A stretch of 64,000 bases of DNA from Polyangiaceae bacterium (GTDB lineage: Bacteria; Myxococcota_A; Polyangia; Polyangiales; Polyangiaceae): the NCBI GenBank assembly GCA_025937835.1, contig JAICQO010000030.1:1-64000 (forward strand), read 5' to 3'. Within the stretch, counting starts at the first letter, position 1. Each line of letters begins with the position of its first letter. The translations under genes were made by a program, and so were the position numbers. This document shows positions 1-64,000 of this stretch, one piece after another. The notes below the pieces were generated by a model, which saw nothing but the letters and a program-made list of their open reading frames with translations, made no database searches and had not been told where the DNA came from.

Positions 1-735
1 GTAGTGCTGAGCCATCTCGAGGCACGTCGCGTTGATGTCTGGCTCGTACCGGTCGGGGCCCTTCACGGCGCTTCGAAGCTGGTCCGGTACGGCAATTTCG
101 GGCGTTCCGCCGAAGAATTCGAAGCCGCGGATCGTCGAGCCGACGAAGTCCTCGAGCCGCTGCGTGTTCGTGGCTTCCGCGTACGTGTAGTTGCTCGCGC
201 CGAGCACCATCACGAAGAGCTCGACCTCCCGAGCTTCACCCGTGTGCGGATCGTAGAGCTTCGGCTTCCACCCGGAGTAGTCGAGGAACGCCTTTTCGCC
301 GGCGCGGTGCACTTGCCGCATCGACGGCCGCAACCTCACGCGCCACGCCCCGTACAGCTCGCAGAATTGGCTATACTGATACGGCTTCAAGCCCTCCCCG
401 CGAGCAGCAACCGCCTCTTGATACTCCGACCACAACAGCTGCAGCGTCGCCGTGCTCTTGTGCAGTTCGTGATGCACGTGCGCGTAGTCGATCACGGCCC
501 GGCGCGCGCCTTCGTTCCGTCCCTCGTCCCGATAAAGCGCGGCCTCGACCTCGCTGTCCGTCTTGTCGCGCACCGACTCCCACGTCAGCCCGGCCTCCCG
601 CGCTCGCTTGAGGTGCCCGTGGATCGTGCCCACGGCCACCGACAACGAGCTCGCGATCTGACGCTGGCTACGGCCGCACTCGTCGGCCAACCGAAGGACT
701 TCTCGAATCTTCCGCATGCTGAGGCGCTCCGACAT
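1..735 (-). CDS. istA: IS21-family transposase IstA, N-terminal part (runs off left edge)
   Basis: The minus-strand frame from the ATG at 735 stays open to base 1, giving 245 codons of a protein whose family is usually about 500 residues, so the C-terminal half lies outside the window. The N-terminus begins MSERLSMRKIREVLRL and continues with an HTH segment (ECGRSQRQIASSLSVAVGTI, about residues 19-38) typical of IstA. The start of the DDE integrase core follows around residue 120, with the 'KAFLDYSGWKPKLYDPHTG' stretch and 'EVELFVMVLGASNYTYAEA'. IstA catalyses cut-and-paste transposition together with the IstB ATPase, whose gene would be expected further left. Four tandem terminal repeats lie just upstream. 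Family assignment is firm; whether the element is intact cannot be judged. Confidence 0.9.
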   Translation of the reverse strand, partial: MSERLSMRKIREVLRLADECGRSQRQIASSLSVAVGTIHGHLKRAREAGLTWESVRDKTDSEVEAALYRDEGRNEGARRAVIDYAHVHHELHKSTATLQLLWSEYQEAVAARGEGLKPYQYSQFCELYGAWRVRLRPSMRQVHRAGEKAFLDYSGWKPKLYDPHTGEAREVELFVMVLGASNYTYAEATNTQRLEDFVGSTIRGFEFFGGTPEIAVPDQLRSAVKGPDRYEPDINATCLEMAQHY

Positions 736-829
736 CCGGCCGCCGTCGCACCGCTCCGCGGTGCACGCGACGACCGTCACCGGCCCGCACCAGATCCCTC
801 GCTTCTTCGCTCGGCCGCTCGGCCCGAAC

Positions 830-921
830 GTTCAAGTGCGTCGGAACCGGCGTTCACGTGCTTCCGGAATCGCTGTTCAGGTCGTTTCGGAATCAGCGTT
901 CAGGTGCGTCCGGAATACGCA
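830..921 (-). repeat. Four tandem ~23-bp IS21 terminal repeats
   Basis: Four degenerate copies of a 22-23 bp unit begin at 830, 852, 875 and 898 on the plus strand. Each starts GTTCA and carries a TCGGAA or CCGGAA core, for example GTTCAGGTGCGTCCGGAATA at 898. IS21-family elements carry multiple terminal repeats that serve as transposase binding sites. The array occupies the whole gap between the istA upstream region and the element end. Confidence 0.8.
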
Positions 922-1006
922 CCGGAGCGGAGCGTAGGTGGCTACGTGAGCACCGGAGCGCAGCGAAAACGAAGCCAAAACCCAAAATCGCCGGGCGTCG
1001 TGGAAG

Positions 1007-1114
1007 CTAAAGATACCGGGGATGGTCTCCGAGCACTTCCCGCTGTTGCGGCAAAAGCGCCAGGTGTTCCGCTGAAAACGGCTCTTTCGCCAGGCCGAAG
1101 TGAGCGCGGATCAC
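1007..1114 (-). pseudogene. Truncated ExeA/TnsC-like transposition ATPase N-terminus
   Basis: A GTG at 1114 opens a 35-residue frame beginning MIRAHFGLAKEPF and continuing ALLPQQREVL, ending at a stop at 1007. This matches the first ~30 residues of ExeA/TnsC-like AAA+ ATPases that partner Mu-type transposases (usual pattern: HFGL, PF, LLPHQQEVL), but the Walker motifs and the rest are missing. The GTG overlaps the TGA of the adjacent transposase remnant (CCGTGATC), the coupling expected of the original pair. Family assignment rests on a short stretch. Confidence 0.6.
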
Positions 1115-1388
1115 GGCTGCTCCTCGCTTTCGCGATCGGCGATGGTCGGTACCGCCGACGATTTCTTGGATGGCTTTCGGTCATTTCCGACGAAGTCGAC
1201 GGGGCGTGCTTCGCCATTCGCTCGCCTTTGAACTAGACGATCGCGCGCTCGAATTTCAAGCGGTCGAAGCGCACCTGGATCTTGCGATTCCTGAGGTCGC
1301 GCGGTGCTTCGAAGCGGGTGTTCTTGAGGGAGAAGGTATTGTCTGCGAGCACCATGCGGAGCAGCCTGCGCTGCCGATCTCCTACTCG
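1111..1388 (-). pseudogene. Decayed DDE/Mu-type transposase, C-terminal remnant
   Basis: The minus strand encodes the tail of a transposase: MVLADNTFSLKNTRFEAP, then RNRKIQVRFDRLKFERAIV. There is then a TAG at 1233-1235 where the family normally continues '..VYYKGERMGEA'. After the stop the frame reads FKGERM, a one-base shift occurs, and EARPVDFVGNDRKPSKKSS continues to a TGA at 1111-1113. A second in-frame stop (1389-1391) bounds the 5' side. At least one nonsense mutation and one frameshift make it non-functional. It is distinct from the IS21 istA beside it. Confidence 0.6.
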
Positions 1389-1512
1389 CTACACGGGCCC
1401 GTGACGCGGATACCTTTGCATCGGCGCCGGCATGGGCGTGGCGACCGTGATCGAACGCGTCTAACCCCGCGCTCCCGCGGACCGGAGCGCGCCGCGCCGA
1501 ACGGCGACGGAG

Positions 1513-3474
1513 TCAGCGGATCACGACGGTCTTCGAGACCGTGATGCGATCGCCTTCGAAGGGCGGCACCGTGGCGCGGCGGAGGGTAGACGCGATGCAG
1601 CCGCCGGTGGCGGTGCCGGCGAAGGGCGGGCCGCTGATGTTGGCGCTGGTGACGCGGCCCGACGGCGCGAACGTGACGGTGACGCTCGCGGTGCCCGACG
1701 GGTCCCCCGACTTCTTGCACGACGAGGCTTGCGAGGCAGCGGACGAGAGCGCGGAGGCAGCCGCGGCGCGGTCGAACGGACCGACGGGGCCCGTCGGTTT
1801 CGGCGGCTTGGTGGACGACGGCTTGGTCGTGGCGGGGGCTGGCGCGGGCCTGTCTTGCACCGACGTCGGCCTGGAAGGCTCCGCGGCGCGGGGCGCGGAG
1901 GGCGGGGGGGAGGGCGAAGCGAACGACGGCGCTGCGGGCTTTGCTGCAGGAGCGGCGGGCTCGGGCGTCGCGGACGCCGGTTCGGCGGGGTCGGGCGGTG
2001 CTTCCGGCGCGGGAGCTGCGGCGGTCGGCGCTTCAGCCACGGGCGCCTCCGCGGGAGGCGTTTCTGCCTGGCGCGCGAGAGGCTCGGGCGGGGGCGGCTG
2101 AGCGGGCGATGCCGCTTGCGGTTCAGCGCTCGGATTCAGGTAGCGGTACACGCCGCCGAGCCCGAGCAGCAACACCAGCAAACCGGCCACGGCGCCCCAG
2201 CTCGAGCGCTTCGACTGCGGGGGCTCGGCCGAGGGCAACGCCAGCGCGGACGACGTGGCGTGCCCCTTGTCGTAGAGCGAAGGCGCATCGAGACGAGGCG
2301 CGTCGAGCTTCACCGCGTCCAAGCGCAGCGTCTCCGCGGCGGCTTGCGGTGTGCGCGATGCGGCCGGCCCGGGCGGCGGCTTCGGCGCGGCCGACGGCAT
2401 CTGGAGCGGTTTCGACACTGCCGGCGCGGGAGCCGTCGTCGCACCGGACGGGCTGGGCGTGGGCATCACCGGCGTGGCCGTTGGCGGGGAAGCAGCGGCG
2501 GCCACCGCGACGATCGGCTTCGGCGTCGCCCCGTCGGCGACGGGTGGCGCTGGCGGGCTGGGAGCGTGCGGAGCCGGGATCACCCCAGAGCCACGCCGCT
2601 GAGTCGGCGGATCGTCCTGCGGCGCCTTCTGGTTACCGTCGAGGCCGAGCAAGAAATCCGGATCGTCTTCGAGTGAGCCGCCCGTCGAGGTCTTGCGCCC
2701 GGGCTCCGCCTTGAGCGGCGGGTGCGGCTCGCGACCGCGACCGAGCAACGTCGTGTGTGGGATCGACGGGGGCAGCGCCTCGGCGTCGTCCGTCAGATCG
2801 ATACTGTTCGGCCCCGCCGACGGCGGCACCGACTCGAGCTCTTCCGAGACCTCGTAGTAGCCGCCGAACGGGATCGTCGCCTCTTCGTCGCCCTCGCCCT
2901 CGCCGACGGCGTCCGCCAACTGCGAGCTGACTTGCGGGATCAGCGGTAAGTTACCGCGCGGCCGCGGCGGTGACGGCGCGGCCTTCGGCGCGCTCAAGCC
3001 CTGCAACGTCGCCTTGGTCGCGGCCTGCGGCGCTTTCGGCGCCGGCGCGGCTGCTTGACTCCCCGCCCTCGGCGCCGTGAGACCTTGAAGCGTGGCCTTG
3101 GTTGCTGCTCGCGGCGCCGGCGCTGCCGGTGCGTTTGCCGTCGGCGGCTGCGCAGCGCGCGAACCGGGCGCAGGCGGCGCTCCGCGCGCGGTGAGACCAC
3201 CGAGATGCGTGCGCTGAATCGACGGCAAGCGCGACGGTGCCGGACGCGCAGGCCCCTGCGGCACCGGCGGCCGCGACGGAAACTGACGCGTCGCGGATGG
3301 GGGACGCGCGCTGCTGCGGCGCGCGGGCGGCGCCACGGAAGCGTCAATCCGGATCGGCGCGCGGCACTGCTTGCAATTGATGAGCACCGATTTGCCGGCG
3401 ACGCGCTTCTTGTAGAGGTCGTCAGCGACGCTGAATCGCGCGCCGCAGGCTTTGCACGTCACCGCGTAGGGCAT
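1513..3474 (-). CDS. Zinc-ribbon, Pro/Ala-rich single-TM protein with TonB-C-like (AgmX/PglI-type) tail
   Basis: This is a 653-residue protein. The N-terminus is an MJ0042-type zinc ribbon (two Cys-x2-Cys pairs, CKACGARF at residues 8-15 and CKQC at about 34-37). A roughly 350-residue Pro/Ala-rich low-complexity region carries a repeated 'ATKATLQGLTAP'-like unit. One TM helix (WGAVAGLLVLLLGLGGVYRY) and a second Pro/Ala-rich linker follow. The C-terminal ~90 residues (VTVTFAPSGRVTSANISGPP, C-I-A-S) resemble the TonB-C-like domain found in myxobacterial AgmX/PglI gliding and regulatory proteins. The architecture suggests a cytoplasmic ribbon with a periplasm-spanning arm. The exact role is unknown. 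Confidence 0.8.
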   Translation of the reverse strand: MPYAVTCKACGARFSVADDLYKKRVAGKSVLINCKQCRAPIRIDASVAPPARRSSARPPSATRQFPSRPPVPQGPARPAPSRLPSIQRTHLGGLTARGAPPAPGSRAAQPPTANAPAAPAPRAATKATLQGLTAPRAGSQAAAPAPKAPQAATKATLQGLSAPKAAPSPPRPRGNLPLIPQVSSQLADAVGEGEGDEEATIPFGGYYEVSEELESVPPSAGPNSIDLTDDAEALPPSIPHTTLLGRGREPHPPLKAEPGRKTSTGGSLEDDPDFLLGLDGNQKAPQDDPPTQRRGSGVIPAPHAPSPPAPPVADGATPKPIVAVAAAASPPTATPVMPTPSPSGATTAPAPAVSKPLQMPSAAPKPPPGPAASRTPQAAAETLRLDAVKLDAPRLDAPSLYDKGHATSSALALPSAEPPQSKRSSWGAVAGLLVLLLGLGGVYRYLNPSAEPQAASPAQPPPPEPLARQAETPPAEAPVAEAPTAAAPAPEAPPDPAEPASATPEPAAPAAKPAAPSFASPSPPPSAPRAAEPSRPTSVQDRPAPAPATTKPSSTKPPKPTGPVGPFDRAAAASALSSAASQASSCKKSGDPSGTASVTVTFAPSGRVTSANISGPPFAGTATGGCIASTLRRATVPPFEGDRITVSKTVVIR

Positions 3475-3604
3475 CGACGAAATCCAAACAATCTGGCGCC
3501 CAACCCGTGAAACTGGGGGCGCGGGTCACCAAGTATCCCCCGGTCTGGAACCTGGTCGCAAGCCTTCTTCCGGCTGAATTACCGTTCAGGTCGAGCGTCG
3601 CGGG

Positions 3605-4384
3605 TCACGGCAGGCGCGGCACGATGGCCGACAGGTGGCGACCGCTCTTCGCACCGTCGCGCCTGAAAGAGAAGAAACGCTCGGGCTCGCTCACGGTGCA
3701 GCCCTGCACGTCGTCGATCGCGCTCGATTCGAGTCCGGCGGCGGCGAGCTGCGCGCGCACGATGCGCCTCAGATCGACGTGGGGTCGAGTCGCACCGTGG
3801 TGCACCACGTCGGTTGCATCCGAGGCCCGGGCGAGCTCGGCCGCCACCTCGTCGGAGACCTCGAAGGCGCGAAGCGAGATGTGGGGACCGATCGCGGCGA
3901 TCAAGTCTCCGCGCTGCCCGGTCTGCTCGCGGAGCGCGGACACCGCCGCGCCGACCACGCCGGCCACCACACCGCGCCATCCGGCATGAATGGCGGCAAC
4001 GGCGCCCGTCGCTCGATCGGCGACCAGGATCGGCACGCAGTCTGCGCTGCGCACCGCGCAGGCGAGCCCGAGCGCGCCGGGGACCGCGATCACCGCGTCC
4101 CCCTCACGCTCGAGAAAGCGAGCCGGGGTCTCCCCCCCGTCGGCGAGCTGGGTCTGCCGGCCGTGCACTTGGGACAGGTAGTAGATGCGCTCGCTCGGCA
4201 CCCCGAGCGCCCCGGCCGCCCGGCGCAGGTTTTCTGCCACGTTGCCCGGCTCGTCGCCGACCGCCAGCGAGAAGCTGAGGCTCTGGTAAGGCCCGGTCGA
4301 AACGCCGCCGTTTCGTGTGAAAAAAGCGTGGCGGAAGCCGGCTCGTCCAAGGAGCGGGCTCTCGAGCAGGCTGGCTTCGTTCAT
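3605..4384 (-). CDS. pgeF: Peptidoglycan-editing/purine nucleoside phosphorylase, YfiH family (laccase domain)
   Basis: At 259 residues this is full length for the YfiH/PgeF (DUF152, 'laccase-domain') family. The conserved metal/active-site residues are present: QVHG (His), SADCVPIL (Cys) and HAGWRGV (His), together with N-terminal FFTRNGGVS and C-terminal FFSFRRDG. Members have been shown to act as broad purine nucleoside phosphorylase/adenosine deaminase enzymes and, in E. coli, to edit peptidoglycan precursors. The gene is transcribed away from the kinase at 4526, across a 141-bp gap that must hold both promoters. Confidence 0.92.
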   Translation of the reverse strand: MNEASLLESPLLGRAGFRHAFFTRNGGVSTGPYQSLSFSLAVGDEPGNVAENLRRAAGALGVPSERIYYLSQVHGRQTQLADGGETPARFLEREGDAVIAVPGALGLACAVRSADCVPILVADRATGAVAAIHAGWRGVVAGVVGAAVSALREQTGQRGDLIAAIGPHISLRAFEVSDEVAAELARASDATDVVHHGATRPHVDLRRIVRAQLAAAGLESSAIDDVQGCTVSEPERFFSFRRDGAKSGRHLSAIVPRLP

Positions 4385-4525
4385 GGTTCGGCAAGCACCC
4401 GAGGAACGGCCCGAGGGCGGGGCCCTCCGGCATCGTCACCCGAAATCGTATTCGGTGCCCGCCAAAAGCTGATCCGACTAGCGTTTCCGGCGGCTGACTG
4501 CGATAGGCTCCGACCCTCGGCACGC

Positions 4526-5587
4526 ATGAGACCGAAGGACCCTTTCATCGGCCGAGAAATCCTGGGCGGCCAGTTCCAGATCGTCGAGAAGATCGGCACG
4601 GGCGGCATGGGGTCCGTCTACAAGGCGTCCCAGCCGGCGATGAACCGGATGGTGGCGATCAAGATCCTCCATCCGAAGCTCGCCGGACGGAAGGATCTGA
4701 CCTCGCGGTTCCGGCGCGAAGCGCGCGCGATGAGTCAGCTCACCCACCCGAATACCGTGAAGGTGTTCATGTACGGCGAGCTGGAGGAAGACGGCTCGCT
4801 CTACATCGTGATGGAGCTGCTCGAGGGCAGGAACCTCAACCAGACCGTGCGCAAGGAGGGCGCGATGCCCCCGGAACGCGCGATCCCCGTCCTGATCCAG
4901 GTCTGCGGGGCGCTTCAGGAAGCGCACGAGCTCGGCATCGTCCACCGCGATCTGAAGCCGGAGAACATCTTCCTGTCGCGGCAGGGCGGCATCCTCGATT
5001 TCCCCAAGGTGCTCGACTTCGGCCTGGCCAAGGTCACGGAGCGCCAGATGCAGCCCGGCTCGCTGATTCTCACGCAAGAGGGAATGGTCTTCGGCACGCC
5101 GGAGTTCATGTCCCCGGAGCAAGCGCAGGGCAAAACCCTCGATGCACGCAGTGACATCTACTCACTGGCCGTGATCCTCTACGAAGTGCTGACCGCGAAG
5201 CTGCCTTTCTCCGCGCGCACGCCGATGGAATACATCCAGAAGCACGTGATGGAGCCGATCATCCCGCTCGGTCAGCGCGTGCCGGAGCTGAAGTTCGCGA
5301 AGGGCCTCGAGCAGGTGCTCGAAAAGGCGCTCGCCAAGCGCCCCGAGGATCGCTACCAGACGGCCTCGCAGTTCGCCGACGCGCTGCGGCCGTTCGGCGG
5401 TCCAGCCGCGCAGATCGCGCCGTCGGTGCGCTCCCCGGCCTCTCCCTCGTCCGGAAACGCGGCGGATCTGGCCGCCCCGGCGCCTGCGCGCGGTCCTGGC
5501 GCGGGCCTGCTCGTCGGCGTCGCGGCCTTGTGTTTGGTGGTCGGGGTGGTGCTCGCGATCTTGGTGATGCGCGTGCTCGGTCGCTGA
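4526..5587 (+). CDS. Membrane-anchored Ser/Thr protein kinase
   Basis: This is a 353-residue Hanks-type kinase with Gly loop GTGGMGSVY, ATP-binding Lys46 (VAIKIL), catalytic HRDLKPEN, DFG (VLDFGLAK) and activation-loop FGTPEFMSPEQ. A Pro/Ala linker and one C-terminal TM helix (GLLVGVAALCLVVGVVLAIL) place the kinase domain in the cytoplasm, with only a few residues outside. There is no PASTA or other sensor domain. The start at 4526 (MRPKDPFIG) was chosen because the longer upstream frame is a shadow of pgeF. Its TGA shares one base with the ATG of the following class A PBP, so the two are translationally coupled and probably functionally linked to cell-wall synthesis. Confidence 0.95.
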   Translation: MRPKDPFIGREILGGQFQIVEKIGTGGMGSVYKASQPAMNRMVAIKILHPKLAGRKDLTSRFRREARAMSQLTHPNTVKVFMYGELEEDGSLYIVMELLEGRNLNQTVRKEGAMPPERAIPVLIQVCGALQEAHELGIVHRDLKPENIFLSRQGGILDFPKVLDFGLAKVTERQMQPGSLILTQEGMVFGTPEFMSPEQAQGKTLDARSDIYSLAVILYEVLTAKLPFSARTPMEYIQKHVMEPIIPLGQRVPELKFAKGLEQVLEKALAKRPEDRYQTASQFADALRPFGGPAAQIAPSVRSPASPSSGNAADLAAPAPARGPGAGLLVGVAALCLVVGVVLAILVMRVLGR

Positions 5588-7956
5588 TGGCCGATCGGAA
5601 AGCGCTGCTCCGCACCCTGCGACGTGTCGCGGTGTACGGCGGCGGGGCCGTGGTGGTGCTCGGCTTGCTCGGCGCGCTGACGCTGGTGCTGGTCGTCGCG
5701 CGCTACGAGTCGAAGCTCCCGAGCGTCGAGGAGCTGAAGAACGGCTACGACCCGCCGCAGGTCACGCGCGTGCTCGCGAGGGACGGCAGCTTGCTCGGCA
5801 GTGTCTTCACGGAGCGCCGCACGGTCGTGCCGTTCGCCAAGGTGCCTGGGCACGTCAAGCTCGCGTTCCTCGCGGCGGAGGACGCGAGCTTTTACGAGCA
5901 CGAGGGGCTCGACTACTTCGGCATGGTCAGAGCCATGCTGGCGAACCTGCGCGCCGGCAGCACCCGCCAGGGCGCGAGCACGATCACGCAGCAGGTCGTG
6001 AAGAACCTGTTCCTGTCGCCGGAGCGCACCTACGAGCGCAAAATCAAGGAGACGATCCTGGCGCGGCGGCTCGAGAAGCAGCTGTCGAAGGACGAGATCT
6101 TCTCGCTCTATCTGAATCACATCTACCTCGGCCACGGCCGCTACGGCGTGAAGGAGGCCGCGCGCTACTACTTCGGCAAGCCCGAGACGGCCCTCGACCT
6201 GGCCGAAGCCGCGACGCTGGCCGGCATCGTGGCGGCGCCCGAGCGCTTCTCCCCGCGCACCGATGCGGAGAAGGCGCTGTCGCGCCGCCGCTACGTACTC
6301 GCGCAAATGCTGGACAAGGGCTTCGTCACCAAGGAGCTCCACGACGCCGCGCTCGAGGAGCCGCTCAGGCTCGCGCCGAGCAGCGAAGAGGAGTCCGCGC
6401 TCGCGCCCGAGGTCGTCGCTTACGCGCGGAGGGTGCTGGAGCGCGTGGTCGGCGAGCGCGCCAAGAAGGGCGGCTTCACGATCACCACCAGCCTCGACCT
6501 GAAGCTCCAGGCGGCGGCGCGCAAGGCCGTGCGCGAAGGGCTCGCCAGCTACGCCGAGCGCCAGAAGCTCGTGCCGCCGCTCACGCTCGAGACGCGCAAG
6601 TTGTGGGGCCCGCTGTCCGAGGGGGACGTCAAGCCGAACCGCTTCTACGTCGGCAAGGTGGTCGCGCTCGACGATCAGAAGGGCACGATCGACGTGCAGA
6701 TCGGCGACACGCGCGGCCGCGTCGTGCTGGCGCACGAGGAGCGCTACGACGCGAAGCACCTGCCGCCGTCCGAGTTCACCAAGCTCGGCGCCGCGCTGCG
6801 CGTCGCGCTGAACGGCTCGGCGCCGTCGCAGGGCGGGCTCTTGCCCTTGCGGCTCGAGCTCGGGCCGCAGGCGGCGCTCGTCGCGATCGAGCCGCGCACG
6901 CGCGAGGTGCGCGCTCTGGTCGGGAGCTACGAGGCCACGCCGGGCGCGCTCGATCGAGCCGTCTCCGCTCACCGGCAGCCGGGCTCGGCGTTCAAGCCCT
7001 TCGTCTACGGCTACGCGCTGTCGTCGCGGCGCTTCAACCCGGCCAGCGTGCTCGACCTCTCGCCGAAGAAGGGCTCGAAAGAGCAGCCGCGCCGGGTGCC
7101 GCTGCGCAACGCAATCGCCAAGAGCGACAACCTCGCTGCCGAGTTCTTGCTGCGTGCGCTGGGGCCGGCGAACGTCGTCGAATTCGCGCGCGCGCTCGGC
7201 ATCGAGTCGCCGCTCGGCGCCACGGATTCGCTCGCGCTCGGCGCCTACGAAGTGACGCCGCTGGAGCTCGCCAACGCGTACGCTTCCTTCGCGAGCGGCG
7301 GAGAGGTGGAGGCGCCGCGCCTGGTCACGCGCATCGTCGGCCCCGACGGCAAAGAGCTGCCCTTGCCGCCGGCGCCGCCCAAGCGCCGCGTGTTGAGCCC
7401 GGAAGAGGCGTACCTCGTGACCAGCCTGATGCGCAGTGTGGTCAAGGACGGCACCGGCAAGCGCGCACTGAGCCTCGGTCGCCCCGTGGTCGGAAAGACC
7501 GGCACCACGAACGACGTGAAGGACACGTGGTTCTCGGGCTACTCGACCGAGCTCGTGGCAACCGTGTGGGTCGGCTTCGACGAGCCCACTCCGCTCGGCT
7601 CGGGTGAATCCGGCGCTGCGACGGCCCTGCCGCTCTGGATCCAGTTCATGAAATCGGCGCACGAGGGCCGCCCCGTCAGCGACTTCCCGCGGCCGAACGC
7701 GATCGTGACCGCGCGCATCGATCCCGCGACCGGCCTGCTCGCGTACGACGGGCAGCTCGACGCGCTCGAGGAAGAGTTCCTGGACGGCACCGTCCCGAGC
7801 GAGACCGCGAACCCCACGGCTCCGGCGGGCGAATCGGTCGTCGTAGACGACGAGGCGCGAGAGAGCGGTGACGTGGGCGGAGCGCCGTCTGCGCCGCCCG
7901 TGCTGGCCGGCAAGTCCGGACTCGAGGCCGATATCCCCGAACCCCCGCCGTTCTAG
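5587..7956 (+). CDS. mrcA: Bifunctional class A penicillin-binding protein (PBP1A type)
   Basis: This 789-residue class A PBP has an N-terminal TM helix (about residues 16-41). It is followed by a GT51 transglycosylase (AAEDASFYEHEG with catalytic Glu, then GASTITQQVVKNL, KIKE, YLNHIYLG), an OB-like insertion and a transpeptidase domain with SxxK at Ser467-Lys470 (GSAFKPF), SDN at 513-515 and KTGT at 637-640. It polymerises and cross-links peptidoglycan in the periplasm. The acidic, low-complexity C-terminal ~70 residues are not part of the core family. The start ATG overlaps the stop of the kinase gene (TGATG). The symbol denotes the family; orthology to E. coli mrcA versus ponA is not resolved. 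Confidence 0.95.
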   Translation: MADRKALLRTLRRVAVYGGGAVVVLGLLGALTLVLVVARYESKLPSVEELKNGYDPPQVTRVLARDGSLLGSVFTERRTVVPFAKVPGHVKLAFLAAEDASFYEHEGLDYFGMVRAMLANLRAGSTRQGASTITQQVVKNLFLSPERTYERKIKETILARRLEKQLSKDEIFSLYLNHIYLGHGRYGVKEAARYYFGKPETALDLAEAATLAGIVAAPERFSPRTDAEKALSRRRYVLAQMLDKGFVTKELHDAALEEPLRLAPSSEEESALAPEVVAYARRVLERVVGERAKKGGFTITTSLDLKLQAAARKAVREGLASYAERQKLVPPLTLETRKLWGPLSEGDVKPNRFYVGKVVALDDQKGTIDVQIGDTRGRVVLAHEERYDAKHLPPSEFTKLGAALRVALNGSAPSQGGLLPLRLELGPQAALVAIEPRTREVRALVGSYEATPGALDRAVSAHRQPGSAFKPFVYGYALSSRRFNPASVLDLSPKKGSKEQPRRVPLRNAIAKSDNLAAEFLLRALGPANVVEFARALGIESPLGATDSLALGAYEVTPLELANAYASFASGGEVEAPRLVTRIVGPDGKELPLPPAPPKRRVLSPEEAYLVTSLMRSVVKDGTGKRALSLGRPVVGKTGTTNDVKDTWFSGYSTELVATVWVGFDEPTPLGSGESGAATALPLWIQFMKSAHEGRPVSDFPRPNAIVTARIDPATGLLAYDGQLDALEEEFLDGTVPSETANPTAPAGESVVVDDEARESGDVGGAPSAPPVLAGKSGLEADIPEPPPF

Positions 7957-8051
7957 GATGCGTGCGGGGCCCGAGCGCCAACTCGGGGAATATTCCGGCT
8001 GTTTCGCGGTTCTGGCCCGGGTCGGAAACTCGAGTAAATAGCCAAACCACG

Positions 8052-9122
8052 ATGATGCTGTCCCGCCTCTCGTACCTCGCCACGATCGGGTTCTTGGGTG
8101 TTCTTTCGAGCGCCTGTGAGAAAGAGTCGACTGAGGGACCGAAACCGATCGAGTCGGCGGCGCCCCAGAAACAAGCGCTCGATCCCGAGCTCGCTCGAGC
8201 GGTCGCAGCGGCGTCGGCTCGCGCCAAAGGACAGACCCCGGGAGAAGCCCAGGCAGGTGGTCCACCGCCCACCGGCATCTTCGCGCCCGGCGCTGCAGAC
8301 CGCGAGGCCCAGAAGGGAGCGCCTCCCAAGATCACGCTCGGTGCCGAGGGCAGCGAGCCGCGCGTGTCGCTCCAGCCAGCACAGCCCAAGCCTGGAGCCA
8401 AGACCAACGGCTCGATCCAGATAGAGCTGCAGAGCGATCCGCGCCAGGGCGGTATCCCGATCGATTTCGCGCTCACGCTCGAAGCGCAAAAGCCCAAAGA
8501 GCAGAGCGACGCACCCGCGCCGGTGACGGTGATCGCTCGCGTCAACAACGCGGGTGTGGCGCTGAACGGCGCCCCGCCGGAGCTCACGCGCAACATCGGC
8601 AAGCTCAAGGGGACCAAGGTCGAGTACCAGGTGCTGCCCGACGGCGGCGGGACGGGCTTCAAGTTCGAGCTCGCCAAGGGCGCGGACCAGAACCTCGAAG
8701 ACTCGGTGCGGGCGCTGAGCGACGCGCTGGCCGTGATCACCCTGCCGTATCCCGAAAAGCCGGTCGGCGTCGGCGCCTACTGGATGGCGACCAGCCGCGA
8801 CGGATTGTTCGGCCTCGATCTCGTGACCTACCGGCTGGTGAAGGTCGAGAGCGTCGAGAACGGCCGCGTCAACCTGAGCGTCAACACCAAGCGCTACTCG
8901 GCGGTGCCGACCTTCGATCTCGTGGGGCTACCGCCGGACGCGCCGCGCGAGATGCGCGAGTTCCAGGCGCTCGCCGAAGGCAAGCTGCAGATCGTCCCCG
9001 GCACGGGCTTCCCCGCCAGCGGCGAGCAGATGTCGCTGCTGGCGGCCGCGCTCGGCAAGGGCAATCAGCCCGCCGGCACCCTGCAGCTCCGCACCAGCGC
9101 CAAGATCGCCTTCGGCAAGTAG
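8052..9122 (+). CDS. Putative lipoprotein of unknown function
   Basis: The 356-residue product starts MMLSRLSYLATIGFLGVLSSAC, a lipoprotein signal with Cys at residue 22. A low-complexity Ala/Pro/Lys region follows to about residue 130. The ~220-residue C-terminal domain is rich in beta-type sequence (TRNIGKLKGTKVEYQVLPDG, PYPEKPVGVGAYWMATSRDG). That domain loosely resembles uncharacterised DUF6263-like lipoproteins, but I cannot confirm this. The start was chosen for the lipobox; an ATG one codon later is equally good. Transcription ends at the strong hairpin at 9133-9173. Confidence 0.75.
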   Translation: MMLSRLSYLATIGFLGVLSSACEKESTEGPKPIESAAPQKQALDPELARAVAAASARAKGQTPGEAQAGGPPPTGIFAPGAADREAQKGAPPKITLGAEGSEPRVSLQPAQPKPGAKTNGSIQIELQSDPRQGGIPIDFALTLEAQKPKEQSDAPAPVTVIARVNNAGVALNGAPPELTRNIGKLKGTKVEYQVLPDGGGTGFKFELAKGADQNLEDSVRALSDALAVITLPYPEKPVGVGAYWMATSRDGLFGLDLVTYRLVKVESVENGRVNLSVNTKRYSAVPTFDLVGLPPDAPREMREFQALAEGKLQIVPGTGFPASGEQMSLLAAALGKGNQPAGTLQLRTSAKIAFGK

Positions 9123-9132
9123 CGCTGGGCGA

Positions 9133-9173
9133 GCTTCTGAGCGGCGCTCGGGGGCGAAGCGCCGCTCAGAAGC
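9133..9173. terminator. Bidirectional terminator between convergent genes
   Basis: A perfect 16-bp inverted repeat (arms 9133-9148 and 9158-9173, GCTTCTGAGCGGCGCT and its complement) has a 9-nt loop. It lies between the convergent lipoprotein and ferredoxin genes. The right arm covers the ferredoxin stop codon (9166-9168), so the stem forms inside the 3' end of that coding sequence. A T-rich stretch follows on the plus strand (ATTCTTTCTT). Confidence 0.75.
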
Positions 9174-9471
9174 CGAGCGATTCTTTCTTGGCTTCTGCGC
9201 CCGGCAGCGGATCGACCTTCTTGTTGATGACCGGCAGGCCCGGCGCCTTCTCGGCGTTGGCCTGGATCCATTCCTTCTTGTCGTCCGGGACCTGGGTCTC
9301 GTCGTAGATGGCTTCTACGGGGCACTCGGGTACGCACGCGCCGCAATCGATGCACTCCCCCGGGTCGATGTAGAGCATGTTGTCGTCCCCGTGAAAGCAA
9401 TCGACGGGGCACACCGCAACGCAATCGGTGAAGCGGCAACCGTTGCAATTGTCCGTGACGATGAAGGCCAT
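9166..9471 (-). CDS. fdxA: 7Fe-8S (3Fe-4S/4Fe-4S) ferredoxin
   Basis: This 101-residue ferredoxin has CNGCRFTDCVAVCPVDCF for the first cluster (the C-x7-C-x3-CP spacing typical of a 3Fe-4S site) and CIDCGACVPECPVEA for a canonical 4Fe-4S cluster. An FdxA-type C-terminal extension (VPDDKKEWIQANAEKAP) follows. It acts as a soluble low-potential electron carrier. The partner is not identifiable from its neighbours. The last three codons sit inside a terminator stem. Confidence 0.95.
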   Translation of the reverse strand: MAFIVTDNCNGCRFTDCVAVCPVDCFHGDDNMLYIDPGECIDCGACVPECPVEAIYDETQVPDDKKEWIQANAEKAPGLPVINKKVDPLPGAEAKKESLGF

Positions 9472-9537
9472 AGTCCGGCCCTTTTAATCCTCCGCCCGCG
9501 TCGAATCAATCTTTGGAAGAGCGGCGCCCGGCAAGCA

Positions 9538-10143
9538 TCATTCGAAGGGCTCCGGATCCCCCGCGCCGCGGCGCACGATCTTCGGGGAAGCGCCGGTGAG
9601 GTCGACCACCGTGGTCGGGACCGTGCCCCCGCCCCCGGCGTCGAGGACCAGGCCGAGCCCGGGGAAGGCCAGCTCGATTTCGCGCGGATCCGGGTCCGGG
9701 TCGGCGCCGGGCTTCGCGGCCGTGCTCGAAATGATCGGGTGCCCGAGGGCCGCCGTCAGGGCGAGCGCAACGGGATGATTCGGGATCCGGACCCCGACCG
9801 TCTTGCGCGGGGTCTGCACCACCCGCGGCACCTCGCGCGTCGCCTCGAGGATGAAGCAATAGGGGCCAGGCAGATACTGCTTCAGGATCCGGTAGACGCG
9901 ATCGTGCACCACCGCGTACTTGGCGACCTCGCCCAGGTTCTGGCACACGAACGAGAGCATGTGCTCCCGGTCCATCGCCTTGATCTGGTAGAGGCGATCG
10001 ATCGCCTTCTTGTTGAACAGATCACAGCCGAGCCCGTAACAGGTGTCGGTCGGGTAGGCGATCACGCCTCCCTGATTGAGCGCGTCGAGCGCTCGCTGGA
10101 TTTTTCGGGGCTCGGGCGTGTCGGGGTTGATTTCCAAGAGCAT
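9538..10143 (-). CDS. YciO/Sua5/YrdC-family protein (threonylcarbamoyl-AMP synthase-like)
   Basis: At 201 residues this is a single YrdC-like dsRNA-binding-fold domain with the nucleotide-binding PTDTCYGLGCD, KAMDREHMLSF and VGVRIPNHPV motifs. The KAMDREHMLS form is closer to the YciO branch than to the essential TsaC/Sua5 enzymes that make threonylcarbamoyl-AMP for tRNA t6A37. The precise activity is therefore uncertain. It ends 66 bp upstream of the ferredoxin start and lies 15 bp downstream of the GH35 gene's stop; all three share one strand. Confidence 0.88.
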   Translation of the reverse strand: MLLEINPDTPEPRKIQRALDALNQGGVIAYPTDTCYGLGCDLFNKKAIDRLYQIKAMDREHMLSFVCQNLGEVAKYAVVHDRVYRILKQYLPGPYCFILEATREVPRVVQTPRKTVGVRIPNHPVALALTAALGHPIISSTAAKPGADPDPDPREIELAFPGLGLVLDAGGGGTVPTTVVDLTGASPKIVRRGAGDPEPFE

Positions 10144-10158
10144 GGTACGGGCCGAAAG

Positions 10159-12195
10159 CTAGGTGAGTTTGAAGATCCGGACCGAGCGTTCGGGGACCGG
10201 AAACGAGAGGGTGGAGAAAGCGGCGGACACCACGCTGCCGTCGAGCAGATCTTCGGCGTGGCTCGCGCCGAACGCCTGTACCTCCGCCGAGAGCGGGCGC
10301 GGGTGGGGATTGATCGCGAACAGCACCCGCGCGCGATGCTCCGAGTCGTGGTGCACCGTCACGTACAGCTCACTCGGCGAGGCGTGTAGCGGCTCCAGCC
10401 CCAGCACGCGGGTGGCCTGCTCGATCGCCGCCGAGATCCGGGTCGGATCAGCGTCCCAGAACCTCGGCAGCGAGCCTTCGAAGGCGTGGCGCAGCTCGCT
10501 CGGCGGCTCGCGCGGCACGAGCGCCTCGTCGCGCTGTGGAAAATGCGGGCCTATCGCCAGCGAGCGGCCTTCGCGCAAGGCTCGGCTCGCGGCGCGCACG
10601 ATCCGCCGCTCGAGCCCGCCGGAGCAGGTCACGATCGTGAACCGGGCATGCTCCAGGCTGTGCTCGATCAGATCGCCGCCGACCACCGCGAACGGGATGC
10701 GGCGCCGCTCGAGCTCCTCTTCGACTCGGCGCAGGAACAGCTCCGCGTCGATCGCGAACGGCGCGCCGAGCTCGAGCTCGTCCTCGAGGCCGCTGTCCGC
10801 CGCGCCGCTCCCGACGATCTGGAAGATCACCGCGCTCAGCGGACCGAAGGCGTGGAGCACGCGCTGCAATCGGCGCAAGCTGCGAGGGACCACCAGGTGC
10901 ACGGGCGCTTCGCGCGTGAGCTCGTGGAAGCGCGCCGCCTCGAGCCCGCGCGCCAGCCGCCGCCAGGCATCGGCGAAGGGCCGCTCGCGCCCGTGCCGGT
11001 CGTAGGGCGCTCCGATCCAGCGATCGCGCTCCACCGCCATGTACAGGTTGAAGCCACGCAATCCGTAAGCGAGCGCAGCGAGCGCCGTGAACAGATTGTC
11101 CTGCTCGGTGAGCGCCGGGAAGAACGGCGGGAACCCGGCGCCGAGCTCGCAGGCGAACGCCGGCGTGTTGCGCGCCTCGCTCCGCACCGAGAGCTCGCTG
11201 GTGCGCCGCGCTATCTCCGTGCGCTGCGCCGGTGTCGCGACGTGGTAATAATCGAGCCCGATGTAGTCGACGGCGCGCTCGAGCCGGCTCGGATCGAGCG
11301 GCGTCAACGCCTCGCCGATCGGCAGGTTGTGCGAGCACGGGACGCACAACCCCGACTCGTCGAGAGCTTCTCGCATCACCGACAGCGCGTCCGAGAGCAG
11401 CTCTTCCTGCGCCTCGGCCCAGTCCAGGTGATAGGTGAGATCGCGCGAGCGCTGCGCGTCGAGCTCGCGCGGCGGTTCGAGCTCGAAGGAGTCGAGCTCG
11501 CGCCCCAGCGCTCTCCCGAGATTTTCGGGGGTTTCGTACTTTCTCTCGAGAAAGCGCCGGTACAGCCGGACCGCGTCCGGGTGGTAGTCCTGGTCGTACA
11601 CGCCGTCGCGGAAGTACATCGCGCCTTCGTTGTCGACCTGACTGAGGACGATCGGTCCGTCGGGGTAGCAGAGCGGCGCGCAGCGCGTGCCCGCGGCGAG
11701 CAGCCAGCGACGCGCCTCTTCCAGGAACGTGCGACTCGCGTAGCTCGGCACGGGGAACGCGAGCGGCGGTACGGGTAACACCACGGGCCGCCCGGATGCC
11801 GAGCGCGCCTGACAAGCTGGATCCCAGATGATGCGCTCCGGGAGACCGAAGTGCGTGAGCTCGGCGTTGATGTGCGGACCAGGCCGCACGATCGCGTACA
11901 AACCGAGCTCTTCGGCGAGACGCAAAAACTTCACGACGTCCAGCCGCGGATCGCGCTCACCGAAATCGAATTGTCCGGGGAGCTGCTCGTGGACACCCCA
12001 CGGGATGTAGGTATCGACCAACTTCAGCCCGAGCGACAGCAGCGCCTCGAGGCCCGCGCGCCAGCTCTCCGGCGGCATGCGCCAGTAATGAACGCTTCCC
12101 GCGAGCAGCGGAATTGTCCGCTCTGACACCACGATTCCACCGCGCACGAGCTGGACTCGCGGTGTGGTGTGGTGAGGTCTGCTCTTGGGCGGCAT
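10159..12195 (-). CDS. GH35-like beta-galactosidase
   Basis: This 678-residue enzyme has the GH35 (alpha/beta)8 signature: AGSVHYWRMPPESWRAGLE at about residue 31, then VDTYIPWGVHE and IVRPGPHINAEL. The acid/base Glu is in LSQVDNEGAMYF and the likely nucleophile Glu in ACELGAGFPPF. No export signal is evident, so it may act in the cytoplasm on imported galactosides. C-terminal beta domains (about 450-678) are poorly conserved. No transporter or sugar regulator adjoins it, so the substrate is inferred from family only. It is divergent from the RlpA-like gene with under 60 bp between starts. Confidence 0.85.
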   Translation of the reverse strand: MPPKSRPHHTTPRVQLVRGGIVVSERTIPLLAGSVHYWRMPPESWRAGLEALLSLGLKLVDTYIPWGVHEQLPGQFDFGERDPRLDVVKFLRLAEELGLYAIVRPGPHINAELTHFGLPERIIWDPACQARSASGRPVVLPVPPLAFPVPSYASRTFLEEARRWLLAAGTRCAPLCYPDGPIVLSQVDNEGAMYFRDGVYDQDYHPDAVRLYRRFLERKYETPENLGRALGRELDSFELEPPRELDAQRSRDLTYHLDWAEAQEELLSDALSVMREALDESGLCVPCSHNLPIGEALTPLDPSRLERAVDYIGLDYYHVATPAQRTEIARRTSELSVRSEARNTPAFACELGAGFPPFFPALTEQDNLFTALAALAYGLRGFNLYMAVERDRWIGAPYDRHGRERPFADAWRRLARGLEAARFHELTREAPVHLVVPRSLRRLQRVLHAFGPLSAVIFQIVGSGAADSGLEDELELGAPFAIDAELFLRRVEEELERRRIPFAVVGGDLIEHSLEHARFTIVTCSGGLERRIVRAASRALREGRSLAIGPHFPQRDEALVPREPPSELRHAFEGSLPRFWDADPTRISAAIEQATRVLGLEPLHASPSELYVTVHHDSEHRARVLFAINPHPRPLSAEVQAFGASHAEDLLDGSVVSAAFSTLSFPVPERSVRIFKLT

Positions 12196-12251
12196 GCGCG
12201 CGGTCTATAACATGCGCCCGGCACCCTCACATCGTGCTAGTCCACGAGGGA

Positions 12252-12860
12252 GTGCGCGCCTGGCAGTCGACGAAACCCGGCCTGCAGCTACGACTGCTGG
12301 TTTTCGGCGGTGTGACGATCGCGTGCGCGCGCGAGGCGCCGAGCGTGTTCGTGTCGCAGCCGCCCTCGCCGGCTCCCGCGCCCGCGGCCGCTCCGAGCGC
12401 GGCGCCCGCGCCCGCTGCGCCCAATCCCCCGGCCGCGCCTCAGTCGCTCGGCTCCGAGCCGCTCGCCGTGCGCTACGGCAATGCGCCGGCGCTCGCCGTG
12501 TTCAAGGGCGAGGCCAGCTACTACGGTGATCAATTCAGCGGCAGGAAGACGGCGAGCGGTGAGCTCTACGACCCGCGCGCTCTCACCGCCGCGCACCGGG
12601 AACTACCCTTCGGCACGGTCGTGCGCGTGTTCCGCTCGGAGCCACCCGGCGTGGTCTACGTCCGCATCACCGATCGCGGGCCGTTCCGCCGCGGCCGCGT
12701 GCTCGATCTGTCGCGCGCAGCGGCCGAGCAGCTGCAAATGATCCGCGCCGGCGTGATCCCGGTGCGCGCCGAGGTCGTCGAGTTCGGACCGAAACCGAAG
12801 CCAAAGCAAAAACGCACCAAGAAGCGCGCCAAACCGCGCCGGCGCAGCCGCCCGAAGTGA
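12252..12860 (+). CDS. RlpA-like double-psi beta-barrel lipoprotein
   Basis: The roughly 202-residue product has a putative lipoprotein signal (LQLRLLVFGGVTIAC), a Pro/Ala-rich linker and an RlpA-like DPBB domain: GEASYYGDQFSGRKTASGE, LTAAHRELPFGTVVRV, ITDRGPF and GRVLDLSRAAAEQL. RlpA proteins bind or cleave denuded glycan strands at the septum. The catalytic-type Asp and His residues of RlpA (in the DRGPF and AAHRELPFG motifs) are present. There is no SPOR domain; the C-terminus is a Lys/Arg-rich tail (KPKPKQKRTKKRAKPRRRSR) that could contact anionic polymers. The start is uncertain: GTG at 12252 or 12234. Confidence 0.8.
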   Translation: MRAWQSTKPGLQLRLLVFGGVTIACAREAPSVFVSQPPSPAPAPAAAPSAAPAPAAPNPPAAPQSLGSEPLAVRYGNAPALAVFKGEASYYGDQFSGRKTASGELYDPRALTAAHRELPFGTVVRVFRSEPPGVVYVRITDRGPFRRGRVLDLSRAAAEQLQMIRAGVIPVRAEVVEFGPKPKPKQKRTKKRAKPRRRSRPK

Positions 12861-12872
12861 TACCCTGCGAAC

Positions 12873-14003
12873 GTGCGCGTTCGCTTCGGAGATCTCGCTC
12901 CCCCCGAACGTCAAGCGCTCGAGGCGCTCGACCAGCGCGCGCGCGAAGCGTACGCGGCGTTCCAACGGAATCCGAGCGACGTGCACTCCCTGCGCGTCGC
13001 CTTCGAGCGAGTGCACCCCGGGCTCTCCGTCGAGCGGCTCGGCGAGGGTCTGATCGTGCGAGCGCGCTCGCGAGAGCTCTGCCCGCTCGCCGAGCGCGTG
13101 GCGAAGCTTTCGCCGGGCTTCACGGTGCAAAACCACCGGCCGCGGCTCGATTGGACCGAGGCCCTCGCGCGAGCCAGGTTGCGCGGCGGCCCCGAGCTCG
13201 GCGCGGCCAGCGTGCGCGCCGGCTTCACGCGCGGCCACCTGCTCGAGCTCGTGGTCTCCGTGCCCGGCGGCAAGGGCGACGACGCCGAGCGGGAGCTCGC
13301 GGAGCGGCTCGTCTGGGACCTCGCCGGTGAGCGCTGCGCGGACGATTGGATCGGCGCCGTCGAGGTGGAGGCGGCCCCGCGCGGTGGTCCACTGCGCGTG
13401 CTCCGCGAGCGTCCCGACGATGCGGCGCGCCTGTCGCTCCGCGAGCTGTCGGCGGCGCTCGACGCCGCCATTTCGGGCGTCGAGGCGGGCCTGCCCGAAG
13501 GCCCGCTCCATGCGGCAGGTGATGGCGAATGGAACCTGTTCGAGCTCGATCCGGAGACCGCCGACGACTACGCGCAGAAAGACGACCTGGTGATGGCCGT
13601 GACGCGCGTGCCGGAGCTCTTGAAGTGCTTCCTCGAGGCCTCGCCCGTGTCGTCGTTGCGCTTTTCGCGTCACGAGCGGTTCTTCTTTCTCAAGTACGAG
13701 AGCAACGGCCAACCCGAGTCACGGCTCGCCGAACGCGAGGCGCTCGAGCGAGCAATCGATCGCTATTTGATCGCCGGGCGCGCGGGGCGCGTGGTCGGCG
13801 GCGGCCTCGGCCTCCGTTACAGCTACGTGGATGTCGCGCTGAACAAGCTGGATCGGGGCCTCGCGCTGATCTGCGAGGCTGCGCGCGAAGAGGGCCTGCC
13901 GAGGCGCAGCTGGATCGAGTGCTTCGACAGCGACTATGCGAACGAGTGGCTCGAGGTCTGGCCGGGCGCGGCGGTGCCGCCGGGGCAAGCGCGATCGGTT
14001 TAG
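12873..14003 (+). CDS. Conserved hypothetical protein
   Basis: This 376-residue protein starts from GTG (12873), 12 bp after the RlpA-like gene, so they are probably co-transcribed. I do not recognise a domain. It has no signal or TM segment. The C-terminal third (RFSRHERFFFLKYESNGQP, GRVVGGGLGLRYSYVDVALN) looks folded and conserved, while the middle is Arg/Ala/Glu rich. Codon use is like that of its neighbours. The convergent phosphotransferase gene ends 14 bp away. Confidence 0.7.
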   Translation: MRVRFGDLAPPERQALEALDQRAREAYAAFQRNPSDVHSLRVAFERVHPGLSVERLGEGLIVRARSRELCPLAERVAKLSPGFTVQNHRPRLDWTEALARARLRGGPELGAASVRAGFTRGHLLELVVSVPGGKGDDAERELAERLVWDLAGERCADDWIGAVEVEAAPRGGPLRVLRERPDDAARLSLRELSAALDAAISGVEAGLPEGPLHAAGDGEWNLFELDPETADDYAQKDDLVMAVTRVPELLKCFLEASPVSSLRFSRHERFFFLKYESNGQPESRLAEREALERAIDRYLIAGRAGRVVGGGLGLRYSYVDVALNKLDRGLALICEAAREEGLPRRSWIECFDSDYANEWLEVWPGAAVPPGQARSV

Positions 14004-14017
14004 AGGGCTGTCGGCTG

Positions 14018-15070
14018 TCAGCGGGCGCGGGGGAAGAGGCGCTCGAGGAGGGCGGACAGCGCGGCGAGCTTCGGCTCTGCCGTCAGCCGGTCCAGCGCGC
14101 GTTGCGCCTTCTGGATCGTCGGCTCCACGAACTTGAGGAAGCTCGGATTCTTGAGCTCGCGATCGAGGTACACGAAGCGCCCCGAATCCTTCAGCTTGCG
14201 CTGCACCATCACCAGCGAAAACTCGCGCTCGAGCACGGGTTGCTCCGCCGCGGAAAGCCCGAGGCCCGCGCCGAACTCCGCGAGCCGCGCCGCGACGAAC
14301 TCCGGGTCGAACGACTGATAGCTGTCGCCGAGCAGCGCCACCAGATCGTAGACGCGCGGGCCGAGCAGCGCGTCCTGGAAATCGATCCAGCCGAGGCCCA
14401 GGCTGCCGTCGCGCTCCTTCACGACCATCAAGTTGCGGCTCTGATAATCGCGGTGAACGAAGCCCCGAGTAAGCCCGGCGATCGTCGTCGCGAGATAATC
14501 GGCGGCTGCGTCGAACACTGCGCGATCTTCGGCGCCGAGCTCGATCCCGCGCGCCTCGAGCGCCCAGCGCCGGAAGTGCTCGAGCTCCCAGGAAAGCAGC
14601 TCGCGGTCGAACGCGCGCTCGCGCACGACCGAGTCGCGCGGCAGCTCGCCGAGCGCCACCTGAGCGCGCGACAGATCCCGCACGGCCACTCGGTACAGCG
14701 CCTCGCGATCGCCCGGCGAGTGGGACAGGTGCTGCGCCAGGGTCTCGCCCAGGTCCTCGACCAAGATCAGCCGCTCGTCGCAGGCCTCGGCCAAGAGCCG
14801 CGGCACCCGCACGCCGTGAGCGGACAGTAGCTCCAGCACCTCGAGGAACGGCCAACGCCGGTCGCCGCGCTCCTTCTGCTGGAACTCGTGCGTCTGAATC
14901 GGCACGAACATCGCGATCACCGTCGAGCCGTCGCGGGTCGGGACGCGCAGGAACCGCCGCACCGAAGCTCCACCCAGGATCTCGTCGAAGCGCAGCGGCG
15001 GAGGAGTACCGGTCGCGCGTTCGACCAGGCGTTCGAGCGCGGCGATCGGCAGTTCCACGGCGTGGCTCAT
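14018..15070 (-). CDS. Aminoglycoside-phosphotransferase-family sugar kinase (AmgK-like)
   Basis: This 350-residue APH/choline-kinase fold protein has Brenner's motif GFVHRDYQSRNLMV (catalytic Asp) and the Mg-binding GWIDFQDALLGPRVYDL. The length and these motifs fit the AmgK group, which phosphorylates MurNAc/GlcNAc at the anomeric position in cell-wall recycling. No MurU-type nucleotidyltransferase gene is beside it, so the substrate is only an inference. The start at 15070 (MSHAVELPIA) was preferred because the longer frame overlaps rsmG antisense. It is divergent from rsmG with about 50 bp between starts. Confidence 0.85.
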   Translation of the reverse strand: MSHAVELPIAALERLVERATGTPPPLRFDEILGGASVRRFLRVPTRDGSTVIAMFVPIQTHEFQQKERGDRRWPFLEVLELLSAHGVRVPRLLAEACDERLILVEDLGETLAQHLSHSPGDREALYRVAVRDLSRAQVALGELPRDSVVRERAFDRELLSWELEHFRRWALEARGIELGAEDRAVFDAAADYLATTIAGLTRGFVHRDYQSRNLMVVKERDGSLGLGWIDFQDALLGPRVYDLVALLGDSYQSFDPEFVAARLAEFGAGLGLSAAEQPVLEREFSLVMVQRKLKDSGRFVYLDRELKNPSFLKFVEPTIQKAQRALDRLTAEPKLAALSALLERLFPRAR

Positions 15071-15119
15071 TCTCTCGCTTGTAGCATTGCCCTGCGCGCG
15101 GCACGCTCCGGCGACATCG

Positions 15120-15797
15120 ATGACCGAGGACTCCTGGAAAGGCCCCGAGCTGGCGCAGCGGATCGAGCGCGTCCTCGACCGGTTCGGCCTGGACCCCGGC
15201 TCTGCCTCGGGCTCTACGAGCTCGCTCGAGGCGCTCCAGCGTTGGGCGGAGCTGGTGATCGACTGGAACCAACGCATGGATTTGACCGCCGCGCGCAGCC
15301 CGGACGAGCTCGTGGACTTGTTGCTGGCCGACGCGGCAGAGCTCGCCACGCTCACCGCGACTGGACCTGCGACCTGGGTCGACGTCGGGAGCGGCGCCGG
15401 CGCGCCGGGTCTCGCGCTCGCATTGCTGCGTTCGGATCTGAAGTTCACGCTGGTCGAGCCGAAGCAGAAACGGGTCAGTTTTTTGCGCGCCGTGTTGCAC
15501 GAGCTCGGGCGCGCTGACATCGTCGTCGAGCGCGCGCGCGCCGATGCGCTCGCGCCGAAACGTTTCGACGTCGCGGTGTCGCGCGCGACGCTGGCGCCGC
15601 CCGAATGGGTGCGCGAAGGCGCACGAATTGCGAAGCGCACGGTGTGGGTGCTGCTCGCGCAAGCGGAGCCACCAGCTCCGCCCTCGGGGTTTCGTAAAGA
15701 GACTGATCAACGCTACACGTGGCCGCTCGCTGGCGCAGAACGTCGCGTCGTCGGTTATGTGCGCTCGACCGCGCACGCAAAATCGCAATCCGGCTAG
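15120..15797 (+). CDS. rsmG: 16S rRNA (guanine-N7) methyltransferase RsmG
   Basis: The 225-residue protein has the RsmG/GidB N-terminal helix pair (ALQRWAELVIDWNQRMDLTAA), SAM-binding motif I (WVDVGSGAGAPGLALALL), EPKQKRVSFLR and the family-typical DVAVSRA. The enzyme methylates G527 of 16S rRNA using SAM, and its loss can give low-level streptomycin resistance. It stands alone here, not next to mnmG, parA or parB as in many bacteria. Confidence 0.9.
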   Translation: MTEDSWKGPELAQRIERVLDRFGLDPGSASGSTSSLEALQRWAELVIDWNQRMDLTAARSPDELVDLLLADAAELATLTATGPATWVDVGSGAGAPGLALALLRSDLKFTLVEPKQKRVSFLRAVLHELGRADIVVERARADALAPKRFDVAVSRATLAPPEWVREGARIAKRTVWVLLAQAEPPAPPSGFRKETDQRYTWPLAGAERRVVGYVRSTAHAKSQSG

Positions 15798-16033
15798 AAA
15801 AATCTTTCCCGATGCGATGCGAGGAAGTTGATCCGCGTGGCCCTCGTAGATCACGGAAACGCGGAGGAAAGTCGTCTCCGAGCCCTTCCGCGACCCGACT
15901 TTTTCTGCCACATTCCCGCGTGCCAGCGAGATCGAGGAGTTCTTGGTACCCCTCGTGAATCCGCGGCGCCCGTCCACCGTCGAATGCGTGTCCGGTTCCG
16001 CCCAGAGCGTCTAGGTAGCCAAAGGAGAGATGA

Positions 16034-16600
16034 ATGTTGTTCCGTAGTCGCAGCCTGCTCGCCGTCCTGTTTTCCGTGTGCACCGTCTCCGCAGTCGCTT
16101 CGGCCGACCTCGTCAAGCTCGATCCGGGCTTCTTCAAGGTAGAGGGCTCCGCAAAGCCGAAGATCGGGCCGAAGCTCAACTTCGACGGGAAGGGCTCGGT
16201 GGTGGGCGAGCAGAAGGGCGACAAGATCGTCTTCAAGGCGGACCTGAAGAACAAGCTGGATATGGGCGAGCGCACCAAGCACGCGAAGGAAGACTTCGAG
16301 TGCGACAAGCACCCCGACGCCACGCTGGTGGTCGAGAAGTCCGCCATCAAGATGCCCGAGGATCAAAAAGAGACATCGGGCAACGTGGACGGCCAGCTCA
16401 CCCTGCACGGCGTGACCAAGACCGTGAAGGTCCACTACAAGGCGAAGCGGATGGGCTCGGACTATGCGGTCCGCGGCAACTTCAGCTTCGACTACACGCA
16501 GTTCGGCATCCAGCCGATCTGCCGCTTCGGCAAGACCATCTGTGTCGAACCGAAGGTGAAGGTCTCCGTCGGCGGCGTGAAGCTCCGCGACAAGGGCTGA
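16034..16600 (+). CDS. Secreted YceI-family protein
   Basis: The 188-residue product has a Sec signal (RSRSLLAVLFSVCTVSAVASA, cleavage near residue 24) and a YceI-like lipocalin-fold domain: FKADLKNKLDMGERTKHAKEDF, DGQLTLHGVTKTVKV and YAVRGNFSFDYTQFGI. YceI proteins bind isoprenoid-type lipids in the periplasm. A strong Shine-Dalgarno (AAAGGAGAGATGA) sets the start at 16034. It is monocistronic, with a hairpin terminator at 16633-16665. The 236-bp region upstream contains no gene I can support. Confidence 0.9.
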   Translation: MLFRSRSLLAVLFSVCTVSAVASADLVKLDPGFFKVEGSAKPKIGPKLNFDGKGSVVGEQKGDKIVFKADLKNKLDMGERTKHAKEDFECDKHPDATLVVEKSAIKMPEDQKETSGNVDGQLTLHGVTKTVKVHYKAKRMGSDYAVRGNFSFDYTQFGIQPICRFGKTICVEPKVKVSVGGVKLRDKG

Positions 16601-16632
16601 CGCGAAGCGGCCCGCGAGGGTCACGTTTGGTG

Positions 16633-16665
16633 CGCCCCTGAATCGAATCCATCGGTTCGGGGGCG
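16633..16665 (+). terminator. Hairpin after YceI gene
   Basis: CGCCCCTGAA and TTCGGGGGCG form a 10-bp stem with one mismatch around a 13-nt loop, 32 bp after the YceI stop. No strong U-run follows, so it is a weaker intrinsic terminator candidate. Confidence 0.5.
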
Positions 16666-16803
16666 TCGGCATTTCAGGGCAGCAATGTTTCCTTTCGCGG
16701 CTGAGATTTCGCGGCGCGTTGCGTCGCCAGACTTGCCGGAAATGCTCGAAAATTTCGGGGGTTCGGCGCTGACGAGAGATTGACAGAGCGCCGGAATCTG
16801 GCG

Positions 16804-18309
16804 ATGAAAGCTGCCATGTTCATGCCATGCCGGCGTCTCGCCCGACGGGGGTGGGCTTCGAGAGCGCTGCCTCAGCTTTTAGCGCTGACCTTCGGCTTGG
16901 TCGTGTTGTCGTTCAGCTCGCGTGCGCACGCGTACACCTGGATGATCAAGCACGGCTACAGCAACTGCGGCGCGTGTCACTCGGATCCGTCGGGTGGCGA
17001 GCTCCTCACCGTGTACGGCCGCGCGATGAGCGAGGCGTTCCTTTCGAGCAAGTTCGGCGGCGACTCGGAGAGCTCCGCCGACGCCTTCGAGCGCCGGCAG
17101 ATGGCCCGCTTCGGCAAGGCTGCAGCGGCCAAGCTCGCCAAGCCCGACGCGGAGGAAGAGGAAGTCGACGCCGAGGAAGAAGAAGAAGAGTTCGAGGAGG
17201 AGGAGGCCGCGGGCGAGTCGGACGGAGAGGAAGCATCGAGCGGCGATAGCGAATCCGCGCCCGCCGCTTCGGAGACCGAAGAGCCCGCGTCCGAGCGCTC
17301 GTTCACGGATCCGTTCTTCGGCCTGTTCGGCTTGCCGGAATCCATCTTGCTCGGAGGCAGCGTGCGTCTGGCCACCATCTACAACGGCGACGCGGACCCC
17401 AAGATCCGCTGGTTCCCGATGCAACTGGACCTATATGGTGAGCTGCGCGTCTCCGAGAGCTTCCGCGCTCAGGCCAGCCTCGGCGTTTCGAAGGTGAATG
17501 CCGGCGCCCCCCACGGTCGCGCCGCGCAGATCACCACCAACCAGGGCGACGGCTACCGGCTGATCTCGCGAACGCACTGGCTCGCCTTCGACTTCGGCGG
17601 AGGCAACCATACCATCCGCGCTGGCCGCATGAACCTGCCGTACGGTGTCCGGATCCCGGAGCACACGATGTGGGTTCGCGAGCGCACCGAGACCGATCGC
17701 GAGTCGGATCAGCAGCACGGCCTCGCGCTCGCGATGAACTTCGAAAAGGTGCGCTTCGAGCTGATGGGCATCGCCGGCAACTACCAGAGCTCCCCCGACG
17801 AATTCCGCGAGCGCGGCTACAGCGGCTACTTCGAAATGATGGTCGGGGAACGCGCGGCCTTCGGTCTGAGCAGCCTGGTCACGTACGCCAAGAACGATCG
17901 CCTGTCGCCATCGGACAACCTCTCGACGACGCGCCAGGCGCACGGCGCCTTCTTCCGTACCGGCGTCGGGGAAATGCTGGCGGTGCTCGGCGAGGTCGAC
18001 ATGGTCGCGCGCTCACGCAAGGAGCTCGGCTACACCGGGTTCTTGCAGCTCGATTTCGAGTTCGCGCAGGGCCTGCACCTGATCGGCACGGTGGAGGGCG
18101 CCAACACCAACTACCCGTCGAACCCGCGCACACTGGTGAGCGGGGCGTTCATCGAACAAGAGCGGCTTCCGGGCACTGGCGAGCTGCAGATGGGATACTG
18201 GGCGGGCGCCCAATGGTTCTTCGCTCCGCACTTCGACTTCCGCGTCGATGCCATCTTCCGTCAGGAAGACCCGATGCAAATCCTCGGGCAGCTCCATGTC
18301 TACCTGTGA
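16804..18309 (+). CDS. Outer-membrane porin-like protein with N-terminal c-type heme motif
   Basis: This roughly 501-residue protein has a signal peptide (LLALTFGLVVLSFSSRAHA), then immediately a monoheme CxxCH site (NCGACHSDPSGGELLTVYGR). A very acidic linker (about residues 110-165, Glu/Asp/Ser-rich) and a ~330-residue beta-barrel-like region follow (FRAQASLGVSKVNAG, HTIRAGRMNLPYGVRIPEHT, ending in an amphipathic strand with the last residues HVYL). 'CxxCH then PSGG.L..YGR' recurs in deltaproteobacterial outer-membrane proteins. The architecture suggests heme at the periplasmic mouth of a barrel. The start is ambiguous (ATG 16804, or TTG 16780). Two small CxxCH proteins follow directly. Confidence 0.75.
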   Translation: MKAAMFMPCRRLARRGWASRALPQLLALTFGLVVLSFSSRAHAYTWMIKHGYSNCGACHSDPSGGELLTVYGRAMSEAFLSSKFGGDSESSADAFERRQMARFGKAAAAKLAKPDAEEEEVDAEEEEEEFEEEEAAGESDGEEASSGDSESAPAASETEEPASERSFTDPFFGLFGLPESILLGGSVRLATIYNGDADPKIRWFPMQLDLYGELRVSESFRAQASLGVSKVNAGAPHGRAAQITTNQGDGYRLISRTHWLAFDFGGGNHTIRAGRMNLPYGVRIPEHTMWVRERTETDRESDQQHGLALAMNFEKVRFELMGIAGNYQSSPDEFRERGYSGYFEMMVGERAAFGLSSLVTYAKNDRLSPSDNLSTTRQAHGAFFRTGVGEMLAVLGEVDMVARSRKELGYTGFLQLDFEFAQGLHLIGTVEGANTNYPSNPRTLVSGAFIEQERLPGTGELQMGYWAGAQWFFAPHFDFRVDAIFRQEDPMQILGQLHVYL

Positions 18310-18316
18310 GGCTCGC

Positions 18317-18832
18317 GTGCGACCGATGATCCGCTCTACTCGTCAACTCGCGCTCACGTTCGCGTTCGCCGTCGGGATGTCCGCGCTGGTGGCCGGGCCC
18401 GCGCAAGCGTCGCCGGCGTTCCCCTCGGTGGTGCAGAAGGAGTACGACATGCCGTGCCCCCCAAGCTGCACGCTGTGCCACGCGACCGATCCGGGACAAG
18501 CCGGCAACTTCATCAAGCCGTTCGCGCTCTCGGCCGTCGTTCCCCGCGCCGGTGGGGGGCTCGCTGGTGACGAGAGCAAGCTCGAGGTTGCGCTCGAGAA
18601 GATCAAGACCGAGATGCCGCGGGTCGACACGGATAAGGACGGCACCCCCGACTCGGACGAGCTCAGCGAAGGCAACGACCCGAACAAACCGGGCGACGAG
18701 CGCCTGTGTGGGCCCGCGTACGGCTGCGGCGCGCACATCGCGAAAGCTCCGGCGAAAAACGGCGGAGCCTGGGTGCTCGCCGTCACGGCAGCCGCGCTCG
18801 TGACGTTCGGCTTCCGCCGCCGCTCGAGCTAG
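18317..18832 (+). CDS. Small monoheme (CxxCH) protein with Ca-binding-like repeat and MYXO-CTERM-like anchor, copy 1
   Basis: The 171-residue product has a signal peptide (LALTFAFAVGMSALVAGPAQA), a c-heme motif CTLCH in a Cys-rich setting (CPPSCTLCHATDPGQAG) and an acidic TSP3/EF-hand-like repeat (DTDKDGTPDSDELSEGNDPN). The C-terminus is GCGAHIAKAP then a TM helix (GGAWVLAVTAAALVTFGF) and RRRSS, resembling the MYXO-CTERM sorting signal that leads to surface lipid anchoring. GTG at 18317 has a GAGG five bases upstream; ATG at 18326 is the alternative. It lies 7 bp downstream of the heme-porin gene, indicating an operon. Confidence 0.8.
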   Translation: MRPMIRSTRQLALTFAFAVGMSALVAGPAQASPAFPSVVQKEYDMPCPPSCTLCHATDPGQAGNFIKPFALSAVVPRAGGGLAGDESKLEVALEKIKTEMPRVDTDKDGTPDSDELSEGNDPNKPGDERLCGPAYGCGAHIAKAPAKNGGAWVLAVTAAALVTFGFRRRSS

Positions 18833-18840
18833 CGGTTCGC

Positions 18841-19344
18841 GTGCGACCGATGATCCGCTCTGCTCGTCAATTCACCTTCGCGCTCGGCTTTGCCGCCGTG
18901 AGCTTCGTCGCGGCGTCTGCTCAGGCGTCGGACACGTTCCCCTCAGTCGTGAAGGATGAGTACGACATGCTCTGCGTGCCGACGTGCACGCTTTGCCACA
19001 CGACGAACCCGGGCCAGTCGGGCACGGCGATGCGCGGACAGCTGTTTGGCCAGCTCGTTTGGAACAACGGCGCGCTGCCGAAGTTGGATGACAGGCTGAA
19101 GACGGCGCTCGCTGCGATCAAGGAAAAGGGGACCGACAGCGACGGTGACATGACCTCCGATTTCGACGAGCTCAACGAGGGTTACGACCCCAACAAGCCC
19201 GGCGACGCCCGCCTGTGCGGCCCGAACTACGGCTGCGGCGCGCACATCGCGAAAGCTCCGGCGAAAAACGGCGGAGCGTGGGTGCTCGCCGTCACGGCTG
19301 CCGCGCTCGTGACCTTCGGCTTCCGCCGCCGTCGCTCGAGCTAG
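18841..19344 (+). CDS. Small monoheme (CxxCH) protein with MYXO-CTERM-like anchor, copy 2
   Basis: This 167-residue paralogue of the preceding gene lies 8 bp after it and has the same plan: signal peptide, CTLCH (CVPTCTLCHTTNPGQSG), acidic Asp-rich repeat (SDGDMTSDFDELNEGYDPN) and a TM-RRRRSS tail. Both copies open with the same 18 bases (GTGCGACCGATGATCCGC). The last ~45 codons are almost identical at DNA level to copy 1, whereas the middles are clearly diverged. Expected location: outside the inner membrane, possibly on the cell surface, with one covalent heme. Confidence 0.8.
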   Translation: MRPMIRSARQFTFALGFAAVSFVAASAQASDTFPSVVKDEYDMLCVPTCTLCHTTNPGQSGTAMRGQLFGQLVWNNGALPKLDDRLKTALAAIKEKGTDSDGDMTSDFDELNEGYDPNKPGDARLCGPNYGCGAHIAKAPAKNGGAWVLAVTAAALVTFGFRRRRSS

Positions 19345-19347
19345 CGC

Positions 19348-19674
19348 TCAGCCCGCGCCGCCGGCGCCAGCATCGGTGCTGGCTGCGCCGGCATCGGTGC
19401 TGGGCGCGCCGGCTTCACTCGAGGTGCCGCCGGTCGTGGCTGGCGCGCCGGCTTCAGCGGGAGCGCCGCCCTCGGACGTCGTGCCGCCCGAGGCACCGCC
19501 GCCGCTCGTCTCGCCACCGACGTCGCCGCTGCCTCCGCCAGTCGAGGCCTTTCCGCCAGTCGCGTTCTCGTCGACGATCTTCTCCTGATCGACGTCCGCG
19601 ATCAGCGTGCAGCCGGCGGCACTTCCGAGGGTGGAGAGTCCAGCGATGAGCAAGGTGAAAGTCGAATGACGCAT
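19348..19674 (-). CDS. Small Gly/Ala/Thr-rich lipoprotein
   Basis: The 108-residue product has a lipoprotein signal (FTLLIAGLSTLGSAAGC) and about 85 residues of low-complexity Gly-Ala-Ser-Thr repeats with GGA, GAP and AGA triplets, but no recognisable folded domain. Such short repeat lipoproteins are frequent in Polyangia genomes. It may be a degenerate or truncated member of the larger class (compare the gene at 38665, which has a similar repeat followed by a Cys-rich domain). It is divergent from the beta-barrel gene at 19879 across a 204-bp gap. Confidence 0.7.
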   Translation of the reverse strand: MRHSTFTLLIAGLSTLGSAAGCTLIADVDQEKIVDENATGGKASTGGGSGDVGGETSGGGASGGTTSEGGAPAEAGAPATTGGTSSEAGAPSTDAGAASTDAGAGGAG

Positions 19675-19878
19675 GGCAGGTCTCGTCTACCGGGCCTAAG
19701 CCCGATGCGGGCGCAATCTTGCGCTAGGGTCCCCCTCGATTGCAAGGTCGAACGAACCGGCGATTTCCGCCGAAATCAGGGCGTCGGCGCCGCCCGCCGA
19801 GGGATTTCACGGGTACGCATGCGACGATTTTCACCACGAGGGGCGACGAACGGAAGCCGCCGATTTAACCTTGCCCGA

Positions 19879-20637
19879 ATGAGACTGGCTTATTCGTGGC
19901 CGGCACTCGCGGTCGCCCTCGCACCGGCTCTCGCGCACGCTCAAGACGACCTGAGCTCGGGGGGCCTCGCGCCGCCACCGCCGATCGAGGGCTCGACGAG
20001 CAGCGACACCACCGCGACGCAGGCCGAGACCCAGGCCGAGCTCGAGCAAGCCGATCGTAAGGACTCGGGACGCGGTCTCGAGTTCTTCTGGGTGAACGCC
20101 GAGGCGGGTGCCCAGTACCTGGGGCTCGAGACCTTCAAGGCCAACCGCGTGGTCGACTCACAGCTCGTGTCGACGACGCAGACCGGTCCGCTCTTCGGCG
20201 CAGGCCTCGGCGTGCGGCTGATCTTCATCACGCTCGGTGGCCGCTTCCGCCTCGCCAACTTCGAAGACTTCCAGCTCTGGACGCTCGACGCCGAGGTCGG
20301 GCTGCGTATCCCGCTCGGTGCGCTCGAACCCTATTTCACCTTCGCCGGCGGCTACGCGACGCTCGGCTCGTTCGATGCGCTCGAGGGCGCCGACGTCAGC
20401 GTCAAGGGCCTCAACCTGCGGGGTGGTTTCGGCCTCGACTACTACGTCGCGAACACCTTCTCGATCGGAGCCAACGTATCCGGGGATTTGATGTTCCTCT
20501 CGCGTGGCGGCATCGACGATCTCGACGCCGATGCCGGTCCAGACGGCGGCGACAGCCAGGCGGAGGTCTACGCGCGCGACGGCTCCGGCATCGGTGGCGG
20601 CGTGACCCTCACCGCCGTCGCCGGCCTGCATTTTTAG
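19879..20637 (+). CDS. Outer-membrane beta-barrel protein
   Basis: The 252-residue product has a signal peptide (SWPALAVALAPALAHA), a short Pro/Ser/Thr linker and eight or so amphipathic strands: LEFFWVNAEAGAQYLGL, GAGLGVRLIFITLGGRFRL, LEPYFTFAGGYATLGS. It ends TLTAVAGLHF with the C-terminal Phe typical of BAM substrates. The predicted fold is a small OmpA/OmpW-like barrel; no specific function is evident. The PrsW-like gene starts 4 bp after its stop, so the two are co-transcribed. Confidence 0.8.
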   Translation: MRLAYSWPALAVALAPALAHAQDDLSSGGLAPPPPIEGSTSSDTTATQAETQAELEQADRKDSGRGLEFFWVNAEAGAQYLGLETFKANRVVDSQLVSTTQTGPLFGAGLGVRLIFITLGGRFRLANFEDFQLWTLDAEVGLRIPLGALEPYFTFAGGYATLGSFDALEGADVSVKGLNLRGGFGLDYYVANTFSIGANVSGDLMFLSRGGIDDLDADAGPDGGDSQAEVYARDGSGIGGGVTLTAVAGLHF

Positions 20638-20640
20638 ACG

Positions 20641-21762
20641 ATGGCTGGCCTGCCGCTCGCGCTCGGCCTGGTCGTATTCGCGCTCGGCCTGGGCGCGGCC
20701 CTTTCGTACCGCCTGGCGGGTTCGGTCTTCTCTCACCTGGTCCGCACGATCGCGACCGTGGGCGCGGCGGGGGCCGTGGTGGGCGCAGTCGCGACTTACC
20801 TGGAACGGTTGCTGCTCGGCTTCACCGGGCTCGACTTCGACGTTCACGCGGCCGGGGTCGGGGGCGCGCTGATGGCCGTGTTCCTGCTCGCCGCCCCGCT
20901 CGAGGAAGCCGCCAAGGTGCTCGTCGTCTGGCCGCTCTATCGCAGCGGGCGCTTGATCCGCCCGCGCTTCGGCGTGCTGTACGCGGTGGTCGCGGCCTCG
21001 GGCTTCGCAGCCGTCGAAGGTGCGATCGCGCTGTTCGCGGTTCCCTCCGGGCTCACGCTGGTGCGCGCCTTGCTCGGAACGCTCGCGCACCTCTTCTTCG
21101 CGGGCGTGTGGGGCTACGTGCTCGGAGCGGGTCGTTTTCGCAGCAGCTGGTTCTCGGTGGCGTGGCTGTTCGCAATGCTGCTCCATGGCCTGTTCGATCA
21201 CATCCTCTGGGGACGCGGCCCGGGTTACCTCACCGCGACGCTGCCGATCGTGTTCTTCATGTTGCTCGCGAGCCTGCTCGTGCTGCGCGAGCCTGCTCCG
21301 GAGCTGGCTCAGCCATCGCTGCTGTCGAAGGTGCCGAGCAACACCTTCGTCACGGAGGTCCTGGGGCCGAAAGATCACCCGGTCGCGCTGCGCTGGGTGA
21401 TCGCGGGCGCCTTCGTGACCCTCGGTTTGGTGCTGGCGCTGGCGGTTTTCGGGGTGCTGATCGGCCGCCGCTTCGGTATCGATTTCGCCCTCGCGGACGA
21501 GGCCGACGTGCGCTCGGCAGTTCCACTCGTGCTGCTCGGCTCCTCGGTGTTGCTCGCGTTCCCTCTGTCCGGCTTTCTGATCGCGCGCGCGAGCTCCGTC
21601 GTCACCGTGCTCGAGCCCGCGCTCGCGACCGTCGTCGCGGTCGTCACGCTGGTGATCGTGTCTTTCCTCACGGCGCCGATCGCCGTCCTGTTCACCCTCG
21701 CCGTTGCCCCGGTCGCGGTCGGACTCGCCTGCGGCGGCGCCTGGATCGGCCTCGAGAGGTGA
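20641..21762 (+). CDS. PrsW-family intramembrane metalloprotease
   Basis: This 373-residue polytopic membrane protein has the PrsW/CAAX-like catalytic signature: APLEEAAKV (EExxK), ASGFAAVEG, HLFFAGVWGY and HGLFDHILW (HxxxD). About ten TM helices are visible; the C-terminal four (after residue 250) extend beyond the protease core. PrsW proteases perform site-1 cleavage of anti-sigma factors or process membrane proteins. No sigma/anti-sigma pair lies nearby, so the substrate is unknown. The start follows the beta-barrel gene by 4 bp. Confidence 0.85.
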   Translation: MAGLPLALGLVVFALGLGAALSYRLAGSVFSHLVRTIATVGAAGAVVGAVATYLERLLLGFTGLDFDVHAAGVGGALMAVFLLAAPLEEAAKVLVVWPLYRSGRLIRPRFGVLYAVVAASGFAAVEGAIALFAVPSGLTLVRALLGTLAHLFFAGVWGYVLGAGRFRSSWFSVAWLFAMLLHGLFDHILWGRGPGYLTATLPIVFFMLLASLLVLREPAPELAQPSLLSKVPSNTFVTEVLGPKDHPVALRWVIAGAFVTLGLVLALAVFGVLIGRRFGIDFALADEADVRSAVPLVLLGSSVLLAFPLSGFLIARASSVVTVLEPALATVVAVVTLVIVSFLTAPIAVLFTLAVAPVAVGLACGGAWIGLER

Positions 21763-21788
21763 GGAAAGGAGCCTGCGCTAGCTGGCTC

Positions 21789-23204
21789 TCACGGTGTCTT
21801 TGCGCGCTCGTACCGTGAGTAAACGCCGCTCGTCAGCAGCGCGTCCGCGGGCAGGCTCGCAAACTCGTTCTTCCGCGGGTCGTAGCCGGGCGCGAAAAGC
21901 CGGTTCAAATCGAAGCCCACGAAGCGCCCGAGCAGGTGCGGCGCTTCGCTGACCCACAGCACGCGGCGGCCCGTGTCCATCACCACCCCGTGCGTCGCGA
22001 TCAGCGCGTCGATCGCGCGCCGATCGCCGAGCGGCAGCTCGCGGCCGCCCACGCCGCGCCGATCCCGGAGCAGCGCCACGGCGCCGGCCGCGTCGAGCGC
22101 ACCGACGTTCCGCGCGACGAGCTCGTCCGCGCGTTGCTTGCGCGGCACGGTCGAGGTCGCGTCTCGCACGGCCAGGTTCTTCGGATCCGCCGCCGCCGGG
22201 CCCACGAAGTGATTGGTCACGGCCTCGCCTGCCGCGAGCCGCAGGACGTGGTTCGGTTTGCCCGGAACGCGCTCGACCCGCACCGCGTGCCCGGCGGCGT
22301 CGGTCAGGATCAGGATGTGGCTCACGAGCGCCTCGCGTTCGGAGAGCGCGCGCAGCGCCTCGTCGGTGGTGCTGGCTGTGGACAAAACGCGGCGCAGGGC
22401 GTGCACCACGGGCTCTCCCTCCGTGCGCGTCTCGCCCGCGCGGCCGCCGTGCACCACCACCGCGACGCCCTCGCGGTTCATGCCGCTGACCACGCCCACG
22501 AGCCCGGGCCACGCCACCGAGGCGAACGGGAGTTTCCCGGATTCTTCGACGAAAAACACCGCTTTCTTGCGATCGAAGACGTCGATCTCGAAGTCGAAGG
22601 CGCGCGCCAAGAGCGAGCCGCCACCGGCGGCGCGTTCGCCGGAAAACACGAAGGTCGTGCAGCCGACGAGCGGCGAGTGCTCGAACGACAGCGCGATGTC
22701 GTAGAGCGCGTTCAGGTACGCGAAGCGCTGGAAGGTTGGGAACACGCCGTCGTACGGATCGGGCTGGAAAGCCAGCGCGCCCGCTGCGATCTCGGCACGC
22801 CGGTCGGCGGAGAAGCCGTTCGCCACGTTGCGATAGCGAACCTGTGCCAGATCGAGCAACGCCAGGCGCAGCAGCGAAGTCGGCACGGCCTCGCGGAACG
22901 AATCCAGCAGGACGCCCTCGTTCTCGACCATTTCCGGGTACAGGAGCCGCGCCTGCGCGTAGCCGATCGCGATCGGATCGCCGCGCAGCCGCACCTCGAG
23001 CAGGGCAGGGCGCTGCATCACGAAGGATCTGCCGAAGCTGCGTAGCCCTGGCTCGCTCTGGTATTTGCCTTCCGGAACCGCCACCGCGGGCGCCTCGATC
23101 CGGCAGCTCCACCGCACCGCGAAATGCGCCGTCAACAGCAGCGCGACCAGAGCACAAAGCCCCAACCCGACGCGCGCGGCGAGGCGGCGGAGCCTCTGGC
23201 TCAC
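21789..23204 (-). CDS. C45/penicillin-acylase-like Ntn hydrolase, membrane-anchored
   Basis: The 471-residue product starts at a GTG overlapping the TGA of the glycosyltransferase gene (GTGA). An N-terminal TM helix (GLGLCALVALLLTAHFAV) is followed by a domain resembling acyl-CoA:6-APA acyltransferase/C45 peptidases. The candidate N-terminal nucleophile Cys is in LVGCTTFVFSGE, followed by LLARAFDFE, GLVGVVSGMNREGVAV and THGVVMDTG. C45 enzymes mature by autocleavage before the Cys; here about 165 residues would precede it. It probably hydrolyses an amide or acyl bond outside the inner membrane. The substrate is unknown. Confidence 0.75.
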   Translation of the reverse strand: MSQRLRRLAARVGLGLCALVALLLTAHFAVRWSCRIEAPAVAVPEGKYQSEPGLRSFGRSFVMQRPALLEVRLRGDPIAIGYAQARLLYPEMVENEGVLLDSFREAVPTSLLRLALLDLAQVRYRNVANGFSADRRAEIAAGALAFQPDPYDGVFPTFQRFAYLNALYDIALSFEHSPLVGCTTFVFSGERAAGGGSLLARAFDFEIDVFDRKKAVFFVEESGKLPFASVAWPGLVGVVSGMNREGVAVVVHGGRAGETRTEGEPVVHALRRVLSTASTTDEALRALSEREALVSHILILTDAAGHAVRVERVPGKPNHVLRLAAGEAVTNHFVGPAAADPKNLAVRDATSTVPRKQRADELVARNVGALDAAGAVALLRDRRGVGGRELPLGDRRAIDALIATHGVVMDTGRRVLWVSEAPHLLGRFVGFDLNRLFAPGYDPRKNEFASLPADALLTSGVYSRYERAKTP

Positions 23205-23923
23205 GGCTCGCCCGCGCGGCGCCAGGGCGTCGTAGCCGCCGTGTGGAGCAGCCGGAACACGATCCGCGTCGGGTCGCGGCCGCTGCGAAAATGACTGGTG
23301 CGCTGCTCGGGATAAAGCACGCGCGCTGGAACCTCGACCAGCGGCACGCCGCGCCGCACCGCGCGCAAGATCACCTCCGACTCGAGCTCGAAGCGCGAGC
23401 CGCGCAAGCCGAGCTCGAGCGTGGCCGGCAGGGGATAGCGCCGCAGGCCGCACTGCGTGTCACGCAGTCGCCGGCGCGCGAACCACGACATCCAGACGTT
23501 GGAAAAGCCGTTCGAGAAGCGGTTGGCCTTGGGCGCGCCGTCGCGCTGAAGATCGCGCACGGCCAGCACCAGCGCCTCCAACGGCGCGGGATCGAGCGCC
23601 AGCCTGAGCGCCTCGTCAGCCGGGTGTTGCCCGTCCGCGTCGACGCTGACGGCCGCGCGCGCGCCGTGCTCGAGCGCAGCGCGGAACCCGGTGAGCAGCG
23701 CCCGACCCTTGCCTCGGTTCAGCGTGTGGACGAGCACCTCCGCACCGGCGTCCCGCGCCGCGCGGGCGGTCGCGTCGCTCGAGCCGTCGTCCACGACCAC
23801 GACGGCCGGCGCGGTCCACGTGCCCGCCTCGCGCGCCGCCTCGAGCAGCCCTCGCACCACGGCTCCGATCGAGCTTTCCGCCTGAAAGGCGGGGACTACG
23901 AAGCACAGACGGCGCTCGTTCAA
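23201..23923 (-). CDS. GT2-family glycosyltransferase (dolichol-P-mannose synthase-like)
   Basis: At 240 residues this is a single GT-A domain with FVVPAFQAESSIG, VVVVDDGSSDAT, NRGKGRALLTGF, VSVDADGQHP (DxD-type metal site) and DTQCGLRRYP. It has no C-terminal TM helices. Members transfer sugars from nucleotide donors to polyprenyl phosphate or lipids. It is translationally coupled to the C45-like hydrolase (4-bp overlap), suggesting a joint role in a lipid or envelope modification. Confidence 0.9.
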   Translation of the reverse strand: MNERRLCFVVPAFQAESSIGAVVRGLLEAAREAGTWTAPAVVVVDDGSSDATARAARDAGAEVLVHTLNRGKGRALLTGFRAALEHGARAAVSVDADGQHPADEALRLALDPAPLEALVLAVRDLQRDGAPKANRFSNGFSNVWMSWFARRRLRDTQCGLRRYPLPATLELGLRGSRFELESEVILRAVRRGVPLVEVPARVLYPEQRTSHFRSGRDPTRIVFRLLHTAATTPWRRAGEP

Positions 23924-23988
23924 GGCGCGTGACCCTACTACAGTAACCGCGTTGCTGCCGCACGGCGCCCCGGTGCTAGTTTCGCGCG

Positions 23989-24606
23989 GTGTTGGACGAC
24001 GGAGAGGCGCTCGAAAAGCTCAAGATCGATGCCCGGCGGGCGTTGCGCGATCGCTACAAGAAGCTCCGCTCGGCGTTTCCAGCGGCGGCCCTCGCCGAGC
24101 GCAGCCAACGTGTGGTGGACGCCATCACCCGCCTCGATGCCTTCCGGAGCGCGAGCTCGCTGGGCTTGTTCTGGCCGATCTCGGCCGAGGTCGATCTGCG
24201 CCGCCTGGACACCGAGGCCCGCGCCCGCAACACCCGCGTCTATTACCCGGTGATGGATCCGAAGCCCGGCGGCTTCAGCACCGGCTTCGCGCTGGTTCGC
24301 GACCCGGCCGAGCTCGTCGAACGCGGCCGGCGCTTCCCCGAGCCCGCTCGGGAGGCACCGCGCGCGGCGCGCGGCGAGATCGAGCTGATCGTCGTGCCGG
24401 CGCTCGCGGTCACCGAGACGGGCCACCGCCTCGGCTACGGCCGCGGCTTCTACGACGTGACCTTGCCGGACTTCTGCCCGCCCGCGTTGACCGTCGTGGT
24501 CGCCTTCGATTTCCAGCTGCTCGCGGAGCTGCCCGTGCTCGACCACGACGTGGCGTGCGACGTCGTGGTCACCGACTCGCGGGTGATTCCTGCGCGGAAG
24601 GCCTAG
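23989..24606 (+). CDS. 5-formyltetrahydrofolate cyclo-ligase
   Basis: This 205-residue MTHFS-family enzyme has a GTG start (23989), N-terminal LRDRYKKLRSAFP, LGLFWPISAEVDL, ELIVVPALAVTETGHRLGYG and the signature GYGRGFYD. It converts 5-formyl-THF to 5,10-methenyl-THF using ATP. The stop overlaps the stop of the convergent Fur gene by 4 bp (CTAG). The 65-bp divergent gap to the glycosyltransferase carries both promoters. Confidence 0.92.
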   Translation: MLDDGEALEKLKIDARRALRDRYKKLRSAFPAAALAERSQRVVDAITRLDAFRSASSLGLFWPISAEVDLRRLDTEARARNTRVYYPVMDPKPGGFSTGFALVRDPAELVERGRRFPEPAREAPRAARGEIELIVVPALAVTETGHRLGYGRGFYDVTLPDFCPPALTVVVAFDFQLLAELPVLDHDVACDVVVTDSRVIPARKA

Positions 24607-25106
24607 GCTTTTTTCTTCCGCGCGTTGCGCTTCTGGCACTCGGCGCACGTCCCGTAGAGCTCGTGCTTGTGCTGGCGCACGTGGAAGCCGTAGCGGTTGG
24701 CGACGCGATCCTGCAGCTCCTCGATCAGCGGCTCTTCGAACTCGGTGATCTTGCCGCAGTCGAGGCAGATCAGGTGGTCGTGGTGGTGCTCTTCGTCGGA
24801 CAGCTCGTAGCGGGTGAAGCCGTCCCCGAACTTGTGCTCCTGCACCACGCCGCTCTCGGTCAAGAGCTTCATGGTCCGATACACCGTCGCGTAGCCGACG
24901 CGCGAGTCCACCGAGCGAACCTGCTTCAACAAGCTGTCGATCGTGATGTGCTCCCCGACGTCGAAGAAGGTGTCGATGATCAGCCGCCGCTGCTCCGTCG
25001 AACGCAGCCCGCGCTTGAGCATGTACGAGTCGAGATCGCGCCGAAGCCGATCGGCGTCTGCATTCGTCAACTTGCCAGCGGAGACCCCGAGTTTCACAGA
25101 GCCCAT
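24603..25106 (-). CDS. Fur/PerR-family metalloregulator
   Basis: The 167-residue product has an N-terminal winged helix (RSTEQRRLIIDTFF, VGYATVYRTMKLL) and metal ligands HHHDH, CLDCGK and CAEC (structural Zn via two CxxC). The regulatory-site residues do not allow a choice between iron (Fur) and peroxide (PerR) sensing by eye. An extra ~20 residues precede the usual start. It lies 80 bp downstream of the degenerate P-type ATPase gene on the same strand, a position that hints at a metal theme. Confidence 0.92.
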   Translation of the reverse strand: MGSVKLGVSAGKLTNADADRLRRDLDSYMLKRGLRSTEQRRLIIDTFFDVGEHITIDSLLKQVRSVDSRVGYATVYRTMKLLTESGVVQEHKFGDGFTRYELSDEEHHHDHLICLDCGKITEFEEPLIEELQDRVANRYGFHVRQHKHELYGTCAECQKRNARKKKA

Positions 25107-25187
25107 CTTTTCAGCAGCGGCGCCCCTGTCAAGCCACGCCGGCAGAGGCCCGGAAACGCGTCGGAAGCCGCGCGAAATCGCCTGTAC

Positions 25188-27407
25188 TTAGGCTTGCGAG
25201 CGGATTCGAAGCAGCGCGCCGAAGCCGCCGAGCATGGCCGCGAGCGGCGGCAAGAGCGGCCCGGCGAGACCCACCGCCGCCATCACGCCCGCCAGGGCCG
25301 GTGGCGCGATCGCGAGCAGCGAGCTCAAGCGCGCCTCGCGGCGTGTGTCGTGCGCCAGCCGAATCGCGTAGGCGGCGTCGCGCACGTCGTCGGACGCGAG
25401 CTGTACGCTCCACTCCGAGGACGTGCTGCCGGCGGAGGCCAGCGCGATCGATACGTTGGCCGCGGCGAGCGCCACGTCGTCCCCCGGGGAGTGACCGGCA
25501 ACGGCGGTGACGGCGCCGCCGTCCGTCAGTCGCCGGATCTCGTCGCCGCGTTCGTTCGGCGGTATTTCGGGTCGCACGTGCTCGACGTCGAGCGCGCGAC
25601 CGAGCGCCTCGCAGGTCTCGCGCGCATCCCCCGACAGCAGCACCGGCTCCACGCCCACGTCGAGCACGTGCTGCACCGCGGCGCGCGCGCCCGGCCTCAA
25701 GCCGTCTTGCAGCCCGAGCAGCCCGATCAGCCGCCCACCGAGCGCGACCCACAACACCATCCGACCCATGGCCTCGAGCTCGCCGACCCGGCGCTCGGCC
25801 GCGGCCACGCTGACGTGCTCCTTCAACATCAAGGCGCGGCTGCCCACGATCAGCTGCTGCCCGCTGGAGGCGACGGCCGTGGTTCCGAGCCCGGGCTCTG
25901 CGATCGGGCTGCGCACGCCGTCGGGCCTGATGCCGCGGGCGCGAGCAGCTCGCAAAATCGAGGTGGACACGGCGTTTTGACCGCCGCCCTCGGCGCCTGC
26001 GATCAGCGCCAGCACCTCGTCGGCGCGGTGCTCACCGAAGGCCTCGATCGACGCCACCTCGGGCTCGCCGAGCAGCAGCGTGCCGCGCGCGCAGAAGGCC
26101 AGCGTCGAGATCTTGCCCGCGCGCTCGAACGCCTGCGCGTCGCGGAAGGCGATGCCTCGGCGCAAGCCGTCGAACACGGCTCGCGCCACCAAGAGCCCGG
26201 ACAACCCGGAGATCAGCGGTCCCGACAGGGCGGCGTGCACGGCGGCGCCGAGCAGCGCGAGCTCGAGCCAGTCGAGCCCGGTTGCGAGCCCGGCGAGCAG
26301 CGCCGCGCCGGTCAAGAACGGCGCAATCCTCTCCACGACCAGCCGGCCCGAGCGTGCGAGCGGCGTGTGCAGATCCGCGCGCCGCCGCGGATCGGTCGAC
26401 AGCCGCGCCCAGGCGCGATCGTGGCCGGCCCAGTTCACGACTACGCGCAGGCTGCCTTCGACGACCTGCGCGCCGGCAACCAACAGCTCGCCTTCGCGGC
26501 GTTCGACGCGCGAAGAAGCGCCGAACCACGGCAGCACCAGCGCCGTGCCGGCAGTCACGGTGGCGTCGACCGGGCAGGTCTCGCCAGCGTCGATCACGAG
26601 CTCCTCGCCCGGTCGCAGATCGCTCGCGGCGACCTGCACGAGCTCGTCGTCGATCACGCGCCGCGACGGCACGTCGAGCTCACGCTGCATCGCGGCGCGT
26701 TCGAGGTCGCTCGCGCGTCGCGCGCGCCGCACGAGCAGCACCGAGCCCGAAGCGATCGTGATCAACAGCGCCGCGAGCGTCATGGCGTAGCTCGCGCTCC
26801 GGTGCTCGGTGACGAACCCCGCCGCGCTCGCCAGCAGCGCCGCGAGCGGCGCGGCCAGGAGCGAGAGCCGGCTCTGCTCGGTGGGATCGCGCTCGCCCAG
26901 GCAGGACTCGGCGAGCAGCGAGCCGGCCGCAACCACGGCCAGCAAGAGCCGCGCCGTCAACGCGGCGCGCGACGGACCCGCGAGCGCCAGCGCGATCGCG
27001 AACGCGCCACCCAGCACCGACAGCACCAGCAGCAGTGAGCCGATCTGCGGCGTCTCGACGGCGGGCGCTTCGGCGCTCGACCCGGGCTCTGGCGCGGGTT
27101 CGGGCGCGGGCGGTGTCTGCCGAGGCTCCGGCACCGGCTCGCGCTCCTTGCGCGGCGGCGGCGCGGGCTCTGGCAGCGCGGGCGCCACGATTTCGATTGG
27201 CGGCCTCGGCTCCGGCGGAGTTCGCACGTGCGGAATCGGCGTGCGCATGACGTGCGGGTCGTAGCGATCGCGGCAAGCGGCGCTGCAGAAATAACGGAAG
27301 CGCTCGCCGAACAAGGCGACGCGCTCGGCGCGCAACGGGTCTACGGGTGCACCGCAGCTCGCGCACGGTACGGTTCCCGTTGCTCGCACGACGCTGGCTG
27401 CGCTCAC
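25188..27407 (-). CDS. Catalytically degenerate P1B-type ATPase-like protein with N-terminal TRASH/YHS zinc finger
   Basis: The 739-residue product comes from a GTG start with GAGGAG upstream. Residues 14-50 (CASCG, then FRYFCSAACRDRY) form a TRASH/YHS-type metal-binding finger, followed by a Pro/Glu-rich linker, about eight TM helices and regions aligning with the A, P and N domains of heavy-metal ATPases. Every catalytic motif is lost. The phosphorylation loop reads FCARGTLL (Cys439 in place of the Asp of DKTGT). The membrane CPC is SGP (395-397). TGES is absent (VLPWFGAS). GDGxND reads GHSPGDD (638-644). The SGD (normally TGD) and downstream fold remain. The frame is intact with no stop, so this looks like a maintained pseudoenzyme, perhaps a metal sensor or scaffold. 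Confidence 0.85.
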   Translation of the reverse strand: MSAASVVRATGTVPCASCGAPVDPLRAERVALFGERFRYFCSAACRDRYDPHVMRTPIPHVRTPPEPRPPIEIVAPALPEPAPPPRKEREPVPEPRQTPPAPEPAPEPGSSAEAPAVETPQIGSLLLVLSVLGGAFAIALALAGPSRAALTARLLLAVVAAGSLLAESCLGERDPTEQSRLSLLAAPLAALLASAAGFVTEHRSASYAMTLAALLITIASGSVLLVRRARRASDLERAAMQRELDVPSRRVIDDELVQVAASDLRPGEELVIDAGETCPVDATVTAGTALVLPWFGASSRVERREGELLVAGAQVVEGSLRVVVNWAGHDRAWARLSTDPRRRADLHTPLARSGRLVVERIAPFLTGAALLAGLATGLDWLELALLGAAVHAALSGPLISGLSGLLVARAVFDGLRRGIAFRDAQAFERAGKISTLAFCARGTLLLGEPEVASIEAFGEHRADEVLALIAGAEGGGQNAVSTSILRAARARGIRPDGVRSPIAEPGLGTTAVASSGQQLIVGSRALMLKEHVSVAAAERRVGELEAMGRMVLWVALGGRLIGLLGLQDGLRPGARAAVQHVLDVGVEPVLLSGDARETCEALGRALDVEHVRPEIPPNERGDEIRRLTDGGAVTAVAGHSPGDDVALAAANVSIALASAGSTSSEWSVQLASDDVRDAAYAIRLAHDTRREARLSSLLAIAPPALAGVMAAVGLAGPLLPPLAAMLGGFGALLRIRSQA

Positions 27408-27423
27408 CTGGCTCCTCGGGGTT

Positions 27424-28662
27424 TCAGGAGTAGCTCGAGAGCACGCGGTCCGCGATCTGCAGCGCCTCGTCGATTTCGTGCTCGGTCACCACGAGCGGCG
27501 GCGAGAAGCGCAGCGCTTGGCCGCCGGCGATCGTCACGAGCAGGCCCGCCTGCTGGAACGCGCCCAGCACCGCCCGCGCGTCGACCTCCGCCTTCAGCAC
27601 CAGCGCTTGCAAGAGACCCGTGCCGCGCGCCGTCTCGACCAGCCGCGAGTGGCGCTCGGCCAGCCGCGAAAGGCCCGCGCCGAGCCGCTCACCGAGCGGC
27701 TTCACCCGCGCGAGGATCCCGTCCGCCGTCAGCGCCTCGAGCACGGCCAGCGCTGCGGCCGACGCCAGCGGATTGCCGCCGAACGTCGAGCCGTGGCTCC
27801 CCGGCGGGAGCGCGCCCTCGAGCGCGGCCCGGCAAACCATCGCGCCGATCGGCACGCCGCCGCCGAGGCCCTTGGCGAGCGCGACGATGTCGGCCTTCAC
27901 GCCCTGCTGCTCCATCGACAAGAACGTGCCGGTGCGTCCGACGCCGGTCTGGATCTCGTCGGCGATCAGCAGGCTGCCGTGTTGATTCGTGAGCTGCCGG
28001 AGCTCCTTCAAGAAGCCGGGCGGCGCCGGCAGCACGCCGCCTTCACCCTGCACGGGCTCGACGACGATCGCCGCGACGTCGGGCGCGAGCGCGGCGTGCA
28101 CTGCGCGCGCATCCCCGTAGCTCACGTGCGTCACGTTCGGCAGCTCGCCGAAGCCGTCGCGGTACTTGTCCTGGCCCGTGGCCGCGAGCGCGCCCAGCGT
28201 GCGCCCGTGGAACGAGTTCTTGAAAGCGATCACGCGCAGGCGCGCTGTCTCGCCCTTCGAGTGAAAGTGGCGCCGCGCGAGCTTCAGGCTCGCCTCGATG
28301 GCTTCCGTGCCCGAGTTGCAGAAGAACGCGCGATCCATACCGGTGAGCCGGCACAGCTCCGCGGCGAGTCGCACGTTGGGCTCGTTGAAGTAATAGTTCG
28401 AGACGTGGATCAGCCGCCCTGCCTGCTCCGACAGCGCCCGCACCAGCCGCGGGTGCGCGTGTCCCAGCGCGCTGACCGCGATCCCCGCGTAAAAATCGAG
28501 GTAGCGCTGGCCGGCGTCGTCCCACAGCACCGAGCCCAGCCCGCGCGTGAAGACCAACTCGGGCTGGCGGTAATTCGGATACAGGAACTGCCTTCCGAGC
28601 TCGACGAGTCGTTTCTGGCGCTCGGTCAGGTGCTCGCTAGGAAGCGGCGCCACGGACGTCAT
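27424..28662 (-). CDS. argD: Acetylornithine/succinyldiaminopimelate-type aminotransferase (class III, PLP)
   Basis: This 412-residue class III aminotransferase contains SALGHAHPRLVRAL, CNSGTEAIEASLKLAR, FHGRTLGALAATG, VEPVQGEGGV, LLIADEIQTGVGRTG and the PLP Lys in VALAKGLGGG, with STFGGNPLASAAAL. This set matches ArgD (arginine and/or lysine biosynthesis) within a family that also includes ornithine and GABA aminotransferases. The ATG at 28662 overlaps the TGA of the upstream aminotransferase (ATGA). It is the second gene of a two-aminotransferase unit; no other arg genes are nearby. Confidence 0.85.
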   Translation of the reverse strand: MTSVAPLPSEHLTERQKRLVELGRQFLYPNYRQPELVFTRGLGSVLWDDAGQRYLDFYAGIAVSALGHAHPRLVRALSEQAGRLIHVSNYYFNEPNVRLAAELCRLTGMDRAFFCNSGTEAIEASLKLARRHFHSKGETARLRVIAFKNSFHGRTLGALAATGQDKYRDGFGELPNVTHVSYGDARAVHAALAPDVAAIVVEPVQGEGGVLPAPPGFLKELRQLTNQHGSLLIADEIQTGVGRTGTFLSMEQQGVKADIVALAKGLGGGVPIGAMVCRAALEGALPPGSHGSTFGGNPLASAAALAVLEALTADGILARVKPLGERLGAGLSRLAERHSRLVETARGTGLLQALVLKAEVDARAVLGAFQQAGLLVTIAGGQALRFSPPLVVTEHEIDEALQIADRVLSSYS

Positions 28663-29861
28663 AGAACCTTCGCGATGGCCGAGGTGACGTAGTCGAGGTT
28701 CTTGTCGTTCAGCGCGGCCACGCAGATGCGCCCGCTGTCGACGATGTACAGGCCGAACTCGGAGCGCAGGCGCTTCACGCGCTCGAGCTCGAGGCCCGAG
28801 TACGAGAACATGCCCTTCTGCTTGGCGATGAACGAGAAGTCGCGCGACACGCCCTTCTCGGCCAGGCTCGCCACGAAGCGCGTGCGCATCGAAAGGATCC
28901 GCTCGCGCATCTCGCGCAGCTCCTGCTCCCAGTCCGCGCGCAGCTTGGGATCGGCCAGCACCAGCGCCACGATCTGCCCGCCGTGCGAGCTCGGGTTCGA
29001 ATAGTTGGTGCGGATCACGCGCTTCAGCTGCGACGTGACGCGCTTCTGCTCGTCGGCGTTGTCGGTGACGAAGGTGATCGCGCCGACGCGCTCGCGATAC
29101 AGGGAGAAAGACTTGGAAAACGAGTTTGCGACCAGGAACTTCAGGCCGGCCTCGGCCAGCGCCTGGAGGGCCACCGCGTCCTCGGCGATGCCCACGCCGA
29201 AGCCCTGGTAGGCAAAGTCGACGAACGGCACCAGCTCCTTCTCCTTGCACACGCGCGCGACCTCGAGCCACTGGTTCGCGTCGAGATCCACGCCCGTCGG
29301 GTTGTGACAGGAGGCGTGGAGCAAGACGATGCTCTTCGCGGGCGCGTTCGACAGCGCCTGGATCATCCCGGAGAAGTCGAGGCCGTGCGACGCCGCGTCG
29401 TAGTACGGGTACTCGCGCACCGTGAAGCCGGCGGTCTCGAACACCGCGCGGTGGTTCTCCCAGCTCGGCTTGCTCAGATAGAGCTCCGAGCCGGGCGAGA
29501 AGCGCTTCAAGAAATCGGCGCCCAGCTTGAGCGCGCCCGTGCCGCCGAGAGCTGCGGCCGTCACCAACCGGTTCTCGGCGATCAGCGGTGAGCCCGGACC
29601 GAACAGCAGCTTCTGGACCTCGGTGCGATAAGCGGGCGAGCCATCGATGGGCAGGTAGGCCTTCGAGTCTTCCTTCTCGTACCAGAGCTTCTCCGCCTCG
29701 CGCACGACGCGCAGCACCGGCACCTTGCCGGTCGCGTCCTGGTACACCCCGACGCCGAGGTTCACCTTGCTGGGGTTCTTGTCGGCGACGAAAGCGTCGG
29801 TCAGGCCGAGGATGGGATCGGGCGGCGCGAGCGGAACGTCTGAAAAGGGGGAGAAGGCCAT
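28659..29861 (-). CDS. Aspartate/aromatic aminotransferase (class I, PLP)
   Basis: The 400-residue product matches the AspC/TyrB group: NLGVGVYQDATGKVPVL, LPIDGSPAYR, HASCHNPTGVDL, PFVDFAYQGFG, the PLP Lys in VANSFSKSFSLYRERVG and RTNYSNPSSHGG. It transaminates aspartate or aromatic amino acids with 2-oxoglutarate; specificity cannot be read from sequence by eye. It forms an operon with argD (4-bp overlap), giving glutamate-dependent amino-group transfer steps in one transcript. Confidence 0.92.
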   Translation of the reverse strand: MAFSPFSDVPLAPPDPILGLTDAFVADKNPSKVNLGVGVYQDATGKVPVLRVVREAEKLWYEKEDSKAYLPIDGSPAYRTEVQKLLFGPGSPLIAENRLVTAAALGGTGALKLGADFLKRFSPGSELYLSKPSWENHRAVFETAGFTVREYPYYDAASHGLDFSGMIQALSNAPAKSIVLLHASCHNPTGVDLDANQWLEVARVCKEKELVPFVDFAYQGFGVGIAEDAVALQALAEAGLKFLVANSFSKSFSLYRERVGAITFVTDNADEQKRVTSQLKRVIRTNYSNPSSHGGQIVALVLADPKLRADWEQELREMRERILSMRTRFVASLAEKGVSRDFSFIAKQKGMFSYSGLELERVKRLRSEFGLYIVDSGRICVAALNDKNLDYVTSAIAKVL

Positions 29862-29961
29862 GTTGTTTCCTACGGGGCTCCGCGTTTACCACCGTCCCGG
29901 CCCCTTCGCCCCACCCCGCGACCGGCCCTCTGGCCGCCCTTGAAAATGCCCACAGCGCCGC

Positions 29962-30741
29962 TCAGGCGTCCCGAGCGAGCAACACGTCCGCCAATTCTAC
30001 GAAGCCGTCGGCCCTCTCGCCCTGCGTGCGGTACCGCGGCGGCACGGTTTGCCGGCCTGACAGGTTCGCGACGCCGACGCTCACCCGGAATGCCGCGAAG
30101 CACGCCGCGTCGTTGTCGCTGTCGCCGATGAACGCGTAGCTCGTGCGGGCGCGCGTCGGCTCGATGCCGAAGCGATCGCTCACGAACCGCAAAAAGCCGC
30201 TGGCCTTGTCGGCGCGGTCGAGGCTCACGTGCAGGTGCACGCTCGACGTCATCACCGCGAGGCCGAGCGCTTCTGCCGCACGCTTCGCAGCCAGCACCGC
30301 GTCGCGCGGCAGCTTCTGATACTCCCCGATGTCGAACGTGAAGTCGCTGATGCGTCCCGAGACGTCATCCGCAGGCACGAGCTCGGGCAGCTTCTGGCGC
30401 AGTTCTAGAACCCGCCGCGCGAGCTCGGCGCGCCGTCCCTCGCGCTCTTCGGGTAGCAGGCGGTCGAAACCCCGAATGCGCGCGCCGTCGCGGAAGAAGC
30501 CGATCGCTCCGTTCTCGGTGACCGCGCCGTCGATCGGCCACTGATGAGTGGCAATCGCTCCCCAGCTCGCGGGGCGGCCCGTGACGGCGAACAGCTCGAA
30601 ACCGGCAGATTTCAGCCGGTACAGCGCGTCGAGCGCTGCCGTCACCAGTCGGCCGTGGTCGAGGAAGGTGTCGTCGAGATCGAACGCCACCCCCCGGAGT
30701 TTTCGCAGCTCCTCTACCGGGAGCGACGACAGCGGCTTCAC
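29962..30741 (-). CDS. HAD-superfamily phosphatase (Cof/SPP-like)
   Basis: The 259-residue product has HAD motif I DLDDTFLD, motif II VTGRPASW, a Lys in motif III (about KASGFL) and motif IV FIGDSDND. A C2B-type cap is inserted between motifs II and III, as in Cof/sucrose-phosphate-phosphatase-like enzymes that hydrolyse sugar phosphates. Translation starts at a GTG (30741) overlapping the TGA of the upstream methyltransferase (GTGA). Confidence 0.85.
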   Translation of the reverse strand: MKPLSSLPVEELRKLRGVAFDLDDTFLDHGRLVTAALDALYRLKSAGFELFAVTGRPASWGAIATHQWPIDGAVTENGAIGFFRDGARIRGFDRLLPEEREGRRAELARRVLELRQKLPELVPADDVSGRISDFTFDIGEYQKLPRDAVLAAKRAAEALGLAVMTSSVHLHVSLDRADKASGFLRFVSDRFGIEPTRARTSYAFIGDSDNDAACFAAFRVSVGVANLSGRQTVPPRYRTQGERADGFVELADVLLARDA

Positions 30742-31931
30742 GACGGGCGCACCTCGGCGATCAACGTCGTCAGATAGAGCCCCTCGGCAAACGCCGCGGG
30801 CACCGGGTGATCGGGTCCCTGGAACACACGCTCGAGGACGCGCGTCGAGGTGCCGACATCGCGCGAACCGAGCGCGAGCGCGCGGTTCAGCTCCGCGAGG
30901 CCGACCGCCGCCGAACACGAGCACAGCACGAGCAACCCGCCCGGTCGCGTGGCGCGGCAGCCCGCCGCCGACAACCGTCGCATACTCTCGACCGCGCGCT
31001 GCTTGGCTGCCCGCGTCGGCGCAAACTTCGGAGGATCACAGATCACGAGGTCGAAGCCGCCGCTGCGCCCGGCGCGCGTCAGCGCCGCCTGCGCGTCGCC
31101 GCGCTCGAACTTCACGCGCCCGGACAGCCCGTTGGCGAGCGCCGCCTCGCCGGCGACCTCGAGGGACAGCGCGCTCGAGTCCACGGCCTCGACCTCGACG
31201 GCACCGCCACGCGCCGCCGAGAGCGCGATCGCGCCCACGTAGCAATAGGCGTCGAGCACGCGCCGGCCGCGCGACAGCGCCTCGATGCGCGCGCGCAGCG
31301 GTCGCTGATCGAAGTAAAATCCCGTCTTCTGGCCGAGCGCGAGCGGAACCTGGAACGACAGCCCGCGCTCCAGGAACTCGAAGCGCTCGAGCGGCGCGCC
31401 GCGCACCACGCCGGTGCCGGCCTTGAAGCCCTCGAGCTCGGCCGTGCGCTGGGACGTGCGGTCCACGATCGCCCGCGGCGACATCAGCCGCGACAGCACC
31501 TCGAGGATCTCGGCCTCGCGGCGCTTCATGCCCACGGTCCCGAACTGGACGGCCAAAACGTCGCCGAGCTTGTCGACGACCAGCCCCGGCAGCTCATCGC
31601 CCTCGGCGTGCACGACGCGGAAGCCGTTGGTGTCGTCCGCGGGCAGCTCGAACGCGCGCCGCCGCTCGAGCGCGGCTTCGATGCGCTGCTCGAACAGCTC
31701 GCGATCGATCGCTCGCGAGGCGTCGCGAGTGAACAGCCGCACCGGGATCGCCGAGCTCGGCGAATACAGACCGCGCCCGAGGGGATTGCCGCGGCCGTCC
31801 AGGACCTGGACCTCGTCGCCTGCCGAGACGCCGCCTTCGACGCGCTCGATCGCCTGCGCGAACACCCAGGGATGTCCGGCCCAAACCGGCTGAACGTGAC
31901 CGGCCTTGATGGTGACGCTACCGAGAGCCAC
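30738..31931 (-). CDS. RlmI-like class I rRNA methyltransferase with PUA domain
   Basis: The 397-residue product has an N-terminal PUA domain (VWAGHPWVFAQAIERVEG), an EEHEA-type middle segment, GQKTGFYFDQRPLR, motif I VLDAYCYVGAIALSAA, motif IV VICDPPKFAP and CSCSA near the end. This is the RlmI/YccW family, which makes m5C1962 in 23S rRNA in E. coli. It is coupled to the HAD gene by a 4-bp overlap. It lies downstream of the HU gene but separated from it by a strong terminator. Confidence 0.88.
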   Translation of the reverse strand: MALGSVTIKAGHVQPVWAGHPWVFAQAIERVEGGVSAGDEVQVLDGRGNPLGRGLYSPSSAIPVRLFTRDASRAIDRELFEQRIEAALERRRAFELPADDTNGFRVVHAEGDELPGLVVDKLGDVLAVQFGTVGMKRREAEILEVLSRLMSPRAIVDRTSQRTAELEGFKAGTGVVRGAPLERFEFLERGLSFQVPLALGQKTGFYFDQRPLRARIEALSRGRRVLDAYCYVGAIALSAARGGAVEVEAVDSSALSLEVAGEAALANGLSGRVKFERGDAQAALTRAGRSGGFDLVICDPPKFAPTRAAKQRAVESMRRLSAAGCRATRPGGLLVLCSCSAAVGLAELNRALALGSRDVGTSTRVLERVFQGPDHPVPAAFAEGLYLTTLIAEVRPS

Positions 31932-31948
31932 GGAATTGCCTACCTACC

Positions 31949-31986
31949 AAAAAAAACATCCCCGGCCCTCATCGGAGAGCCGGGGA
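31949..31986 (-). terminator. Intrinsic terminator of the HU gene
   Basis: On the minus strand TCCCCGGC and GCCGGGGA form a perfect 8-bp GC-rich stem (arms 31979-31986 and 31959-31966, 12-nt loop), followed within two bases by a run of eight Ts (31949-31956 complement). This is a textbook rho-independent terminator that isolates the HU transcript from the downstream methyltransferase. Confidence 0.9.
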
Positions 31987-32056
31987 CGCTGGGCTTCGAC
32001 TCGTTCGGGGCAGGGCCCAGGGCGAGCTCGAAGTCGGATTCGTCCGCCAGAGCGGA

Positions 32057-32368
32057 TTACTGAACGAGATCCTTGAGAGCCTTGAGAGCGGTCGCGCGGA
32101 CCTTCTTGCTCGCGGGCTTCGCCGGGATCGTGATCGGCTCCTTCGTGAAGGGGTTGATGCCCTGGCGCTCTTTGGTCGCCGGCTTCTTCACGACGCGGAG
32201 TTTCACGAGACCGGGAACCACGAATTCACCGGGGCCACGCGCCGAAAGCTGCTTGCGGATCAGCTCCTGCAGCGATTCGAACACGCGCGACACACTTTTC
32301 TTGTCCAGATCCGAGCCATTCGCGAGCTCAGCTACGACCTGAGCTTTGGTAAGCCTTTTGCCAGCCAT
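32057..32368 (-). CDS. HU/IHF-family DNA-binding protein
   Basis: At 103 residues this is full length for HU. It has the N-terminal dimerisation helices (LTKAQVVAELANGSDLDKKS), the beta-arm core (GPGEFVVPGLVKLRVVKKPA) and PFTKEPITIPAKPASKKVRA, matching the DNA-intercalating arm region (normally NP-x-T near the tip; here NPFTKEP). It is a nucleoid-associated DNA-bending protein, expressed as a single gene with its own terminator and a long upstream region. Confidence 0.9.
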   Translation of the reverse strand: MAGKRLTKAQVVAELANGSDLDKKSVSRVFESLQELIRKQLSARGPGEFVVPGLVKLRVVKKPATKERQGINPFTKEPITIPAKPASKKVRATALKALKDLVQ

Positions 32369-32737
32369 GTACCCATCCTCCTGTGGAGAGACCTATTCTG
32401 AGCGTTGACGCCTTGTTTTCCGGCCCACGGAATCACCGGGGTCACGTGGACCGCCGTTTCAACCGACCAAGCCTGCGCGACGACGGATAACAGGGACGGG
32501 ATGGCTGTATCAAGGGGAAAAAATCAAACGGCGCTGCCGAATCAGCTTTTTTTATGCTGGTCGGGACGGGGGGGCGGACGCGGTACCGACGAGCACGCTG
32601 AATCCGAAGCCGGTTCGCGCGCGTTGCCTTGTTCTATGCTGACTCGGCGGGTGCTCGAATAGCGGCTTCGAATTTATCAATCGATTCAGCGGATTAACGA
32701 CGACTCCTAGGGGCCTGCACGAATGTTCCTCGTAGCC
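32369..32737. other. 369-bp intergenic region upstream of HU gene
   Basis: No gene is supported here. It is noticeably more AT-rich than its surroundings, with T/A tracts (GGGGAAAAAATCAAA, CAGCTTTTTTTATGC), as expected for a strong regulated nucleoid-protein promoter region. It lies between the HU start and the end of ybeY, both on the minus strand. Confidence 0.6.
32487..32513 (-). promoter_or_regulatory. Possible sigma70-type promoter for HU
   Basis: On the minus strand TTGATA (32513-32508) and TGTTAT (32492-32487) are separated by 15 bp, slightly short of the 17-bp optimum. They lie about 120 bp upstream of the HU start. Weak evidence; the A/T tracts nearby could host others. Confidence 0.3.
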
Positions 32738-33223
32738 CTAGCGGCGTCGGCTAGCCGGCCGTTTTCGCTGCGGTTGGAGCTCCGCGCGCTCGAGCGGCGC
32801 GTGTTTCACGAGCCGACGGGTCATCGCGTCCATCTCGCGTTTTTCGGCCTTCGTCGCGTGGTCGTAGCCGATCAAGTGCAGGATGCCGTGCGCGAGGAGG
32901 AAGCGAACTTCCTCGACTAGACCGCGCTTTCTGCCCAGCGCCTGGCGCGCAGCCGTGTCAATCGAGATCACGACGTCGCCGAGCCAGCGCGTGCCTTCGC
33001 TGCCAGGCTCGTCGTCGAGCGGAAAGGACAACACGTCGGTCGGCTTGTCCTTGTCGCGGTGGAGCCGGTTCAGCTCCTGGATTTCTCGGTCGTTCGTGAG
33101 CAGCACGCTGAGCTCGCAGCGGCCGAGCTCGAGCGCCGTCAGCATGGCGTCGGCGAGCCGGCGTACTTGCCCGGGAGTGAGAGCAGGGGAACCAGGCGCG
33201 CGACGCGTGACGGAAGTGGCCAC
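32738..33223 (-). CDS. ybeY: Endoribonuclease YbeY
   Basis: The 161-residue product carries the UPF0054 signature HGILHLIGYDH with three zinc-binding His, preceded by LNRLHRDKDKPTDVLSFPLD. YbeY is a metal-dependent RNase involved in 16S rRNA 3' maturation and ribosome quality control. The Arg-rich tail after the zinc site is a local extension. It is not beside phoH or era here, unlike in many bacteria. Confidence 0.93.
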   Translation of the reverse strand: MATSVTRRAPGSPALTPGQVRRLADAMLTALELGRCELSVLLTNDREIQELNRLHRDKDKPTDVLSFPLDDEPGSEGTRWLGDVVISIDTAARQALGRKRGLVEEVRFLLAHGILHLIGYDHATKAEKREMDAMTRRLVKHAPLERAELQPQRKRPASRRR

Positions 33224-33329
33224 GCACGAGCGTATACACCAGCCGAGAAATTTTCACTGTTCGCGCCAGCCGGGAGGCCAGCGCGCGATGCTTTCCAAGG
33301 TCCGGGCGGGGAGCTACGTTTCAACGGTC

Positions 33330-33905
33330 ATGGCGCGTCCGTCTCGTCCTCCTGGGTTCGACATGACGTATCGGCCCGTCGAGACCAGGTTCGGGCCTCC
33401 GCTGCGCGTCAAGATCCCGTCCTTCGTCTACGTGGCGGTCGCGGTCTTCGCCGTGATGATCGTGATCACCGCCGAGCGCAGCCCGCACGACAGCTGGCTG
33501 TACGTGAACGTCGTGGAGCGCGGCGTACGAGGCCTGATTGGCGCGCGGACGCTGGCAGTGCTGCTCGCGCTCGGAGCCCTGTCGTCCGTGCTCCGCGCCA
33601 GCATGCGCGGAGTACGCGTGCGCGGGGACGGCGTCGAGTATCGCGACATCATCAGTCTCGGGCTGCCGCGGCTCCGGCGCTACCGCTGGGCGCAGATCGA
33701 TCGGGTGATCCTGGATTTGCCACAATCCGTTGCGCTCGATCTCTGGGACGGCAGCCGTGCTTTCTTACCGATGGTCGCCGATCGCCACGGGCTCGCGGCA
33801 ACGCTCGAAAAGGTCGCGACTGCGCGCGCCATCCCCGTCCGCGGCGGAGTCGGTCTGGACGAGATCCCCGAATCGGCCGATTTCGCGGAAGACTCCAACA
33901 CGTGA
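33330..33905 (+). CDS. Two-TM membrane protein with PH-like C-terminal domain
   Basis: The 191-residue product (ATG 33330) has two hydrophobic helices (FVYVAVAVFAVMIVITA and TLAVLLALGALSSVL). A ~90-residue soluble domain follows (GVRVRGDGVEYRDIISLGLP, RRYRWAQIDRVILDLP, ALDLWDGSRAFLPMV) that looks like the bacterial PH-like domain found in small membrane proteins. Function unknown. It is divergent from ybeY across a ~106-bp gap. Confidence 0.7.
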   Translation: MARPSRPPGFDMTYRPVETRFGPPLRVKIPSFVYVAVAVFAVMIVITAERSPHDSWLYVNVVERGVRGLIGARTLAVLLALGALSSVLRASMRGVRVRGDGVEYRDIISLGLPRLRRYRWAQIDRVILDLPQSVALDLWDGSRAFLPMVADRHGLAATLEKVATARAIPVRGGVGLDEIPESADFAEDSNT

Positions 33906-33975
33906 TTAATCGCTGAGGGTTTCCCGCTTTTTCCTGGCAATCGCGGCGTAGCTCGGTGATACGGTCAGCCCCCAA

Positions 33976-35034
33976 ATGAAGGGCAAAAAGCCGACCCGAG
34001 AGACCAACTCCACGCTGCTGAAGCAGGCCATGCTGCGCCGGCTTCCCCGCCGGCTCGCCGCGCGCGGAGACTTGATGATCGCGTCGGTGCCGGGCCTGCT
34101 CGATCACTACCAGCAGATGCTGCTGTCGATTTTTGCGGCGCTCGGGCGCGTCTTCAACGATCCGGAGAAGCAGCACCTCCGCACCGTGCTCGAGACCTGG
34201 CTGAAGAAGGGCTGGGACGAGTCGCCTTACACTCGCCTCGTCGTGCACTTCGAGACCGACGCCCCGCCGAAGACGACCATCTCGTACAAGGTCGCGCTGA
34301 ACGTCGTCACGATCGCCGACGAGTACGGGCACTGGGTCAAGACTCGAACGCCGCCGCTGTTCGGCGCTCACCCGGACAGCAAGGTGATGGACCTGGCGCG
34401 CTCGCTCGGCAACCCTGCGGACGTGCGCGTGCTGGACGTCGGCGCCGGCACGGGCCGCAACACCATTCCGCTCGCGCGCGAGGGCTTTCAGGCCGATGCC
34501 GTCGAGCTCGCCCCCGCGTTGGCGCAGGTGCTGCGCGACGACGTCGAGAAGGCGGGCCTCAAGATCCGCGTCTTCGAAGGCGACGTGATCGATCCCTTGC
34601 TCGAAGTGCCCAAAGAGCACTACGACATGATCTTCCTCGCGGAGGTCGTGGCCTCGCATTTCCGCGACATCGACCACTTGCGCAAGCTGTTCACGGCATT
34701 GACGGGCATGCTGCGGCCCGGCGGCACGCTGCTCTTCAGCGCGTTCCAGCCCGGCGACGGTTACAAGCCGGACCAGCTGGCCCGCGAGCTCGGTGAAGTG
34801 TTCTGGTGCGTGATCTTCACGCGCTCCGATTTCGAGCAGGCCTTCCAGGGGCTGCCGTTCGACAAGGTCAGCGACGAGTCCACGCTCGAGTACGAGCGCG
34901 AGCGCTTGCCGAAGGAGCACTGGCCGCCGACCGGCTGGTTCGAGCAGTGGTCGAGCGGTGGAGACTTGTTCGATCTGCCGCTCGGGCGCGCGCCGGTAGA
35001 GCTGCGCTGGCTCGCGTACAAGAAGCGCGGCTGA
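33976..35034 (+). CDS. SAM-dependent methyltransferase
   Basis: The 352-residue product has a helical N-terminal ~140 residues and then a class I methyltransferase domain: motif I VRVLDVGAGTGRNTIPLA, acidic DAVELAPALAQVL and MIFLAEVVASHFRDIDHLRK, with GMLRPGGTLLFSAFQP after strand 5. The acceptor substrate is not predictable. The N-terminal segment with WLKKGWDESPYTRLVVH looks like a tetratricopeptide-linked methyltransferase accessory region, but no clear TPR is seen. It is convergent with the kinase gene at 35055. Confidence 0.8.
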   Translation: MKGKKPTRETNSTLLKQAMLRRLPRRLAARGDLMIASVPGLLDHYQQMLLSIFAALGRVFNDPEKQHLRTVLETWLKKGWDESPYTRLVVHFETDAPPKTTISYKVALNVVTIADEYGHWVKTRTPPLFGAHPDSKVMDLARSLGNPADVRVLDVGAGTGRNTIPLAREGFQADAVELAPALAQVLRDDVEKAGLKIRVFEGDVIDPLLEVPKEHYDMIFLAEVVASHFRDIDHLRKLFTALTGMLRPGGTLLFSAFQPGDGYKPDQLARELGEVFWCVIFTRSDFEQAFQGLPFDKVSDESTLEYERERLPKEHWPPTGWFEQWSSGGDLFDLPLGRAPVELRWLAYKKRG

Positions 35035-35054
35035 GCGCGCTTCCCGCCCGCTGG

Positions 35055-36641
35055 TCAGCCGCCGTACAGGCGGTACAGGCCCGCCGCGATCGCGACGGCG
35101 GCGGCGATGGCTGCCGGGACCCAGTAGCGGTTGTTGGAGCGCAGCGGCCCGACCCAGTTGGTGAGCTCGGCTTCGGGCGGCTTCTCCGGATCGGGGAAGG
35201 TGAGCGGCACGTTCGCCACCTGGGTCATGGGGGCGACGTTCTTCTTCGGCTTCGCGACCTCCGCCGTTGCGGCGTGGTGTGAGCTCGCCGCGGGCTTTGC
35301 GGCACCCGGCGCCGAAGCGCGCGGCGACGACGCCTCGTTCGGCCGGACCGTGATCGCGTCGCGCGCGGGGTCGAGCTGCGTCGAGTCGGACTCCGAAGTC
35401 TTGCGCATCACCGCTGCGCTGCCGGGCGTCGAGCTCCGTCCCGGAGTGACGCTGCTTTGCTTGCGCAGCCCGGGCGGCGGCACGATGAGCCCGCTGTTGG
35501 CGGTCGGAGTCTCTTCCTTGGTTTGCACCGACAGCGACAGCAGCTGTTGCGCGATGGATTCGGGGATCGCCCGACCGGCGCTCTGAATGGCGTCGACCAG
35601 CCGCCTTCGATCCGGGCTCATGCGCTCGCGCACGATGCGCGCCACGTCGCCGCTCACGACCACGCGACCCGTCGTCAGGAGCCAGTGCTCGATCGCGAGG
35701 CGCATCTCGTCGGCCGTCTGGTAGCGCTTGCTCGGATCCGCCGCGAGCGCCTTGACGATGATCGCTTCGAGCCCTTCCGGGTAGTCCGCGCGGAGCTCGT
35801 GGGGCAGGCGGTACTTGCCGCGTACGATCTTTCCGAGCGCGCCGGCGCCGCTGCCGAACGGACGCAACCCGAGGCTCGCCACGTAGAGCACGCAGCCCAT
35901 CGCGTACACGTCGGCGCGCCGATCCACACCCTTGCCGAGGATCTGCTCCGGCGGAATATACGCGAATTTGCCCTTGATTTCGCCGGTGCGCGTGCGCGAA
36001 TGCAGCTGGTCGCGCGCCTTCGCGATACCGAAGTCGCTGACTTTGACGTGCCCGTGCATGGACACGAGGATGTTCGGCGGAGAGACGTCGCGATGGACGA
36101 TGCCGAGGGGCTTTCCGTCTTGGCCGAGCGCTTCGTGCGCGGCGTGGAGGCCTGCGCAAGCGTCGGCCGTGATGCGAGCGGCCACGTCGTCCGGCAGCGG
36201 TCGGAGGTCGTTGCCCTTTTGCACGAGGCCGCTCAGCGAATCACCGGCGATCCACTCGAGCACCATGAACAGCAAATCGCCGTCGCGGCCTAGCTCGTAG
36301 ATCTCACACACGTTCGGGTGATGGATCGACGAGGCGATCATCGCTTCATCGATGAACATGCGCGAGTACTCGTCGTCCGCGGCGTACTCGGGCCTCACGA
36401 GCTTGATCGCGACCGTGCGCGCGAGCCCGCCGCCTTCGGCTTTGCCCGCCCACACCTGCGCCATTCCACCCGAAGCGATTGGAAACAGCAGCCGGTAGCG
36501 ACCGATACGCTTGCCCGCGATCGCGCGCGGCGCTGCGTCCTCCATGTCCGAAGCACGGAGGCGCGACTCGACCGACGACACCTCGCCGGTGCCGCGAGAG
36601 TCTTCACGCGGCGAGCCGACTTTAGCGCCGCTATTATCCAT
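35055..36641 (-). CDS. Ser/Thr protein kinase with C-terminal TM anchor
   Basis: This 528-residue Hanks-type kinase has Gly loop IASGGMAQVWAG, Lys in VAIKLV, catalytic IVHRDVSPPNILVS (the HRDxSPxN variant frequent in myxobacterial kinases), VSDFGIAK and AYIPPEQ. A ~190-residue Ser/Ala/Pro-rich linker and one TM helix at the extreme C-terminus (WVPAAIAAAVAIAAGLYRLY) leave almost nothing outside the membrane. It is divergently transcribed from the FHA-sigma54 activator gene at 37033, and FHA domains bind phosphothreonine. The pairing strongly suggests kinase and target or reader. Confidence 0.95.
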   Translation of the reverse strand: MDNSGAKVGSPREDSRGTGEVSSVESRLRASDMEDAAPRAIAGKRIGRYRLLFPIASGGMAQVWAGKAEGGGLARTVAIKLVRPEYAADDEYSRMFIDEAMIASSIHHPNVCEIYELGRDGDLLFMVLEWIAGDSLSGLVQKGNDLRPLPDDVAARITADACAGLHAAHEALGQDGKPLGIVHRDVSPPNILVSMHGHVKVSDFGIAKARDQLHSRTRTGEIKGKFAYIPPEQILGKGVDRRADVYAMGCVLYVASLGLRPFGSGAGALGKIVRGKYRLPHELRADYPEGLEAIIVKALAADPSKRYQTADEMRLAIEHWLLTTGRVVVSGDVARIVRERMSPDRRRLVDAIQSAGRAIPESIAQQLLSLSVQTKEETPTANSGLIVPPPGLRKQSSVTPGRSSTPGSAAVMRKTSESDSTQLDPARDAITVRPNEASSPRASAPGAAKPAASSHHAATAEVAKPKKNVAPMTQVANVPLTFPDPEKPPEAELTNWVGPLRSNNRYWVPAAIAAAVAIAAGLYRLYGG

Positions 36642-37032
36642 CCTCGAGCGAATCTAGCCGATGGCAACCTGCAAGGCTAGGCATTTTCTGGGGGTTTGAG
36701 CGGTTCATGCGGGTCATGTCGGTGGCTATAGGACCGCGCTTTCGGGCTCGATTCAGCCCTCGGTTATCGAAGTGCGGCGTCGTCGTCCGCGGTGCGCGTT
36801 CGGCGTCGCGCGCCGCCAATCGAGCGCCTCGTCGTCGTAGCGGGGCGAGGGCCGTTGTGGGACGAGCCGAAGCTCGGGCCGCGAGATTGCGTGACGAAGA
36901 CAGCCTCTCTCGCAGAACGGCGATCTCCGAGAGCGGATCGTGCACGAGTCGTGTATCCTGGTCGACGCTGCCCATGCCCGTTAGAACCTCCGTGCGATCT
37001 TCGCGCCAGGCTCGTGTTTCCCTCCGTGGAGG
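36642..37032. promoter_or_regulatory. Divergent kinase / FHA-activator control region with palindromic element
   Basis: This 391-bp gap lies between divergent starts and contains no gene. At 36941-36955 is TGCACGAGTCGTGTA, a near-palindrome around a central G. Its first 12 bases are identical to 39657-39668 upstream of the first Cys-rich lipoprotein. I propose it as a binding site of the FHA activator (autoregulation). Motif identity is observed; function is inferred. Confidence 0.45.
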
Positions 37033-38457
37033 GTGATGTCGGAGCTCCTCACCCAACCACCGCCTCCGCCTCGTGAAGGCCATTTCGAGCTGGCCGTCTA
37101 CATGCGCCAGCAGTCGCGGATCTACGGTCTCACCCTCGGGAGCGTGCTCGAGATCGGGCGCGCCGTAGAGTGTCAGATCCGACTCGACGATCCGTCGGTG
37201 TCTCGCAATCACGCGCGGCTGTACGTGGGCAGCGAGATCGAAATCGAGGACCTGGGCAGCGCCAACGGCACTACCCTCGTGCGCGCGCCCTCGCTGGAAG
37301 ACCACCGCGACGACACGGGTTCGGACGCCCATCGTCCGCTGGAACAGCACCGACGCGTTCACCTCCAACCCGGGGATGTACTACGTATCGGCGCCGTGAT
37401 CGTCGTCCTCCAGCGCAAGGGTCGCTCCAGCCTGTCCGAGCTCAAGTCGCCGTCGGACGCGGTGGTGTCTCGGCCGCCCGTGCTGGTCGATCCGGACATG
37501 CGCCGCGCGTACGAGCTCGTTGCCCGCGCCGCCGCCAGCGACATCTCGGTACTGATCTTGGGTGAGACGGGCGTGGGTAAAGAGGTTACGGCGGAGGCGC
37601 TGCACCGCGCGTCGCCCCGCCGCGACAGCCCGTTCTTGCGGCTCAACTGCGCGGCGTTGCCAGAGAGCTTGCTCGAGAGCGAGCTGTTCGGCCACGAGCG
37701 CGGCGCGTTCACCGGCGCCCACGCCCTCAAGGTCGGCCTGCTGGAGGCCACCGACGGCGGCACCGTCTTCCTCGATGAGATCGGGGAGTTGCCGCTCGGT
37801 ACACAGGCCAAGCTGCTGCGCGTCCTCGAAGAGCGCATGGTCACGCGAGTCGGCTCTACGAAGCCGAAGCGGATCGACGTCCGGTTCGTGACCGCCACCA
37901 ATCGAGACTTGTCCAAAGAGGTGAAAAACGGCCGCTTTCGCGGCGACCTCTACTATCGAATCAGCGGCCTGGTCGTGCGCCTGCCGGCGCTGCGCCAGCG
38001 CCCGAGCGAGGTCGAGCCGTTGGCTCGCCACTTCCTGCGAGGCTTCTGCGAGCGCTCGGGGCAACCCGAGCCGGAGCTGCTCGCTCCTGCGCTCGAGCGG
38101 CTGAAGACTCACCAGTGGCCGGGCAACGTTCGCGAGCTCAAGAACGTGATGGAACGGGCGGCGCTGCTCGCCAATCAGGGCGTGATCACGGAAGAAGAGA
38201 TCTTGCTCGAGCAGCCCGAGCCCGAGCCCGATCTGAACGACATCGACGACGACTTCGACTCCGACACGGCCGTTTTTCACGCGCCGGACCCGTCGCTCCT
38301 CGATCGCAGCGAGAAGGGCGAGCGTGACCGCATCGTGCGCGCGCTCGAGCTGTGCGGCGGCAACCAGACCCGAGCGGCCAAGATGCTCGGCGTCTCGCGC
38401 CGCACGCTGATCAATCGTCTCGAGCAGTTCAACCTCCCCCGCCCGAAAAAGGGCTGA
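37033..38457 (+). CDS. FHA-domain sigma54-dependent transcriptional activator
   Basis: The 474-residue activator has an N-terminal FHA domain (about 35-130: LEIGRAVECQIRL, SVSRNHARLYV, LGSANGTTL). The AAA+ sigma54-interaction domain follows, with Walker A GETGVGKE, the sigma54-contacting loop ERGAFTGAH, Walker B GGTVFLDEIGELP and arginine-finger region FRGDLYYRI. A Fis-type HTH is at the C-terminus (NQTRAAKMLGVSRRTLINRL). FHA replaces the usual response-regulator domain, so activity is expected to follow Thr phosphorylation, plausibly by the divergent kinase. The start is GTG 37033 or the adjacent ATG 37036. Four consensus sigma54 promoters lie 3-7 kb downstream. Confidence 0.95.
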   Translation: MMSELLTQPPPPPREGHFELAVYMRQQSRIYGLTLGSVLEIGRAVECQIRLDDPSVSRNHARLYVGSEIEIEDLGSANGTTLVRAPSLEDHRDDTGSDAHRPLEQHRRVHLQPGDVLRIGAVIVVLQRKGRSSLSELKSPSDAVVSRPPVLVDPDMRRAYELVARAAASDISVLILGETGVGKEVTAEALHRASPRRDSPFLRLNCAALPESLLESELFGHERGAFTGAHALKVGLLEATDGGTVFLDEIGELPLGTQAKLLRVLEERMVTRVGSTKPKRIDVRFVTATNRDLSKEVKNGRFRGDLYYRISGLVVRLPALRQRPSEVEPLARHFLRGFCERSGQPEPELLAPALERLKTHQWPGNVRELKNVMERAALLANQGVITEEEILLEQPEPEPDLNDIDDDFDSDTAVFHAPDPSLLDRSEKGERDRIVRALELCGGNQTRAAKMLGVSRRTLINRLEQFNLPRPKKG

Positions 38458-38477
38458 CGCGCACCGGCCCGGGGGGA

Positions 38478-38517
38478 CATGTCGCGCCATGTCGCGTCAT
38501 GTCGCTCCATGTCGCAC
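38478..38517 (+). repeat. Four 10-bp tandem repeats (CATGTCGCNN)
   Basis: CATGTCGCGC, CATGTCGCGT, CATGTCGCTC and CATGTCGCAC occur back to back at 38478, 38488, 38498 and 38508. The unit length of exactly one helical turn places every copy on the same DNA face. The array sits 21 bp after the activator's stop and about 150 bp upstream of the Gly-rich lipoprotein start. No protein is encoded across it. It could be a multimeric regulator site or a slipped repeat. Confidence 0.8.
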
Positions 38518-38664
38518 TTTTTGCCACACAAGTGGCGCCGGTACGCGAACCCGAAGTTGCCCTGGTAGGTAGCCGCCGCTAGGATGCGCCGTCGCTTGGA
38601 TACGTGTGTGCCGCGGGGGCGCCACGCCGAGCTTTATAGACGCTTGGACCTAGGAGTAACCCTG

Positions 38665-39405
38665 ATGCGCAAACACTTTTCGTTAGCTTTGGCCCTGACT
38701 CTCTGTGCTCTCCCGATCGCCTGCGGCGACGACGACGGCGACGACGGCGGTGGCGCCGGCGGCTCGACGGGCGGCGGCACGGCCAAGGGCGGCAGCGGTG
38801 GCACCACCGGCGGCAAGGCTTCCACGACCGGAGGCAGCGCCACGGGCGGCAGCAGCACCGGCGGCTCGAAGAGCATGGCCGGCGCTGGCGGCGAGGCCAC
38901 CGATGGCGGCGTGCCGGGAACCGCGGGCGCTGGCGGAGCCGGTGGCTCTGGCGAAACTCCCACGGCTGGCGCCGGCGGTGAGCCGGTGGTTGGCGGCGCA
39001 GGCGGCAGCAGCGCCGAACCGATCGAAGGCGGAGCGGGCGCTGGCGGCGCGGCAGGCGGCAGCGGCGGCGCTGCCCCGACCGACGGCGGCACCGCGGGCG
39101 AGTCGGGTGAAGGCGGCGCCGGCGGCGCCCCCGAGCCCACGCTCGAGGACTACATCGACATCACCTGCAACAAGCTCGGGGATGACTGCAACTCCGAGTG
39201 CGACGCAGCGTTCGAGATCTTCACCACGGGCTGTGAGGGGGATGCGGAGCTGACGTTCGCCTTGTTCGAGTGTTTCGCGGGAGAGCCGGCCAGCGACTTC
39301 GAATGCAGCGAAGCAGAAGAGACCGAAGGTCAAATCGGGCTCCAGAGCGACGCCTGCGGCGATCAGATCGAAGCACTGTTCGACACCTGCGGAAGCGGAG
39401 GCTGA
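38665..39405 (+). CDS. Gly/Ala/Thr-rich lipoprotein with Cys-rich C-terminal domain
   Basis: The 246-residue product has a lipoprotein signal (FSLALALTLCALPIAC), about 145 residues of Gly-rich low complexity (GGSTGG, GGAGGA types), and a ~85-residue acidic C-terminal domain with eight Cys (ITCNKLGDDCNSECDAAF, TTGCEGD, ECFAGEP, FECSEAEE, DACGDQI, DTCGSGG). The Cys-rich part is probably a disulfide-stabilised surface module on a flexible arm. A TAGGAG Shine-Dalgarno lies 8 bp before the ATG. A poor sigma54-like match (TGGATACG then GTGTGC, 38597-38612) precedes it. It is terminated at 39441-39488. Confidence 0.75.
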   Translation: MRKHFSLALALTLCALPIACGDDDGDDGGGAGGSTGGGTAKGGSGGTTGGKASTTGGSATGGSSTGGSKSMAGAGGEATDGGVPGTAGAGGAGGSGETPTAGAGGEPVVGGAGGSSAEPIEGGAGAGGAAGGSGGAAPTDGGTAGESGEGGAGGAPEPTLEDYIDITCNKLGDDCNSECDAAFEIFTTGCEGDAELTFALFECFAGEPASDFECSEAEETEGQIGLQSDACGDQIEALFDTCGSGG

Positions 39406-39440
39406 TGCCCTAGGTTCGAGTCAGCAGTAAAACCGCTCCA

Positions 39441-39488
39441 GCGCGCCGCGCTTGCCTCTCGGAGGCGAGTCGCGGCGCGCGGCGTTTT
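39441..39488 (+). terminator. Intrinsic terminator after Gly-rich lipoprotein
   Basis: GCGCGCCGCG (39441-39450) pairs with CGCGGCGCGC (39471-39480). Inside it CTTGCCTC and GAGGCGAG extend the stem almost to the loop, and GGCGTTTTG follows. It is a long GC-rich hairpin with a short U-run. Confidence 0.75.
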
Positions 39489-39622
39489 GTGGTCTTGCGG
39501 CCCACCTCGGGCGCGCGTCACCCACGAGGTAGACATGGCCGCGCCGTGTACGATTCTCTATTTGATCTCTATCGGCCGGTCGGGGGTCGCCGTTCTTATC
39601 CACAAGTCAGAACGACGTGAGC

Positions 39623-39668
39623 CGTTGCACAACCGTGAACGAGTTGTGCAACGTTTTGCACGAGTCGT
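39623..39668. promoter_or_regulatory. Putative upstream activator sites, cassette 1
   Basis: A perfect 11-bp inverted repeat CGTTGCACAAC (39623-39633) / GTTGTGCAACG (39643-39653) has a 9-bp spacer. It is followed directly by TGCACGAGTCGT (39657-39668), which also occurs upstream of the FHA activator gene. It lies 190-235 bp upstream of the -24/-12 promoter, a normal distance for a sigma54 enhancer. Confidence 0.6.
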
Positions 39669-39857
39669 TCGGCAACCCATCCCGCACAGCGCTGCCGTTT
39701 GTGCGTCGATCGCTCGTTCGGACGCCACCTGTGAGTGCCGCTCCTAGCCCGGAAAATCGCGGTAAAATCGCGTCTTTTCGCGAGCCGCAGCGGGGGGCAC
39801 GAGAGGCCGGCCGGTGGGGCGACATCGTTTCGTAACCCAGGAGGGAGAAGCTCAGTC

Positions 39858-39873
39858 TGGCACGTGGGGTGCA
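39858..39873 (+). promoter_or_regulatory. Sigma54 promoter, cassette 1
   Basis: TGGCACGTGGGGTGCA matches the -24/-12 consensus TGGCACG-N4-TTGCA, with the invariant GG and GC separated by 10 bp and one mismatch in the -12 element. It lies 40 bp before the ATG of the lipoprotein gene. The same arrangement recurs in the three following cassettes. Confidence 0.85.
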
Positions 39874-39913
39874 CTAATTCGGGACAAGCTCACGGAAGGG
39901 AGAGCTGCCCAAA

Positions 39914-40786
39914 ATGCGAAAACTGGTTTCATTGTTGGTTGCGTCTGCTGCTGTCGTCGGTCTTGCCTCTGGCTGTGCGGTGGAGGCGCCCCTGGACGAG
40001 CCGGAGAGCGCCGGCTCCGACCACCTGGCGCTCATGAACTGCGCCAACCCCCAGGGCACGAACGCGATGATAGCGGCGGTCGCGGTCGCCATCGCCAACG
40101 AGCTCGGTCGTTGGAACGTGACCACCGATTTCAAGGAGATCACCGGCCGCTACAATCAGCAACACCTCGCGCTCAGCTCCACCGGTCAGGCGCGCTGCAC
40201 CACGATGGGGAACAACTGCGAGAACATCAAGGCCCTGCTGTTCTTCCAGGACGCGATGTACGACAACTACATCCGCTTCCCGAACAACGTGAAGTTGAGC
40301 TCCTGGAGCTACGCGGCCCGCCTCGTGGCCGGCTTCCGCGCCCAGAAGACCTGCGAAGCCCGCGCGAAGAATTCACCGAGTGCCTCCGACGCTTGCCCGG
40401 CGGAGGAACATTTGCTGACCCTTCTCAGCACGGCTCCCGGCGGCTGCGACATGAACTTCACCTACAGCGCCAAGAAGCCGAACGGGAGCCCGCTCGGCAA
40501 CCCGGCGCAGCTGAAGAACAAGTTGGTGTGGGCCAACGATGGCGGCAGCATGACCAACCTGAACCCGTACATCCAGTTCCAGTCGACGGCGAGCACCGTG
40601 ACCGTGGACCCGACCTGGGACTTGGGCCAGCCGGGGCAGGCGTCCGGTGGCTCGTGCCTCGTCAGCTGCCAGAAGTACGACAAGAACAACGACCTGACCG
40701 GCCAGTGCTGCACGTGCAACGGCATGTCCGCCACGTTCGTCGCGGGCGCGACCGCCAACGTCTACCGTTGCAACACGCCTAACTGA
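39914..40786 (+). CDS. Cys-rich lipoprotein, paralogue 1 of 4 (unknown function)
   Basis: The 290-residue product has a lipoprotein signal (LLVASAAVVGLASGC) and a mature domain with 12 further Cys, an even number consistent with six disulfides. Conserved blocks shared by all four paralogues are NPQGTNAMIAAVAVAI (helix), ELGRWNVTTDF, KALLFFQDAMYDNYIRFP, SSWSYAARLVAG, CPAEEH, TVDPTWDL, GGSC, QKYDKN, CCTCNG and TANVYRC. I do not recognise the family. The short 5' leader has GGAAGGGAG as Shine-Dalgarno. It is a one-gene transcript between its own sigma54 promoter and terminator. Confidence 0.85.
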   Translation: MRKLVSLLVASAAVVGLASGCAVEAPLDEPESAGSDHLALMNCANPQGTNAMIAAVAVAIANELGRWNVTTDFKEITGRYNQQHLALSSTGQARCTTMGNNCENIKALLFFQDAMYDNYIRFPNNVKLSSWSYAARLVAGFRAQKTCEARAKNSPSASDACPAEEHLLTLLSTAPGGCDMNFTYSAKKPNGSPLGNPAQLKNKLVWANDGGSMTNLNPYIQFQSTASTVTVDPTWDLGQPGQASGGSCLVSCQKYDKNNDLTGQCCTCNGMSATFVAGATANVYRCNTPN

Positions 40787-40843
40787 TTGCTCCGCTTCGG
40801 TTCGACCGAAGCTCGATGGACCGATAGTTCTCCTCGATGAGCT

Positions 40844-40889
40844 CGCGAGAGCGGATCACCCCGGCGGTGACTCCGCTCTCGCGTTATTT
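40844..40889 (+). terminator. Intrinsic terminator, cassette 1
   Basis: CGCGAGAGCGGA (40844-40855) pairs perfectly with TCCGCTCTCGCG (40872-40883). TCACC/GGTGA extends the stem inside, and TTATTT follows. The stem sequence is shared with cassettes 2 and 3. Confidence 0.88.
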
Positions 40890-41213
40890 GCGGGCCTGAA
40901 TGTAGGCAAATGCTGGGTGGTGAGCGCGAGCGCTGGACGAGCTCGCGGCTCGGATCGGGACTAGCGAGAACGAGAAATTCTCTCACGGAGACCCGAGCGA
41001 GCGTCTCGCGCAAGCTCCGATGCGCATGTCGTGCCGGCGTGGATGAAGCGAAAGCCGCGGGCCCGTGGGCGCGCGTCGGTGGCGCGGCGTCGAGAGTGAG
41101 AGAGCGGACGCGCCGCGCTCCTGGCGTGAAACCTGCTGGATTCGCCGCGGTGCGCCAGAACGGCACGTTTCGGAGGCGTTACCGGCGGCCGTAGTGGACT
41201 GCGCAGGGGTTGC
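40890..41213. other. Intergenic region before cassette 2 promoter
   Basis: This 324-bp non-coding stretch shows no supported gene. Unlike cassettes 1, 3 and 4 I find no clear TTGCACAAG-type element; the best candidate is TGCGCATGTCGTGCC near 41020-41034, a degenerate match to TGCACGAGTCGTGCA. Confidence 0.5.
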
Positions 41214-41229
41214 TGGCACGTCTGCTGCA
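41214..41229 (+). promoter_or_regulatory. Sigma54 promoter, cassette 2
   Basis: TGGCACGTCTGCTGCA: a perfect -24 element and a CTGCA -12 element with 10 bp between GG and GC, 41 bp before the ATG. The downstream leader (CTGGCAGCTCATCGGAAAGG and on to the ATG) is essentially identical to cassette 3. Confidence 0.88.
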
Positions 41230-41270
41230 CAAGGGACTGGCAGCTCATCGGAAAGGAGAGCCCAAGTCCC

Positions 41271-42158
41271 ATGCGTAAGCTCGTTTCATCATTCATTGCA
41301 GTGTCTGCGTTGGCCGGTCTCGCTTCTGCCTGTGCCGTCGATATGCCGCTCGAAGAACAAGAGAGCGCGGGTTCCGATCATCTGGCGCTCGTCAACTGCG
41401 CCAACCCCGAAGGTACGAACGCGATGATCGCCGCCGTGGCGGTCGCCACCGCTACCGAGCTCGGCCGTTGGAACGTGTCGAAGGACTTCACGACCAAGAT
41501 CGGCACCTACAACCAGCGGCACCTGACCCTGAGCCCGCAGGGCGAGGCCCAATGCCAGGCGCGCGGCCACAGGTGTGAGAACCTGAAGGCGCTGTTGTTC
41601 TTCCAGGACGCGAAGTACGACAACTACATCCGCTTCCCGAACCGCGTGAAGCTGAGCGCCTATAGCTACGCGGCGCGCCTCGTGGCGGGCTGGGAAGGGC
41701 AGAAGACCTGCGAAAAGCGCGCAGCCGACGCGATCGCGCAGCGGAGGCCGGTCCCGCCGGACGCTTGCCCCGCGGAAGACCACGTGCTCACGCTGGCCAG
41801 CACCGCCCCCGGCGGCTGCGACATGAACTTCACCTACACGGCGAAGAAGCCGGACGGAAAGCCGCTCGCCAACCCGGCGCAGCTGAAGAACAAGCTGGTC
41901 TGGGCCAACGACGGCGGCAGCATGACCCAGCTGAACCCGTACATCCAGTTCAAGGCCACGGCGAGCACCGTGACCGTCGACCCGACCTGGGACCTCAACC
42001 AGCCGGGCAGCGCCTCCGGTGGTTCTTGCACCGTGAGCTGCCAGAAGTACGACAAGAACAAGGTCCTGACGGGTCAGTGCTGCACGTGCAACGGCCAGTC
42101 CGGTAAGTTCCAGCTCGGCGCGACCGCCCACGTCTACAAGTGCAGCGCCGGCGGCTGA
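41271..42158 (+). CDS. Cys-rich lipoprotein, paralogue 2 of 4 (unknown function)
   Basis: The 295-residue product has a lipoprotein signal with LASAC. It is almost identical to paralogue 3 over long stretches (EQESAG, NCANPEGTNAMIAAVAVA, KALLFFQDAKYDNYIRFPNR, ADAIAQRR). It has 12 Cys after the lipobox. Like paralogue 3 it has a 5-residue insertion (AIAQR region) relative to paralogue 1. GGAAAGGAGAG is an excellent Shine-Dalgarno. No homology to an enzyme family is visible, and the protein lacks recognisable catalytic motifs. Confidence 0.85.
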   Translation: MRKLVSSFIAVSALAGLASACAVDMPLEEQESAGSDHLALVNCANPEGTNAMIAAVAVATATELGRWNVSKDFTTKIGTYNQRHLTLSPQGEAQCQARGHRCENLKALLFFQDAKYDNYIRFPNRVKLSAYSYAARLVAGWEGQKTCEKRAADAIAQRRPVPPDACPAEDHVLTLASTAPGGCDMNFTYTAKKPDGKPLANPAQLKNKLVWANDGGSMTQLNPYIQFKATASTVTVDPTWDLNQPGSASGGSCTVSCQKYDKNKVLTGQCCTCNGQSGKFQLGATAHVYKCSAGG

Positions 42159-42208
42159 ACCGAAGCTAGATCCAGAAACGGGCCTCGTCCCAAACCCAGA
42201 TGAGCTCG

Positions 42209-42251
42209 CGAGAGCGGACCACCGAACGGTGGCTCCGCTCTCGCTCTTTTG
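42209..42251 (+). terminator. Intrinsic terminator, cassette 2
   Basis: CGAGAGCGGA (42209-42218) pairs with TCCGCTCTCG (42234-42243), with inner CCACC/GGTGG pairing and a CTCTTTTG tail. It has the same stem core as the terminators at 40844 and 43568. Confidence 0.88.
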
Positions 42252-42372
42252 TGCTCTCGGGAACCCGGGGCGGAGCGCGGGCACTCAGTATCACAATCAA
42301 TCCGAGGGGTGGTTTCTCGCGACCTGAGACGCGTGAGACTCGTGTTTCTGTTCAATCGTGCACGTGTAGAGC

Positions 42373-42396
42373 GAGTCGTGCAGGCAATTGCACAAG
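42373..42396. promoter_or_regulatory. Putative upstream activator sites, cassette 3
   Basis: GAGTCGTGCA (42373-42382, the complement orientation of the TGCACGA element) and TTGCACAAG (42388-42396) lie side by side about 190 bp upstream of the cassette 3 promoter. Another TCGTGCACG occurs just upstream, spanning 42357-42365. The sequence theme matches cassettes 1 and 4. Confidence 0.5.
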
Positions 42397-42581
42397 CCGC
42401 TCCGGCTACGTAGCTGTCGAAAAGCGCGTAGATGTATGCGGATGCCGTGCATCACCCAGCGGGGTGACATCGTGCCGTCGCTCGCGCGCGGCGCAGGAAA
42501 AATGCCGAATTGCTTCGCTGCTCCAGGACGAGACGTTGCGGCTCTCTCGCCGGTCGCCGTGTCGCCTCGGTTGATCCTTTT

Positions 42582-42597
42582 TGGCACGTCGGCTGCA
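42582..42597 (+). promoter_or_regulatory. Sigma54 promoter, cassette 3
   Basis: TGGCACGTCGGCTGCA, with GG and GC 10 bp apart, 41 bp upstream of the ATG, preceded by a T-tract (CCTTTT). Confidence 0.88.
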
Positions 42598-42637
42598 CAA
42601 GCACTGGCAGCTCATCGGAAAGGAGAGCCCAAGTCCC

Positions 42638-43525
42638 ATGTCCAAGTTTGTTTCATCGTTCATTGCAATTGCTGCGGTAGCCGGTCTCGCGTCTGCCTGT
42701 GCGGTCGATGTACCGCTCGAGGAACAAGAGAGCGCCGGCGCCGATCATCAGGCGCTCGTCAACTGCGCCAACCCCGAAGGTACGAACGCGATGATCGCCG
42801 CGGTGGCCGTCGCGATCGCCACCGAGCTCGGTCGTTGGAACGTTTCGTCGGACTTCACGACCAAGATCGGCACCTACAACCAGCGCCACCTGACGCTGAG
42901 CTCTCAGGGCCAGGCGCAGTGCACGGCGCGCGGCAACAACTGCGAGAACCTGAAGGCGCTGTTGTTCTTCCAGGACGCGAAGTACGACAACTACGTCCGC
43001 TTCCCGAACCGCGTGAAGCTGAGCGCGTACAGCTACGCGGCCCGTCTGGTGGCAGGCTGGGAAGGGCAGAGGACCTGCGAAAAGCGCGCAGCCGACGCGA
43101 TCGCGCAGCGCAGGCCGATCCCGCCGGACGCGTGCCCCGCGGAAGAACATTCGCTCACGCTGTTCAGCACGGCGCCGGGCGGCTGCGACATGAACTTCAC
43201 CTACACGGCGAAGAAGCCGAACGGAACTCCGCTCGCCAACCCGGCGCAGCTGAAGAACAAGCTGGTCTGGGCCAACGACGGCGGCAGCATGACCAACCTG
43301 AACCCGTACATCCAGTTCCAGTCGACGGCGAGCACCGTGACCGTCGACCCGACCTGGGACCTGAACCAGCCGGGCAGCGCCTCCGGCGGCTCTTGCACCT
43401 TGAGCTGCCAGAAGTACGACAAGAACAACGTCCTCACCGGTCAGTGCTGCACGTGCAACGGCCAATCCGGCACGTTCCAGGCGGGTGCGACTGCCAACGT
43501 CTACAAGTGCAGCGCCGGCGGCTGA
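42638..43525 (+). CDS. Cys-rich lipoprotein, paralogue 3 of 4 (unknown function)
   Basis: The 295-residue product (MSKFVSSFIAIAAVAGLASAC) is the closest relative of paralogue 2 in both coding and leader DNA, indicating a recent duplication. It keeps all 12 mature Cys and every shared block. The start was chosen at 42638, where the Shine-Dalgarno GGAAAGGAGAG and leader match cassette 2; the longer upstream frame would run through the sigma54 promoter. Confidence 0.85.
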   Translation: MSKFVSSFIAIAAVAGLASACAVDVPLEEQESAGADHQALVNCANPEGTNAMIAAVAVAIATELGRWNVSSDFTTKIGTYNQRHLTLSSQGQAQCTARGNNCENLKALLFFQDAKYDNYVRFPNRVKLSAYSYAARLVAGWEGQRTCEKRAADAIAQRRPIPPDACPAEEHSLTLFSTAPGGCDMNFTYTAKKPNGTPLANPAQLKNKLVWANDGGSMTNLNPYIQFQSTASTVTVDPTWDLNQPGSASGGSCTLSCQKYDKNNVLTGQCCTCNGQSGTFQAGATANVYKCSAGG

Positions 43526-43567
43526 ACTTGATGTTGCGATCGTAGATCGGTTCTCCTACCGAGCTCG

Positions 43568-43611
43568 CGAGAGCGGACCTCCCACCCGGGTCGGTCCGCT
43601 CTCGTGTTTTT
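43568..43611 (+). terminator. Intrinsic terminator, cassette 3
   Basis: CGAGAGCGGACC (43568-43579) pairs with GGTCCGCTCTCG (43593-43604), followed by TGTTTTT. It is a perfect 12-bp stem with a strong U-run. Confidence 0.9.
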
Positions 43612-43638
43612 GTGCTGCGCTGCCGGAGCCTCGGCTGT

Positions 43639-43680
43639 GTTGTGTAACGAAGCGATCGATTAGCGCACGAATTGCACTAG
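43639..43680. promoter_or_regulatory. Putative upstream activator sites, cassette 4
   Basis: GTTGTGTAAC (43639-43648) and TTGCACTAG (43672-43680) resemble the GTTGTGCAAC and TTGCACAAG elements of cassettes 1 and 3. They lie about 70-110 bp upstream of the promoter, closer than in the others. Confidence 0.45.
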
Positions 43681-43747
43681 CTGTTGCGTGATCCCATTCG
43701 GCACACACATATTGCCTGCAAATACGACTTCTGATGCCGTGTAGTGC

Positions 43748-43763
43748 TGGCACGGCGACTGCA
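43748..43763 (+). promoter_or_regulatory. Sigma54 promoter, cassette 4
   Basis: TGGCACGGCGACTGCA, with GG and GC 10 bp apart, 37 bp upstream of the ATG. Confidence 0.87.
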
Positions 43764-43799
43764 GTGGTTGAGGTTCGAAAGGAGGCTGAACTCTCAATC

Positions 43800-44648
43800 A
43801 TGCGCAATTTCGTTTCATTGTTCATCGCGTCGACTGCTCTGGCCGGTTTCGCGTCTGCGTGCAGCGTAGACACACCGGGGGTGGAGGAGATTGATTCGAG
43901 CACGTCCGGGCAAGCCGCTTGTGCCAACCCCGAGGGCACGAACGCGATGATCGCGGCGCTCGCGGTGGCGATCGGTCAGGAGCTCGGTCGCTGGAAGGTC
44001 GGCACCGACTTCAAGATCGTCCGCGGGACGTACAACCAGGAGCACCTCCAGCTGACCCCCACGGGTCTTGCCCAGTGCTCTGCGAACCGCGTACCGGGTT
44101 GTCCCAACGTCAAGGCGCTGCTGTTCTTTCAGGACGCTCGATACGACCAGTACATCCGCTTTCCCGGCAACGTGAAGCTCAGCTCGTGGAGCTACGCCGC
44201 GCGTCTCACGGCGGGATACAAGGAGCAGCTCACCTGCGAGCAGCGCGCCGTCAACAATCCGCGAGACCCGAACTCCTGCCCCGCGGAAGAACACAAGCTG
44301 ACGCTGCAGGGCGTGTCTCCCGGACCGTGCGACGTGAACTTCACGTTCAAGGCGCGCAGCCCTTCCGGAGCCAACCTGAAGTACCCGCAGTTGCTGAAGA
44401 ACAAGCTGCTATGGGCAGGCAAGTACAACGAGTACATCGCGTTCAAGTCGACGCCCGATACGGTCACGATCGACCCCACCTGGGATCTGAACCACGGGGC
44501 AAGCTCGTCCGGCGGTTCGTGCGTGAACAGCTATCAGAAGTACGACCGGAACAAGAACTGGACCGGTGTCTGCTGCTCGTGCAACGGCAGGTCCGGCAAG
44601 TTCCTCCCGCCGGTGACCGCAAACGTCTACAAGTGCAGCGCGGGCTGA
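43800..44648 (+). CDS. Cys-rich lipoprotein, paralogue 4 of 4, most divergent (unknown function)
   Basis: The 282-residue product has a lipoprotein signal (LFIASTALAGFASAC). It shares the family blocks (NPEGTNAMIAALAVAI, KALLFFQDARYDQYIRFP, SSWSYAARLTAG, CPAEEH, DPTWDLN, QKYDRN, CCSCNGRSGKF, TANVYKC). It lacks the 'VWANDGGSMTNLNPY' segment and has only 11 mature Cys, because SCQKYD has become SYQKYD. One disulfide may therefore be missing or rearranged. AAAGGAGG is the Shine-Dalgarno, with its own promoter and terminator. Confidence 0.85.
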   Translation: MRNFVSLFIASTALAGFASACSVDTPGVEEIDSSTSGQAACANPEGTNAMIAALAVAIGQELGRWKVGTDFKIVRGTYNQEHLQLTPTGLAQCSANRVPGCPNVKALLFFQDARYDQYIRFPGNVKLSSWSYAARLTAGYKEQLTCEQRAVNNPRDPNSCPAEEHKLTLQGVSPGPCDVNFTFKARSPSGANLKYPQLLKNKLLWAGKYNEYIAFKSTPDTVTIDPTWDLNHGASSSGGSCVNSYQKYDRNKNWTGVCCSCNGRSGKFLPPVTANVYKCSAG

Positions 44649-44707
44649 GCTCGAGCTGAACGTGGGCTGAGCGCGGACAGGGCGGCGAGCGTCTCGCCTC
44701 GGTCCGA

Positions 44708-44753
44708 CGAAAGCGGACGACCCCAACCGGGTTCGTCCGCTTTCGTGCTTTTT
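44708..44753 (+). terminator. Intrinsic terminator, cassette 4
   Basis: CGAAAGCGGACGA (44708-44720) pairs with TCGTCCGCTTTCG (44733-44745), followed by TGCTTTTTG. It is a compensated variant of the stem used by cassettes 1-3. Confidence 0.9.
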
Positions 44754-44923
44754 GTCGTTGGCCTGCGCGCGTTCACGCGGTTGAGCAAGAGCCCGAACCA
44801 ACCCCGGATTTCGGGACCGGTTGCGGAACCGGTTTCGCACCAACAAATCCCGGCCGATCCGGGTTGCCGAGTCGCCGATCTGCGGTCAGTGTGTGCCCCT
44901 CTCGGCATCTGGAGGTACGTCGC

Positions 44924-46597
44924 GTGCGAACTTGCTTGAAAGTGTGTGGTGTGGTCGTTCTCGGTCTCGCGAGCAGCGCGGTTGCTTGTTCTTCCGACGA
45001 GAGCTCGGGCGGGCGTACTCAGCAAGGCACGGGCGGCGGCGGAAACGTCCCCAACGCGCCGAACGGCGGCACGCCGGGTACTCCGGGCGTGACGGGCGGC
45101 ACTCCCAGCACCCCCGGCGCGACGGGCGGCACTCCCGGCACTCCCGGCCAGGGCGGCACTCCCGGCACTCCCGGCCAGGGTGGCACTCCCCCCACGGGCC
45201 AGGGCGGAACGCCTCCGGCGGGAGGCGGCGCACCGCCTTCGGGCGGCGGTATGCCGGCAGCGGGCGGCGGCGGTGGTGGTGAGCCCGCGGGTCCTCCGAC
45301 GGGTTACTTCACGTCCGGCACCTGGAAAGGCTTCGCCTGGACCGCGACCTTCGGCACCGGCGGCACGATCGCCCCTGCTGACTACGAGGGCGTCGCCGAC
45401 TGGCCGGTTTGCGCCAAGGGCACCGTCGCCGGCGTCGCCGACGGCTCGAACGGCGCGATGCTCGGCTGGAACCTGAACCAGGAGCCCACGACCGACGCTC
45501 CGCTCGGTACGGTCACGCCGGGCAAGATGGGCATCAGCGTCAACATCACGGCCACGACGCCCGCGCAGCTCCGCCTCCAGATCCAGGCGGAGGACGGCGC
45601 CGATAATGCGATGCACCGCTGGTGCGCGGAGATCGGCACGGGCGGCGCGAACATCTTCGTCCCGTACAGCTCGTTCAACACCGAGTGCTGGCCGGGCGGC
45701 GAGGGCGTGGCCTATGACGGCACGACGCCGATCTCGCAAGTCATCGTGCAGGTGCCGAGCGCCGAGACGGACGTCAACTTCGACTTCTGCGTCAATTCGA
45801 TCGCCGAGACGGACATGGGCGGCATGGCCGGAGCCGGCTGCGATCTGAACGCAGCCACCAGCGGCAGCGCGCTCAACGGCACCCTGGCGTCGAACAACAA
45901 GTACCAGCGCGTGGCCACCAACACCGGCTCGCCGGTGATCAACGTGCAGAACAACATCTTCGGCAGCGGCGGCCAGTACGACATCAGCTACAACGGCCCG
46001 TCGTTCACGGTCGCGAACTTCAGCGGCAGCGCTCCGACCAGCGGCGCGCCGATGGGTTACCCCTCGCTGTTCATCGGCTCTGCCGGCGGCGACGGTCAGG
46101 CCACCGGAGGCAGCAACCTGGCCAAGCAGGTCAGCGCGCTCACGGACATCCCCACCGCTTGGCGCTGGTCCGGTAGCGGAACCGAGTTCAACGTCGCCTA
46201 CGACGTCTGGTTCTCGCCCACGGCGGGCGACGGCGGCCCCGGCAGCCGCTCGTTCCTCATGGTCTGGTTCCACAAGACGGCCAACGTCTTCGCCGAGGGC
46301 GAGGGCGAGCAGCACTCCGGCGGCCAGGCCACGATCAACGGCAAGTCCTTCAGCACCTACGTGTCGCAGCAGTTCGAAGGCCGGCCGATCATCAGCTACG
46401 TGGCCTCCAGCACCATCAGCGAGTGGAGCTTCGACCTGAACGACTTCATCGCCGACGCGAAGAACCGCACGTCGACGGCGCAGGGCACTCCGGTCATCAA
46501 CGACAACCTGTACCTGACCAACGTGTTCGCCGGCTTCGAGGTCTGGAGCGGTATCAGCAACCTCAAGACCGATAAATTCTGCATCCAGGTCAAGTAA
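44924..46597 (+). CDS. Secreted GH12-like glucanase lipoprotein
   Basis: The 557-residue product has a GTG start with GGAGG 8 bp upstream and a lipoprotein signal (GVVVLGLASSAVAC). A ~90-residue linker with repeated GGTPGTPGQ units follows, then a ~180-residue beta-sandwich-like region (TSGTWKGFAWTATFG, CBM-like). The C-terminal ~230 residues resemble GH12 endoglucanases (YQRVATNTGSPVINVQNNIF, FNVAYDVWFSPTAG, SFLMVWFHKT with a catalytic-region context, ISEWSFDLNDFI). GH12 enzymes cleave beta-1,4-glucan or xyloglucan with retention. A polysaccharide-degrading surface enzyme is the likely role. The GH12 call is by motif resemblance. Confidence 0.7.
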   Translation: MRTCLKVCGVVVLGLASSAVACSSDESSGGRTQQGTGGGGNVPNAPNGGTPGTPGVTGGTPSTPGATGGTPGTPGQGGTPGTPGQGGTPPTGQGGTPPAGGGAPPSGGGMPAAGGGGGGEPAGPPTGYFTSGTWKGFAWTATFGTGGTIAPADYEGVADWPVCAKGTVAGVADGSNGAMLGWNLNQEPTTDAPLGTVTPGKMGISVNITATTPAQLRLQIQAEDGADNAMHRWCAEIGTGGANIFVPYSSFNTECWPGGEGVAYDGTTPISQVIVQVPSAETDVNFDFCVNSIAETDMGGMAGAGCDLNAATSGSALNGTLASNNKYQRVATNTGSPVINVQNNIFGSGGQYDISYNGPSFTVANFSGSAPTSGAPMGYPSLFIGSAGGDGQATGGSNLAKQVSALTDIPTAWRWSGSGTEFNVAYDVWFSPTAGDGGPGSRSFLMVWFHKTANVFAEGEGEQHSGGQATINGKSFSTYVSQQFEGRPIISYVASSTISEWSFDLNDFIADAKNRTSTAQGTPVINDNLYLTNVFAGFEVWSGISNLKTDKFCIQVK

Positions 46598-46604
46598 GGC
46601 CGAG

Positions 46605-46636
46605 CGCCCCCAGTCGCTTCTCGGCTGGGGGCGTTT
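46605..46636 (+). terminator. Intrinsic terminator after GH12-like gene
   Basis: CGCCCCCAG (46605-46613) pairs perfectly with CTGGGGGCG (46625-46633), followed by TTT, 8 bp after the stop. Confidence 0.8.
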
Positions 46637-46665
46637 GGATTGACCGCAAGTGCCGCAAAGGGCGG

Positions 46666-47367
46666 CTACTTGCCCGCGGTGTCGGGCGGGACGACCTTGA
46701 GCTTGGCCGTTTTGCGGGGGAACGAGAGCGTCACCTTGCACACGCCGAGCACGGGGCGGCGGGAGCTCGCGTCGTCGCCGAGGCCCCAGAGGCCGACGGC
46801 CAGCTCGACTTCGTCGCCCATCTTGAAGGGCTTTTTGCCCTTGTCCGGGAACGTGCGCGAGAGCTTGGCGTTCGTGCCTTCGCCGATCGAGACGTCGCGA
46901 TCACCTTCGCGCTGATCGGTGAAGGTCTCCTCCGTGCCGTCGGCGCGGCGCACCTTACCGGCGAAGGCTAGCTCCTTACCGGAAGGCGCGAGAATCGAGT
47001 GGTTCTGCCCGTCCTCGGAGCTGGCCTCGACCTCGACCTTGATCGTGCTCTGGCCGCCACGGGTGACGAGCTCTGCCCGGGGCACGAGCACCACACCGGC
47101 GACGCGGACGCGCATGCCGTCGGGGTTCACCACGTAACGGATCGAGCGGCCCTGGTTCTCTTCGGGCGCGGGGGGCGGCGCGCTCGGCTCCGCGGGCTCG
47201 GCTGCAGCTGCGTCCTCGGGAGCGGGCTCCGGTGTGGCGGGCGGCGCTGGCTCGGGTGGGGCCGTGGGCTCGGGTGCCGGCGCGGGCGATGGCTCGGGCG
47301 GCGGAGACGACGCGCACGACAGGGCGAGCAGAGCGAGACAGACCACGGACGAACGACGAGCGGCCAT
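46666..47367 (-). CDS. Pro/Ala/Glu-rich lipoprotein
   Basis: The 233-residue product has a lipoprotein signal (SSVVCLALLALSC), about 55 residues of Pro/Ala/Glu repeats, then a ~165-residue folded domain (YVVNPDGMRVRVAGVVLVP, STIKVEVEASSEDGQ, GDEVELAVGLWGLG). The latter is probably an all-beta module of unknown function. It starts 9 bp downstream of the M20 gene stop, so the two are likely co-transcribed. Confidence 0.75.
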   Translation of the reverse strand: MAARRSSVVCLALLALSCASSPPPEPSPAPAPEPTAPPEPAPPATPEPAPEDAAAAEPAEPSAPPPAPEENQGRSIRYVVNPDGMRVRVAGVVLVPRAELVTRGGQSTIKVEVEASSEDGQNHSILAPSGKELAFAGKVRRADGTEETFTDQREGDRDVSIGEGTNAKLSRTFPDKGKKPFKMGDEVELAVGLWGLGDDASSRRPVLGVCKVTLSFPRKTAKLKVVPPDTAGK

Positions 47368-47376
47368 GGCCGGGGA

Positions 47377-48543
47377 CTATACCCGGGAAGCGAACTCTTC
47401 GCGTACGGCTCCGAGCAGCGCGGAGTCTTCGAGCAGATCGGCCGCGGTGCGCGCCATGGCCTTGGCAGCGATCCGCATGGTCTCGAGGCCCCGCGGGCTC
47501 CGCGCGCAGGCCGCGAACTCGTGCTCGTGGCAGGCCGTCTCCCCCTCGTTGCAAATCGCAAGGTAGGGGTGGATCGACGGCAGCGCGTGGCTGACGTCCC
47601 CCATGTCGGTGGAGCCCGAGCCGACGCGCGGATCGGTCTCGCGCGCCTTGCGGCCGAGCGATTCGAGCGCTGCGCCGAAGCGCCGCGCGAGCGCCAGGTT
47701 GTTGCGCATGCTCTTGTATCCGGGCTTGATCTCGATCGCGACCTCGACGCCACACGCGAGCGCCGCGCCCCGGGCGCAGCGTTCTACGATGGCCGCGACG
47801 CGCTCGAGCTCGCCGACCTCCGTGGCCCGCACCAGGAACACGCTGGCCGCGCGCTCGGGGATCACGTTCACGGCCTGACCGCCGTCGGTGATGATGCCGT
47901 GGACACGCACGCCGTCACGGAACAGCACGCGCTGCGCGTCGATCAGCCGGAACGTCTCCATGCACGCGGCGAGCGCGCTCTGCCCCTCCCACGGAGAGAT
48001 CGCGGCGTGGGCGGGTGCACCCTTGAACGTGAGCGTCACGCGTCGCGTGGCGAGCGCCGGGTGCGAGAGGATGTCGCGATCGTAGGGGTGGTACATCATC
48101 GCGGCGTCGATGCCGGCGAATGCTCCGGCCTCGAGCAAGCGCACCTTGCCCGCGCCGCCCTCTTCCGCCGGCGTGCCGATCAGCTCGACCGAGCCGCCGA
48201 GCTCCGCCGCGTGGCGGGACAGCGCGAGAAACGCGCCGACTGCGCCGGCCGCGATCAGGTTGTGGCCGCAGGCGTGGCCGATCTCCGGTAATGCGTCGTA
48301 CTCGGCGAGGATCGCCACGCGCGGCCCGGAGCCATTTCCCGCGCGAGCGCGAAACGCCGTCGGCAAGCCGCCCAGCGAGCGTTCGACCGGCGTGCCCTGG
48401 GTCTCCACGAGCTCCGAGATCCAGGCGGCGGCCTTGTGCTCGTCGTAGGCGAGCTCGGGGCTCTCGTGGATGCGAATCGCCAGCGCTTCCAGCGTCGATC
48501 CCAGCTCGTCGACCGCTCGGTCCAACCGCGTTCGGTCCAGCAT
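47377..48543 (-). CDS. M20-family amidohydrolase/peptidase
   Basis: The 388-residue metallohydrolase contains ILAEYDALPEIGHACGHNL (metal ligands Asp and His), TPAEEGGAGK (catalytic Glu pair), MYHPYDRD, GAPAHAAISPWEG and GGQAVNVIPERA in the dimerisation domain. The 'EYDALPEIGHACGHN' form is typical of AbgB/PM20D2-like aminoacyl-amide or p-aminobenzoyl-glutamate hydrolases rather than DapE. The start at 48543 (MLDRTRLD) is preferred to a longer frame that overlaps apbE antisense. Only about 20 bp separates it from the divergent apbE start. Confidence 0.85.
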   Translation of the reverse strand: MLDRTRLDRAVDELGSTLEALAIRIHESPELAYDEHKAAAWISELVETQGTPVERSLGGLPTAFRARAGNGSGPRVAILAEYDALPEIGHACGHNLIAAGAVGAFLALSRHAAELGGSVELIGTPAEEGGAGKVRLLEAGAFAGIDAAMMYHPYDRDILSHPALATRRVTLTFKGAPAHAAISPWEGQSALAACMETFRLIDAQRVLFRDGVRVHGIITDGGQAVNVIPERAASVFLVRATEVGELERVAAIVERCARGAALACGVEVAIEIKPGYKSMRNNLALARRFGAALESLGRKARETDPRVGSGSTDMGDVSHALPSIHPYLAICNEGETACHEHEFAACARSPRGLETMRIAAKAMARTAADLLEDSALLGAVREEFASRV

Positions 48544-48562
48544 TGGCGGAGCATAGCCGAGA

Positions 48563-49732
48563 ATGGTTACGATGCGCGCCGCAATGCCCAGGTCACGCTC
48601 CCTCGCTCTCGCGCACTCGGCGTTTACGCTCGCTTTTTCCGTGCTCGCGGGCGGCTGTCCGCGCTCCGAACCAAGGCCCGGTCCATCGTCCGGCGCGAGT
48701 CCTGCGAACGGCGTGAGCGCAAGGCCCGCTGCGACGACGGCTGCCGCGCCCGTTGCCACGGCAGCCGTGAAGGTCGAACACGAGGACACGGCGATGGGCA
48801 CGAGCCTGCACTTCGTCGCGTACACGAACCCGAAGGTCGACGAAGCGGCTGCCGAGCAAGCATTCCGCGCCGCAGCGGCCGAGATGCGCCGCCTCGAGGG
48901 CGTGCTCAGCGAGTGGCGCGACGACACCGAGATCGGGCGCGTCAACCTGCACGCCGGCGAGTGGGTGCCGATCGGAAGCGAGCTGAAAGACGTGCTGGAG
49001 AAATCGCTGTGGGCCGGCAAGATCTCGGAGGGGACCTTCGACATCACTTTCCAGGTCATGAGCGGCGTGTGGAAGTTCGGGACCAATCAAGAGCAGAACC
49101 CGAAGCTGCCGGACCCGAAGCTGATCGCGCGTTTGAAGCGGAGCATCGACTACCGGAAGATCGAGCTCGATGCGTCCGGAGCTCGCGTGCGTCTGCCGAA
49201 AGGTTTCCAGGTCGGGCTCGGCGGCATCGCCAAGGGCTACATCGTCGATCGCGCAGCGGACGTGTTGAAGCGCGCCGGGCTCACGGCGTTCCTCGTGCAG
49301 GCCGGCGGTGATCTGTACGGCGCAGGCAAGAAACCCGACGGCACTCGCTGGGTCAGCGGCATCCAAGATCCGCGCGGGCCGAGCGGCGACTTCTTCGCGA
49401 CGATCGAGCTCGAAGACCACGCCTTCAGCACCGCCGGCGACTACGCGCGCAGCTTCGTCGTGAACGGTCGGCGCTATCACCACATCATCGATCCGCGCAC
49501 CGGTTATCCGGCCACCGCATCGCGCAGCGTCACCGTGTGGGCGAGGGACGCGTTCACGGCCGACGCCGTGGACGACGCGGTCTTCATCCTGGGGGCAGAA
49601 AAAGGCCTGTCTCTCGCTGAATCGCTGGATGGCGTCGGCGTCGTGATCGTGGACGCCGACAACCGCGTGCACGTGAGCCGGCGGCTCGAAGGCAGAGTGC
49701 AGATATTGAAGCCACCGACACCGGGTCCGTGA
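48563..49732 (+). CDS. apbE: FAD:protein FMN transferase (ApbE family), lipoprotein
   Basis: The product has about 389 residues with a lipoprotein signal (AHSAFTLAFSVLAGGC). It carries ApbE motifs EDTAMGTSLHF, RLEGVLSEWRDDTEIGRVN, VGLGGIAKGYIVDRAADVL, QAGGDLYGAG and YHHIIDPRTGYPA, and the Mg-binding DAVDDAVFILG. ApbE attaches FMN to Thr/Ser of periplasmic flavoproteins such as NqrB/C and RnfG. No such partner is in the window. Alternative starts at 48572 and 48584 also precede the signal. Confidence 0.92.
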   Translation: MVTMRAAMPRSRSLALAHSAFTLAFSVLAGGCPRSEPRPGPSSGASPANGVSARPAATTAAAPVATAAVKVEHEDTAMGTSLHFVAYTNPKVDEAAAEQAFRAAAAEMRRLEGVLSEWRDDTEIGRVNLHAGEWVPIGSELKDVLEKSLWAGKISEGTFDITFQVMSGVWKFGTNQEQNPKLPDPKLIARLKRSIDYRKIELDASGARVRLPKGFQVGLGGIAKGYIVDRAADVLKRAGLTAFLVQAGGDLYGAGKKPDGTRWVSGIQDPRGPSGDFFATIELEDHAFSTAGDYARSFVVNGRRYHHIIDPRTGYPATASRSVTVWARDAFTADAVDDAVFILGAEKGLSLAESLDGVGVVIVDADNRVHVSRRLEGRVQILKPPTPGP

Positions 49733-49812
49733 ATCCCACCTCGAGTATCTCGTTCCGAGAGTGAGGAGACCAGTGCCAGGCGACGAGCACTCGGCTATGC
49801 TCGTTCTTGCAC

Positions 49813-51459
49813 GTGGCAACTTCCGGAACTGCGCTCAAGCCTGGCGACACGCTAGGTCCTTATCAACTGCTAGTACCCATCGGCGTCGGTGGCATGGGGC
49901 GCGTCTGGGTAGCGCGCGAGCCCGGCGCTCTCACTCGTCAACGCTTGGTCGCCATCAAAACGGCGATCAGCGAAGACGCTGCGACAGAAGGCTATTGGAA
50001 GGTGTTGCTCGACGAGGCGCGGATCGCGTCCGTCATCCAGCACCCCAACGTGTGCGCGATCCACGCGCTCGAGCGCGAGCGCGGCATCGTGTACCTGGTC
50101 ATGGATTATTCGGACGGCGGCTCACTGCGCGAGCTGCTGGATCTGGCCCCCGAGAAGCGGCTCGAGCCCGGCATGGCCGCGCGCATCGTGGCCCGCGTCT
50201 GCTCGGGCCTGGACGCCGCGCACGAGCTGGTGGGTGAAGACGGCGAGGCGATGGGCGTCGTCCACCGCGACGTCTCCCCGCAGAACATCCTGATTTCCTC
50301 CGTCGGCGAGGTGAAGATCACCGACTTCGGCGTGGCCAAGGCTCGTGGTCAGGTGCATGCGCCGACTCAGACGGGTGAGGTCAAGGGCAAGCTCTCGTAC
50401 ATGGCGCCCGAGCAGGTCACCACCAAAGACGTCGACCGCCGCGCGGACGTCTTCGCGCTCGGTTGCGTGCTCTACGAGGCCAGCACGGGCGAACGCCCCT
50501 TCCACGGCGAAGACGCGCTCGCGACGCTGTACCAGCTGCTCGAGCAACCCGTCACACCCCCGAGCCAGCGGCTCGAAGGCTACCCGCCCGGGCTCGAGGC
50601 GATCGTGCTGCGCGCGCTCGCACGAGAACCCGGCGATCGCTACCAGACCTGCGAGGAGATGGGGCGCGACCTCGAAGCCTGGCTGTCGAACGAGCGGCTG
50701 ATGATCACCGACGCCGACGTGGCGAAGGTCGTGCAGTCGGAGATGGGCGAGCGCATCCGCTCGCGCCTCACCAACATCGACGCCGCGGTGACGGCGATCG
50801 AAAATGGCGTCTCGATCGAGATCGAGGAGCCGCAGCAGCTCGGCACGTTGTCTGGCACCGCTGGCAGCGTGCCGGAGCCGATCGTCGCGCCTCCACCGCA
50901 AAAGCGCCCGCGCTGGATCCCCTGGGCGGCCGCCGCCGCGATCCTCGGCGTGGGCCTGGCGTTCGTCGTGCGCCGGCCAGCAGAGCCACCGGTCACGCGC
51001 GAGCTCGAGCGCAGCGCGGTGTCTTCCCCCACCACCGCGCCGCCTCCGGCTCAGCCGCAGAAGCTGATCCTCACGCTGCGCGCTCAACCGAGCCACGCAG
51101 TGTTGTTCCTCGACGACGGCCCGGCCCTGCCGAACCCGTACCAGCTCGAGGTCATCCCGGACTCGACCCGCCACCGCTTGCGCGCCGTCGCCGAAGGCTA
51201 CGTCGAACAGACGCAGGATCTTTGGTACGACCGCAGCAAAGAGATATCGGTGGCGCTACCCAAGGCCCAAGCCCCCGTGGAAGAGCCCGTTGCCGCGAAC
51301 GGCAAGAAGCCGCCGCGCGCGAACACCGGCGTTCGTCCGCCTCGCCCCGATCCGGGGCAACCGCCCACCGCCAACCCCCAGCGCCCCGGCGACCTGCCTA
51401 CCATCAACAAGCGTCCACCCCGTACGATCGACGTCGATAACCCCTTTGGTAGCCAATGA
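49813..51459 (+). CDS. Ser/Thr protein kinase with TM and PEGA-like C-terminal domain
   Basis: The roughly 548-residue kinase (GTG 49813; TTG 49807 is also possible) has IGVGGMGRVWVA, Lys in VAIKTA, VVHRDVSPQNILIS, ITDFGVAK and SYMAPEQ. A juxtamembrane segment, one TM helix (IPWAAAAAILGVGLAFVV), a Pro/Thr linker and a PEGA-like beta domain follow (LTLRAQPSHAVLFLDDGPAL, RHRLRAVAEGYVEQ), then a Pro-rich tail. The PEGA-like part would be periplasmic and could sense envelope state. The stop overlaps the start of the TPR/PEGA gene by 4 bp. Confidence 0.93.
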   Translation: MATSGTALKPGDTLGPYQLLVPIGVGGMGRVWVAREPGALTRQRLVAIKTAISEDAATEGYWKVLLDEARIASVIQHPNVCAIHALERERGIVYLVMDYSDGGSLRELLDLAPEKRLEPGMAARIVARVCSGLDAAHELVGEDGEAMGVVHRDVSPQNILISSVGEVKITDFGVAKARGQVHAPTQTGEVKGKLSYMAPEQVTTKDVDRRADVFALGCVLYEASTGERPFHGEDALATLYQLLEQPVTPPSQRLEGYPPGLEAIVLRALAREPGDRYQTCEEMGRDLEAWLSNERLMITDADVAKVVQSEMGERIRSRLTNIDAAVTAIENGVSIEIEEPQQLGTLSGTAGSVPEPIVAPPPQKRPRWIPWAAAAAILGVGLAFVVRRPAEPPVTRELERSAVSSPTTAPPPAQPQKLILTLRAQPSHAVLFLDDGPALPNPYQLEVIPDSTRHRLRAVAEGYVEQTQDLWYDRSKEISVALPKAQAPVEEPVAANGKKPPRANTGVRPPRPDPGQPPTANPQRPGDLPTINKRPPRTIDVDNPFGSQ

Positions 51460-52565
51460 TCCGAACGCGACCCGTTTCCCGATCGAAGCTATTCGTGTGT
51501 TCGGCGCTGCTCGCGCCGTGCTTGCTGTCGACGCCGGCATTTGCGGCCGACAAGGCGGCGAAGGCCCCGGCGTCCAAGGCGCCGCCCGCTGCCGCCGAGC
51601 CCGCCGTCGAACCGCCGGCCCCGGCTCCCGACGCTGCGGCTCCCGCTCCGGCTCCTGACGCCGCGACCGATCCGGCCAAGGTCGAGGCGCGGCAGCGTTA
51701 CGACCGCGGCATTCGCCTGTACGCCGAGGGCGAGTTCGCGCTCGCCGTGATCGAGTTCGAGCGCGCCTACACGCTCGTCCCGGACTACCGCGTGCTCTAC
51801 AACATCGGTCAGGTGCGCATCCAGCTCGCGCAGTACGCGCGCGCGAAGAAGGCGCTCGATCAGTACCTCACAGAAGGCGGGGACGCGGTGGCCCCGGACC
51901 GCAAGGCCTCCGTCCAGAGCGATCTCGAAATGCTCGCTTCGCGCACGGCCACGCTCGAGATCAAGAGCAACGTCCCCGACGCCGAGGTCGTGGTCAACGA
52001 CTCGATCGTCGGCCGGACGCCGCTCAAGGAGCCGCTCCTACTCGACGCGGGCGAGCACCGCATCACGCTGCGCAAGCCCGGCTTTTCCCAGCGCTTCTCC
52101 CAGATCACGCTGGCGGGCCGTGACAGCGAGAGCCTCGAGCTTCTCCTCGAGAAGATCCCGGAGACCAAGAGCGAAAAGATCATCGTCGAGAAGGCGGCGG
52201 TCGAGAAGTCGAACCGCTCCACCTGGCTCTGGGCCACGTGGTCGGCCACGGGCGTGTTCGCGATCGGCGCAGGCGTCACCGGCGGCCTCGGCATCAAGGC
52301 CGCGAACGACCTCGAAGACTTGCAGGCTGATCCGTCGGCCACGCGCGGCGAGCTCGACTCCCAGCAGAGCCGCGCCAAGACGCTGCTGATCGCGGCGGAC
52401 GTGCTGGGCGCGGCCGCGATCATCTCGGGCGGCACCGCCATCTACCTCACGCTGACGGGCCCGAAGAAGGAGGAGAAGCCTCCGGCTGGGGCTCGTAGCG
52501 CGAGCGCGGGCTCCGTCGGCGTCGTGCTCCGCCCGGACTTCGTCGGTCTGCGCGGAACGTACTGA
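51456..52565 (+). CDS. Secreted TPR-PEGA protein with C-terminal TM segments
   Basis: The 369-residue product has a signal peptide (FVCSALLAPCLLSTPAFAA), an Ala/Pro linker, two to three TPR units (ARQRYDRGIRLYAEGEFALA, RVLYNIGQVRIQLAQYARAK) and a PEGA domain (ATLEIKSNVPDAEVVVNDSI, GEHRITLRKPGF). Two hydrophobic helices follow (ATWSATGVFAIGAGVTGGLG, LLIAADVLGAAAIISGG). It is translationally coupled to the kinase, which carries its own PEGA-like domain, so a direct periplasmic interaction is plausible. Confidence 0.85.
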   Translation: MIRTRPVSRSKLFVCSALLAPCLLSTPAFAADKAAKAPASKAPPAAAEPAVEPPAPAPDAAAPAPAPDAATDPAKVEARQRYDRGIRLYAEGEFALAVIEFERAYTLVPDYRVLYNIGQVRIQLAQYARAKKALDQYLTEGGDAVAPDRKASVQSDLEMLASRTATLEIKSNVPDAEVVVNDSIVGRTPLKEPLLLDAGEHRITLRKPGFSQRFSQITLAGRDSESLELLLEKIPETKSEKIIVEKAAVEKSNRSTWLWATWSATGVFAIGAGVTGGLGIKAANDLEDLQADPSATRGELDSQQSRAKTLLIAADVLGAAAIISGGTAIYLTLTGPKKEEKPPAGARSASAGSVGVVLRPDFVGLRGTY

Positions 52566-52580
52566 ATCCGTTCGGACGTA

Positions 52581-52603
52581 GCGGGGCGTGATCGGCGCCC
52601 CGC
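52581..52603. terminator. Hairpin between convergent genes
   Basis: GCGGGGCG (52581-52588) and CGCCCCGC (52596-52603) form a perfect 8-bp stem between the TPR-PEGA gene and the convergent protease gene. There is no U-run, so this is a tentative terminator. Confidence 0.4.
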
Positions 52604-52612
52604 CGGCCGCGT

Positions 52613-53692
52613 TCAGCGACTTCGCCTGCGGCGGAGCCGCACGGCCGCCAACAAACCGAACGCGAGCCCGACACTGGCGGAGCCCTGAGCGCCCGGCGCG
52701 AGTGCGCAGCCCTGGGAGCGCGAACCGCTACCGCCAGACACATCGTCGGGCTCCTCGGCAGGCTCCTCGTCGGGCGGGTCGATCTGCTCGGGCGGGCCGT
52801 CGTAGGGCTCGAGCACGGGCTCGGAGCCGGCCTCGGCAAAGGCCTGCTCGATCAGGTTCGTGAATGGCGAGAGCCGCGTGTAGACGTTGCGGATGTTTCG
52901 CGCCGTGCAGACCTGCCCGCCGGCGAGCGAGTAAACACCGCTCAGCGCGCCGGTTTCTTCCGAGAACGCGGGCCCGCCGCTGTCGCCGAAGCACGGCCCC
53001 TGGCCGGTCACGAAGGTGCGCGGCGCCGCGGTCGTGGGACCACTGAGCACGAGCGGGCCCACGTCGGTGACGGGGACGCCGGTGCGCCGCCTACGGCCGT
53101 TGCTCACGTCGCTCTCGGTGAGCCCGAAACCAACGACCGTCATCAGCTCGCCCTTCGCCATCGGGCGCACCAGGCGCAGGCTCGCGACCGGCACATCCAG
53201 GTTGCGGTCGAGGATCACGATCGCGAAATCATTGCGGCAGATGTTGTTGGCGCCGGTCCCGAAGACCTTGAGGCCAAAGGCGTCCGGCTCGGTCTTGGTG
53301 TCCGGACCGACGAATACTTTGACGGACTCGGGCGGCGCCAGCGCGCCGAGCTCACCGTCGCCCGGCGAGGTCGGTTTCAGCGTGCCGTCGGGTGCGCAGC
53401 TGAACTTGCCGGCGGTGAAATACGACACGCAGTGGAGCGCAGTGAACACGACGTTGGGCGCCACCAGCGTCGCGGTGCAGTTCTCGCCTTCGGAGCCGAC
53501 CGCCTTCGACTCGAGCCGCAGCACGTAGTCTTCGCTGGCGTCGGACGCTTCGCCGAACACGACGGGCGCTCGCGACTCCGAGGCCCCGGGCTCGTCCACC
53601 GGCGCCATGCAGGCGGCGGAGCCGAGCCCGGCGGTGAGGGCAACCGCTACGGAAACTCTGAAATCGCGCTGACTCAGAACTCGGCGGCGCAA
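52613..53692 (-). CDS. Trypsin-like (S1) serine protease with MYXO-CTERM-like anchor
   Basis: This 359-residue secreted protease starts at TTG 53692, chosen because AGGAG lies 5 bp upstream and no ATG or GTG precedes the signal (VSVAVALTAGLGSAAC). The catalytic triad is visible as TALHC (His), RNDFAIVIL (Asp) and GPCFGDSGGPAF (Ser). The C-terminus has an acidic Pro/Glu linker, then QGCALAPGAQGSA, a hydrophobic helix and RLRRRRSR, resembling the MYXO-CTERM surface-sorting tag. The start overlaps the end of the upstream lipoprotein gene by 19 bp, implying coupled translation. Confidence 0.85.
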   Translation of the reverse strand: MRRRVLSQRDFRVSVAVALTAGLGSAACMAPVDEPGASESRAPVVFGEASDASEDYVLRLESKAVGSEGENCTATLVAPNVVFTALHCVSYFTAGKFSCAPDGTLKPTSPGDGELGALAPPESVKVFVGPDTKTEPDAFGLKVFGTGANNICRNDFAIVILDRNLDVPVASLRLVRPMAKGELMTVVGFGLTESDVSNGRRRRTGVPVTDVGPLVLSGPTTAAPRTFVTGQGPCFGDSGGPAFSEETGALSGVYSLAGGQVCTARNIRNVYTRLSPFTNLIEQAFAEAGSEPVLEPYDGPPEQIDPPDEEPAEEPDDVSGGSGSRSQGCALAPGAQGSASVGLAFGLLAAVRLRRRRSR

Positions 53693-55410
53693 GGCAGCTC
53701 CTGTAGTGGCTTGCCGTTGGCCCGCTCCACACCGAGCTCGAGCTCGCCAGCGTTGTAGCGAAGCACGTCCGACACCGGGGCATCCGAGCCGCTCACGCAC
53801 CAGACACTCCCAGGCGTTTCGCGCGAACCGGTGTTCGGGTTGAATTCCGGCGGGCCCATGGCCCCGTCGAGGCGGATGCTACCGATGGCCAAGGCCTGCA
53901 GCGTCTGAGGTGCCTTGTCGATGCCAATCCGATGCGCCTCAGGAGCGCCCATGTCGATCAGCTGCTTCATGCCGTCCGCCAGATCTCGGCCTCTCAGCTG
54001 TTGTGAGGCGTTCGGCACGGCCGCAGCAGCCGCGTACATCAAGAAGTAGGGAGCGTCGTAGAAGTTCTCGTAGTCCGTGTAGCTCAACTCGCCCGGGAAC
54101 TCGGATTTGTAGAGGTTGACGTAGGTGTTGACGAGAGTCCGGTCGGTGGAAGCCGCAGCGTTGATGCCTGCCATCCTCGACTTGAGCGTCCTCAACATTT
54201 GCTGCGACTGCAGGAAGAACGGCGAGAGGATGAAGAAGGGGCGCGGGGCATCGCCGGTCGCGTCGTTCCATTGGCTCTCGAACGGCCTGAAGACCTGATC
54301 GTAGAACGCCGCGTCCGTCATCGCGATGACCACGTGGGGTTGGAACTCGAGGAGCGCCTGAACCACGCCCGTCAGATCGCCGGCGGTGTCCGTGGTGTGC
54401 GTCGAGAACGTGCGGAAGGTGTCTTCGGTTTGGTCGATTGCGGCCTCACCGTTGAACTCGATGCCGTTGTCCTTATCGAGAATGGTCGCGCTCATGTCGA
54501 CGCAACTCTGGATGTCGCGGTCGACTATCAGCGCGACGCGCGCCGGTTCCTCGAGCGCCTTGGCGTCGAGCACTCGGTTCAGTAGCGGTTTCGTCGGCAG
54601 CGCGACCTCTCCTCCCGTCGGCATCATCTGCCAGATCAGGCCGCTGTCCGGCTTCGTGACCAGCGAGCTGTCCGAGTCTAGGGAGCTAATCCATAGCGGG
54701 TCCGACGGGGTGTTGGTGCGCTTGTAGTCGAATCCGGCAATCAGATCGGGTGCATACATGGCGGCGACGATGCCCGGGACCTTGAGCGTGTCGACGAGGT
54801 GATCGAGGCTTGCGTGATACTGCTCGATTGGATACGGCCCAGTCTCGCTGTCCAGCGGAGTTTCGCAGACCACGGCAAGGACCGCGCGCTTGGGACTAGA
54901 CACCCCACCCTGCGTCTCGTTGTTGAACGTCGTGAAGGCGAGGTCGTAATTGTGGCTGAAGGGGCTCTCACGCTGCGGGGGAAGCAGCGGGGCGAACGCG
55001 CCGAGCACGATCGGCTCACCCGTTTCCCGGAGCTGCTGCTCCACCTTCAGCTCGTCCGACGGCAACACCGTCGGGCAAGTCGTGTCGTTCGTGAGCTTGA
55101 CGCACGCGCCCTGGAGGCAGGCCGTGAGCCCGAGCCGATCGGGCGCGTCCAGGCACTCGGCGTTGCTTGTGCAGCCGCCGCTACCGCCGCCCCCACCACC
55201 GCCGCCGCCGCCCCCGATGCCGCCCGTGCTGCTCGAGCTCGGGTCGCAAACCCCCGCCACACACTTGTTCCCGAGGCCTTTGACGACGCAATCGCCGTCC
55301 AGTTCGCACTGATCGGCGCTCAGGTCATAGACCAACGAGCACGCCGAGGTCATTCCGAGGGCGAGAAAAAGCAGGCCCCCGACAAGCTGCACGCGAGACA
55401 AGTTACGCAT
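53674..55410 (-). CDS. Substrate-binding-type (type 1 periplasmic) lipoprotein with Cys-rich N-terminus
   Basis: The 578-residue product has a lipoprotein signal (GLLFLALGMTSAC). Two Cys-rich modules (CELDGDCVVKGLGNKCVAGVC and CTSNAECLDAPDRLGL..CLQGACV) flank an 11-Gly tract. A ~430-residue domain follows that resembles type 1 periplasmic binding proteins (EPIVLGAFAPLLPP, PGIVAAMYAPDLIAG, ARVALIVDRDIQSC, QPHVVIAMTDAAFYDQVF). No permease or ATPase is adjacent, so it may be a ligand sensor for the overlapping protease rather than part of an importer. Confidence 0.75.
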   Translation of the reverse strand: MRNLSRVQLVGGLLFLALGMTSACSLVYDLSADQCELDGDCVVKGLGNKCVAGVCDPSSSSTGGIGGGGGGGGGGGSGGCTSNAECLDAPDRLGLTACLQGACVKLTNDTTCPTVLPSDELKVEQQLRETGEPIVLGAFAPLLPPQRESPFSHNYDLAFTTFNNETQGGVSSPKRAVLAVVCETPLDSETGPYPIEQYHASLDHLVDTLKVPGIVAAMYAPDLIAGFDYKRTNTPSDPLWISSLDSDSSLVTKPDSGLIWQMMPTGGEVALPTKPLLNRVLDAKALEEPARVALIVDRDIQSCVDMSATILDKDNGIEFNGEAAIDQTEDTFRTFSTHTTDTAGDLTGVVQALLEFQPHVVIAMTDAAFYDQVFRPFESQWNDATGDAPRPFFILSPFFLQSQQMLRTLKSRMAGINAAASTDRTLVNTYVNLYKSEFPGELSYTDYENFYDAPYFLMYAAAAAVPNASQQLRGRDLADGMKQLIDMGAPEAHRIGIDKAPQTLQALAIGSIRLDGAMGPPEFNPNTGSRETPGSVWCVSGSDAPVSDVLRYNAGELELGVERANGKPLQELPCAAEF

Positions 55411-55424
55411 CGATGTTTGGAGAA

Positions 55425-55453
55425 AGACTAGCCTCTCCGAACGGATCTCCCAA
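55425..55453 (-). promoter_or_regulatory. Possible sigma70-type promoter for the lipoprotein-protease pair
   Basis: On the minus strand TTGGGA (55453-55448) and TAGTCT (55430-55425) are exactly 17 bp apart, about 15 bp before the ATG at 55410. The -10 is weak. It fits a very short leader. Confidence 0.35.
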
Positions 55454-55548
55454 GCCCGTCGTTAGCCCAATCGTGCGCACACACCGAGGCCAGATGTGGC
55501 CTAGCGGACCACCTCGTGGAGCGGTCGTCGCGCGCTGTCCGTGCCCAC

Positions 55549-56328
55549 TTATTTACCGGTGTACTTCGGCGGCCGCTTCTCGGCGAACGCACGCAGCCCT
55601 TCACGGCGATCTTCGCTGTACAGACAGCCTTCGTAGGCGCGGAGCTCGACTGCGAGCCCTTCTTCGAGCGGTAGCTCGGCGGCGCGCAAGGCCTCGAGCG
55701 CGGCTGCTTGCGCGAGCGGCGCGCCTTCGACGATGGGTCGGGCGTAATTCAGCGTTTCCGTGAGCAAGTCGGCGTCGTCGTCGACCAGGTGATTGACGAG
55801 CCCGATGCCGAGCGCCTCGGTTGCTGCGAGCCTTCTGCCCAGCAGAATCAGCTCCTTGGCGCGCGCTGCGCCCACGAGCCTCGGTAGGTATTGCGTGCCG
55901 CCGGCGCCCGGGATGATGCCGAGCGAGGTCTCGGGCAGGCCGAGCAGCGCCGTATCGACGGCCACGCGCAGATCGCAGGCCAGCGCGAGCTCCAGACCGC
56001 CGCCGAGCGCGACGCCGTTGAGCGCCGCGATCACCGGCACGCGGAACGACGACAGCCAGCCGAGCTCGGAGCGGTAGGAGCGCAGCATCTCGAGCACCTC
56101 GGCCTCGTTCATGCCGCTGCGCTCTTTGAGGTCGGCCCCCGCGCAGAAAGCCTTCCGCCCTTCACCCGTGAGGATGACCGCGCGCACGCTCTCGTCGGCT
56201 GCCAGAGCGCGCCCGGCCTGACCGAGCGCCGCCACCAGCTCGCGGGAGAGCGCGTTCTGTCGCTCGGGGCGGTTCAGGGTGAGCACGGCCGCGTTCGCGC
56301 GGCGCTCGACGCGCAGGGCTTCGGTCAT
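55549..56328 (-). CDS. Enoyl-CoA hydratase/isomerase family protein
   Basis: The 259-residue crotonase has oxyanion-hole segments KAFCAGADLKER and GVALGGGLELALACD, and a catalytic Glu in LPETSLGIIPGAGGTQ. The preceding LPRLVG and LG..LV blocks also fit. The ADLKER and GTQYLPRLVG pattern is close to methylglutaconyl-CoA hydratase (leucine degradation), but generic enoyl-CoA hydratase is equally possible. The ATG overlaps the TGA of the M1 peptidase gene (ATGA). Confidence 0.88.
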   Translation of the reverse strand: MTEALRVERRANAAVLTLNRPERQNALSRELVAALGQAGRALAADESVRAVILTGEGRKAFCAGADLKERSGMNEAEVLEMLRSYRSELGWLSSFRVPVIAALNGVALGGGLELALACDLRVAVDTALLGLPETSLGIIPGAGGTQYLPRLVGAARAKELILLGRRLAATEALGIGLVNHLVDDDADLLTETLNYARPIVEGAPLAQAAALEALRAAELPLEEGLAVELRAYEGCLYSEDRREGLRAFAEKRPPKYTGK

Positions 56329-58949
56329 CGGCGTTTCTTGGCCTTTCGCGCCGGGGTGGCGGGCGCCTTGGGCTTCTTCGCAGCGGACACCGCTTCCGGC
56401 TTCTTGGCTTGGGCCTTGGCCTCGAGCCGGGTAAACCGCGCCTTCAGCTCGTTGAGCTCGTTCTTCACGCTCTCGAGCTCGTCATGGACGCGCTTGCGCT
56501 CGGCCGCGCCGTCGCCGAGCTCGCGCAGCGCCTCGCGGATCCGGCGTTTGACGCGGCCGTCGAGCTCCCTGTCGAGCGCGCGCCTGAGCGCTCCGCGCGC
56601 CTTGGTGTCCCCGAGCACGACCAGCGCGTGCACGGCCTCGATCCGCAAATGCGGGTCCTTGTCGCGGAGCTCGAGCTCGAGGTGCTCGCGCACGCGCCGG
56701 CCTTCACCGAGGACTGCCAGCGCCGACAGCGCCGCGCGGCGCCCGCGCGCCGAGTGACCGTAGCGCGAGTGCTCGAGCGCGAGCGGTACGGCTTGCTCGT
56801 CGCGCAGCGCGGCCAGGCCGTCCAGCGCGCCGATCCGCACCACATCGCCCCACGACTTGCGGGCGAGCATCGCCTTCAAGTCGGCGAAGGCGCCGGGCTC
56901 GCGCGTCTTGCCGAGAGCGCGCGCCGCCTCGGCCTCGACCAGGTAGCTCGCGTCGCGCTTGGCGTGTGGCCGGAGCGCCGCGAACGCGTCGTGGTTGCGA
57001 AACGCACCGAGCGCCGACATCACCGCGCGCCGCGCTTTGGGGTGCTGGACGGACCTTCCACGGATCAGAATTTCGAGCGCGTCGTCCGCGGCGGTCCTGC
57101 CGAGAGCGCGCGCGGCCTCGGCCCGCACCATCCAGCCCTCTTGCTCGTTCTGTAGAGATTTTTCCAGGGCTTCGAGCGTGTCGGGATCGCTCTTCTTGGC
57201 GAGGGCGCGGGCTGCTGCGACGCGGCTCGCTGCGCTCACGCCGCGCGAGAGCTGGTCGCGCAGCATGTCGAAGGGCGCCTCGACCGAGATCTCGCCGATC
57301 ACGCGCAGCTCGGGATCGAAGGCCACGTGCGCCGGGCGCTCGGCGAGCGCGATCACCAGCGCGTCTTCGGTCTGCGACACGTGCTTCTTGTGGCGCGTGC
57401 GTTCGCCGGACTTGGTTACCACCTCGACCTCGAGCTCGTAGGCGAAGGTGGTGACGTCGTTGCCCCGCTGCGTCTGCTTCGCGTGCACGGTGACGAGGCC
57501 GTCCTCGTAGCCGATCTTGACCTTGAGCTCGGGGTGACCCTTGCGGAACAACCACTGATCGAAGAAGCGCTCGAGCGAGCGGCCCGACACGGCCTCGAGC
57601 GCGCGCATCAGATCGTTCGTCTCGACGATGCCGTGCGCGTGCTCGGCGAGGTACGTCTTGACTCCGGCGAAGAAGGTGTCGTCGCCCAGCTCCCGCCGCA
57701 GCATGTGCAGGATCAAGCCGCCTTTTTCGTAGAGGTGGCGATCGAACAGATCGATCGGCTCCGCGTAGTCGCGGCACACGACCGGCCGCGAGTAGCGCGA
57801 GCCCGCCTCCGACAGGTACGACTCGACGTCCGTCAGCACGCCATAGTCGTATTCGTCCCGGCCCAGCCGATCTTCGCGCTCGACGTGCTCGAAGTAGGTC
57901 GCAAAGCCCTCGTTCAGCCAGGCGTGCGACCAGTCGCGGCAGGTGACGAAGTCGCCGAACCACTGGTGCGCGAGCTCGTGAGCCACGAGATCGTGCGAGG
58001 TGATGTCGAGCGCGGCCCGCGCGTCGAGCAGCACGTGCTCGTACATGGTGGTGGCCGTGGTGTTCTCCATGCCTCCGAAGACGAAGTCGCTGACGACCAC
58101 CTGCGAGTAGCGCGGCCAGGGAAACGCCGCGCCCGTGAGCCGCGAGAACAGCTCGATCATCCGCGGCGTCTCGCCGAAGCTGCGCAGGGCGTCGCCCTTG
58201 CGCGTCGGGGGCACATAATAGGAAACCGGGATCTTGCTGCCGTCGGCGAGCTTTGCGTCGCGGTCGTTCACGATCGCAAACTCTCCGACGACGAGCGTGA
58301 CCAGGTAGCTCGGGTGCGGCTTGTCGAGCTGGAAGCGGTAGCTCCACGGCTTGCCCTTGGCTTTCGGCGTCTCGGAGCTCACCAGCACGCCGTTCGACAG
58401 GGCGACGAAGCCCGAGGGCACGTGCACCGTGAGCTCGGTCGTCATCTTGACGTGTGGCTTGTCGTGGCAGGGGAACCAGTGGCGCGCGTCCTCGTCCTGG
58501 CACTGGGACCAGACCTGCAGCGGCCGATCCTTGACCTGGTCGTCGGGCGCGAGAAAGTAGAGGCCGCGCTGCGGCACGGCGCGGTAAGCGATCTCGATCC
58601 GCGCTTCCGAGTGCCCGGCGAGCCCCAGGATCTCGAGTTGCTCACCGTCGTAGACGTAGTCGAGCGCGCTGCCGCGCCCGGAAGCGAGCCGCACCGAGCG
58701 GACCTGAAATCCGATCCCGTCGAGCACGAGCCGATCGGCGTCGGGCGCAATGCGCTGGACGTCGAGCGTGGCCGTGCCTTCGACCGCCTTCCGCTTCAGG
58801 TCGAGCGCGAGGTCGAGCGCCAGGTGAGCGATACGAAATGGCCGCGAGCGTTCGTACTGTCGCTCGGTGCCGGCCAGCGTAAAGGTACCGGAGAAGGTAC
58901 CGGAGGCGGCGCCCAGGGCCGCGCAACGTTCGTGGAGGCGGTGATTCAT
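56325..58949 (-). CDS. M1-family zinc aminopeptidase with HEAT-like repeats and basic tail
   Basis: The 874-residue product has an N-terminal beta-saddle domain and a GAMEN-like GGMENTTATTMYE. The zinc site is HELAHQWFGD plus NEGFATYFE, with a family Tyr in the later region (SRYSRPVVCRDY context). From about residue 600 come HEAT/PBS-lyase-like repeats (ALEKSLQNEQEGWMVRAEAA, VEAEAARALGKTREPG). A coiled coil (AERKRVHDELESVKNELNEL) and a Lys/Ala-rich tail follow. It removes N-terminal residues from peptides. No signal peptide was seen. The tail is an unusual addition to the M1 core. Confidence 0.92.
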   Translation of the reverse strand: MNHRLHERCAALGAASGTFSGTFTLAGTERQYERSRPFRIAHLALDLALDLKRKAVEGTATLDVQRIAPDADRLVLDGIGFQVRSVRLASGRGSALDYVYDGEQLEILGLAGHSEARIEIAYRAVPQRGLYFLAPDDQVKDRPLQVWSQCQDEDARHWFPCHDKPHVKMTTELTVHVPSGFVALSNGVLVSSETPKAKGKPWSYRFQLDKPHPSYLVTLVVGEFAIVNDRDAKLADGSKIPVSYYVPPTRKGDALRSFGETPRMIELFSRLTGAAFPWPRYSQVVVSDFVFGGMENTTATTMYEHVLLDARAALDITSHDLVAHELAHQWFGDFVTCRDWSHAWLNEGFATYFEHVEREDRLGRDEYDYGVLTDVESYLSEAGSRYSRPVVCRDYAEPIDLFDRHLYEKGGLILHMLRRELGDDTFFAGVKTYLAEHAHGIVETNDLMRALEAVSGRSLERFFDQWLFRKGHPELKVKIGYEDGLVTVHAKQTQRGNDVTTFAYELEVEVVTKSGERTRHKKHVSQTEDALVIALAERPAHVAFDPELRVIGEISVEAPFDMLRDQLSRGVSAASRVAAARALAKKSDPDTLEALEKSLQNEQEGWMVRAEAARALGRTAADDALEILIRGRSVQHPKARRAVMSALGAFRNHDAFAALRPHAKRDASYLVEAEAARALGKTREPGAFADLKAMLARKSWGDVVRIGALDGLAALRDEQAVPLALEHSRYGHSARGRRAALSALAVLGEGRRVREHLELELRDKDPHLRIEAVHALVVLGDTKARGALRRALDRELDGRVKRRIREALRELGDGAAERKRVHDELESVKNELNELKARFTRLEAKAQAKKPEAVSAAKKPKAPATPARKAKKRR

Positions 58950-59038
58950 ATCGGATGCTCGGAGAACCGAGAAAACATAGTAGGACTGGCGGCGAAAATC
59001 GCCATTCTCGGATCCCGATCCAGGGCTATAGTCCCCGC

Positions 59039-61210
<2,172 letters not shown>

Positions 61211-61216
61211 GCTCCG

Positions 61217-62320
61217 CTATTTCCCGCCCGGCGTCCCGCTCTGGTCCTGCTGCTTCACGCGCTGTCCGGCGCTCACGCCGCTCGTGACCTCGACCCAGAT
61301 CCCGTCGGAAATGCCGAGCGTTACCGGGCGCTTCTCGAAGCGCTGCGGCGCGGTCTCGACCTCGACGTAGGTCTTGCCTTCCGATCGCAACAGCCAGGCT
61401 TCGTTGATGGCCACGGCCTTGGGACGCTTCTCGAGGATGATGTCGGCGTTGGCGCTGTAGTTCGCGCGCACGAACAGCCCGGGCTTGAGCGTGACCTTGG
61501 CGCGCACCTCGAACTCGATCGTGCCCTCTTTGGCCGTGCCCTTCGGCGCGATGTACTCGAGCTCGCCGTCGAAGCGCTCTTCGCTGAGGGCGCCGATGGT
61601 GATCGACACGGGCATGCCGGCGCGCAGCTTGCCGACCTCGGATTCGTCGACTTTCCCCTGGAAGATCATATCGTTCATGTTGGCGATCGCGGCGATCGTC
61701 GTGCCCTCGTTGAAGTTGTTGGCCTCGATCACGCTGGCGCCCTCGCGCACCGGGACCTCGAGCACCATGCCTTCGACGGTGGAGGTGACGATGTTCGAGG
61801 CTTGCCCCGAGCGCTTGGAGGCGCCCGAACGCACGAGCTGCAGGTTGTTTTCGGCGGCTTCGAGCTCCTGCCTTCTGAGCTTGAAGGCCAGCTCCTGCTG
61901 CACGAACTCGGCCTCCGAGAGCAGCCCCTGGGCCTTCAGCTTTTCGAAGCGCGCCATCTCGCTGCTGGTGGTCTCGAAGCTGATCCGCGCGGCTCGGAGG
62001 TTCGCCTCGGCTTGGTTCAGGCTCACGACGTTCGGGATGATCTTGATCCGCGCGAGCTCCGCGCCGGCCTTCACGTACTGGCCCGGCTCGATCACGAGCT
62101 TTTCGATCACGCCCGAGACCCGCGGCTTGATCACCACCTCCCGCCGGGGAACGAGCGCCCCCGGCGCGACCGTCTTCTTCACGATCTCGCGCTCTTCCAC
62201 CTTGCCGGTCTGGTAGACGATCGGCTGCGCTTCCGACTTTTTGTAGAGGAAGATCAGCGTCCAGGCGAACGCGCACAGGACGAGCACGGAAAGGACCAGC
62301 GGGACTGCTCGGCGGATCAC
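61217..62320 (-). CDS. MacA/HlyD-type periplasmic adaptor of a tripartite exporter
   Basis: The 367-residue membrane fusion protein has an N-terminal TM helix (PLVLSVLVLCAFAWTLIFLY) and lipoyl half-motifs (RREVVIKPRVSGVIEKL.. and SNIVTSTVEGMVLEVP). An alpha-hairpin lies between (EANLRAARISFETTSSEMAR, AFKLRRQELEAAENNLQLV), with beta-barrel and membrane-proximal domains after. It bridges the inner-membrane permease to an outer-membrane channel. It starts 10 bp after the permease gene. Confidence 0.9.
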   Translation of the reverse strand: MIRRAVPLVLSVLVLCAFAWTLIFLYKKSEAQPIVYQTGKVEEREIVKKTVAPGALVPRREVVIKPRVSGVIEKLVIEPGQYVKAGAELARIKIIPNVVSLNQAEANLRAARISFETTSSEMARFEKLKAQGLLSEAEFVQQELAFKLRRQELEAAENNLQLVRSGASKRSGQASNIVTSTVEGMVLEVPVREGASVIEANNFNEGTTIAAIANMNDMIFQGKVDESEVGKLRAGMPVSITIGALSEERFDGELEYIAPKGTAKEGTIEFEVRAKVTLKPGLFVRANYSANADIILEKRPKAVAINEAWLLRSEGKTYVEVETAPQRFEKRPVTLGISDGIWVEVTSGVSAGQRVKQQDQSGTPGGK

Positions 62321-62330
62321 GGTTCTCCTC

Positions 62331-63589
62331 TCATTCGGTACGCAGCGCTTCGACGGGGCTGATCCGCGCCGCGTGGCGCGCGGGGACCACGCCGGCCAGA
62401 GCTCCGGCCACGATCAGCACCAGGTTCGCGAGCAACGCAGCGCCGAGGTCGATGTCGGGGCGGCTGATGGGGGCGCCGGGGATGCGCTCGATGGCCAGCG
62501 ACAAGAGCTCGAGCGCGCCGACTCCCGCGACGAGCCCGAGGTATCCGGACAGGCCGGTGAGGATCAGCGCTTCTTTCAGGATCATCGAGACCACGGACCA
62601 GGGAGTCGCTCCGAGCGCCTTGCGCACGCCGAGCTCCCGGGTTCGCTCGCGCACGCTGACCAGCAAGATGTTGCTGACCCCGAGCACGCCGGCCAGGAGC
62701 GTCATGCTGCCCACCAACCACACGAACAGGTTGATACCTCGAAACAGGTTGTGCACGCGCTGGTATTGCTTGGCAGAGTTCCAGGCGCCGACCGCCGCGA
62801 CGTCGTTGGGCGCGATCCGGTGCTGGGCGCGGATCGCCGCCTTGGCCGCCTCTTCCACCGCCTCGGGAGCGGCGGTCGGGTGCGCGCCGAGCGCGAACCA
62901 GCCCACGCGGTTCCGCTGGTTGAACGCGAGCTGGAACGTCGAAAAGGGCACGAACACGGCCTCGCGGATGCGGTCCGCCTGTTCGCCCTGGTGCGTCGCC
63001 GTGACCTCCCCCACGACCTGGAACAACACGCCCTGGATCGCGATGTACTTTCCGAGCGCGTCTTCCGCGCCGAACAGCGCCTCGCGCGTGCGATCGCCGA
63101 GCACGGCCACCTTGCGCGCCTCGACCATGTCCCTCTGGTTCACGAAGCGCCCGCGGGGGAACCGCATCGGCTCGAGCAAGCGGTACTCGGGCACGTCGCC
63201 GAGCACCGGGAAGTAGCCGGTCTTGGCACCTGCGGTGACGCTCGCGCCTTCGCGCCAGCCACCGAGCCGCGTTCGCGGTGCGACGTACTGTACGCCCGGC
63301 ACCGCGCGCAGCGCCTGGATGTCGTCGTTGTCGAAGCGCACGTCGCGCCCTGGCACGAGGCCCTGGTACGGCACGGACGTGCGCTGGCCCCACAGGAACA
63401 CGCTGCGCGTCGCCATCATGCCCAGGTTCTTGGCGACGCCGCGCTCGAGCCCGCGCCCGATGCCGAGCATCAGCACCAGCACGAAAATCCCCCAGAACAC
63501 GCCCAGGGCCGTCAAGAAGGTGCGCAGCTTGTTGCGCGTCAGGCTCTCGAACAGCTCGCGCAGCGACTCGAGGGACGGTATCGGTCGCA

Positions 63590-63590
<1 letters not shown>
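62331..63590 (-). CDS. MacB-like ABC permease (FtsX domain), first copy
   Basis: The 419-residue product has one TM near the N-terminus (KLRTFLTALGVFWGIFVLVLM), a large periplasmic MacB-PCD domain (about 45-280), then three TM helices of the FtsX domain with LLVSVRERTRELGVRKALGA (the coupling-helix motif) and PARHAARISPVEALR. No nucleotide-binding domain is fused. The ATG shares one base with the TGA of the upstream permease (TGATG). It exports peptides, lipids or antibiotics in MacAB-type systems; the substrate here is unknown. Confidence 0.92.

Positions 63591-64000
<410 letters not shown>

Follow-up and report, generated by a model that had tools for sequence, protein, structure and literature searches.

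P-type ATPases are normally identified by their invariant catalytic motifs; the locus described here belongs to a family, fixed across a whole bacterial order, in which these motifs are dead. What can a protein with the layout of a heavy-metal pump (P1B-ATPase) be doing when the residues of the pump are gone? We examined this question starting from one gene in a 64,000-nucleotide stretch of a Polyangiaceae genome (hereafter referred to as the window):

25188..27407, minus strand: pseudo-P1B-ATPase gene, 739 aa, GTG start (open frame, AGGAG, P1B homology)

Homology, reading frame and domain order

The gene has an AGGAG sequence 4 nt 5′ of its GTG start codon, and its GC contents by codon position (0.77/0.56/0.89) are like those of the neighbouring genes. 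An earlier note on this DNA had described an intact 2.2-kb frame with normal codon use as well as a P1B-ATPase layout, and both descriptions proved correct. LpCopA (3rfu) matched the window protein with an E value of 2e-33 over residues 211–722. The NCBIfam model TIGR01525 gave an E value of 4e-56 and 191 bits, less than its cut-off of 346, and the Pfam matches to E1-E2_ATPase (43 bits) and Hydrolase (29 bits) were both barely over their cut-offs. About eight membrane segments were predicted. Full-length similarity and an identical domain order mark the protein as a P1B-ATPase homologue. An AlphaFold model from three sequences (pLDDT 36, pTM 0.26) was too poor for use, and the domains were mapped as follows.

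27258..27371, minus strand: N-terminal four-Cys TRASH/YHS-like finger, residues 13–50 (C15, C18, C41, C45; DPLRA motif); from Cys conservation in the family, with a sub-threshold Pfam match to DUF7576
27048..27257, minus strand: Pro-rich linker of low conservation, residues 51–120; entropy and dN/dS (0.25) highest of all regions
26718..27047, minus strand: putative first membrane segments, about four, residues 121–230; hydrophobic stretches that precede the A-domain, the arrangement of P1B ATPases
26373..26675, minus strand: actuator-like domain with TGES deleted, residues 245–345; Pfam E1-E2_ATPase at 249–376, gap columns
26178..26345, minus strand: membrane pair equivalent to M3-M4, SGP for CPC, residues 355–410; CPC columns unconserved in 141 members
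26067..26093, minus strand: replaced phosphorylation motif CARGTLLLG, Cys439–Gly447; Asp at 439 in 0/141
25743..26042, minus strand: remnant of the N (nucleotide-binding) domain with G506-L-G508, E473 and a degraded HP (QNA); GxG kept, dN/dS 0.046
25338..25742, minus strand: second half of the P-domain, residues 556–690; SGD, R620 and D643 conserved, dN/dS 0.050
25476..25496, minus strand: GHSPGDD for GDGxND, residues 638–644; first Asp R/H, second Asp kept
25200..25337, minus strand: last membrane pair, residues 691–736, with neither YN nor MxxSS; the pump-invariant M5/M6 metal-site residues are absent and unconserved

The N-terminal segment had been read in the earlier note as a TRASH/YHS metal finger. 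The four ligand positions of such fingers are present with the C-x2-C and C-x3-C spacing, and the cysteines are nearly invariant: among the members with letters at these positions, C15, C18, C41 and C45 were found in 134/134, 134/134, 133/134 and 132/134, respectively. In Pfam, however, the segment matched DUF7576 only, with an E value of 4e-4 that is below the cut-off. The aromatic residue following C-x3-C and the N-terminal position on a P1B scaffold resemble the YHS Cu-ATPases. The first ligand is Cys, as in the L24e-type TRASH domain, which uses four Cys, whereas many YHS domains have Asp there (PMC4626032); the DPLRA motif is peculiar to the present family, and no Pfam model reaches its cut-off over the finger. 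Since all four cysteines are kept, the finger may be a metal-binding or metal-sensing element.

Catalytic and metal-site motifs across the family

We read the motif columns from a joint alignment of 141 orthologues and 35 intact ATPases. In the window protein, Cys439, Ala440 and Arg441 align with the Asp, Lys and Thr of DKTG, respectively, SGP stands at CPC and GHSPGDD at GDGxND, and TGES has lost its T and G, with Ala in the column of its Glu. Cys439, SGP, GHSPGDD and the missing TGES had been pointed out in the earlier note. The replacements extend to the family. Position 439 is C in 96, S in 16, L in 16 and A in 5 orthologues, with other letters in the rest and Asp in none (0/141); the Lys of DKTG was not seen at its column, and its Thr has become Arg in 119/141. 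The T and G columns of TGES are gaps in 139/141, the Glu column is A in 108, and TGE is kept in none, with one lone Glu. Arg (59) or His (57) occupies the first Asp of GDGxND in 116/141. There is no conserved residue at the CPC columns among the 141 orthologues, and the YN of M5 and the MxxSS of M6, invariant in the pumps, are absent and unconserved in the family. The 35 intact pumps keep the DKTG Asp, TGES, CPC, YN, MxxSS and the first GDGxND Asp.

The claim that all catalytic motifs had been replaced was correct for these main substitutions, but it went slightly too far. The second Asp of GDGxND is kept in 138/141 orthologues (a new Asp follows it in 100), the GxG of the N-domain in 135 and 137 of 141, the Gly-Thr of DKTGT is retained, and TGD persists as SGD. 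Conserved features of the family's own are the CARGT motif and an Arg, in 128/141, at the presumed position of the P-domain Lys. The HP of the N-domain has H in 93/141 and P in 125/141. With HP degraded to QNA in the window protein and H present in only those 93, nucleotide binding may have been lost in part of the family.

As judged from the aligned residues, the window protein evidently does without what a P-type pumping cycle needs, namely the phospho-acceptor Asp, the Mg-binding Asp and TGES, and the family evidently has no membrane metal site. Having lost its acid and gained Arg or His, the former Mg site would be a Mg-free, positively charged pocket. The protein is a P1B-ATPase by descent that lacks four of the pump-defining features examined: the DKTGT Asp, GDGxND, TGE[S/P], and CPx with the M5/M6 metal residues.

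Distribution, origin and selection

The window's genome belongs to an order that we take to be the soil-dwelling Sorangium/Sandaracinus group of myxobacteria. A scan of contigs with query-specific patterns returned only two close relatives; the distribution was determined by a profile search, with a profile built from 29 relatives. An orthologue (E ≤ 1e-92) was found in at least 150 of the 184 genomes of the order (97 of the 112 good ones), nearly always as one copy per genome. Matches of at least 335 bits were free of any DKTGT, GDGxND or TGE motif. Outside the order, elsewhere in the class and phylum, match scores went no higher than about 300 bits, and only ordinary pumps were found; the fetched matches below the line (L001–L003, L053–L084 and others) had the ordinary DKTGT, GDGxND and TGE, barring single deviating letters. 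In a tree of 35 dead and 35 intact sequences, a branch with an SH-aLRT support of 100 set all the dead ones apart. These results show, as far as a tree of sequences can, that the family forms one clade of single origin.

Diverged copies in four genomes, G015 (L250), G025 (L288), G279 (L306) and G278 (L316), have lost the whole A-domain while keeping the finger, the membrane part and the N/P parts; they represent three separate lineages (G015, G025 and G278/G279), and their neighbouring membrane part differs too. G083, G030, G024 and G318 contain copies or finger pieces that are apparently cut by contig ends. Because of such diverged copies and fragments, apparent absences from the order are partly false; no copy was found in the three genomes of genus g13 or in G137, G023 and G317.

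Could the protein still pump, by means of a substitute nucleophile or a partner subunit? Its overall layout and the kept second Asp of GDGxND would suit this idea, which is nevertheless scarcely credible, given that the phospho-acceptor position changes freely between residues (C, S, L and A among them), that neither TGES nor any membrane metal ligand survives, and that the A-domain was lost in three lineages.

We then considered selection. Pairwise Nei-Gojobori estimates of dN/dS for the whole gene were low in close pairs (0.05–0.26). Pooled by region over 11 pairs, the values were 0.053 for P1, 0.046 for N, 0.050 for P2 and 0.058 for TM5-6, as compared with 0.087 for the finger, 0.098 for A, 0.117 for TM1-4, 0.130 for TM7-8 and 0.25 for the linker. 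By these estimates, purifying selection is strongest in the former catalytic domains (P and N). The membrane part has a high long-term entropy (2.3–2.6 bits) and no conserved polar site. The constraint on the N/P domains, combined with this entropy, is more in keeping with a cytoplasmic module that binds a ligand or partner and is anchored in the membrane than with a transporter.

The earlier note had proposed selection as a non-pumping protein and had suggested checking this by the conservation of the substitutions among homologues and by dN/dS. The substitutions are shared by 141 aligned sequences from a family present in at least 150/184 genomes, and dN/dS is low; both results strongly support the proposal. 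Close relatives with an intact DKTG, which would have spoken for recent pseudogenisation, were absent (0/141 with Asp); the order-wide orthologues and the low dN/dS led us to reject that possibility. A decaying pseudogene whose frame is open by accident would account for the divergence from the functional motifs, but its probability is negligible in the face of an open frame in nearly every one of at least 150 species, a dN/dS of about 0.1 and conserved new motifs.

The same data bear on the possibility that the HAD-like P-domain has become a new enzyme with another activity, in which, for example, Cys439 serves as the nucleophile. Cys439 is present in 96/141 orthologues within the conserved CARGT motif, and the P and N domains are under the strongest constraint. 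However, Leu, Ala, Val or Met takes the place of this Cys in other members, and the loss of the Mg site makes the usual HAD chemistry unlikely; we regard such an enzyme as quite improbable.

Gene neighbourhood, possible role and relation to known systems

In the window, the pseudo-ATPase gene is flanked by two genes on the same strand:

27424..28662, minus strand: argD-like acetylornithine aminotransferase gene, 16 nt upstream of the pseudo-ATPase gene
24603..25106, minus strand: Fur-family regulator gene, 81 bp downstream of the pseudo-ATPase gene (Pfam FUR, E 2e-36)

At 111 of the 141 loci there is an arg gene no more than 1.5 kb away, in two different arrangements, and several of the other 30 are cut by contig ends. 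In f1, the window's family, the gene follows argD (upstream within 1.5 kb at 76/141 loci) or argD-argF (argF being present at 24 loci). In f3, f4, f5, f9, f10 and f11, and in f2 by G025, it is directly beside argH, mostly right before it, with lysA often next and gaps usually of about 10–25 nt. The A-domain-less copies of G025, G278 and G279 still have argH directly downstream. In several families other than f1 (L103, L106, L100 and relatives), a gene for an L,D-transpeptidase-like protein also adjoins the pseudo-ATPase gene, giving a cluster in the order L,D-transpeptidase, pseudo-ATPase, argH and lysA. The genomes of f6 and f8 have no arg neighbour; a Nudix gene is found downstream in f6 and a Fur gene in f8. 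The Nudix hydrolase gene, located 3′ at about 6–32 nt in f6 and near it (L101, L118, L202, L203, L215, L220), takes the place of arg or Fur genes.

The linkage with arg genes and the roughly eight predicted membrane segments might suggest a transporter or channel that is not driven by ATP, for arginine or ornithine for instance, of which only the membrane scaffold was kept. The membrane segments are, however, among the least conserved parts and have no conserved polar residue, the opposite of what is expected of a transporter, and the A-domain-less members differ in the adjoining membrane part as well. We consider this reading very improbable.

The Fur-family gene noted earlier is indeed next downstream in the window, but across the family it occupies this position at only about 28/141 loci, comprising part of f1, and f8. 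In the window, the gap (25107–25187) contains a TTGACA-like box that precedes the start of Fur by about 27 bp, and CTTGAC boxes occur in the gap at about half of the Fur-linked loci, which suggests that Fur has its own promoter. With 28/141 loci, the case for Fur as the main partner was weakened. No metal-transport gene was seen among the conserved neighbours.

These data, together with the finger, bear on a role in metal homeostasis of the kind proposed in the earlier note (a metal sensor or a regulator of a true ATPase): a metal would be sensed by the finger, and the protein would act on a genuine P1B pump or on the Fur regulator next to it. Favourable to such roles are the four near-invariant Cys, the Fur gene downstream at 28 loci, the true P1B pumps in the same genome as possible partners, and the YHS domain of a Mycobacterium phlei adenylyl cyclase, which is copper-responsive and a probable copper sensor (PMC4626032). 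The conserved neighbours, on the other hand, are dominated by arg genes, and about half of the Fur genes, themselves confined to part of f1 and f8, have a TTGAC box in the gap. The cysteines apart, the roles of metal sensor and regulator of a true ATPase received little direct support, and we judge them unlikely.

Our preferred reading, to which we give roughly even chances, is that a pseudo-P1B-ATPase was fixed in the ancestor of the order and acts as a membrane-anchored sensor or adaptor, not as a pump. Its non-pumping part is strong, as far as sequence comparison reaches; the sensor or adaptor job is what we infer for the rest. The N/P module, with its GxG loop and with Arg/His for Mg ligands, could accommodate a nucleotide or some other anion as its ligand, with no hydrolysis. 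The four-Cys finger would carry a bound metal and serve as an interaction or sensing element. The output would probably fall on the co-encoded arginine and lysine metabolism, for example by tethering or regulating the enzymes at the membrane; this is the weakest and most speculative step. Taken to this length, the sensor or adaptor reading would make the order-wide single-copy family one in which the ion-pump machine has become a ligand sensor or scaffold anchored in the membrane, with a basic pocket for the Mg site and the metal finger kept, and linking metal or nucleotide status to the biosynthesis of arginine, a tentative idea whose chances we rate as modest at best.

Indeed, a gene neighbourhood can persist by inheritance, so that the arg linkage may exist without a functional tie. 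Linkage of argH and lysA without the pseudo-ATPase gene occurs in other orders of the class; an ancestral arg/lys cluster into which the gene was inserted, and which was later split on either side of it, would therefore explain the data with no functional link. An active ancestor beside argH in those orders was considered and rejected, as argH-lysA stands there without the gene and no ancestor was found. At four loci from other orders of the class (L291–L294), the protein encoded before argH looks Fic-like by eye, and no pseudo-ATPase is present.

Among known systems, the window protein is closest to the P1B heavy-metal ATPases (CopA/CopB/ZntA; TIGR01525, PDB 3rfu and 4umv), with which it shares the domain order, the membrane layout and A/P/N homology over residues 183–723, whereas its catalytic and membrane metal-site motifs are replaced and its score stays at 191 against a cut-off of 346 bits. 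Domain-based annotation (E1-E2_ATPase, Hydrolase) would assign a pump to about 150 genomes of myxobacteria, for which the sequence leaves no basis. We found no dead family of bacterial P-type ATPases described in the open-access literature searched. Saier's scheme includes functionally uncharacterised type 1 P-ATPases, such as families 27 and 32, from Myxococcus xanthus (PMC3924187). These are likewise uncharacterised myxobacterial P-ATPases; no member of the present family was found outside its own order. The present family offers a clean natural experiment on the use of a P-type scaffold without pumping, and, through the tie to arginine genes, its role can be tested in those members of the order that grow in culture. 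In pseudoenzymes from signalling families (pseudokinases, for example), the catalytic residues are lost, but the fold is kept under strong selection, along with some of the ligand site. The pseudo-P1B-ATPase resembles them in each of these respects.
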